Virus record (IMG/VR): IMGVR_UViG_3300033153_003077
Location: 1 to 28,799 of that record
DNA: 28,799 nucleotides
Source of the DNA: a virus
Direction: 5' to 3' (one strand)
Both the position numbers and the translations under genes were made by a program. Shown here one piece after another: positions 1 to 28,799 of this stretch; the stretch's first letter is position 1, and each line of letters opens with the position of its first letter. The notes beneath the pieces are model-generated. The model was not told the origin of the DNA. It worked only from the letters and a program-made list of their open reading frames with translations, and did no database searches.

Positions 1-899
1 TCTTTTATGTAATCACTGAGTGACATTCCACTTGATTCAGCGTGTGCTTGTACTAGTGCCATTGTTGCGGCAGTTGTTGCGGTGTCGCCTTTTAGAACTT
101 TTGTTATATTTTGTTTGAATAACTCATCGAAAGGAACAGGCTCAACAACACCTTTATTCGACTTTCCAGAAGTCTGTAAAGTGTGCAATTCAACTTTCTG
201 TGCATCAGATATTGAAGCCACATCTATCTCTTCAGGCATTACAGACATTGGCTCGTTCGTAATATCTGTTTTCATCGACTCAAACAAACCATCTGCGGCA
301 ATATCCCATTCCGATTGTTGCTCTGCTAAGTTTTCAGAAACAACAGCCTTCTTTAGCTTTGTGCTTGACCAAGAATCGACAAGTTCATTTGCAGACGCGT
401 AACCAAGTTGCGTTGCTATATCATCAATCTGCTGGCCGTTTTTAGTGAACAGACCTACCTTGCCAATCTCTTTGATTGTCTCTGGTGAAAACATTTTCTT
501 AGATTCTGTGCTGATACCACCCATAGATTTTGCTTCTTCCATCGCTTGCCTATGGGTATCTTCATCTGCTAAACTAGACGCAACCTTCTTGTCTGGCTTA
601 AATTCTTCAAGAACAGCAGGCTCAATACCTGCTGCTTCCATAAAAGTATCATTCCTCTTCAGTTCGGCAGTAGCTTCCTTCTCTGCCTCAATCTGTGCAA
701 ATTTTTCATCTTTTTTAAATGCGACAAATTCATCTCTATATTCAACTTCTTCGGGAGTAAGTTTAGCCCCATGTATCGTTTTCTTTCTTACAGTTTCGCC
801 AAGTTTAGTATCACCAAGCACCTCATCTCTTCTGGTTAAAGGCACTCCACCTTCAGCAAATTTACCGTAAAGTTCGTCTTCACGCATCTGTGGTTCCAT
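1..899 (-). CDS. Internal virion/ejection-type protein, continuation (partial)
   Basis: This frame is open from an ATG at 899 (a second in-frame ATG is at 887) to the left edge of the window, so the gene is cut off there. The visible ~300 residues start MEPQMREDELYGKFAEGG and are charged, helical and rich in Glu, Lys and Ala, with no catalytic motif that I recognise. An AGGAG sequence lies 13 bases before the ATG at 899, rather far for a ribosome site. The preceding gene ends at 880 inside this frame. If one C is removed from the CCC at 910-912, the two frames fuse smoothly (MQEPFTEMEPQMREDE), so this is probably the rest of the 880-2205 protein and not a separate gene. Large helical proteins at the end of the tail cluster are typical of podovirus ejection proteins; that role is inferred. 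Confidence 0.7.
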   Translation of the reverse strand, partial: MEPQMREDELYGKFAEGGVPLTRRDEVLGDTKLGETVRKKTIHGAKLTPEEVEYRDEFVAFKKDEKFAQIEAEKEATAELKRNDTFMEAAGIEPAVLEEFKPDKKVASSLADEDTHRQAMEEAKSMGGISTESKKMFSPETIKEIGKVGLFTKNGQQIDDIATQLGYASANELVDSWSSTKLKKAVVSENLAEQQSEWDIAADGLFESMKTDITNEPMSVMPEEIDVASISDAQKVELHTLQTSGKSNKGVVEPVPFDELFKQNITKVLKGDTATTAATMALVQAHAESSGMSLSDYIK

Positions 900-2205
900 T
901 TCTGTGAATGGGCTCCTGCATCTCAGCGTCAACCTGTGCATCAATAGATTCTTGCGGGGTCATGGGAGCTTGCTGGACAGTGCCACCATCAATAAGAGCA
1001 GGGTCATTCAAATCAATCGTAGACGCTTCACCACCGATACCAAGCGCACCCTGTGCTTTAACTGCAAACGTATCAGCAATATTATCACCGTGAGACTTTC
1101 GCAACATTTCAGTAACAGTGTTGATGCTTTTTACACGGTCAGCAATCGGAGCATTCTCATTCTCAAGATTTTTAACAATTGAGTGATTACTTAGCCTTTG
1201 AACGCCTATTCCCATACCATTCATGATGGCTGTGGTGACAAGGGTCGGCCCTATAGAATCGATGGAAGTTTTAAACGGCTCACTCTGGTACTCAGGTTTG
1301 AGCAGAGGATTAACGGCACCAGTTTGAGCGTAAGAGGTATACATCTCGCCAGCAACTTCAAGCGGTGCTGTCTTTGCGATATTTTTACCAAACTGTTTGA
1401 GTCCTGGCTTCAAGATGCCCTTGAGTAATCCGGCAGCAGGTAACCGACTGAATATTAAGGCTTCAACAATATTTGCAGGAGCCTCACCTTGCCATTCAGC
1501 GTGACCAGCAGCCTCGGCAGCAGCCATCTTTTCTTCTTGGGTAACGCCTTCACGAAGTCGTCCATCGGCTTGCATCTCGTCAAGTTCTTCAAGGGTCTGC
1601 TGTTTTACTGCTTCAAACATTACATGAGAAGTGACAGCAGCACCTCCAGCAGCGCCAGCTAGTCGTCCTGTCATTATACCAGCCGCTGTACCAAGTACAG
1701 GGGTTACCGCTGTACCTAACGCAGCACCTCCAGCAGCACCACCCACAGCACCGACTAAACTCGGAGCCATAAGAGCAACAGACAATGGTGCGCTTTCAGT
1801 ACCACCGAAAATGGCCTGTTTTGTCTTACTTTCTCCAGCCATTGGTTTGGGAATAAGTTCTTTCAGTGCCTTTGCTTTCTCACTGACAAAACGTCCAGCT
1901 TGTCCGGTTACCCCAAGTAACGACTCATCACGTTCTTCACGGGTAAGACCAGAGCGCATGTAATCGTCATCAGATTCAAGGTAGTCACCAAGAAACTCTG
2001 CCCCACCGATCACGCCACGACCAAGTGCTTGCATCGTACCCTTAACGTATCCGGTTTCTTCAGGTGGGGTTGCGGTCATGGTTGGTGATGAGGAAAACCC
2101 AGCCATCAAATCAGTATCCGAATACGTCTTACCTTGCTCAAACTTGGCAGGGGCTTCGGACATCACTTCTTCGTCGCTATATTCTTTACCGTACTCAAAT
2201 GACAT
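880..2205 (-). CDS. Internal virion/ejection-type protein, N-terminal part
   Basis: A 441-aa ORF with an AGAGGA ribosome site just before the ATG. The N terminus carries two copies of a short motif (YGKEYSDEEVM near residue 5 and QGKTYSDTDLM near residue 24), often seen at the start of large phage internal proteins. Residues ~140-210 form a long Gly/Ala-rich hydrophobic stretch (GAVGGAAGGAALGTAVTP and following) that could insert into a membrane, as expected of a protein ejected with the DNA. The rest is helical and charged. The ORF ends abruptly at 880 while the overlapping +1 frame continues to the window edge, suggesting one longer protein interrupted near 910. No enzymatic domain is visible; the ejection role rests on position and composition. 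Confidence 0.75.
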   Translation of the reverse strand: MSFEYGKEYSDEEVMSEAPAKFEQGKTYSDTDLMAGFSSSPTMTATPPEETGYVKGTMQALGRGVIGGAEFLGDYLESDDDYMRSGLTREERDESLLGVTGQAGRFVSEKAKALKELIPKPMAGESKTKQAIFGGTESAPLSVALMAPSLVGAVGGAAGGAALGTAVTPVLGTAAGIMTGRLAGAAGGAAVTSHVMFEAVKQQTLEELDEMQADGRLREGVTQEEKMAAAEAAGHAEWQGEAPANIVEALIFSRLPAAGLLKGILKPGLKQFGKNIAKTAPLEVAGEMYTSYAQTGAVNPLLKPEYQSEPFKTSIDSIGPTLVTTAIMNGMGIGVQRLSNHSIVKNLENENAPIADRVKSINTVTEMLRKSHGDNIADTFAVKAQGALGIGGEASTIDLNDPALIDGGTVQQAPMTPQESIDAQVDAEMQEPIHRNGTTDA

Positions 2206-3442
2206 AAAATCCTCTGCTATTTAGAAGTAGTCCATGATTTGCCGTTCCATACCATCTCGACACCTGATGAGGTGGTGAACTTTGTCTTACCTTTGACCCT
2301 GCTGCCCACGGGAGTTGAGGCTGTTCCTTCGCACCACCACCAGTAGCACCCAACCAAGGATCTTTCAGCACTTGTTCCATCCTTTTTGTTGCGGGGTTCC
2401 ACTCCTCAACATAAACTCCCTTGCGAGGCTCTGGAGCCTTCTCCTGCATCGGCTTACCAGCACGGTACGCCATAGACCGTTCAAGGTCTTTACGTCGTTC
2501 TGGCGTAGTGCTTGGGTCGTCATACTCAGCCTGTCGAGCATCGTCAGCAGATTGACGTTGTGCGTCACCAGATGCTTTCATCTGAGCAATGCCTGTTCGC
2601 TGTCCTGCTTCCCTATCAAGAATATCAGTACGTCGTGACTTGTCACCATAATCCATCATCCTGTTACGCTCTGCTACTTCACGTTTATACCTAATTAGAT
2701 CACCGATAGACCTTGGAGGCTCGATACTTTCTTTCCGTTTGTTCCATGACCTTTGGTAATCTGGACTCCACCCACCTTCTGGCCTGTTCTCTTGGAAGAG
2801 AGGATGTCCTCTGCTCACTCTCTGCTGTGGTGGAGCTGTTGGTTGGCGTGAGAACCGTTCCATGGCTTCAGGAGATTGGTTGAGATTGCTTACCTCATAA
2901 CCACCGATCTGCTCCGGATCTCCCATTTTATTTTTATAGTTGCCTCTCCAATCACCAGCCGTTATGTGTGGTGCGCCTGCTGTCATATCGGCACCTTCTG
3001 TTCCTACTTCAACGCCTTGTTCTGCGGCTACATCTGAGACACCTCCACCTTCGTGGGCTTTCAAGGCTTCCACAGCCATAGAGTCCTGACTACGACCTTG
3101 GGACTCTATGGGCTGCATCCCTTCAACTATTGCCCTTCGTGCCTTCGCACCAGCAATACTCTTATCAACTCCTGCACCAATTACATCGCTCACAGGCTCC
3201 ATTATTTTTTTGGCACCCTTGAAAGCAGTAACCGCTGGAGCAAACACTTTTGATGCCAAATCCTTCCCTGCCGTTACCCCAAATGTTGGGTATTTCATTT
3301 TTTCCTGACTCTCACGGAGAGCAGGTTGCATCCTGACAGGCTCCGCACCACTCTTCCTGGCAGCAAGTGTTTGTGTGGACGCAGGACTTACCCTTGGTCG
3401 TAGATTCTTTATATTCTTTTTCTGTTCTTCTGTAAGTGCCAT
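2195..3442 (-). CDS. Disordered internal virion protein, frame break near C terminus
   Basis: A 415-aa ORF, highly charged and low in hydrophobic residues (runs of Arg, Lys, Glu, Gln, Pro), probably largely disordered. The start ATG follows GAGGA. No known domain is recognised. In the annotated frame the last ~45 residues look unnatural and run into the start of the next gene. The -1 frame instead gives PVGSRVKGKTKFTTSSGVEM and then VWNGKSWTTSK, stopping with TAG at 2217-2219 just before the ribosome site of the 2205 gene. That ending resembles short C-terminal modules of phage structural proteins. Restoring one C in the CCC at 2310-2312 joins the two frames. I infer a structural protein carried with the ejection proteins on position alone. 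Confidence 0.7.
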   Translation of the reverse strand: MALTEEQKKNIKNLRPRVSPASTQTLAARKSGAEPVRMQPALRESQEKMKYPTFGVTAGKDLASKVFAPAVTAFKGAKKIMEPVSDVIGAGVDKSIAGAKARRAIVEGMQPIESQGRSQDSMAVEALKAHEGGGVSDVAAEQGVEVGTEGADMTAGAPHITAGDWRGNYKNKMGDPEQIGGYEVSNLNQSPEAMERFSRQPTAPPQQRVSRGHPLFQENRPEGGWSPDYQRSWNKRKESIEPPRSIGDLIRYKREVAERNRMMDYGDKSRRTDILDREAGQRTGIAQMKASGDAQRQSADDARQAEYDDPSTTPERRKDLERSMAYRAGKPMQEKAPEPRKGVYVEEWNPATKRMEQVLKDPWLGATGGGAKEQPQLPWAAGSKVRQSSPPHQVSRWYGTANHGLLLNSRGFYVI

Positions 3443-3500
3443 AATAAATCCTCTTATTCAAAACTTGATGATGCCAAAGATGCCACAGAGTTTAGTGAGC

Positions 3501-4388
3501 TCAGTGCGGCTTGTGCGCCTTTACCAAATACGTCAGCAGCTTGTGCTGTAGGTAGTATAACTTCTGGTCTGACTGGAAGTTGCCCATCTTCGCAACTTCT
3601 GTATTCATTACTAATTGATCTCTTGAAAGCCTTGCTCTGTACAGGTCAGAAGTTGCAGAGATCATTCTTGCCTGTGCTGCTGGGTCAATGTCTGCAAGTT
3701 TAGTGGCAATCTGAGGAGCGACGGCTATTGCCCTGATATAATCAGTAGCTGCACCAATCCCAGCAAGTCTGGCGTTCAGTGCTTCCTTTATCGCAAACTT
3801 TATGTTCTCAATCTCTATCTCTGCCTGTTTCGTTGCAATGCTGGTAGACATCTCACCCATTGCGCCATGTTGAGCAAGTTCTATTTCTTTCAGGGTCTTG
3901 GTTAGCACTCCGGCAGGAACCATGTACCCTTTGGCTGTAAAACCTGAAACAGTTTGTGCTGATGTCCTCCGGCTCTCTGTAATCAGCCTATCCCTACCAC
4001 GCTGCCATATCTGGTCTTCAATTGCCTGTGGTATTCCGGTTCCACCATTTGTTATGGTATTGACTAGCCATGACGTTGCGTCGTCATAAGCATCATTCAC
4101 CAGTGGGTAATATGTACCAAGAAAATCAGCCAGTTCGTTTGAGAGCAGTGCAATCAATTCATCACGCTCTGTCTCGTATATTGTAGTAGCACTATCAACT
4201 GTTGCAACTGGAGGCTCTACTGCTGTAACTTCTTCAGTCCATGGGTATGGATTGATAACAGTCGGCTGCCCTCCAGTTGCCATACTGACACCAAATCCTG
4301 CATACCTCTCCGACTGTGAAGTGTAACCGTCAGCGACCTGTATGGCGTTGTTTATGATTAACTCTATGTTGTCTTCAGCAGCACCCAT
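3501..4388 (-). CDS. Helical phage structural protein, frame break near C terminus
   Basis: A 295-aa ORF starting by TAATG overlap with the stop of the 5587 gene. The core (residues ~85-260) is helical and matches a common uncharacterised phage structural family with the signature IWQRGRDRLITESRR followed by TVSGFTAKGYMVPAGVL and a long Ala/Ile-rich coiled region. The last ~20 residues in this frame (from MGNFQSDQ) look unnatural. The -1 frame reads DGQLPVRPEVILPTAQAADV and then FGKGAQAALSSLNSVASLASSS, stopping at TAA 3454-3456 just before the ribosome site of the 3442 gene. Adding one G near 3588 (AAGAT to AAGGAT) joins the frames. Position between tail and ejection genes suggests an internal or tail-tip virion protein; the exact role is unknown. 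Confidence 0.75.
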   Translation of the reverse strand: MGAAEDNIELIINNAIQVADGYTSQSERYAGFGVSMATGGQPTVINPYPWTEEVTAVEPPVATVDSATTIYETERDELIALLSNELADFLGTYYPLVNDAYDDATSWLVNTITNGGTGIPQAIEDQIWQRGRDRLITESRRTSAQTVSGFTAKGYMVPAGVLTKTLKEIELAQHGAMGEMSTSIATKQAEIEIENIKFAIKEALNARLAGIGAATDYIRAIAVAPQIATKLADIDPAAQARMISATSDLYRARLSRDQLVMNTEVAKMGNFQSDQKLYYLQHKLLTYLVKAHKPH

Positions 4389-5587
4389 TAATGTATCCTC
4401 CTAGATGATATAATAGGTTCAAACTGGATTGTATCCATGTCGAAATCAGAACCGTTTTTGTTGATCAGCGTAAAGTTCCAGTAATTACCTTCAAGCCCCT
4501 TGCCAACATCTACCCTGTGATTCTCCATCGTTTCGCTATTGTTTCTCATTTCGTAAACGTACTCTTCTCCATCAGAATTAACCTTCAGATACATACTGCC
4601 GGATGACCCAATACCAAGATAAACATAAGGTATCTTCCTCTTGAACGATGCTCCGAAGTCTGATTTGCCAAATTCAGCTAATGCCTCGATATTTATTCCT
4701 ACATCGTCGTCACCATCAAGCCTGTAGATTCCATCGCTGGCAACACCATACGTTTCACCACCTCTATTAAAGAAGCTGTTAAACCCATAGTCTTCATATT
4801 GTGATGATGCTCCTGTGTCAATATTTACAACCCATACCATACCCTCGCTGTTCAGGTCTGGAGTTGTGACACCAGTCGCAGTTATAACATTCTGTGAGTT
4901 GTGAGATTGAGCTGTCAACGTGTCGATAAAAGATTGGGTATATGTTCCGATAAGTGACATAGAGTCACTTGCTTCCATATCGCTTATGAACTGCAAAGCT
5001 TGTACTCTTGTCAGCGTCATAGTGTCCGACAGAGTACCGTCACTTATAAACACAACGCTCATTACCGCCCGACCTGAAACAGATCCACCACATATCATAA
5101 AATCAATCATTTCAGCTTCGTAATTACTAATACCATACATGCCAAAAGATTCAAAAGCAGGAAGTGTTTCTCTGGCCTGACCATACACATGATCACCGCC
5201 CATAGCAGCTATAGGAGGCATGTCACCATCACCGCTACCAACACCTACTTTCACACCAACAGCACTTCCAGTTATCATTGGAAAGCTACCATATCCTATG
5301 GTCGTCGTTGTTGGCACATACTGCCCACCAGTTCCAGTAGATTCAAAAGCAGGGAGATAACCATAACCTTGACCACTGCCAGGATTATCAAACCCACCTA
5401 TCGTAACCATTGCAGGAAGTTCGCCAGAACCACCACCGTAGCCATTGCCGTTACCAATAGCATAAGCTTCACTTGAAGCAGCCATGAGGCAATAAGCTGG
5501 CTCAAAAGCCTCAACTGACAGCGAAGATGAACATTGAAGAACAACGTCCTCACCTGTCTTTATGAGCAATGATGATGTGGCTTGCAT
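4388..5587 (-). CDS. Tail protein with Gly-rich LPAF repeats
   Basis: A 399-aa ORF starting one base before the 5588 gene stop region. Residues ~35-155 contain several diverged units of about 25-30 residues built around G.GELPAMVTIGG, GYGYLPAFESTG, YGSFPMITG, GDMPPIAAMG and ETLPAFESFG, rich in Gly, Tyr and Ser. Such repeats occur in phage tail and adhesion proteins. A short stretch (residues ~175-225) contains two related segments, GTLSDTMTLTRVQALQF and ASDSMSLIGTYTQSF, also repeat-like. The C-terminal ~130 residues look beta-rich. The role in tail structure or surface binding is inferred from repeats and neighbours; no enzymatic residues are visible. Confidence 0.75.
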   Translation of the reverse strand: MQATSSLLIKTGEDVVLQCSSSLSVEAFEPAYCLMAASSEAYAIGNGNGYGGGSGELPAMVTIGGFDNPGSGQGYGYLPAFESTGTGGQYVPTTTTIGYGSFPMITGSAVGVKVGVGSGDGDMPPIAAMGGDHVYGQARETLPAFESFGMYGISNYEAEMIDFMICGGSVSGRAVMSVVFISDGTLSDTMTLTRVQALQFISDMEASDSMSLIGTYTQSFIDTLTAQSHNSQNVITATGVTTPDLNSEGMVWVVNIDTGASSQYEDYGFNSFFNRGGETYGVASDGIYRLDGDDDVGINIEALAEFGKSDFGASFKRKIPYVYLGIGSSGSMYLKVNSDGEEYVYEMRNNSETMENHRVDVGKGLEGNYWNFTLINKNGSDFDMDTIQFEPIISSRRIH

Positions 5588-6412
5588 TTATGCTTCTCCA
5601 AAGTGTACTTTTCCGGTGACAAAATCAGCATCACTCACAACGTCATCACCCATATACATATAACAATATGCCTTTAGTGGTGCAGAGATCGTTGTGCTTG
5701 GCATTCCGTCGAACATGTGGATTTTCGTATCAGTCCCGTTAACAACCACGCAGATCAAAGAACCATCTGCCTGTCTGTAAAATCTGATTTGAGTAGTAGC
5801 ATTGTGGAGGTATGAAACAGTCTTCACTTTTACACCATCCTTAAATGCCATAACTCCACCAGGCTCAATAAGAATTGAATGCGAAAACGATTCAACCCTA
5901 TCACCGTGCCGACCTTCAACACCAATCGCCATCATGATTCCACGAACACCGTTTGGTGCGCTATAGAGGAGATAGTCACCATGTTCAAAATCAAGGATAC
6001 TCCTTGACCATGTATTCCAACCTTCATTAAAGTGCTCTGTTATCTCTGTTGGGGTAGCCGGAGTACCAGCAATTCCTGGCGTTGCTGGAGTACCTGCAAC
6101 AGCATCTTTGCACACATACTCAGTTACAGATTCTGGAGAACAAATCATTGCCGGAGCACACTTACTGGTATAATACGCAGAGTGTTGTGTGATATCCATA
6201 CCACCGCCAGCATCCATCCCGCCAGTTGGGTTTAGCCCAAGTTCACTAATGCTTTGCAAACATAGTTGGTTTGGGCCACACACGGTCTTTGTTACTGTCT
6301 CACGGTAACATCTAGCAGGAGTTCCAGGGACACCTGCCGTTCCTGGGACAGCGCCAACAGCAGGAGTGCCAAGTTTTATTATGGTTGTTTTTTCTTTGGT
6401 CAGGATAGACAC
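5588..6412 (-). CDS. Tail protein with collagen-like segments and a beta-rich C terminus
   Basis: A 274-aa ORF. Two short collagen-like or Pro/Gly/Thr repeats flank a Cys-containing middle region: GTPAVGAVPGTAGVPGTPAR near residues 15-34 and AGTPATPGIAGTPATPTE near 110-127. Between them Cys residues occur at several positions (for example CGPNQLC and KCAPAMIC), which may form disulfides. The C-terminal ~150 residues (WNTWSRSILDFEHGDYLLYS, then SHSILIEPGGVMAFKDGVKV and IRFYRQADGSLICVVVNG) look like a beta sandwich of the kind found in tail-fibre tips. It abuts the 5587 gene and overlaps the stop of the 7521 gene by one base. A tail appendage or receptor-binding component is inferred. Confidence 0.75.
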   Translation of the reverse strand: MSILTKEKTTIIKLGTPAVGAVPGTAGVPGTPARCYRETVTKTVCGPNQLCLQSISELGLNPTGGMDAGGGMDITQHSAYYTSKCAPAMICSPESVTEYVCKDAVAGTPATPGIAGTPATPTEITEHFNEGWNTWSRSILDFEHGDYLLYSAPNGVRGIMMAIGVEGRHGDRVESFSHSILIEPGGVMAFKDGVKVKTVSYLHNATTQIRFYRQADGSLICVVVNGTDTKIHMFDGMPSTTISAPLKAYCYMYMGDDVVSDADFVTGKVHFGEA

Positions 6413-7521
6413 TAGAATGTCTCCTTTTGTCCAAACTTGTTAGTCCAAAATGGAATATTAACGACAACATCACCAAATATAGTTATTGAGATCTCAGAAG
6501 ATCCTTTGTAGATAACAGCGCCTACATTGTCTGAAGGGTTCCAGTCTGAACGTGGTGTGGTGTATGTGGATGGCGCCCCAATAGATGTATCGCTTCCAAC
6601 GACTTCAGGATCAGTGCCGTTTATTGATATTTCTCCATACAGTGCCAACTCACTGCTATCCAACGAATATGAATGAACCATCTCATCTGTCAATTCAGAA
6701 TAGCAGATATCGGCACCAGTGTCTAACCTACCCAAATGGACAGCCGCATTGTCGGTAACTGTAAGACCAGACGATTGCATGGTTAGCGTAATGTCGTCAC
6801 CAGCAGAGGAATTACATAGGAGGATATACTTGTCGTAAGAAATGCTGTAGTGAAGTGCTTCGACTGAGGTGTTCAGACTACCAAACAGCAAAGCGTCATT
6901 AACAATCCCATCATGGGGATATGATATTGTCGTCCCTGTAACAAGTAGAGTCTTAACCTCAACTATATCATGGTCGGTTCTTTGTATATGCGCCAACACG
7001 TATAGGTCAAGATCAGGATTGTATACGATTCTACGCCCAGTACTGTACTTAGCTGTTACGGAAGAAGCCACGGCACCAAACGATATGCTATCACCAACCA
7101 CAGTACCAACAGATGCGTATAAATTGTGTAAGAAATCGTTTAGAGTTACGACAACTTGATCAACACCATCAGTTGCCACCTCTATGTATCCGTTCCCCAT
7201 TCCAGAATCAACAGGAGTTCCAATTGTAATAACAGAACTGGACACGGTTACAACAGCCGCAAGAAGATTCCCACTTGTGTCAATATAGGTTACAACGCTT
7301 TTCCCGATTCCAGAGATGTAAGTAATGTTGCTAGGGTTTACTGATCCAGAAGGTAGCGACTCGGTAGTTCCGACAACCACAGAACCATTTGAATATGTGA
7401 CAAGTGTCAGTCCATTAACAGATGCGACAAGAAACTCACCACCCCCAATAGCTGCAACGTGACAATCTGCTGAATGTGCAGACGATAACCCCAAGTCGTG
7501 CATTTCTACTAAAGTGTTCAT
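6412..7521 (-). CDS. Probable beta-propeller tail protein
   Basis: A 369-aa ORF made almost entirely of short beta-strand repeats: units such as CHVAAIGGGEFLVASVNG, VVTYIDTSGNLLAAVVTVSS and YNPDLDLYVLAHIQ recur every ~45-55 residues, as expected for propeller blades. No signal peptide or catalytic motif is visible. The ATG at 7521 overlaps the TGA of the annotated frame of the upstream gene (ATGA) and also directly follows the TAG of that gene's -1 frame. The C terminus (FWTNKFGQKETF) looks natural. Phage tail proteins of this kind form appendages or bind host surface structures; this one sits in a run of tail genes. Function is inferred from fold and context. Confidence 0.75.
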   Translation of the reverse strand: MNTLVEMHDLGLSSAHSADCHVAAIGGGEFLVASVNGLTLVTYSNGSVVVGTTESLPSGSVNPSNITYISGIGKSVVTYIDTSGNLLAAVVTVSSSVITIGTPVDSGMGNGYIEVATDGVDQVVVTLNDFLHNLYASVGTVVGDSISFGAVASSVTAKYSTGRRIVYNPDLDLYVLAHIQRTDHDIVEVKTLLVTGTTISYPHDGIVNDALLFGSLNTSVEALHYSISYDKYILLCNSSAGDDITLTMQSSGLTVTDNAAVHLGRLDTGADICYSELTDEMVHSYSLDSSELALYGEISINGTDPEVVGSDTSIGAPSTYTTPRSDWNPSDNVGAVIYKGSSEISITIFGDVVVNIPFWTNKFGQKETF

Positions 7522-9329
7522 CTATGGCATTCCCCCTGCATATCCTGCGTAAGTACCAACTGGCATTTGTTGCAAGCAAGTTGGCTGAGATGGATATTCA
7601 GATAACATTTTAGAAATTTTCCCTTCACCAAACACACCAACCGACCAAGGTATGGCGAGTCCGGCCTTGTTACTGATAATTTTCCCATTCTACTCCATGT
7701 TCCTACATCATCCTTAACATATAAAAAGGAAAAATAATACAGTCCATCAACGTCTTCTATAACACCAAGCAAGATAATGCTATCAGATGTCACACTGACA
7801 GGCCGTACATTGACTAAAACCCCAACCTCAACAGCAGGGATAACAACAGAAGTCCACGAACCAAACGGTGATCCATAATAGATACTATGGACACGTAGAG
7901 GAGTTTCAAGTGTCTCACAAACACAAAGATACATTCCATCTCCTGAGTATGTTATCGTCGGACGAACACCATCTGTGCCAGTTGCTTCGACAGGGATGTT
8001 TAAAGAGGTTACATGCATCCCTGTTTCGGTGAATTTTACAGCACCGTATTTTCTAGTCCAAACACATATCTCGTTGTTCTCGTCGTGGAACATTACTGAA
8101 TCGTGCGGTACTGCAAAATTATGGTTAGGGCGTGGGAAGAACTGCTGTAGCATATAAAGAGCATCTGCCCAGCTTGTTAGGGGGGTTATGTCAGGATGTG
8201 TAGACAGCGAATCGAGCAGTGGCAAGAACTGGCTGGAGTCCACAGAGTGAACCACACCAGTCCCACTATAATTTATATGGAGAGACAGCCTCCATTTTTC
8301 ATCTGCCGGAGTAGCCGTAAAACATGCTTCCTCTGGTGCTGTGGGCATACCACCCATCACAGTGTTCGTAAGATCAACTGCCGTGAAAACAATCGGATAA
8401 CCATCCACGCTATCTGTAAAAGCATAATTACCAGCGGGACGAACAGAAGATGTAGCAGGTTCTATGACAGCCGTCTGCAAACAGAAAGGCATATTTTGCA
8501 CTATTGTAGACAATTCGATATAATATAGGAACAGTTCGCTAAACTGCATCAGATACCAAATGCCAACTACTCTTGCATCTACTCCCATGGCATCAACGTC
8601 GAAGAACTGATACTCTTGCCCATTGTACCTAAAGGCAGACATCTCCTTGGCTGGAAGTAGCGTATGGATGTGCGCTGTTCCCTTTACAGATGCTTCTTCA
8701 AAAGAAAAACTGAGCCTGTTTGCGAGGTTTATACCTCTCGCTGTATAGAAAGTGAGATTTGTGTCAACCAAACTCCGGTCTATAGGATTGCCCGAAACGT
8801 AAACACTGGCATTCATGTTGGTGTAGAACGCCTCGCTACCCATTGCAGGCATTGTCACAGGAGTCGGCATTGCATCAAACTCCCACGTATCAGGAGCGCC
8901 AGCACCATCTGGCCTTGGAGGGTTAGAAGCATAATACGGTGAAGAGGTCACCATCGGGACGTGTTGAATAGTTGTATACCCGTCTGATATCAAGTCTTCT
9001 TCAGGAACATAATGAACACCCCTGAATCCATAAGCCCCGTCAGGGTAGTTGCCATACATAGCGTACATATATCTGGGTGGGGTAAACACATCCATCCAAT
9101 AATCAGCAGTCATTACCTGCGTCCCGTGAACACAAGTATACAAAGCGACCCCACCCATCGGGGCAGTTATCCTTCCTTGTATCATGTCACCAAGCAAGGA
9201 AACTCTGAATGTGAATCCTTGCCACTTCAGCACCTTTGACAACCCTTCGGTCATCCGCAGAACATAAGCAAGCTTCTTCCCGAACCACATCCTGCTACGG
9301 GATCTTTCACCGTCAGCGGTGATTCCCAC
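7518..9329 (-). CDS. Large tail protein with possible -1 frameshift near C terminus
   Basis: A 603-aa ORF starting with GTG at 9329, with CCAGGAGAG upstream; the start codon lies within a 6-bp hairpin (GCGGTG/CACCGC). The N terminus (MWFGKKLAYVLRMTEGLSKV) is basic, and the body is beta-rich with many aromatic residues, typical of virion surface proteins. No known domain was recognised. Near the end the mRNA has ATG GGA AAA TTA, a phased GGGAAAA heptamer at 7680-7686. A -1 shift there gives IISNKAGLAIPWSVGVFGEG and then KISKMLSEYPSQPTCLQQMP, with a TAG at 7522-7524 touching the next ATG. The zero-frame tail is of similar length but richer in Lys and Cys and looks less like the rest of the protein. 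Confidence 0.75.
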   Translation of the reverse strand: MGITADGERSRSRMWFGKKLAYVLRMTEGLSKVLKWQGFTFRVSLLGDMIQGRITAPMGGVALYTCVHGTQVMTADYWMDVFTPPRYMYAMYGNYPDGAYGFRGVHYVPEEDLISDGYTTIQHVPMVTSSPYYASNPPRPDGAGAPDTWEFDAMPTPVTMPAMGSEAFYTNMNASVYVSGNPIDRSLVDTNLTFYTARGINLANRLSFSFEEASVKGTAHIHTLLPAKEMSAFRYNGQEYQFFDVDAMGVDARVVGIWYLMQFSELFLYYIELSTIVQNMPFCLQTAVIEPATSSVRPAGNYAFTDSVDGYPIVFTAVDLTNTVMGGMPTAPEEACFTATPADEKWRLSLHINYSGTGVVHSVDSSQFLPLLDSLSTHPDITPLTSWADALYMLQQFFPRPNHNFAVPHDSVMFHDENNEICVWTRKYGAVKFTETGMHVTSLNIPVEATGTDGVRPTITYSGDGMYLCVCETLETPLRVHSIYYGSPFGSWTSVVIPAVEVGVLVNVRPVSVTSDSIILLGVIEDVDGLYYFSFLYVKDDVGTWSRMGKLSVTRPDSPYLGRLVCLVKGKFLKCYLNIHLSQLACNKCQLVLTQDMQGECHR

Positions 9330-9332
9330 CGC

Positions 9333-9770
9333 TTACTCTCCTGGCATTCCGACAGAATAATAATCAATACGCTGGTCATCGCTCAATACCAAATCAGCAT
9401 CTGACAGTAACAAATCAGCATTGATTACACCAACTGTTCCCTGTAGTCTTGGAATAGTATCGTCATCACCACCAGCATCACCAGTTGGAGAAAAACGATA
9501 GAATGTCGCAGTGCCTGATTTTATAATAGTTCCAATCCAAACCTCACCAGACGCTTTTGAAATGACACCACCGGATGCGGCAGTATCGAAGTTGATACCA
9601 GTTGCCGTTCCACTCTCACTAATCGTAACCAACAGGTCAGCAGAATCAACAGCAGCGCCAGTAGTAGCAGGTACAGTACCTTGGTAAATCCTAACATATC
9701 CACCATCAAGCTGCGCTTTCATTGCATTTAGTGCTTCGTCACGAATCTTGCCTGTAATTTTAAAACTCAT
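9333..9770 (-). CDS. Small tail/neck-associated protein
   Basis: A 145-aa ORF. After a short N-terminal helix (RDEALNAMKAQL) the sequence turns to beta strands: GGYVRIYQGTVPATTGAAVD, LLVTISESGTATGINFD, GEVWIGTIIKSGTATFYRFS. This pattern (RIYQGTVPAT, then GEVWIGTI.SGTA.FYRF) is shared by many small phage tail-associated proteins with a jelly-roll-like fold. It is the third of three small beta-rich proteins between the 409-aa propeller-like protein and the 603-aa tail protein, with short gaps that imply co-translation. Exact role unknown; a tail decoration or assembly component is inferred. Confidence 0.8.
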   Translation of the reverse strand: MSFKITGKIRDEALNAMKAQLDGGYVRIYQGTVPATTGAAVDSADLLVTISESGTATGINFDTAASGGVISKASGEVWIGTIIKSGTATFYRFSPTGDAGGDDDTIPRLQGTVGVINADLLLSDADLVLSDDQRIDYYSVGMPGE

Positions 9771-9782
9771 ATTCTAAACTCC

Positions 9783-10157
9783 TTAAGCCAGAGAAGCGAC
9801 AATATCGCCTGCCGTAAATGTTAATACTTCAGTGTCGAGCAAAACCTTTTGAACAAGCAGTTCACCCTTGATGATACAGTCTCCACCAGAGACAGCGTCC
9901 CATATAGAAAGGTGTGTTATTGTTCTGTCACCTGTCATTGTCCACGATGGAGCATTTGAAGATAGTGATTGTCCTGAGTCTGTAACTGGATCAGCAAATG
10001 TAATGCTTTGCCGTGTCTCAACTTCTCCAGCAGTACCGTCTTCAGTAGGATCTTCTGTGTGAATAGCTGCGTACCATGCAGTAGGCCTTGTTACAGCCGT
10101 TGCGGTAAGAAGATATGTAAGGAGTAGATCTTCAGCGTTATTACTTAATGCACTCAT
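9783..10157 (-). CDS. Small tail protein, tail-fibre-like fold
   Basis: A 124-aa ORF with AGGAG before the ATG. It resembles the common phage family that begins S.L.N..E..LL..LL....V.RP..WY.A.H..DP. and ends with ..GD.I....: here LLLTYLLTATAVTRPTAWYA, AAIHTEDPTEDGTAGEV, NAPSWTMTGDRTITHLSIWD, and AGDIVASLA. Members are usually annotated as phage tail fibre or tail-associated proteins without a known mechanism. Its neighbours of similar size and fold suggest a set of virion proteins assembled together. Confidence that it is a real structural gene is high; the specific function is inferred. Confidence 0.8.
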   Translation of the reverse strand: MSALSNNAEDLLLTYLLTATAVTRPTAWYAAIHTEDPTEDGTAGEVETRQSITFADPVTDSGQSLSSNAPSWTMTGDRTITHLSIWDAVSGGDCIIKGELLVQKVLLDTEVLTFTAGDIVASLA

Positions 10158-10167
10158 GATATCCTCC

Positions 10168-10680
10168 TTATACCGTTACAAGCTGAAGACCAGCAGTAAC
10201 TCTTAATGTTTCGCCAGCAGCCAATATCTTTGGTGTAGGAAAAAGCACGGCAGATAATAGCAAGCCTGTTGACGTTCCTCTTGAGGAGCTTGACGCAATA
10301 AAACCACCACGTACAGTTTCTGCAATTGTCAGGTAATCGAACTCAGCCGGACTTCCTGCATTAGAGAACAGGCCGTTTGACAGAGCATCAGGTGTAAGTG
10401 TCAACCGGACAGTACCATCATAAGTGATTGACTCGTCTGCATCAGTCATAAACGAGGTCATATCATCACCAACTACTGGCGTTCTTGCCGCTGTATAAAG
10501 TCCGATGTACCATGCTGGATACTGAGAACTAGCAAGCAACGAACTATTGAGGATATAATCACGACCAACGTCTGGAATTAGATTCTCAATCTCTTCAACG
10601 GAGATAACCTCCCCATCCGCACCGATATGCTCAACACGGTAAACGAAACCGATTTTAGCTTTTTCTAATAATTTCCGCAT
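10168..10680 (-). CDS. Tail-associated protein, related in pattern to the 124-aa neighbour
   Basis: A 170-aa ORF whose start lies inside the 3' end of the upstream gene (26-base overlap). The opening KIGFVYRVEHIGADGEVISV followed by NLIPDVGRDYILNSSLL is characteristic of a family of small phage proteins, and AWYIGLYTAARTP parallels the WYAAIHTEDP of the next gene. The centre has ITYDGTVRLTLTPDALSNGLF and FDYLTIAETVRGGFIASSSS, and the end LAAGETLRVTAGLQLV. All are beta-strand rich. The shared pattern suggests that this and the 10157 gene are distant paralogues. Role in the tail is inferred from fold and position. Confidence 0.8.
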   Translation of the reverse strand: MRKLLEKAKIGFVYRVEHIGADGEVISVEEIENLIPDVGRDYILNSSLLASSQYPAWYIGLYTAARTPVVGDDMTSFMTDADESITYDGTVRLTLTPDALSNGLFSNAGSPAEFDYLTIAETVRGGFIASSSSRGTSTGLLLSAVLFPTPKILAAGETLRVTAGLQLVTV

Positions 10681-11884
10681 TTATGAAATCCCTTGCTGCT
10701 AATTTTGAAACTGTAGGATCGGATAGACTTGTAATGAACTGCCTGATTCCATCCTCTTCTTTTACTGCTATTGCTCCAGATGTAGCTGTGTCTGTGGCTA
10801 CGTTTTCCTCTTGAATATTGTTGTACTCACCACTTCCAGCAGCGACTACCATGCCTCTGTCAGAATACCACGCTACATTATTGCTATTTCCAATCTTCAC
10901 GCTAGTACCGAACACAGCGCCATACTCTATAATCTTCTTTGGTGAAAACTCTTCTGGACTATTACCAAAATAAAAGTCTGTTTGATCACCATAAGCAAAC
11001 CATACACCATCAATTACTGGCTCCATAACATCTATAGCACTGCTGAACTGCAACCAGTTATCAGTAATGTGGATTTGATCGTATGAAAGCGGGTTGGTAT
11101 ACCATACGTTCCCTTGATCGTCAGCGATATACAGCTGACCATGGAACGCTTTGATTATTCTCCCTGGTGGTGGCTTGTAAACAAACTCTGTTTCAAGCGC
11201 CTTTCCTTCGTCGTAATTCCCCATTAATTGAGCATATGATACAGTCCCGACAGCAACCTCTGCGATTTGATACAGAACAGAACCGTTTGCAGTGCTAAGG
11301 TACAACCGCACCCCTGATACTTGTGGATCTGTTGTTGTGGGGATATTCCCAATAACAAGACCGGAGTTATCATCCACAGAGACACTGACAATATCACTGG
11401 CTCCAGACTCAAGGCCGTCACCATTCACAAAAGTAATGGCACACAAATAAATACCGCCACCGTATATTCCGCTTGTCCCGTAAACAACAGGAGTTACAGG
11501 CCGCTCTATTCCCCATTCGCTCACGCTGAACGAAGAATCTATTTTCTTGGTGATTAATCCATCAGAGAAATACACAATGTTGTTTAGATATTCGTATGCA
11601 CAACTGTCACCATGCACACCGTCAAACAATAAAACAACTGTGTTCTCGTCGTTTAGGTAATAAACAGATGAGCCCATTCGAAAGAATACGCCCATAGGAC
11701 AAGACCATCCATCCTTGCACTCTATACCGTCATAAACCTTTACCATTCCATCACGCCTAGATACAACACCAGAGCTATCAATCTTAGTGTTTACAGCATT
11801 ACGGAGCGTTCCTTCAGGGAGGGAGTGATTAGGTTGACGGTTGTTCATACCGACTGTGAATGGCCCAAGCCTTACATCTGTCAT
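10655..11884 (-). CDS. Beta-propeller-like tail/stabilisation protein
   Basis: A 409-aa ORF starting by ATGA overlap with the adaptor gene. The N terminus (PFTVGMNNRQPNHSLPEGTL, RNAVNTKIDSSGVVSRRDG) is the standard opening of phage tail proteins in the P22 gp10-like class, in which an N-terminal segment inserts into the portal-adaptor neck. Later segments such as YLNNIVYFSDGLITKKID, YLCAITFVNGDGLESGASD, FHGQLYIADDQGNVWYTN and VAWYSDRGMVVAAG recur like propeller blades. Position right after the adaptor supports a role in closing the neck and carrying tail appendages. The family assignment is from pattern recall, not from a search. Confidence 0.75.
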   Translation of the reverse strand: MTDVRLGPFTVGMNNRQPNHSLPEGTLRNAVNTKIDSSGVVSRRDGMVKVYDGIECKDGWSCPMGVFFRMGSSVYYLNDENTVVLLFDGVHGDSCAYEYLNNIVYFSDGLITKKIDSSFSVSEWGIERPVTPVVYGTSGIYGGGIYLCAITFVNGDGLESGASDIVSVSVDDNSGLVIGNIPTTTDPQVSGVRLYLSTANGSVLYQIAEVAVGTVSYAQLMGNYDEGKALETEFVYKPPPGRIIKAFHGQLYIADDQGNVWYTNPLSYDQIHITDNWLQFSSAIDVMEPVIDGVWFAYGDQTDFYFGNSPEEFSPKKIIEYGAVFGTSVKIGNSNNVAWYSDRGMVVAAGSGEYNNIQEENVATDTATSGAIAVKEEDGIRQFITSLSDPTVSKLAARDFINAEIIRKS

Positions 11885-12546
11885 ACGAACAGATCCTCAT
11901 GCTTGAATTTATCACGCTGTTCACGCTTCCGTGTATCTGACCGGAGAGGCAACCAGTAATAATCTTCAAATTCTTTTTCGTACCGGAGTGATAAGTCAGA
12001 CGCAAAAGCGTCGCTATCGTTCTTTAAATAGGCTCTGTGCATTGCCCACTTAACAATGTATTTGTGGTGTACGGTTGATATTTCAGGGTCATCGGAGCCA
12101 TCACCGATATCTGCCAGTGGCAGTCGGTATGTCTCAAAATTTAGGGTGTAATCAATTGTAGGTTCTGGGATTATCTCAACGGTGGTGTCATCATGGACTA
12201 GAGCAAATGGTAACTCTGTTGAGGTGCGCCAATCAGGATAAGCAAGGTCAAGCTCGTTTCGTGAAATACGTTCAAGAGTTATGTCGTCACCACCACCTAC
12301 GGGTGATAATGTGGCTCTTGTTATTTCAAGCAATCTGGGATCAACAGCGTAGGAAGCGTTACCGGATGTAATGTCAACGCTACATATTGCAGCCGTTGAC
12401 TTGTCAAACAATAATCGGCCACGTATGCAAGCCTCACGCTCTCCCTCGCCCAACAGAAACGTGATGCGGTCATCGGGCCACAAGTACGGTGCTGTTAAAT
12501 CACCTGTGTAATTCCTAAAATCATCTATAAGTTCTGACAGATCCAT
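11881..12546 (-). CDS. Head-tail adaptor (gp4-like)
   Basis: A 221-aa ORF. The opening MDLSELIDDFRNYTGDL, PYLWPDDRITFLLGEGEREA is typical of phage adaptor proteins that bind beneath the portal: an N-terminal helix pair, then a beta-rich middle (CSVDITSGNASYAVDPRLLE) and a helical C-terminal part with HHKYIVKWAMHRAYLKNDSD and a Lys/Arg-rich tail. Gene order portal, scaffold, capsid, cement, adaptor, stabiliser supports this. The ATG follows a spacer containing a 9-bp hairpin at 12564-12590. The call is by family pattern and synteny. Confidence 0.75.
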   Translation of the reverse strand: MDLSELIDDFRNYTGDLTAPYLWPDDRITFLLGEGEREACIRGRLLFDKSTAAICSVDITSGNASYAVDPRLLEITRATLSPVGGGDDITLERISRNELDLAYPDWRTSTELPFALVHDDTTVEIIPEPTIDYTLNFETYRLPLADIGDGSDDPEISTVHHKYIVKWAMHRAYLKNDSDAFASDLSLRYEKEFEDYYWLPLRSDTRKREQRDKFKHEDLFV

Positions 12547-12563
12547 CGCATTCCTTTGGTAAC

Positions 12564-12590
12564 CCCCTTACATAAAACTACTGTAAGGGG
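12564..12590 (-). other. Intergenic hairpin between cement-like and adaptor genes
   Basis: Perfect 9-bp stem (CCCCTTACA / TGTAAGGGG) with a 9-base loop, immediately upstream of the adaptor gene. No run of U follows on the minus-strand transcript, so it is not a normal intrinsic terminator. It may be an mRNA processing or stability element that lowers expression after the abundant capsid and cement proteins. Confidence 0.55.
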
Positions 12591-12608
12591 ATTGAGGGGA
12601 GGAAGATA

Positions 12609-13022
12609 TTAACCAGCAGAAACAACAGTCTTGACAACGATCTCAATAACATCGTCAGCAGTAAAGTTGTCATCATCAGTCACAGTGAGTGCAAGGTCAT
12701 GCTTGGGCGCAACTGATTTTGCAGTTACAATAGACTCAACCTGTGCTGCTGTCATAGCTGCGTCTGAAACAAAGTAGTCTGTATCATCAGAGACACCGTC
12801 TTCACGGGAGATATACCCGATATCGAAGGTGGTGGTAGCACGGGCAGCACTTACGGTAGTGATGCTGACATAGGTGTTTCCTGCGTCCATTCCACCCATC
12901 AGGATTACATCACCAATGGCTTCGGCACCAGTACATGTGTACTGAAGTACGTTTACCGCCATGTTACCAAGTCCACCTTGGCACAATGATTTTTTGTAGG
13001 TTGTTGCTTTTAAAGTACTCAT
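12609..13022 (-). CDS. Capsid cement/decoration-like protein
   Basis: A 137-aa ORF with AAAGGAG before the ATG, directly downstream of the capsid gene. It is small, beta-rich and low in charge: LGNMAVNVLQYTCTGAEAIG, DVILMGGMDAGNTYVSITTV, RATTTFDIGYISREDGVSDD, FTADDVIEIVVKTVVSAG. Small beta-rich proteins encoded next to the capsid gene in this phage type are commonly head decoration or cement proteins. No other clue to function is visible, so the assignment is from position and composition. Confidence 0.7.
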   Translation of the reverse strand: MSTLKATTYKKSLCQGGLGNMAVNVLQYTCTGAEAIGDVILMGGMDAGNTYVSITTVSAARATTTFDIGYISREDGVSDDTDYFVSDAAMTAAQVESIVTAKSVAPKHDLALTVTDDDNFTADDVIEIVVKTVVSAG

Positions 13023-13047
13023 AATCGGAACTCCTTTAAATATTGTA

Positions 13048-13069
13048 AGAGGGAGGTTTAGTTCCCTCT
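13048..13069 (-). other. Intergenic hairpin after the capsid gene
   Basis: A 7-bp perfect stem (AGAGGGA / TCCCTCT) with an 8-base loop between the capsid stop and the ribosome site of the next gene. No U-tract follows. It pairs with the similar hairpin at 12564-12590 as a possible mRNA stabiliser or weak attenuator around the two most abundant head proteins. Confidence 0.45.
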
Positions 13070-13084
13070 ATTATTCAGTTGCTA

Positions 13085-14296
13085 TTAAACGCCAGTTACA
13101 GAGCCATCAAAAGCTACCACTCCGTAGTCATTCATGCGGCCATCGGAATCCTCAAAACGAATCTTAGCAAGACCCTGAATCCAATCCATCCACTGTCTCC
13201 ACCAAGCGTTCTGTTGGAAAAGTTCACCGTCCATCTTGAAGTTACCCATTCCACCTGGGAGAACCGAACCATAAGCCATGGCAAGTGCCTGACCACCGAG
13301 AATAATACCACGTTCAACGGTGACACCACTTGGAACAGTCTCAGTTGACTCAGTCGCAGCATCATCGTCAGCACAAACAGCAACACCTTCACCAGCTTGC
13401 CATCCGATAGGTTTCAAATACTTCTTGAAGAGAATATTGTCCTTCATGAACATTTCACCTTGGAACAGAGGATGGTTAAATCCCTTGGTGCGGGTGAGAG
13501 CGTTGGCGATATTCTTCTGAAAATCAGCGCTGTTTGCTTCAAAAGTACTCCACATCTTAGGAGTTACGAACCCAACAAACATTGGATCAGTACCAGCAGA
13601 CGATGTGCCGGAAGCCAAACGTACAGGCTGAATAGGATGAGTCATAAGCTCAATGCCCTGTTTAAACTTACGGGTATCAGCAGGGCCGAAAGTGTCAGCA
13701 GCAACAATTGCGGTTCCACTGGAAATACCAGTAGCATCACCACAGTAAAACTTACGGCTGTAAGTAGGTGCGGTAACAGGGTTAACAAGAATCTTGTTAA
13801 GTGTCGCTCCGGCCAGTGGAAGGATACGGTCACTGGCTTCATAAGTACCACGGGCTCCTGCCAAGTGAACGAAAGCACTCTCATCATTCAGCTTACCATG
13901 ATATGTGGTAAGAAGTGGACGGCCAAGCTTCTTCTTGTTGTAACCGACCTTCTGTTGTTCAATCATCAGCGGAATTTTAACCGCTTTATGAATCTGATCA
14001 ATCTTCATGCCGAAGTTACTTACTGTAACGTCTTCTTCATAACCGTCACGGTCATCGATTCCAATCTGAGGAGCCTCAGAAAGATCATGGATGATGGTAG
14101 CGTTTACCTGATTACCATGGGTTTTAGACAGATCGTTGATCTGTACAACCGGAGCAGAAGCAGGGGTTTGCTTTTTCCCATCACGGGCATTGATCATAGT
14201 TGGTGCATCTGCTGTAAGCAGGTTTGGGAGAGAATCTTGTTTCTGGCATTCACCAAAAATAATCCGATCCGCTAATATTTGTCTTGAATCACTCAT
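13085..14296 (-). CDS. Major capsid protein (N4 gp56 / DUF4043 type)
   Basis: A 403-aa ORF with the hallmarks of the DUF4043/N4 gp56 capsid family: an N-terminal region with VVQINDLSKTHGNQVNATI, the signature NDESAFVHLAGARGT near residue 150, GFVTPKMWSTFEANSADFQ near 245, NHPLFQGEMFMKDNILFKKY near 280, and RGIILGGQALAMAYGS near 335. The fold is expected to be HK97-like. It follows the scaffold gene with a short gap. The ORF appears intact and of usual length. This is one of the safest calls in the window. Confidence 0.9.
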   Translation of the reverse strand: MSDSRQILADRIIFGECQKQDSLPNLLTADAPTMINARDGKKQTPASAPVVQINDLSKTHGNQVNATIIHDLSEAPQIGIDDRDGYEEDVTVSNFGMKIDQIHKAVKIPLMIEQQKVGYNKKKLGRPLLTTYHGKLNDESAFVHLAGARGTYEASDRILPLAGATLNKILVNPVTAPTYSRKFYCGDATGISSGTAIVAADTFGPADTRKFKQGIELMTHPIQPVRLASGTSSAGTDPMFVGFVTPKMWSTFEANSADFQKNIANALTRTKGFNHPLFQGEMFMKDNILFKKYLKPIGWQAGEGVAVCADDDAATESTETVPSGVTVERGIILGGQALAMAYGSVLPGGMGNFKMDGELFQQNAWWRQWMDWIQGLAKIRFEDSDGRMNDYGVVAFDGSVTGV

Positions 14297-14308
14297 TGTT
14301 GTGTTCCT

Positions 14309-15247
14309 TTATATTCCAAGAGCCACATCGACTTTATCTCTTTCAGCTTCAGACAGGCTATTATACAGCTTCGTCTGCTCCTCTGGGGTTGCTTCAAGTA
14401 CTTTGTCAACACTACTCTTTTCTGTTGCTGTTGGTGAAGATCCAGCCCCTGACAACGAATCCGGTGGTGTTCCACTTGATTCAGGTGTACTTGGCGCTTT
14501 ACTCTTCGCTTCTTCGACCACATCGGTCTTTACTTGTTTTACTACGTGATAAAACCGTTCTTCATAGGACAGCTTCGCATAGCTTGGATCTTTAAGGTAT
14601 GCGTCATTCATTGCAACAGCTCTATCCCATAACTCAGGAGAGTTGTGCTGCCAGTATGCAAGTTCGTCGTTATCTGCAATTGCGTCGTCCATTGAAGTGT
14701 CCAACGGTTTTGCAGACTCTGCGTTTGGCGGTATTGGATCTGGAGCTTTTACTTTAACGCCCTGAATCGCTCTTACAGCTTGGAACATATCAGCAAGTTC
14801 ATCACCGTGTTCCTCCCTGACTGCGGCAATTTTCTCAGGTGACAATAAGTCTGCCGGAGATAACGCAGCGTCAGCACCTTTCGATGTTAGCTGTGATTTT
14901 AACCATTCTACTTCCGCAGTTAGTGAATCGTTTGTGGTTTGCATAGTTTCTGCTTTCGCAAGTGCAACCTTTGATTCCCTTAACGCCTGTCGTTGTGCCG
15001 CCCATTTCGAAGGTGGCGAGATATGCTCAGTTATGTCAGGTTGGGGTGTAGGTTCTGGTTTAGGCTCTACAGGCGTTTCCACCTTGGCCTCAACTTTTTT
15101 TACTTCTACATCTGGTGCAGGTTCCGGTGTTACAGGTGCTTCCACCTCGTCAACAGTTTCTTCCGCATCAGCAGCAACCGCTTGGTCTTCGAGAGTCATA
15201 AGCTCTTCCTGACTCATACCATCCATATCTTCAACTTTAACTTCCAT
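14309..15247 (-). CDS. Scaffolding protein
   Basis: A 312-aa acidic, Pro/Glu/Val-rich ORF between portal and capsid genes. The N-terminal third is low complexity (APVTPEPAPDVEVKKVEAKV and similar), followed by a coiled region (SKWAAQRQALRESKVALAKA, then MQTTNDSLTAEVEWLKSQL) and a C-terminal part ending in TPEEQTKLYNSLSEAERDKV. This composition and position are standard for phage scaffolding proteins, which guide procapsid assembly and then leave the shell. AAGGA lies upstream of the ATG. No protease domain is seen. Confidence 0.85.
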   Translation of the reverse strand: MEVKVEDMDGMSQEELMTLEDQAVAADAEETVDEVEAPVTPEPAPDVEVKKVEAKVETPVEPKPEPTPQPDITEHISPPSKWAAQRQALRESKVALAKAETMQTTNDSLTAEVEWLKSQLTSKGADAALSPADLLSPEKIAAVREEHGDELADMFQAVRAIQGVKVKAPDPIPPNAESAKPLDTSMDDAIADNDELAYWQHNSPELWDRAVAMNDAYLKDPSYAKLSYEERFYHVVKQVKTDVVEEAKSKAPSTPESSGTPPDSLSGAGSSPTATEKSSVDKVLEATPEEQTKLYNSLSEAERDKVDVALGI

Positions 15248-15327
15248 ACTGTGTCCTTGTTTTTACTGTGTTGTCTCACGGAGCAAACTTTACGACCGTC
15301 TGCCAAGGTGGAGTCAATGAAGCACCA

Positions 15328-17361
15328 TCAACCATTTACTGTACGCTCCGGTGCAACGGAGGGAGTGGCCTTGCGAGGATCAGTCGCATTACCACCTGTA
15401 GTTCTTAATAATTTAATTTCTCTTAACAGCTTGACTGTTTCAGCTCGTTTTTTTCCGGCATCAGCCCTGTAATTCTCAGCTTGCGCTTCGTTTTCAGCTA
15501 TGTTTGCTTGTTTTTCAGCGGCCTCTGCATTGAGCTTCTGTATCTCAGCAGTCTCTCTAGCAATCTCCAACTGTCTGGCCTCTTCAGCCTGTTGTGCCTG
15601 TTGAGCTTCTGCTTCAGCTTGTTTATCTTCGTCTTCGATGTAACCGAGTTGCTTGTTTATTGCCTTCATAGCAAATTCTTTCTTAGGCAAATCAGACGAT
15701 TCAATCCACAGTGGCAACAGTGAACTTTTCATTTCATCAGGCAATTCTGCCATGATAGAAGTGAGCCGCTGGTGAGTATGTTGTTTGTATCCAGCAGACG
15801 TGTGAACTTCTTGCAATGCGACACTTGCCCTGAGAGTTGACAGTCTATTGTCAACACCATCGTTTAGGTGTACGTCCCGCTGCTGTTGACCAATACTCTT
15901 TGGAACTTTAATTGTTTTAGTAGATGTACCAATGTTCTCAACAATGTGAGCAAACGCAAGTTCACCAACCATTTTACGAGACAACTGATAATGAGCGTTT
16001 AACCGTCCAAGTGTTTGTGCGCCAAGCTCTGCAATACTTTCAACTGCTATGCCTGACTGCTTTCCTTCTGTTTGGCCTTGGAATGTCTGATAGATACCGG
16101 AAGCCATGTTAATCTCTTCCTTGGCACGTTTACAGATACCCTCAAGTGCTGCAAGTTGTTCCCACTCACGCATTACTTGGAATCTACTGCCACGCTTCAG
16201 GTTTATAACACCATCAGCACGGGATGATTCATGCACAACTTGGTCGTCAGTCATACCCATTGTTGCATCTTCGTCTTTCTCAATCCTACGAGAACGAAGT
16301 ATGTGCTGGATCTCAACTGCGGCACGGTTGTATTCTTCCTGTGGACTCATCATCCTGCGAAGTAAACCCTGCGGAGTGTTCGTTCCATCTTCACGTACAC
16401 CAAAGAACGGTACATACGGGAATTGATTGTGAGGTGAACGACTCTTTCCGTCAAATATACAGTTAGCACCAATGAACCATGCTTCCTTTACTATATTGAT
16501 CGGAACATCGGTGTGTAACTGTGCCATTCCAGAAACTAGCATTTCAATATGAATTGGATTGCTCTCGATAAACTCAACAATCAAGCCGTCGGGAGAAATC
16601 AGGAGCGGTCTACGCTCAACGACTTTGTAATACGTTTCATAAATAGCAATGCGCTTCCGTTCGGAGATGCCTTCCATCACCTCTTCAATCACGCCAGTGT
16701 ATTTATCTAATTCTGTAAACCAATCAGACTGAACAGCCGAAGGATTAATATCTATCGTGCGCCAATCTGACCATGTAAAATCAATAAGCTCTTTGTGACA
16801 CGGGAACAATGCTTGCGCCTCGTCCTTGTCAAAAAACTTACGTCTTGCTATCCATCTGCAATCTGTTTTCAACGTGCCTGATCGTGACCGCATATCCCAA
16901 AACATCTCATCACGGTGTACGTTTTCAATCAGCAGTTTTGATGGTTCAAGTATATTTGGATTGTCAGCTACATGAACCCAGCCGACACCAACGCCAGCCT
17001 GAGAAGAATAAGCGTCAGAGCAAGCACTGTTTGCATCAGCAAGACGCATCTCGTCGTTAAACTCATGATTTATACCTTCAACCATAAGTTCTTGAGACTC
17101 GTCAGAACTGTTAAGCATCCAATCTACTCTGTGCTTCGCTTCGTATCCTGTGACAGCATCCATGGCCGGAGCCATGAGGTTTACCATCATCTCTTCAGGC
17201 ATACCAAGCTTCTTAAAGTGTGCTAACTGTGCTTTCGTCCACTGGTGGGAGTCTTCCCACGCTTTCTCTTTTGCCGCCCTACCTCTCCAATCTGGTTCGT
17301 TTCCGATATCGGAGAATAGGTTTGTCAGCAACTCAGGTGTTGGTATGGTTTTTCCGGCCAT
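15328..17361 (-). CDS. Portal protein, P22 type
   Basis: A 677-aa ORF, close to the 725 aa of P22 portal. Recognisable parts: KLGMPEEMMVNLMAPAMDAV near residues 52-71, SSQAGVGVGWVHVADNP near 118, DEMFWDMRSRSGTLKTDCRW near 150 (the dodecamer core of P22-type portals), FPYVPFFGVREDGTNTPQGL and RRMMSPQEEYNRAAVEIQHI near 310-350, and NMASGIYQTFQGQTEGKQSG near 420. The C-terminal ~70 residues are a long Ala/Glu/Gln coiled helix (QQAEEARQLEIARETAEIQK), matching the portal barrel. The start overlaps the previous stop (TAATG). It forms the ring at the packaging vertex and is the docking site for terminase. Confidence 0.9.
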   Translation of the reverse strand: MAGKTIPTPELLTNLFSDIGNEPDWRGRAAKEKAWEDSHQWTKAQLAHFKKLGMPEEMMVNLMAPAMDAVTGYEAKHRVDWMLNSSDESQELMVEGINHEFNDEMRLADANSACSDAYSSQAGVGVGWVHVADNPNILEPSKLLIENVHRDEMFWDMRSRSGTLKTDCRWIARRKFFDKDEAQALFPCHKELIDFTWSDWRTIDINPSAVQSDWFTELDKYTGVIEEVMEGISERKRIAIYETYYKVVERRPLLISPDGLIVEFIESNPIHIEMLVSGMAQLHTDVPINIVKEAWFIGANCIFDGKSRSPHNQFPYVPFFGVREDGTNTPQGLLRRMMSPQEEYNRAAVEIQHILRSRRIEKDEDATMGMTDDQVVHESSRADGVINLKRGSRFQVMREWEQLAALEGICKRAKEEINMASGIYQTFQGQTEGKQSGIAVESIAELGAQTLGRLNAHYQLSRKMVGELAFAHIVENIGTSTKTIKVPKSIGQQQRDVHLNDGVDNRLSTLRASVALQEVHTSAGYKQHTHQRLTSIMAELPDEMKSSLLPLWIESSDLPKKEFAMKAINKQLGYIEDEDKQAEAEAQQAQQAEEARQLEIARETAEIQKLNAEAAEKQANIAENEAQAENYRADAGKKRAETVKLLREIKLLRTTGGNATDPRKATPSVAPERTVNG

Positions 17362-17684
17362 TAACAGAGCTTCCAGTTTCCTTCCAACTTCTTGAGCGTC
17401 ACGCCTGACATGATCTTAACATCACCAAAGACCTTGCCGTCTACCTTACAACGAATCAGAACAGCTTTAGGCATCTGATAACCTGTTGCAATATTACACG
17501 CTTCGATGGTTGTATCTTTGTCTGATTGATCATCGACCTTGTGCCATGGAGATTCTGGCTCTGATGGTGTGAGAAGCGTTGTCTGCTTTGGCGCAGGCAC
17601 TTTCCCTTCGCCTTTCAAATTAGCAAGTTCTCCTTCTGCTCCTTTTGCATCGTCCTTCACTACTGGGTTTTTACGTGGTGCCAT
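17361..17684 (-). CDS. Unknown small protein upstream of portal
   Basis: A 107-aa ORF with AAGGGAG before the ATG; it is the first gene after the intrinsic terminator at 17701-17742 and overlaps the portal start by one base. The N-terminal half is charged and Pro-rich (MAPRKNPVVKDDAKGAEGEL, EGKVPAPKQTTLLTPSEPES), probably disordered. The C-terminal half (MPKAVLIRCKVDGKVFGDVK, SGVTLKKLEGNWKLC) looks like a small beta fold. Short proteins of this type often precede portal genes in related phages; I do not recognise a function. Confidence 0.75.
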   Translation of the reverse strand: MAPRKNPVVKDDAKGAEGELANLKGEGKVPAPKQTTLLTPSEPESPWHKVDDQSDKDTTIEACNIATGYQMPKAVLIRCKVDGKVFGDVKIMSGVTLKKLEGNWKLC

Positions 17685-17700
17685 TATTGTTAACTCCCTT

Positions 17701-17742
17701 AAAATAAAAAAGCCCGTAGATGCACATTGGCATCTACGGGCT
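17701..17742 (-). terminator. Rho-independent terminator
   Basis: On the minus strand a perfect 13-bp GC-containing stem (AGCCCGTAGATGC / GCATCTACGGGCT, loop of 6) is followed at once by TTTTTTATTTT. This is a textbook intrinsic terminator, separating the packaging/early block from the head gene block. The ribosome site of the 17684 gene comes immediately after the T-tract, so head gene transcription must come from readthrough, antitermination or a promoter I could not identify. Confidence 0.9.
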
Positions 17743-17803
17743 GATTACGTTCCCTTGTCGGGGGTAATTGGAATCCGGTTTGTTTACTGCTTATATGTTG
17801 ATA

Positions 17804-17992
17804 CTACAATTGAACGTTACTGACTGTTTCTTGCTCAAATAGTTCTAATGACCTGAAGCCTCCTTGGTTCATGCTTATCTTGATGAACACTGGCTTACTG
17901 TTGCTCTCAAACACCTTTCCTTCAAGTATTTTACCTATCTCTTCTAGTGTAGAACCTAGCTTTGATATCTGTTTTTCATTTAATTTTCCCAT
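17804..17992 (-). CDS. Unknown small protein
   Basis: A 62-aa protein using the ATG at 17992 (MGKLNEKQISKLGSTLEEIG). A longer form from a TTG at 18022 is possible, but the ATG has AAGG about 10 bases upstream and the extra residues look unnatural. It has an N-terminal amphipathic helix and a short beta segment (KPVFIKISMNQGGFRSLELF). It is the last gene before the terminator. No family is recognised. Confidence 0.6.
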   Translation of the reverse strand: MGKLNEKQISKLGSTLEEIGKILEGKVFESNSKPVFIKISMNQGGFRSLELFEQETVSNVQL

Positions 17993-18033
17993 TGGTAGTA
18001 GCCTTACACAAGAAAGGCTCAAGTGTCAATATC

Positions 18034-18189
18034 TTATTTACTAACACAAAACACCATAGAATCACTACCTGCAATGTGTTGCTCAACTTCAAAGGCCACC
18101 GCATTGCACTCTTCTATCGTTTGATAAACTTCCATCATCTCGATATCAGGTGATGTTGATAACAAAATTGCAAACATTAATGCGTACAT
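18034..18189 (-). CDS. Small Cys-containing protein with hydrophobic N terminus (DUF1482-like)
   Basis: A 51-aa ORF, MYALMFAILLSTSP.. to ..SMVFCVSK, with AAAGGA seven bases before the ATG. It has a short hydrophobic N-terminal segment, then MEVYQTIEECNAVAFEV and a C-terminal FCV. This pattern (hydrophobic start, Y.T..EC..A, FCV/FCI at the end) is shared by small phage proteins of the DUF1482-like type, thought to be exported or membrane anchored with a single disulfide between the two Cys. Its role is unknown. Confidence 0.6.
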   Translation of the reverse strand: MYALMFAILLSTSPDIEMMEVYQTIEECNAVAFEVEQHIAGSDSMVFCVSK

Positions 18190-18208
18190 TTTTTTCCTTT
18201 TCTTTTTT

Positions 18209-18240
18209 ACGGCATTTAGAACGATCGTTATAGATGCCGT
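18209..18240. repeat. Imperfect 32-base palindrome
   Basis: Outer arms ACGGCAT / ATGCCGT match perfectly, with two single mismatches inward, TA/TA pairs, and a perfect 10-base palindrome (AACGATCGTT) at the centre, 18220-18229. It lies in the spacer between the 18254 and 18189 genes. On the minus-strand transcript it is followed by A-rich sequence, so it is not a terminator. It could be a protein-binding site or a structured 5' leader of the small 18189 gene. Confidence 0.6.
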
Positions 18241-18253
18241 GTAACGTATCCCC

Positions 18254-18793
18254 TCAATACGCTGAGTTTTCCCGACCCATGTAAACGTCCGGTTTTGTGT
18301 ACTCCTCCATATATGCTATCACATATCCAAGCGCAGCAACAGCAGGAAACTCTGTTATCTTCAACTTGCTGGTGAAGGTGGGTAGACTTTGCAACTCCGC
18401 AGGGAGCATTGAATCACCAAAGAAGTGAAGCGTTTTATTGCCTGACATTACAGTATCAAGGATCAACTCCACGCTGACCTGCAAGTAATCATTCGATTCA
18501 AGCGGCTCATCGATGAACGCTAATCGATGTGCTCCAGCTTCGAACTGCTTCTTGTTGAAGATATCCACATAGTTTTCAGACCCTGGGACATGAACAGAGT
18601 GCCATCGCTTTAACTCAAATCGCTGTTGTAGCTTCACAGCGTCACGTAGCAGATCCCCGAAATTCCCCCTTGATGATTCTGCGAGGATGAATCTGTTTAG
18701 TTCACCGTTGAATACTCTTGACTCACCGATCACGACGAGGAACCCTTCACGTTCACCGCACCAGCCGAGGCCAGCGGAGACTCTGTCGAACAT
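18254..18793 (-). CDS. Unknown protein following terminase; start disrupted by duplication
   Basis: A 179-aa ORF from ATG 18793: MFDRVSAGLGWCGEREGFLV, VIGESRVFNGELNRFILAES, LEIDE-type alternation and PAVAALGYVIAYMEEY near the end. It resembles an uncharacterised phage family encoded just after the large terminase; the alternating strands could be an RNase H-like fold, but I see no clear catalytic set. The ATG at 18793 lacks a good ribosome site. If one copy of the adjacent 16-bp repeat is removed, the frame extends to ATG 18869 (MIKISNKYQGKQYYHAERKV), which overlaps the terminase stop as ATGA. That was probably the original start. Confidence 0.65.
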   Translation of the reverse strand: MFDRVSAGLGWCGEREGFLVVIGESRVFNGELNRFILAESSRGNFGDLLRDAVKLQQRFELKRWHSVHVPGSENYVDIFNKKQFEAGAHRLAFIDEPLESNDYLQVSVELILDTVMSGNKTLHFFGDSMLPAELQSLPTFTSKLKITEFPAVAALGYVIAYMEEYTKPDVYMGRENSAY

Positions 18794-18795
18794 TA

Positions 18796-18827
18796 CCTTG
18801 CGTTCAGCGTGCCTTGCGTTCAGCGTG
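18796..18827. repeat. 16-bp perfect tandem duplication
   Basis: CCTTGCGTTCAGCGTG occurs twice head to tail (18796-18811 and 18812-18827). Because 16 is not a multiple of three, it separates the probable ATG at 18869 from the rest of its gene: the reading frame from 18869 now ends after 21 codons at 18804. Confidence 0.9.
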
Positions 18828-18865
18828 GTAGTATTGTTTGCCTTGGTACTTGTTTGATATTTTAA

Positions 18866-19806
18866 TCATGATAAATCCATGCCACTAAAGGCCCCCTCTG
18901 TGTAGAAAGTAAGTTTAAGCGCATCAAACCTGTCAGGTGATCGTCGCAATAGATCCTTGATTACTGATTTTTTAGACACCCTCAGCTTACCGTCGTCACC
19001 AATCTGATAAGTATAAGCCGCAAGCTCTTCAAGAAGATACTCGTCAGGGGGGATCATTGCCGTGCCACCACTAAGCCACAGCCTGACTGACCATGCAAGC
19101 TGATCATTTAATAGCCCGAACTCTGCAAACTCGCTCTTCTCTGTTGCTGAACTTGCCACCATGACTTTGATTGCTGGTAAGTGGTGACGTTGTAGATGTG
19201 GTGCCACTCCTGCGCCAAGTCCAGTACCGTCAACCAGAACACGAGAGATTTCTTTCCCTTCACAATTGTCAACTATCTTCTGCTCAGTCTCCGGCAGTTC
19301 ACACTGATCCCAAGACACCAATGGGAACACAAACCCACCATACCTGAAGCATAACACCGTCGAGTCGTTCCCCATTTCTGCTATGTCAGCTCCTATATTT
19401 GCCTTTACGAACTCCGGTGCTACTTCACCATGATGGGCAACATACTGATCATAGCGTGTACGAGCAGCGTCAATCCACTCCTGATTGATCAACGAATTCG
19501 TACCAGCGGCAGGATACTCACCGAGAACTACAGTGGAGAACTGTGGCTCTACTATCTTATATGTCCCTTCAACCAATCCTGTGAGTGTTTTCCCTTGCTG
19601 GTCTGTACACTCCACGCCAGCAAGGTACTCTGGGAGCTCAAATGTACCAGACCCTGCGGTTTCACCATCCTGTAGAGGTCTGCACCACTGATTGATCCTG
19701 AGTAACGTTGTGTTTCTGGTCACGGCACCTGGGGTGATATCGTCACGGCCAGTGACAACTTGAATATGATTAAATGCTGACAGGTTAACTATGGTTATAT
19801 ATTGCA
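18866..19806 (-). CDS. terL: Large terminase subunit, C-terminal (nuclease) part
   Basis: An open frame carrying the nuclease half of the large terminase: TIVNLSAFNHIQVVTGRDDI, PGAVTRNTTLLRINQWCRPL, a first acidic motif in NIGADIAEMGNDSTVLCFRYGG, a second in SRVLVDGTGLGAGVAPHL, and a third in RRSPDRFDALKLTFYTEG. These Asp residues fit the RNase H-like nuclease that cuts concatemers into unit genomes. Recognisable sequence starts near 19806, where it is in the +1 frame relative to the ATPase half (20387-19785). About 15 residues expected between the halves appear to be missing, so this is not a simple one-base shift. No independent ribosome site is apparent. Confidence 0.85.
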
Positions 19807-20387
19807 CAAATCCTTGACGCATCATCACTAGCACATGTCTCAGCACCAGCAAATACTTCATCAGGACAGGCGGAAGCCTCATCAAAAATGAATAAGATAC
19901 CGTTCTTATGATGTTTCCCGCTGAATTTTCCGATCCTCTGCTCTTTAGTACCCGATGATGGGATTGAAACCCCAGTGAGAAAATGATCAGGAGTACGTTG
20001 TATATGCATTGACCTCTGGTTCATCATCTCGAAAATTTCAGGGTGCTTACCAACAATCGTGAATATCTCACCGAATAGGATATTAGTGAGATTAGACAAG
20101 GGAGGGGCTGCTGCGAGATACACCTGTCCTCGTCTACATAAGAAAAACCAGATAGCCAACCTTGCGGCAGAAAACGACTTACCCAGCGCATTGCCTGACT
20201 TCCCAAGAGTGACAGCGTTGTTGGCAACAGACATCATAAGGGTTTTTGTGTCCTCGGTTAAATACTTCTCACCTAAGATGTCCTCACAGAAGCCTGTCGG
20301 GTCGTGAAAGTATTTCGAGTAGTCACTGGATGATTCACCGAGCAACTCACCGAGGTTAACATCCATCCTGTCGAACAACTCAATCAT
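19785..20387 (-). CDS. terL: Large terminase subunit, N-terminal (ATPase) part
   Basis: A 200-aa ORF starting by ATGA overlap with the small terminase gene. It holds the packaging ATPase: Walker A-like SGNALGKSFSAARL near residue 64, an adenine-binding AAAPPLSNLTNILFGEIF segment near 92-110, and Walker B ILFIFDEASACPDEV near 164-178 with catalytic Glu 170. It then reads ASRICAIYNHS and stops; after ICAIYN a normal family member would have about 15 more residues and then the segment seen in the +1 frame (TIVNLSAFNH). The gene thus looks broken by an internal deletion. If truly split, packaging would fail unless the two halves work together. Confidence 0.88.
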   Translation of the reverse strand: MIELFDRMDVNLGELLGESSSDYSKYFHDPTGFCEDILGEKYLTEDTKTLMMSVANNAVTLGKSGNALGKSFSAARLAIWFFLCRRGQVYLAAAPPLSNLTNILFGEIFTIVGKHPEIFEMMNQRSMHIQRTPDHFLTGVSIPSSGTKEQRIGKFSGKHHKNGILFIFDEASACPDEVFAGAETCASDDASRICAIYNHS

Positions 20388-20860
20388 AAATCAAACCTCT
20401 GTCCCGCCATGGCAGACTTCTTGTTAAGCTTACGCCTGAACTCATGTACAAGATCACTATCAACTTCCTCCATGACTTCCACTACCGCTTCCATAAAAAC
20501 TTCGACTCGCTGGATGTTATATAGCTTCTCGCACAGGTCAACGTAGAATTTCAGTTGTTTTAATATCTGTTCGTTTAATGTGTATATTTCTTCTGGGTCT
20601 GTTGTCTCGTCCCACATAGTCGTGAGCCTTGCGTTTAGCTTCTCGACTTGCGCCTTTGGGTTAATACCATTCAGCAATACCTTGTTGGCTGCGTCAGTGA
20701 GTATAGCACCGTTAGTAGCCCCTTGTGCTATTTCTTTCTTTCTATTAATGACAGTACCCTGAGATATACCAAGCTCATCCGAAATATATTTAGTAGTCCT
20801 GCCAGAATCCAGCATATCCACGATTGCCGACCTCTGTTGCGCCCTTGCCACCTTATCCAT
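20384..20860 (-). CDS. terS: Probable small terminase subunit
   Basis: A 158-aa ORF with GGAGGA upstream and an ATGA overlap with the large terminase gene. The N terminus is a helix-turn-helix (RSAIVDMLDSGRTTKYISDE, LGISQGTVINRKKEI), followed by long helices (EEIYTLNEQILKQLKFYVDL, VEVFMEAVVEVMEEVDSDLV) and a basic C terminus. An N-terminal HTH plus a helical oligomerisation region next to the large subunit fits a small terminase, which recognises the packaging site. Small terminases vary a lot in sequence, so the call relies mainly on layout and position. Confidence 0.7.
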   Translation of the reverse strand: MDKVARAQQRSAIVDMLDSGRTTKYISDELGISQGTVINRKKEIAQGATNGAILTDAANKVLLNGINPKAQVEKLNARLTTMWDETTDPEEIYTLNEQILKQLKFYVDLCEKLYNIQRVEVFMEAVVEVMEEVDSDLVHEFRRKLNKKSAMAGQRFDL

Positions 20861-20899
20861 TCATGTTCCTCCTACTATCTACTGTTTGCTCAAAATAGC

Positions 20900-21142
20900 T
20901 CAATTATGCTGATATTCCCTAGCCATTTTTATCAAAACACACATAGTTTCGACAATCTCGCCCAGCACTTCGCTTGTCACATGTCCTTTTCCACGATCTA
21001 TTGCTTTCGTTAGCGCCCGTTCATGTACGAACAGATGCCCACTGGCGGCATAAGCGTCGCTGTACTTTTCTTTGTTGTCTATTAGCTGATTTAGCACCAT
21101 GTCTATTAGAGCCTTGTCTGTTATTGGCGGTTTTATTTTCAT
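20900..21142 (-). CDS. Unknown small helical protein
   Basis: An 80-aa ORF (MKIKPPITDKALIDMVLNQL to VLIKMAREYQHN). Predicted mostly alpha-helical and moderately charged; no Cys pairs or membrane segment. It lies between the terminase genes and the 21343 gene with short gaps. I do not recognise the family. Neighbouring small genes suggest an early or middle phage function. Confidence 0.65.
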   Translation of the reverse strand: MKIKPPITDKALIDMVLNQLIDNKEKYSDAYAASGHLFVHERALTKAIDRGKGHVTSEVLGEIVETMCVLIKMAREYQHN

Positions 21143-21151
21143 TTCTTGTCC

Positions 21152-21343
21152 TTAAAACAAATCAATCCGCTCATGAAGCAATCCACTGTATGCCATCATT
21201 GCGTTTAGCTGTTCTGCCAGCAGTTTTCTTTCGTAGCTAGAAACAACAGACGACGAAGTGCTATACAAGAAATCGAAAAGACTAACGATCTTTTCATCAA
21301 GTTTTAATTTCTCTTCAAGTACTCTTTCTTGATACTTTTCCAT
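21152..21343 (-). CDS. Small helical protein resembling the crAss001_48-related family
   Basis: A 63-aa protein from ATG 21343, chosen because a strong GGAGGA lies 6-7 bases upstream; a longer form from 21382 lacks support. The sequence MEKYQERVLEEKLKLDEKIV at the start, LLAEQLNAMMAYSGLLHERI near the end and a final DLF match the pattern of a widespread family of ~60-80 aa phage proteins labelled crAss001_48-related (YQ.RV..EK..LD.K ... Q...M..Y...L..RI). They are helical hairpins of unknown function. The assignment is by remembered pattern, not a search. Confidence 0.65.
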   Translation of the reverse strand: MEKYQERVLEEKLKLDEKIVSLFDFLYSTSSSVVSSYERKLLAEQLNAMMAYSGLLHERIDLF

Positions 21344-21512
21344 TTTGTTCCTCCGTAATAAATTGCACAACCAGCGCAACAACGCCGGGGATCGGACGAG
21401 TGTTATAAAGATAATGCTCTACTGTCCCGACTGGCGTGTTTAGTAGTTTTGCAAAGTTTGGGATAGTTAAGTTTAGTTTTTTTCTAATGTTTTGTAATTC
21501 CTGGCCAGTCAT
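21315..21512 (-). CDS. Small HTH (Cro/C1-type) DNA-binding protein
   Basis: A 65-aa ORF starting by ATGA overlap with the 21691 gene. MTGQELQNIRKKLNLTIPNF, AKLLNTPVGTVEHYLYNTRP fits an XRE/Cro helix-turn-helix: helix 1 (QELQNIRKKL), the turn, helix 3 (PVGTVEHYLYNTRPIP). Nothing follows but a short C-terminal helix. The stop lies just inside the next gene. Small stand-alone HTH proteins in early phage clusters often act as transcription regulators; whether this one represses or activates is not visible. Confidence 0.75.
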   Translation of the reverse strand: MTGQELQNIRKKLNLTIPNFAKLLNTPVGTVEHYLYNTRPIPGVVALVVQFITEEQNGKVSRKST

Positions 21513-21691
21513 ATCTCCCCCACCGAATAATACCTACGCCTCACCATCCACCTATCTGCCTCTGACATAGTCATCAGCTTCCTGTACCATGCTAACTGGT
21601 CATTTGGTGTTTGTGTTGGCACTATTGTCATTACTCCGTTGTACCAGACTGTCGTGGTTTTATTATCTTTGTTTATTTGTGTTGTTAACAT
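21509..21691 (-). CDS. Unknown small protein
   Basis: A 60-aa ORF overlapping both neighbours (7 bases with the 21894 gene, ATGA with the HTH gene). MLTTQINKDNKTTTVWYNGV begins with a beta hairpin-like part; the rest (NDQLAWYRKLMTMSEADRWM, VRRRYYSVGEI) is helical and Arg/Tyr-rich. The tight overlaps argue that it is translated with its neighbours. No family is recognised. Confidence 0.6.
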   Translation of the reverse strand: MLTTQINKDNKTTTVWYNGVMTIVPTQTPNDQLAWYRKLMTMSEADRWMVRRRYYSVGEI

Positions 21692-21894
21692 GATAACAAC
21701 GCTCTCCCGCAGTAATACTTAAACTGGTCTGTAGTCACACCGTAGAACTTCGCTCCCGCATCAGGATCATGTAATAAACACAGTGAAACGTAATTATTAT
21801 AGTCAGCAGGATTATCGCATTCTTCACGTATATCCTGTTTGATGTTATGAATTACCTGTGATCCTTTACCAATTGTTATGTAGTTTCGTTTCAT
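21685..21894 (-). CDS. Unknown small protein, start inside a tandem duplication
   Basis: A 69-aa ORF from ATG 21894: MKRNYITIGKGSQVIHNIKQ, then DIREECDNPADYNNYVSLCL and a Cys-containing end (YYCGRALLSC). The ATG lies in the second copy of a 28-bp tandem duplication. The good ribosome site (GTGGAGAG) is in front of the first copy's ATG at 21922, so the present gene is displaced 28 bases from it. The original gene probably began at the first copy. Function unknown. Confidence 0.65.
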   Translation of the reverse strand: MKRNYITIGKGSQVIHNIKQDIREECDNPADYNNYVSLCLLHDPDAGAKFYGVTTDQFKYYCGRALLSC

Positions 21895-21921
21895 TACCAA
21901 TTGTTATGTAGTTTCGTTTCA
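21866..21921. repeat. 28-bp perfect tandem duplication
   Basis: Two identical head-to-tail 28-bp copies (21866-21893 and 21894-21921) beginning TTACCAATTG and ending TTTCGTTTCA on the plus strand. They cover the start codon and first nine codons of the 21894 gene. Since 28 is not a multiple of three, the first copy's frame now yields an 18-codon peptide (ATG 21922 to TAA at 21866-21868) that ends after the second ATG. Confidence 0.9.
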
Positions 21922-22030
21922 TCGTCTCTCCACTTGGGGCTAATTCCCTGCTGCCTGAAACTAAACATACCCCATTGGGGGAGTGGAGTCAAGGGTTGAT
22001 TTAAAATAATCACATGTCTGGTACATCAAC

Positions 22031-22360
22031 TCATGTCCGTAATGGGCATTGGGACACCACCAGCTTGTCAGTAATCTTTTTAAATACCCATTCGTATTTT
22101 TCTTCTGCTTTAGTTTTACGCAGGCACCAGTTAATTTTTCCACCTTGGTTGGAACCGAATGCTTCTTGCTCTGCATAGTATTTACACTTGGTGCATATTC
22201 CGCTTGTTGATAGTTGATCGCTGTCTGATATGGTGGTTGTTTTTTGTTCTGGTTCTGATGGTTTTGGTTGTGGTGGTTTTGGTGGTGCTGATTGTTTTTT
22301 TGATGCTTGTCCAAAAAGTGCTCTGTCGAGCGTCAGTTTTTTGTATTTTTGAGTTGTCAT
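22031..22360 (-). CDS. Small putative zinc-binding protein
   Basis: A 109-aa ORF with AGAGG before the ATG. The N-terminal half is Pro/Lys/Ser/Thr-rich (ASKKQSAPPKPPQPKPSEPE), probably disordered. The C-terminal half carries a likely zinc site: ICTKCKYY near residue 55, INWCLRK near 75 and SQCPLRT at the end, giving C-x2-C...C...C. Small phage proteins with this layout are common and uncharacterised. A competing 117-aa frame (22314-21961) is Asn/His/Gln-rich and looks like a shadow. The gap from 22030 to 21923 holds nothing I can support. Confidence 0.7.
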   Translation of the reverse strand: MTTQKYKKLTLDRALFGQASKKQSAPPKPPQPKPSEPEQKTTTISDSDQLSTSGICTKCKYYAEQEAFGSNQGGKINWCLRKTKAEEKYEWVFKKITDKLVVSQCPLRT

Positions 22361-22416
22361 GATTGCCTCTTTTTTTCTCTCATAAAAAGGATGCTAATGG
22401 CTTCTTCCTTTAACAT
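22357..22416 (-). CDS. Possible 19-aa leader peptide
   Basis: ATG at 22416 with AAGAGG 4-5 bases upstream, then MLKEEAISILFMREKKRQS and a stop overlapping the next ATG as ATGA. The good ribosome site and exact coupling to the 22360 gene are in its favour; its length makes chance likely. It may only serve to couple translation. Confidence 0.3.
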   Translation of the reverse strand: MLKEEAISILFMREKKRQS

Positions 22417-22425
22417 TTTGCCTCT

Positions 22426-22714
22426 TATCGTAGACGTTGTCCTTTTCTACGATAAGTCTACGATATGCCTCTACGATATTACTTAACTATATAATATATA
22501 TATATATAATATTATAATATCATAGAAAGGTAAAAGAGTGCATTGTTTACATTCTTGCCTCTTTTTATATTTCCACTTTCTTGGGTTCTGTATGTCTGGG
22601 TTTTTTTGCTGTTTCTACGATATCTACGATATTAGGACATTTTAACCTGTCATAGCAATGGGTTACCAAATATGGTAGGTGTTTTCTACGTCATAGAAAC
22701 AGGGGTCTACGATA
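22426..22714. other. Putative replication origin: iterated 9-mers around an A/T tract
   Basis: The 362-base gap between the 22360 gene and the primase-helicase holds seven exact copies of TCTACGATA: plus strand at 22446, 22457, 22470, 22614, 22623 (abutting the previous copy) and 22706, and inverted at 22426-22434. A degenerate copy (TCTACGTCA) is at 22685. Between the two clusters is an almost pure A/T stretch at about 22484-22530. Iterated short sites flanking an A/T-rich unwinding region are the classic layout of an iteron-type origin, and the neighbour is a replicative primase-helicase. Regulatory binding sites are an alternative. Confidence 0.6.
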
Positions 22715-22722
22715 TTTTACCA

Positions 22723-25398
22723 CTAAAATTGACCCTTATAGGGTGTAAAATAGTCTCCATCCCAATCAGTCTCGACCACGTTACTACTAAAGTCATCCCG
22801 CATTTCTTTTATGTCAGCGATAACAAAACACACCATATTTTTGACTATTCTCTTCTTTAGTGAGCCATTAAAGATAGGCTTTCTATCCACTCGTCTTGTC
22901 TTTTGCCAAAACGATGTTGAGTTTTTGGGGTATCTATCGTTCACTGAATTGCTATACAAAAGGTACTCATCGTATATAAAATCGCCACGAAGTATCAAGC
23001 CAGACTCCCAATGATAAGGATCAAAACCATCAACCGATTCATCGCCAGATGCGTCATTTATCCATTCAATTTTATGGCTGGAAAATTCAGGGTTGTTTGG
23101 TGGCGTTACTATATATCCCCTTGTCAGTATTGCGAGCCAGAAAGCCTCTACTGGATCCAAAGATATCAGCTTCTGCTCTTTCATTTCATCCGTTTCAAAT
23201 GGGACTGTAACATCAATATCGTCGTAGTCGTGCGAATTGAGCATGTGATAACAGAGCGCAGCTACACCTCCGTTGTTCTTCTGCTTCTTAACTTTCCCGA
23301 AAAACACACGATCCTGCGCTACAGCGTTATCAAAACGGTAAACTACATACCGCCTTTCATCCATAGCAGCATCAATAGCGTGTTCATTATTCGTTGATAT
23401 CAGGATATTTGTGAAGTTTGGCGTAATAATAGCATCAACCCCTTTGAACTCCACCCGCATCGTGTCCTCTGTGATAAGCCCTTTCATCTTATTTGTTACT
23501 GTCTTGTCACCAGTGAAGAGAGACTCATCAGCATATATCAACAGTTTTCCCATTAATAGGCTATTAAACGCACTGAGCAACTGATTGCCATCGGTAAGCT
23601 GGACGTAATATGCTTTGAAAATTTCCCTGAACCACTCAACAACTGTTCCCTTGCCACAGCCCATGCCACCATGCATAACAAGCGCCACGTTAGATTTTTT
23701 ATGTGGATTAATGAGAATATTCCTGAACCACGCCATAGTGTACCTGAACAGTTCTACCCGCCCAGAACACATAGTGTTAAGCATCAGAGTCTTAAATTCT
23801 GACCAGTCACCTTTTACTGGGGCAACCCTATTAAATCCCCTGAACGAGTTGTAGTATCCCTTTGGTGCTTGCAGACTTGGATCAAATACGAAATCTTCGT
23901 ATGTCCTGCGGGACTCATGACCCATCCACAATTGAGCATTTTCTATGCGCTTTACTTTTCCATCGCCCATTTCAACGAGTGTTTTCTTGTTCTTATAGAA
24001 GTTTTTGAAAGTATCTATGGATAGAAACGACACGTTCATTCCACCTGTCATGTAATCGTGTGTTTCTTTTATTATTGTGAACTTCGACCCTACAAGGCAA
24101 ACAGCATGGCTATCGTTCATTTTAGCGACGGTGCGCTCTATCTCGTCAGAGGTTTCTTTCTTAGCTTCAACCTCTTTCCTGTATCTGGCAAAAGAGACAA
24201 CATGCTCACCATGTGCATTGCTATTGATGAGAGGTTTTTTACCTCGATCTGTATTGGCATAGAAGATAGCCTTTGTTCTGTTCCAGTTGTCGTATTCAGG
24301 TTCTTGCGGATCTGCGAGACGTTTGAAGTGGTACTTATCAGGATCATCCAAAACCTTACTAACAGCAACAGGTTCATCAGCACCCTGAAAGTATAGAACA
24401 GCATCTTCGGGCATGTATCCAGCGATGCCTTCGCTCATCTTTTCTTTTGCTTCTTTCTTCGTACAACCTGTTTTCTTCATTATACTTTGGACACAAACTA
24501 TTTTTCTGGCCTCGTAATTTGGCTTGAGTCCCTTCTTTAGCTCGGCTTTGATCCGTTCCAGTTCTTCTTCTTGTTCGCTAGTAAAGGCTGGTATCAAACT
24601 CATATCTATTACACCACCAGGAATATATTCCATCTCTGGCCTGTCCTGTGTAACACCGTTTAAAAGTCTTGGCGATGCCTCATACCACAGCCTTTCCGAA
24701 CCACAAGCAACACGATCATGAAGAGCATATTGCAGGAACCTTGGGTAATCGCCTTTAGAAATCAGGTAGAAGCCGTGACCATGTAACTGTTCGAGCTTGA
24801 AAACAAGGTCACCAAAGTTTTCTTTGCACTCTATACCAGAACTGATAATAACATAAACATGGGCAGACGTTGAACTCTTCCACGGCTCACCATCTGGAGT
24901 GATGAGTCCTGAAGAAGAAGAGTAGACAATGAGTTTCCCAGCGTCTTTAAACCCTGGGATAATCTCGTCGTAGAATGACATGATGTCAGGCAACGGCATA
25001 TCATTGCCGTCTATGTCGAAGCCGAACAGTGTGTTTTCGTCAGTGAATACAAAGTTATCAGCAATCCGCTGAACGTCACCGTCGAACCAACCGACAGTTC
25101 CTTTTGGTTTAAATTTCTTAGGATCTGCAACGCCTGTGCAGATAGCACGTTGCTCTCCCAGTTTTGGTAATGCTGTTACAAGTTCCTCAAGTGTCTTTTC
25201 TGCTGTGAAGTATTCACCACGCCCAATTTTACCTGTACCGACTTTTTTTATTGTCTCTGTTTCTTCATCCCACAAGAAGGTCTTGCACAACCTGACCCTC
25301 TCTTCTGGGTTGCCTTTGTATGCCTTTGTTACTTTGTTTGCCTTGAATACTGTTATTTTTGCTGTGGGTTGAGTTTGTTTAGAAGTCATGAGAGCCAT
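22723..25398 (-). CDS. Replicative primase-helicase (AEP primase plus SF3 helicase)
   Basis: An 891-aa protein with two parts. The N-terminal ~270 residues resemble an archaeo-eukaryotic type primase: LFGFDIDGND near 124-133 supplies metal-binding acidic residues (D128, D130), and SSTSAHVYVI near 175-184 supplies the conserved His. The C-terminal part is a superfamily 3 helicase: Walker A VMHGGMGCGKGT near 574-585, Walker B KLLIYADES near 618-626, and a sensor segment NFTNILISTNNEHA near 661-674 followed by ERRYVVYRF. Such fused proteins prime and unwind phage DNA at the origin. The start overlaps the nuclease gene by 20 bases; an in-frame ATG three codons later is also possible. The ORF looks intact. 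Confidence 0.88.
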   Translation of the reverse strand: MALMTSKQTQPTAKITVFKANKVTKAYKGNPEERVRLCKTFLWDEETETIKKVGTGKIGRGEYFTAEKTLEELVTALPKLGEQRAICTGVADPKKFKPKGTVGWFDGDVQRIADNFVFTDENTLFGFDIDGNDMPLPDIMSFYDEIIPGFKDAGKLIVYSSSSGLITPDGEPWKSSTSAHVYVIISSGIECKENFGDLVFKLEQLHGHGFYLISKGDYPRFLQYALHDRVACGSERLWYEASPRLLNGVTQDRPEMEYIPGGVIDMSLIPAFTSEQEEELERIKAELKKGLKPNYEARKIVCVQSIMKKTGCTKKEAKEKMSEGIAGYMPEDAVLYFQGADEPVAVSKVLDDPDKYHFKRLADPQEPEYDNWNRTKAIFYANTDRGKKPLINSNAHGEHVVSFARYRKEVEAKKETSDEIERTVAKMNDSHAVCLVGSKFTIIKETHDYMTGGMNVSFLSIDTFKNFYKNKKTLVEMGDGKVKRIENAQLWMGHESRRTYEDFVFDPSLQAPKGYYNSFRGFNRVAPVKGDWSEFKTLMLNTMCSGRVELFRYTMAWFRNILINPHKKSNVALVMHGGMGCGKGTVVEWFREIFKAYYVQLTDGNQLLSAFNSLLMGKLLIYADESLFTGDKTVTNKMKGLITEDTMRVEFKGVDAIITPNFTNILISTNNEHAIDAAMDERRYVVYRFDNAVAQDRVFFGKVKKQKNNGGVAALCYHMLNSHDYDDIDVTVPFETDEMKEQKLISLDPVEAFWLAILTRGYIVTPPNNPEFSSHKIEWINDASGDESVDGFDPYHWESGLILRGDFIYDEYLLYSNSVNDRYPKNSTSFWQKTRRVDRKPIFNGSLKKRIVKNMVCFVIADIKEMRDDFSSNVVETDWDGDYFTPYKGQF

Positions 25399-26071
25399 CC
25401 ATGGTGTTAACGTGGTCTATGAGGATAGATCCACATTCTTTAGAAATCGCACCGTGCATAACTGCACGTTCTATCTGCTCTATATTCTGAAGTGTATCTT
25501 TTTTTTCTGAAAGGAAACGTGATGTCAGGTAGTACATTGTACAATACATAGCTGAATCACTAAGCTCTACATTGACAATGTTTGTGACACCACCTATCAT
25601 TTCTTTTTCTTCATAAGTAGAAAACACCACGCCATCAAGGAGGAACCACCCAGGATCTCTTACCCTGTGTTCATTAAATCTGTCTGTTACAGGTATGGTT
25701 AAGTAGTGTGCAGGTTCAGCGTATCCATTATAAACAGTAATAGGGGGGAACCAAATAGAAACAACAGGTTCTGAGTTACCCATTGTTAGGATATTGAAAT
25801 GGAGCTTATTACAACACTCACTATTAATTAGTGGTTTCATTTTTGATATTTCAGAAAGAAACATCGGTGGTTTTACTTCAACAACTGTATCGAAATCTGG
25901 GAGAAAAAAGTCAGGTAAGTAACAAACACCATCATTACTCACGAACCCATCAGGCTCGTATATCCATTTTATTTTTTCATTGTCACACCATTTTGCGAAC
26001 TTACTCTCCGTTTTACTACGGAACAAACACCCAGCATACTCTGTTGGGATTGCTGTGATATCTCTTTGCAT
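25379..26071 (-). CDS. PD-(D/E)XK nuclease
   Basis: A 230-aa protein with GAGG eight bases before the ATG. The N-terminal ~70 residues show a clear PD-(D/E)XK pattern: LFRSKTESKFAKWCD (Glu 22), WIYEPDGF, CYLPDFFLPDF (Asp 54), TVVEVKP (Glu 65, Lys 67). These are the expected metal and catalytic residues. This subfamily, R S . . E . . . A . . . . . . I . W . Y E P, is widespread in phages. The C-terminal ~150 residues are not recognised. Position between a RecD-like helicase and a primase-helicase suggests a role in replication or recombination DNA processing; the substrate is unknown. Confidence 0.85.
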   Translation of the reverse strand: MQRDITAIPTEYAGCLFRSKTESKFAKWCDNEKIKWIYEPDGFVSNDGVCYLPDFFLPDFDTVVEVKPPMFLSEISKMKPLINSECCNKLHFNILTMGNSEPVVSIWFPPITVYNGYAEPAHYLTIPVTDRFNEHRVRDPGWFLLDGVVFSTYEEKEMIGGVTNIVNVELSDSAMYCTMYYLTSRFLSEKKDTLQNIEQIERAVMHGAISKECGSILIDHVNTMDGSHDF

Positions 26072-26086
26072 CTTTCACACCTCGGA

Positions 26087-26171
26087 CACAAAAGGGTTAT
26101 CAGCAAATAATCCGGTGAGAGTAGGCAGAAAAAATAAAACTGCCTCGGCACTTGCTGATAACCCTTTTGTG
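26087..26171. repeat. 20-bp perfect inverted repeat with nested hairpin
   Basis: Left arm 26087-26106 and right arm 26152-26171 are perfect reverse complements (left arm begins CACAAAAGGG and ends TATCAGCAA). The 45-base interior contains its own AGGCAG / CTGCCT hairpin. On the plus strand the right arm is followed within three bases by a run of eight T, so a plus-strand transcript could terminate here, but no plus-strand gene was found. The element sits just ahead of the nuclease ribosome site. Confidence 0.85.
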
Positions 26172-26236
26172 AATTTTTTTTATTTACAGGATCTCACTCC
26201 ATATTCGTCTTATACACTAATCTATTGATTCGCATC

Positions 26237-26323
26237 TTACAATATTACCAGCGATTTAACTTCCACACAACCGCTACATGTAGTGCCTGCTTTTCGGCCA
26301 TACACTATTACACACGCCCCCAT
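26237..26323 (-). pseudogene. Possible truncated glutaredoxin-like ORF
   Basis: A 28-codon frame from ATG 26323, MGACVIVYGRKAGTTCSGCV and then EVKSLVIL. The opening strand followed by a C-x2-C pair resembles the start of glutaredoxin/NrdH-like proteins (VIVYG....C..C...K..L), but the frame stops there and I cannot find a continuation in the other frames. It may be a remnant or a chance match. The rest of the 26172-26336 spacer shows no other supported feature. Confidence 0.25.
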
Positions 26324-26336
26324 CCGCTTCTTTTTA

Positions 26337-27272
26337 TTAGTCACCACTGTTACCCCTGTCTGTTTCTGATCTGTATAATTGTTCGCCAAGAAATGTTTGT
26401 CTGGAAAACTGTGAGTTGTTTCTTATCGCTCTTGATACTGTTTTCTTTTGTCCAATTACGTGGCACTCTGTTTTGAAACGTGAGAACGCAACATAGACAA
26501 GCTGTCTGTTTAGCATGAACGAATGACTTTTGTCAGCTATTATGATGCCGTATTCATAGCCGCTGCCCTGGGCAGAATGGACTGATACACAGAACCCTAA
26601 AATCATATTGAACATTGATTGCTTTGAAGAATAGTGATACTGCTTACCGTTGTATTCTACAATTACCCCATCGCCTGACAGTGCGATGATGTTGCCAATA
26701 TACCCGTTAAACACCCCAAGGTCGTAATCGTTCTTTGTTTGCTTAACCCTATCGCCTACACGAAATTTGAACTTACCTACTTCTATAAAAGGCGTGTCAT
26801 CAAGGCATGGGTTAAGCATCTCCTGCAAGTATTCATTCATCGCTGTTATGCCGACTCCCGTAGAGTGTTGCGGGGATAGTACAACATAATCCTTACCTTC
26901 GTCAAACCATGGCTTTGATATCTTGTATGTCATTGCCAGGATCTGTTCATGCCTTGCAGTTGAATCATCATTGTAGTCAGCATCTGTCTTGTGGAGAAAA
27001 AGATCATCTACCAACGCTCCACCAAGGGTGTGATTCCCTTCTGTTCCCCACGTTATAGCCTTACCTGCACGACAAAGCTGTGACGCATCAGCGATTAAAG
27101 AACCTTGCTTCTGCCGCCAGCAAACCTTTAACTCATTTACTAAGTGCTGACTTGTTCTGCTGTTTACTATATCATTGAACGGGCAACCAGCGCCAACAGG
27201 ATTAAGCTGTGCAGGATCTCCAGCAAAAACAATAGTGGCATTATAAGATACGGAATAAAGTATGAGGATTCG
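26337..27272 (-). CDS. RecD-like helicase, C-terminal part (frame-shifted)
   Basis: An open frame of about 312 codons, with no good start of its own, that continues the helicase in the -1 frame. It begins with motif III (ATIVFAGDPAQLNPVGAG at about 27241-27188), then HLVNELKVCWRQKQGSLIAD, the barrel domain (KFRVGDRVKQTKNDYDLGVF, NGYIGNIIALSGDGVIVEYN), motif V (SVHSAQGSGYEYGIIIADKS) and motif VI (NRQLVYVAFSRFK). These are the second RecA-like domain of RecD2-type SF1B helicases. Several residues expected between Walker B and motif III are missing at the break (27232-27272). Confidence 0.8.
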   Translation of the reverse strand, partial: RILILYSVSYNATIVFAGDPAQLNPVGAGCPFNDIVNSRTSQHLVNELKVCWRQKQGSLIADASQLCRAGKAITWGTEGNHTLGGALVDDLFLHKTDADYNDDSTARHEQILAMTYKISKPWFDEGKDYVVLSPQHSTGVGITAMNEYLQEMLNPCLDDTPFIEVGKFKFRVGDRVKQTKNDYDLGVFNGYIGNIIALSGDGVIVEYNGKQYHYSSKQSMFNMILGFCVSVHSAQGSGYEYGIIIADKSHSFMLNRQLVYVAFSRFKTECHVIGQKKTVSRAIRNNSQFSRQTFLGEQLYRSETDRGNSGD

Positions 27273-27610
27273 TCAACGAACACAAGCTCTGCGTTGAGCA
27301 TATTTTCAGTTCCATGCACCCACTCCACCCCCCGACAACCCAGCATCCGGTGTATAGTCATTGCATTTTGTGGCATTCCTAACTGGGCAATGCTATGCTG
27401 TAGCACTTCTGCCGCTTTGCCAGTTGTTGCACAGAAGAATATCTTACTGGGTGACACGCCATAGTTTTCAATTGCTTCTATTGTTATGTTTTTTATAACT
27501 GTACTCTTTCCGAATCCACCACCACCGCACAGGACTACTGTTCTGTTTCTGTTTTTAAGTATGTTCGATACTGCTTCGTGTTGAGAGTCGTCTAGTGTTA
27601 TTGTTGTCAT
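27167..27610 (-). CDS. RecD-like helicase, ATPase N-terminal part
   Basis: A 147-aa ORF starting by ATGA overlap with the KilA-N gene. It opens with the Q-motif-like TITLDDSQHEAVSNIL, then Walker A VVLCGGGGFGKST (residues 25-37), motif Ia FFCATTGKAAEVL (58-70), TIHRML (85-90) and Walker B ELVFVDESS (108-116). These belong to the first RecA-like domain of RecD2-type 5'-3' helicases. After VDESSYFIPYLI the frame loses homology, and the -1 frame carries on with motif III. The N-terminal helix-hairpin-helix domain of RecD2 is encoded separately upstream at 28322-28799. Confidence 0.82.
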   Translation of the reverse strand: MTTITLDDSQHEAVSNILKNRNRTVVLCGGGGFGKSTVIKNITIEAIENYGVSPSKIFFCATTGKAAEVLQHSIAQLGMPQNAMTIHRMLGCRGVEWVHGTENMLNAELVFVDESSYFIPYLIMPLLFLLEILHSLILLALVARSMI

Positions 27611-28230
27611 GGCTTAGCCTTAGAGATAGCTTTGTTTATAACAACATTTATATCGACAGACATATCAGCCAGCAATGCGATGTTGTTCTGTATTGTGTCT
27701 CGTAACTTCAACTGTCCCTCATTGGCACAATTCCACCGTGACCTGCCGTAACCCACGCCACATGCTGCCGCTATTGCGTTGGCAATCATTGGATAATATT
27801 TCGGGGACATGTTGAAACTGTTATCTAGCGCAATATTCATAGCCTTGAACGAGTCTCCAGAATTATCTCTAAACATCAAGAGATTATCGTAGAACCATTT
27901 TAAGATTGCTACTTTTATCTTCTGGTCATACCACATGGCAACATCAAGGAAAACAAGAGGGTGAGCATACTGCCCGCCCCCTCTGCCTCTTTTTACAACT
28001 TTAAGTTGCTCAACAGTTATCCCCTCTGCTATAGCAACCTCTTTCATAAATTCCTTAGCTTCTTGCGTCTGGAAATACTGGTTCAAATCTTTCTTTACCA
28101 ACAATCCTCTGGCTTCCCTCGATTTATTTCCCGCTATACTCAGGTCGTTAAGATTTAGGTATCCGGTTTTATGGTTCTGCCGAATAACACACCCGTCGAA
28201 TTCTCTTTCCATTATCTGTGTCGTCTTCAT
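27607..28230 (-). CDS. KilA-N domain protein inserted in a RecD2-like gene
   Basis: A 207-aa protein with GGGGAAG before the ATG. The N-terminal ~120 residues are a KilA-N domain: FDGCVIRQNHKTGYLNLNDL near 11-30, then the signature RGRGGGQYAHPLVFLDVAMW near 81-100 and KVAILKWFYDNL near 106-117. KilA-N is a DNA-binding domain found in phage and large-virus regulators. The C-terminal ~85 residues (KYYPMIANAIAAACGVGYGR, LRDTIQNNIALLADMSVDIN) are helical and may oligomerise. It is translationally coupled to the helicase ATPase piece and sits exactly at the linker between two RecD2 domains. Confidence 0.85.
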   Translation of the reverse strand: MKTTQIMEREFDGCVIRQNHKTGYLNLNDLSIAGNKSREARGLLVKKDLNQYFQTQEAKEFMKEVAIAEGITVEQLKVVKRGRGGGQYAHPLVFLDVAMWYDQKIKVAILKWFYDNLLMFRDNSGDSFKAMNIALDNSFNMSPKYYPMIANAIAAACGVGYGRSRWNCANEGQLKLRDTIQNNIALLADMSVDINVVINKAISKAKP

Positions 28231-28263
28231 AAATACTTCCCCTATGTTTAATTAATTGATCCG

Positions 28264-28291
28264 TAAAAGATATATTATAATATATCTTTTA
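28264..28291. promoter_or_regulatory. 28-base perfect A/T palindrome upstream of KilA-N gene
   Basis: A perfect 28-base palindrome (arm TAAAAGATATATTA), 34 bases before the KilA-N start codon. A DNA-binding KilA-N protein beside a perfect palindrome suggests an operator for autoregulation. It also contains a TATAAT-like element, though no -35 box lies at a normal distance. The A/T-only stem is too weak for a normal terminator. Confidence 0.5.
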
Positions 28292-28321
28292 TCAACGGTA
28301 TAATTAAGCCAAGGTTGCAGG

Positions 28322-28799
28322 TTAAGTCAAACTATCAAGGATAACCTGCTCGCACCCACGCAAATACGTGTCATATACCTTGCCATCTTCCACAATCACC
28401 TGACCAGATTCTTGTAACATGTATACCTGTGAACGAACTTCTTTCTCATCAGGACAAAGATGCAACTCCCTGACAAGACCAACCTTTGCAGATTCAAACA
28501 ATTGTGACACAACCATTTTTGTAAGCTCCCAGCCTCGCATAGACGTATTCCCGCCATTGACTTGCGAATCCCGCAAACAGTATTGAATACATGCTTGCGT
28601 TCTGGCTGGGTTATCTACTGATATCCCTGCTTTCAATGCAATCTTGTCCACAGAAAGGAACCCCATCCCATGCAACGTTGTCATCTGGTATGGGTTCTCT
28701 GATATGACTTCCTTTGTTCTGTCACCGAACTCACGATAAATCTTGTTTGCAATATTATCAGTCAATCCTAATCCAAGCAGGAAAACAATATGCTCGTAA
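28322..28799 (-). CDS. RecD2-like helicase, N-terminal helix-hairpin-helix part (partial)
   Basis: The frame is open through the right edge of the window, so the start is not seen; the TTG at 28765 is internal. HIVFLLGLGLTDNIANKIYR, EFGDRTKEVISENPYQMTTL, HGMGFLSVDKIALKAGISVD and ACIQYCLRDSQVNGGNTSM match the tandem helix-hairpin-helix region that precedes the ATPase in RecD2 (SF1B 5'-3' DNA helicase). It ends at KVYDTYLRGCEQVILDSLT and a stop, just where RecD2 would run into the ATPase domain, which here restarts at 27610 after the KilA-N gene. The region reads naturally up to the stop. Confidence 0.82.
   Translation of the reverse strand, partial: YEHIVFLLGLGLTDNIANKIYREFGDRTKEVISENPYQMTTLHGMGFLSVDKIALKAGISVDNPARTQACIQYCLRDSQVNGGNTSMRGWELTKMVVSQLFESAKVGLVRELHLCPDEKEVRSQVYMLQESGQVIVEDGKVYDTYLRGCEQVILDSLT

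Follow-up and report, generated by a model that had tools for sequence, protein, structure and literature searches.

The array of 9-bp repeats that lies immediately 3' of the primase-helicase gene in the viral sequence analyzed here is very probably the iteron-type replication origin of this phage, bound by the neighboring primase-helicase. We infer this activity from the array itself, its place, the conservation of its layout behind homologous genes, and the homology of the helicase. In the mechanism that we envisage, the primase-helicase, encoded just upstream, would bind the 9-bp sites via its C-terminal winged helix and assemble on the two half-arrays, probably forming a pair of hexameric rings that face one another; the enzyme would then melt the A/T tract between the half-arrays, and replication would start in both directions. 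For most of the tailed phages that are represented by metagenomic sequences only, the origins are unknown, and we found no description of iteron origins behind DUF5906 helicases in phages in the open-licence literature.

The array and its genomic context

The stretch of DNA considered here (hereinafter, the window) is the entire IMG/VR virus record IMGVR_UViG_3300033153_003077, which comprises 28,799 bases, is classed as linear and is probably a fragment. All recognizable genes of the window are on the minus strand, in the order of RecD2-like helicase pieces, a KilA-N protein, a nuclease-like protein, the primase-helicase and then small genes, after which come an apparently split terminase gene and the portal, capsid and head-closure genes. 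The gap between the stop codon of the primase and the next gene (start at 22360) spans 362 bases (22361-22722) and contains the array. The likely small terminase gene is located about 1.6 kb downstream of the array, and no known RNA families were found in the window. The genes and domains pertinent to the following discussion are:

26337-28798, minus strand, RecD2-like helicase (PHROG 4412), in three pieces
22723-25398, minus strand, primase-helicase, the proposed initiator (891 aa; DUF5906; PHROG DNA primase)
23350-23676, minus strand, DUF5906 helicase domain (residues 575-683)
22780-22998, minus strand, C-terminal winged-helix-like domain in the AlphaFold2 model, the proposed iteron-binding part (residues about 801-873)
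22031-22360, minus strand, first gene downstream of the array, a small protein of unknown function
21315-21512, small HTH protein encoded near the array

A KilA-N-domain ORF (27607-28230, minus strand) separates the HHH part of the RecD2-like helicase from its helicase part, and an apparent frameshift is also present between 27167 and 27014 (minus strand). The large terminase (18866-20387, minus strand) appears to be divided, by a single frameshift that represents either an assembly error or a natural break, between two ORFs that overlap in different frames (19785-20387 and 18866-19885).

As the first-pass annotation of this sequence had it, the array includes seven exact copies of a 9-mer, two of which abut, and one degenerate copy, and these flank an A/T tract of about 45 bases. 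With offsets counted from the primase stop, the elements of the array are:

22426-22714, iteron array, candidate replication origin (seven exact and one degenerate 9-bp sites around the A/T tract)
22706-22714, plus strand, iteron TCTACGATA, offset 8, the nearest to the primase stop
22685-22693, plus strand, possible degenerate iteron with two mismatches (about one such match in the region could be due to chance)
22671-22679, minus strand, possible degenerate iteron with two mismatches that may be due to chance
22623-22631, plus strand, iteron TCTACGATA of block B, offset 91, abutting the next site
22614-22622, plus strand, iteron TCTACGATA of block B, offset 100, abutting the previous site
22518-22526, minus strand, degenerate iteron TCTATGATA with one mismatch, offset 196, in the place and orientation expected of the inverted block C
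22476-22520, A/T tract (43 of 45 bases are A or T), the proposed DNA unwinding element
22470-22478, plus strand, iteron TCTACGATA of block D, offset 244
22457-22465, plus strand, iteron TCTACGATA of block D, offset 257
22446-22454, plus strand, iteron TCTACGATA of block D, offset 268, spaced by 11 bp from its neighbor, a spacing over-represented in array-bearing loci
22426-22434, minus strand, inverted outermost iteron TCTACGATA, offset 288

Thus, one of the seven exact copies is on the minus strand and six are on the plus strand, and iterons are found on both sides of the A/T tract. The array is far beyond chance: only 0.07 exact copies of TCTACGATA are expected in the whole window, more than one copy was never found in whole-window shuffles, and the best repeat score in the 362-base gap is 11.8 as compared to a maximum of 4.3 among 200 dinucleotide shuffles. 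Rather than being evenly scattered through the window, a distribution that the annotation considered incompatible with an origin, seven of the eight copies of the 9-mer reside within 289 bases. The eighth copy (27885-27893, minus strand), which the annotation, having seen no exact copies elsewhere, had missed, is located inside the KilA-N-domain gene, 5.2 kb from the array. This copy is probably incidental because related loci show their own 9-mers outside the array no more often than expected by chance (1 vs 1.2 expected and 5 vs 3.5 expected). The same annotation suggested a test for a change in GC skew, and no change in the sign of the skew was detected across the array.

Conservation of the array behind homologous genes

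No close relatives of the window primase were found in IMG/VR; therefore, an alignment was built with homologs from cultured phages at about 21-25% identity; none of the aligned homologs exceeds 30% overall identity. This alignment was used to fetch 80 IMG/VR loci, and 85 IMG/VR and phage loci were scored by the most over-represented 9-mer, on both strands and with one mismatch allowed, in the 500 bases 3' of the stop of the matched reading frame; the same scan was run on the 5' side of the gene and, for comparison, on control windows taken from these loci. Applied to P4 as a positive control, the scan recovers crr directly 3' of the alpha gene. Among the 85 loci, 19, a count that includes some near-duplicate contigs, reach a score of 6.9 in the 3' region, which corresponds to about the 99th percentile of 682 control windows, and none of the 5' regions scores above 5. 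The 9-mers differ between lineages (TACACTAAC, GTAACGCAT, AGTGGTGAC, GAACAATCT, CCCTGACCA and others). A scan of IMG/VR for paired copies of TCTACGATA returned 94 stretches, mostly single pairs or copies at multiples-of-3 spacing, and none of these resembles the window array; among relatives of the window portal protein (L009-L012; about 59% identical), neither TCTACGATA nor a comparable array was found in the parts read.

In the protein tree, the arrays cluster in clades around the window and are absent from a large clade with the same helicase family that consists mostly of PolA-bearing phages. Among contigs of at least 35 kb, PolA is present in about 6 of the 11 that bear an array vs 19 of the 20 that lack one, but, since many array-bearing contigs are short, the absence of PolA from array-bearing phages is a tendency only.

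As an independent test, the GTDB genome collection was searched a single time with a second alignment, yielding 76 loci with sufficient sequence. An array was found 3' of the gene in 44 of these loci, vs none of 75 5' regions and 3 of 548 controls, in a set where several genomes are related, so that the loci are partly non-independent, and where prophages and satellites are pooled.

The arrangement of the sites is conserved as well. Abutting 9-bp repeats are found in 25 of the 28 array-bearing loci, which were selected for the presence of repeats but not for their spacing or position, vs 7/44 other loci and 23/200 controls, and a spacing of 11 is enriched (12/28 vs 2/44 and 12/200, respectively). 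After motif refinement, block B falls at about +65 to +110 relative to the stop and the inverted block C at about +160 to +227, with more sites beyond; blocks B and C are inverted relative to each other in all 11 loci that have both, at a distance of 93-121 bp. In one locus with a 9-mer different from that of the window (L139), the D sites are also at 257 and 268. Among the GTDB arrays, the commonest number of sites is 12 (17/44), and there are 179 mirror-image site pairs as compared to 102.5 +/- 5.8 expected when the blocks are kept and their order, gaps and orientation are shuffled. In L233, for instance, the sites are at 2+, 11+, 30-, 66+, 75+ and 84+, and those of the mirror half at 196-, 205-, 214-, 250+, 269- and 278-. 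Near-perfect mirror-image 12-site arrays of this kind, in L233, L235 and similar GTDB loci (Methylobacterium and other genomes), accompany helicase-only proteins. In the window, the mirror symmetry is not significant (p = 0.75), block C being represented by one degenerate site; therefore, the window appears to be a worn or asymmetric example of the class. Taken together, these data indicate that the array is conserved in place and layout but not in sequence; the conservation in relatives that keep the primase-helicase, on which the first-pass annotation had made its reading depend, holds for the arrangement, whereas the letters differ between lineages. Points that weigh against the origin interpretation are the missing change in the sign of the GC skew, the low identity of the aligned homologs, the imperfect array of the window and the existence of the large array-lacking clade.

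Several cultured phages belong to the array-bearing set. In Pseudomonas phage Presto (P. aeruginosa PA14), B sites are at 94 and 103, inverted C sites at 207, 216 and 225, and D sites at 268, 279 and 299; in Stenotrophomonas phage S1, the corresponding positions are 88 and 97, 190, 199 and 208, and 251 and 272. Scores above 6.9 were obtained also for Achromobacter JWT, Klebsiella RAH2 and PaMx28. In phage S1 (L199), the iteron array is overlapped by the annotated ORF gp2 (2454-2804), the start of which coincides with the primase stop; hence, gp2 as a whole, or else its start, may be an annotation error. In Bordetella phage BPP-1 (L194), inverted abutting pairs of GTTTGCCTC follow ORF bbp28, at a distance of 464-572 nt on the 3' side of the primase stop; these repeats score below the threshold, and that they represent the origin of this model phage is a possible lead only.

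The proposed initiator

In the AlphaFold2 model of the window primase-helicase, the part before residue about 410 is unreliable, whereas the helicase and the C-terminal unit are modeled well; in the C-terminal unit, pLDDT is mostly 80-94, with a loop at 45. In the model, the C-terminal unit has a predicted helix-helix-strand-strand-helix fold that resembles a winged helix. The best structural matches of the model are the C-terminal region (CTR) of NrS-1 polymerase (E 1e-18), which is recovered also by a sequence profile (E 1e-21), and SaPI5 Pri-Rep (E 1e-10). For the primase type of the N-terminus, the only indication is a match to PHROG DNA primase (E 8e-7).

Array-bearing helicases are fused to TOPRIM/CHC2 primases (L113-L115, L117, L119, L120, L149, L162 and S1) or to AEP primases (L127, L133, L136, L141, L143, L170, L178 and Presto), or lack a fused primase (L233 and L235), and what these proteins have in common is the DUF5906 helicase and the C-terminus. 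Across the loci from IMG/VR and GTDB (L113-L283), the N-terminal modules that precede a single helicase family have switched between primase types (TOPRIM, AEP), and the array downstream was retained. Given that relatives with an array have a different N-terminal primase module or none at all, the partner of the array probably is the helicase with its C-terminal winged helix, the putative binder. Accordingly, the suggestion that the repeats are initiator-binding sites accompanied by an unwinding element gains support from the present analysis, whereas the binders that came with it, the N-terminal part of the primase-helicase or the HTH protein, appear less likely than the C-terminal winged helix.

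Alternative explanations

The array is located between a replication gene and a co-directional operon that runs to the terminase and structural genes, and small HTH-like proteins are encoded nearby, so the repeats could be envisaged as operators for a phage regulator, e.g. the small HTH protein, that would govern an early/late switch of the downstream genes. This seems quite unlikely given that, in relatives, the array keeps its position relative to the helicase stop codon although the genes that follow vary; furthermore, promoter-like matches in the region do not exceed those in shuffles (4 vs 2.1 +/- 1.6), operators rarely consist of abutting 9-bp sites arranged as mirror images on either side of a spacer, and the iteron is confined to the array. 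The array might, nevertheless, have an additional regulatory role. That the repeats serve in packaging, as a cos or pac site to which the small terminase binds, is extremely improbable, even though, in the window and several relatives, terminase genes are found 2-6 kb further downstream on the same strand: the window array is separated from the small terminase gene by several small ORFs, and the P4 repeats are located 3' of alpha where there is no terminase. In Presto, which has the same layout, the terminase and its neighbor are about 12-14 kb from the array, on the opposite strand and near the end of the record, and on this ground the cos/pac interpretation was rejected for the class.

The other two alternatives pertain to replication itself. 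The strand of the array folds, as single-stranded DNA, better than shuffles (z = -5.4), and pRN1 requires a stem-loop 3' of its replication gene, as has been suggested also for Bordetella phages (PMC4234260). However, an origin of this kind, in which strand pairing rather than the repeats would be recognized, is highly improbable here: pRN1-type origins have a long stem-loop without iterons, whereas iterons are present in the window; the predicted folding can be attributed to the ATAT tract together with the inverted 9-mers; and abutting direct repeats, along with the concerted change of the 9-mer in every copy throughout a lineage, speak of protein binding, not of pairing. Homology of the helicase part to NrS-1 polymerase, which starts at 5'-TTTGGTTA-3' (PMC8718748), brings up yet another role for the 9-mers, as template sites where the primase would start DNA synthesis de novo, in the way that NrS-1 polymerase does at its 8-nt sequence. 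This is very unlikely considering that the array is kept in loci with a TOPRIM primase or without a fused primase, and that the NrS-1 genome contains only two copies of its own site (PMC7102993).

A possible origin class with a fixed geometry

Beyond the probable iteron origin of the window phage, we tentatively propose, as a generalization that we consider plausible but somewhat short of probable, that the DUF5906 helicase has a cognate origin of fixed geometry across tailed phages, prophages and other elements. Such an origin would consist of two half-origins that mirror each other and contain at most six 9-bp sites apiece, so that each subunit in a pair of head-to-head hexamers would have its own site, and the sequence of the site would have been replaced many times, with the geometry and the position 3' of the gene kept. 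If so, the origin of any such element would be predictable from sequence. If the array is an iteron origin as proposed for the window, the origin could be located in the sequence of every phage or element that carries a helicase of the array-bearing clades, including the culturable Presto, S1 and JWT. In addition, the helicase winged helices and their matching, diverging 9-bp sites would present a natural series for the study of change in initiator specificity.

Comparison with known origins

Several known systems share parts of this arrangement. In pRN1, with its ORF904 protein, and in the proposed origins of Bordetella phages BIP-1 and BPP-1, the origin region is 3' of the gene for a primase/SF3 helicase/winged-helix protein (PMC4234260), but the pRN1 origin is a stem-loop without iterons; for the AEP, SF3 helicase and winged-helix proteins, a stem-loop origin has been proposed, and no iteron origin was found in BIP-1 (PMC4234260). 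NrS-1 polymerase has a homologous hexameric helicase region, but its recognition sites number only two, on opposite strands, and no array has been reported (PMC7102993). The alpha protein of P4 is a multifunctional primase-helicase, the C-terminal winged helix of which binds repeats, and crr is directly 3' of alpha; however, this helicase belongs to another subfamily, and P4 has two separate repeat regions, ori and crr, with over 4 kb between them, whereas one array is seen in the window, a linear and possibly incomplete contig. The distance between the copy of TCTACGATA at 27885 and the array resembles the ori1-crr separation of P4. In SCCmec, the initiator helicase Cch2 binds direct repeats downstream of its own gene via the C-terminal domain (PMC7581432), but the putative origin contains only three iterons, and there are a separate polymerase and a helper protein.

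The closest parallel seems to be provided by the phage-inducible chromosomal islands (PICI), which include SaPI and the PICI of Gram-negative bacteria. Their tested origins consist of two sets of iterons flanking an AT-rich region, 3' of pri-rep (PMC6092414), and pri-rep together with ori has been tested in plasmid replication for EcCICFT073 (PMC6092414). The iterons of SaPI are reported to be recognized by the C-terminal domain of Rep, which appears to bind as two hexamers (PMC7581432). Similarly, the origin candidate of the window is immediately 3' of the initiator gene, with the nearest iteron 8 bases from the stop; the iterons are on either side of the A/T tract, and inverted blocks are found class-wide; and SaPI5 Pri-Rep is among the best structural matches of the window helicase. 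The differences are that the window initiator is a DUF5906 helicase that is only distantly similar (13-16% identity in foldseek) and that the class described here has abutting 9-bp sites. Moreover, PICI are helper-dependent satellites, whereas the window encodes a portal, a major head protein and head-closure proteins; since it has virion genes of its own, the replicon is a phage and not a PICI. Thus, most likely, the site works like a PICI/SaPI origin in an element that is not itself a PICI. In 2018, the PICI origin arrangement was stated to be absent from all other bacterial replicons then known (PMC6092414); if the present interpretation of the array is right, this origin design, then called unique to PICI satellites, extends to phages that encode their own virions.
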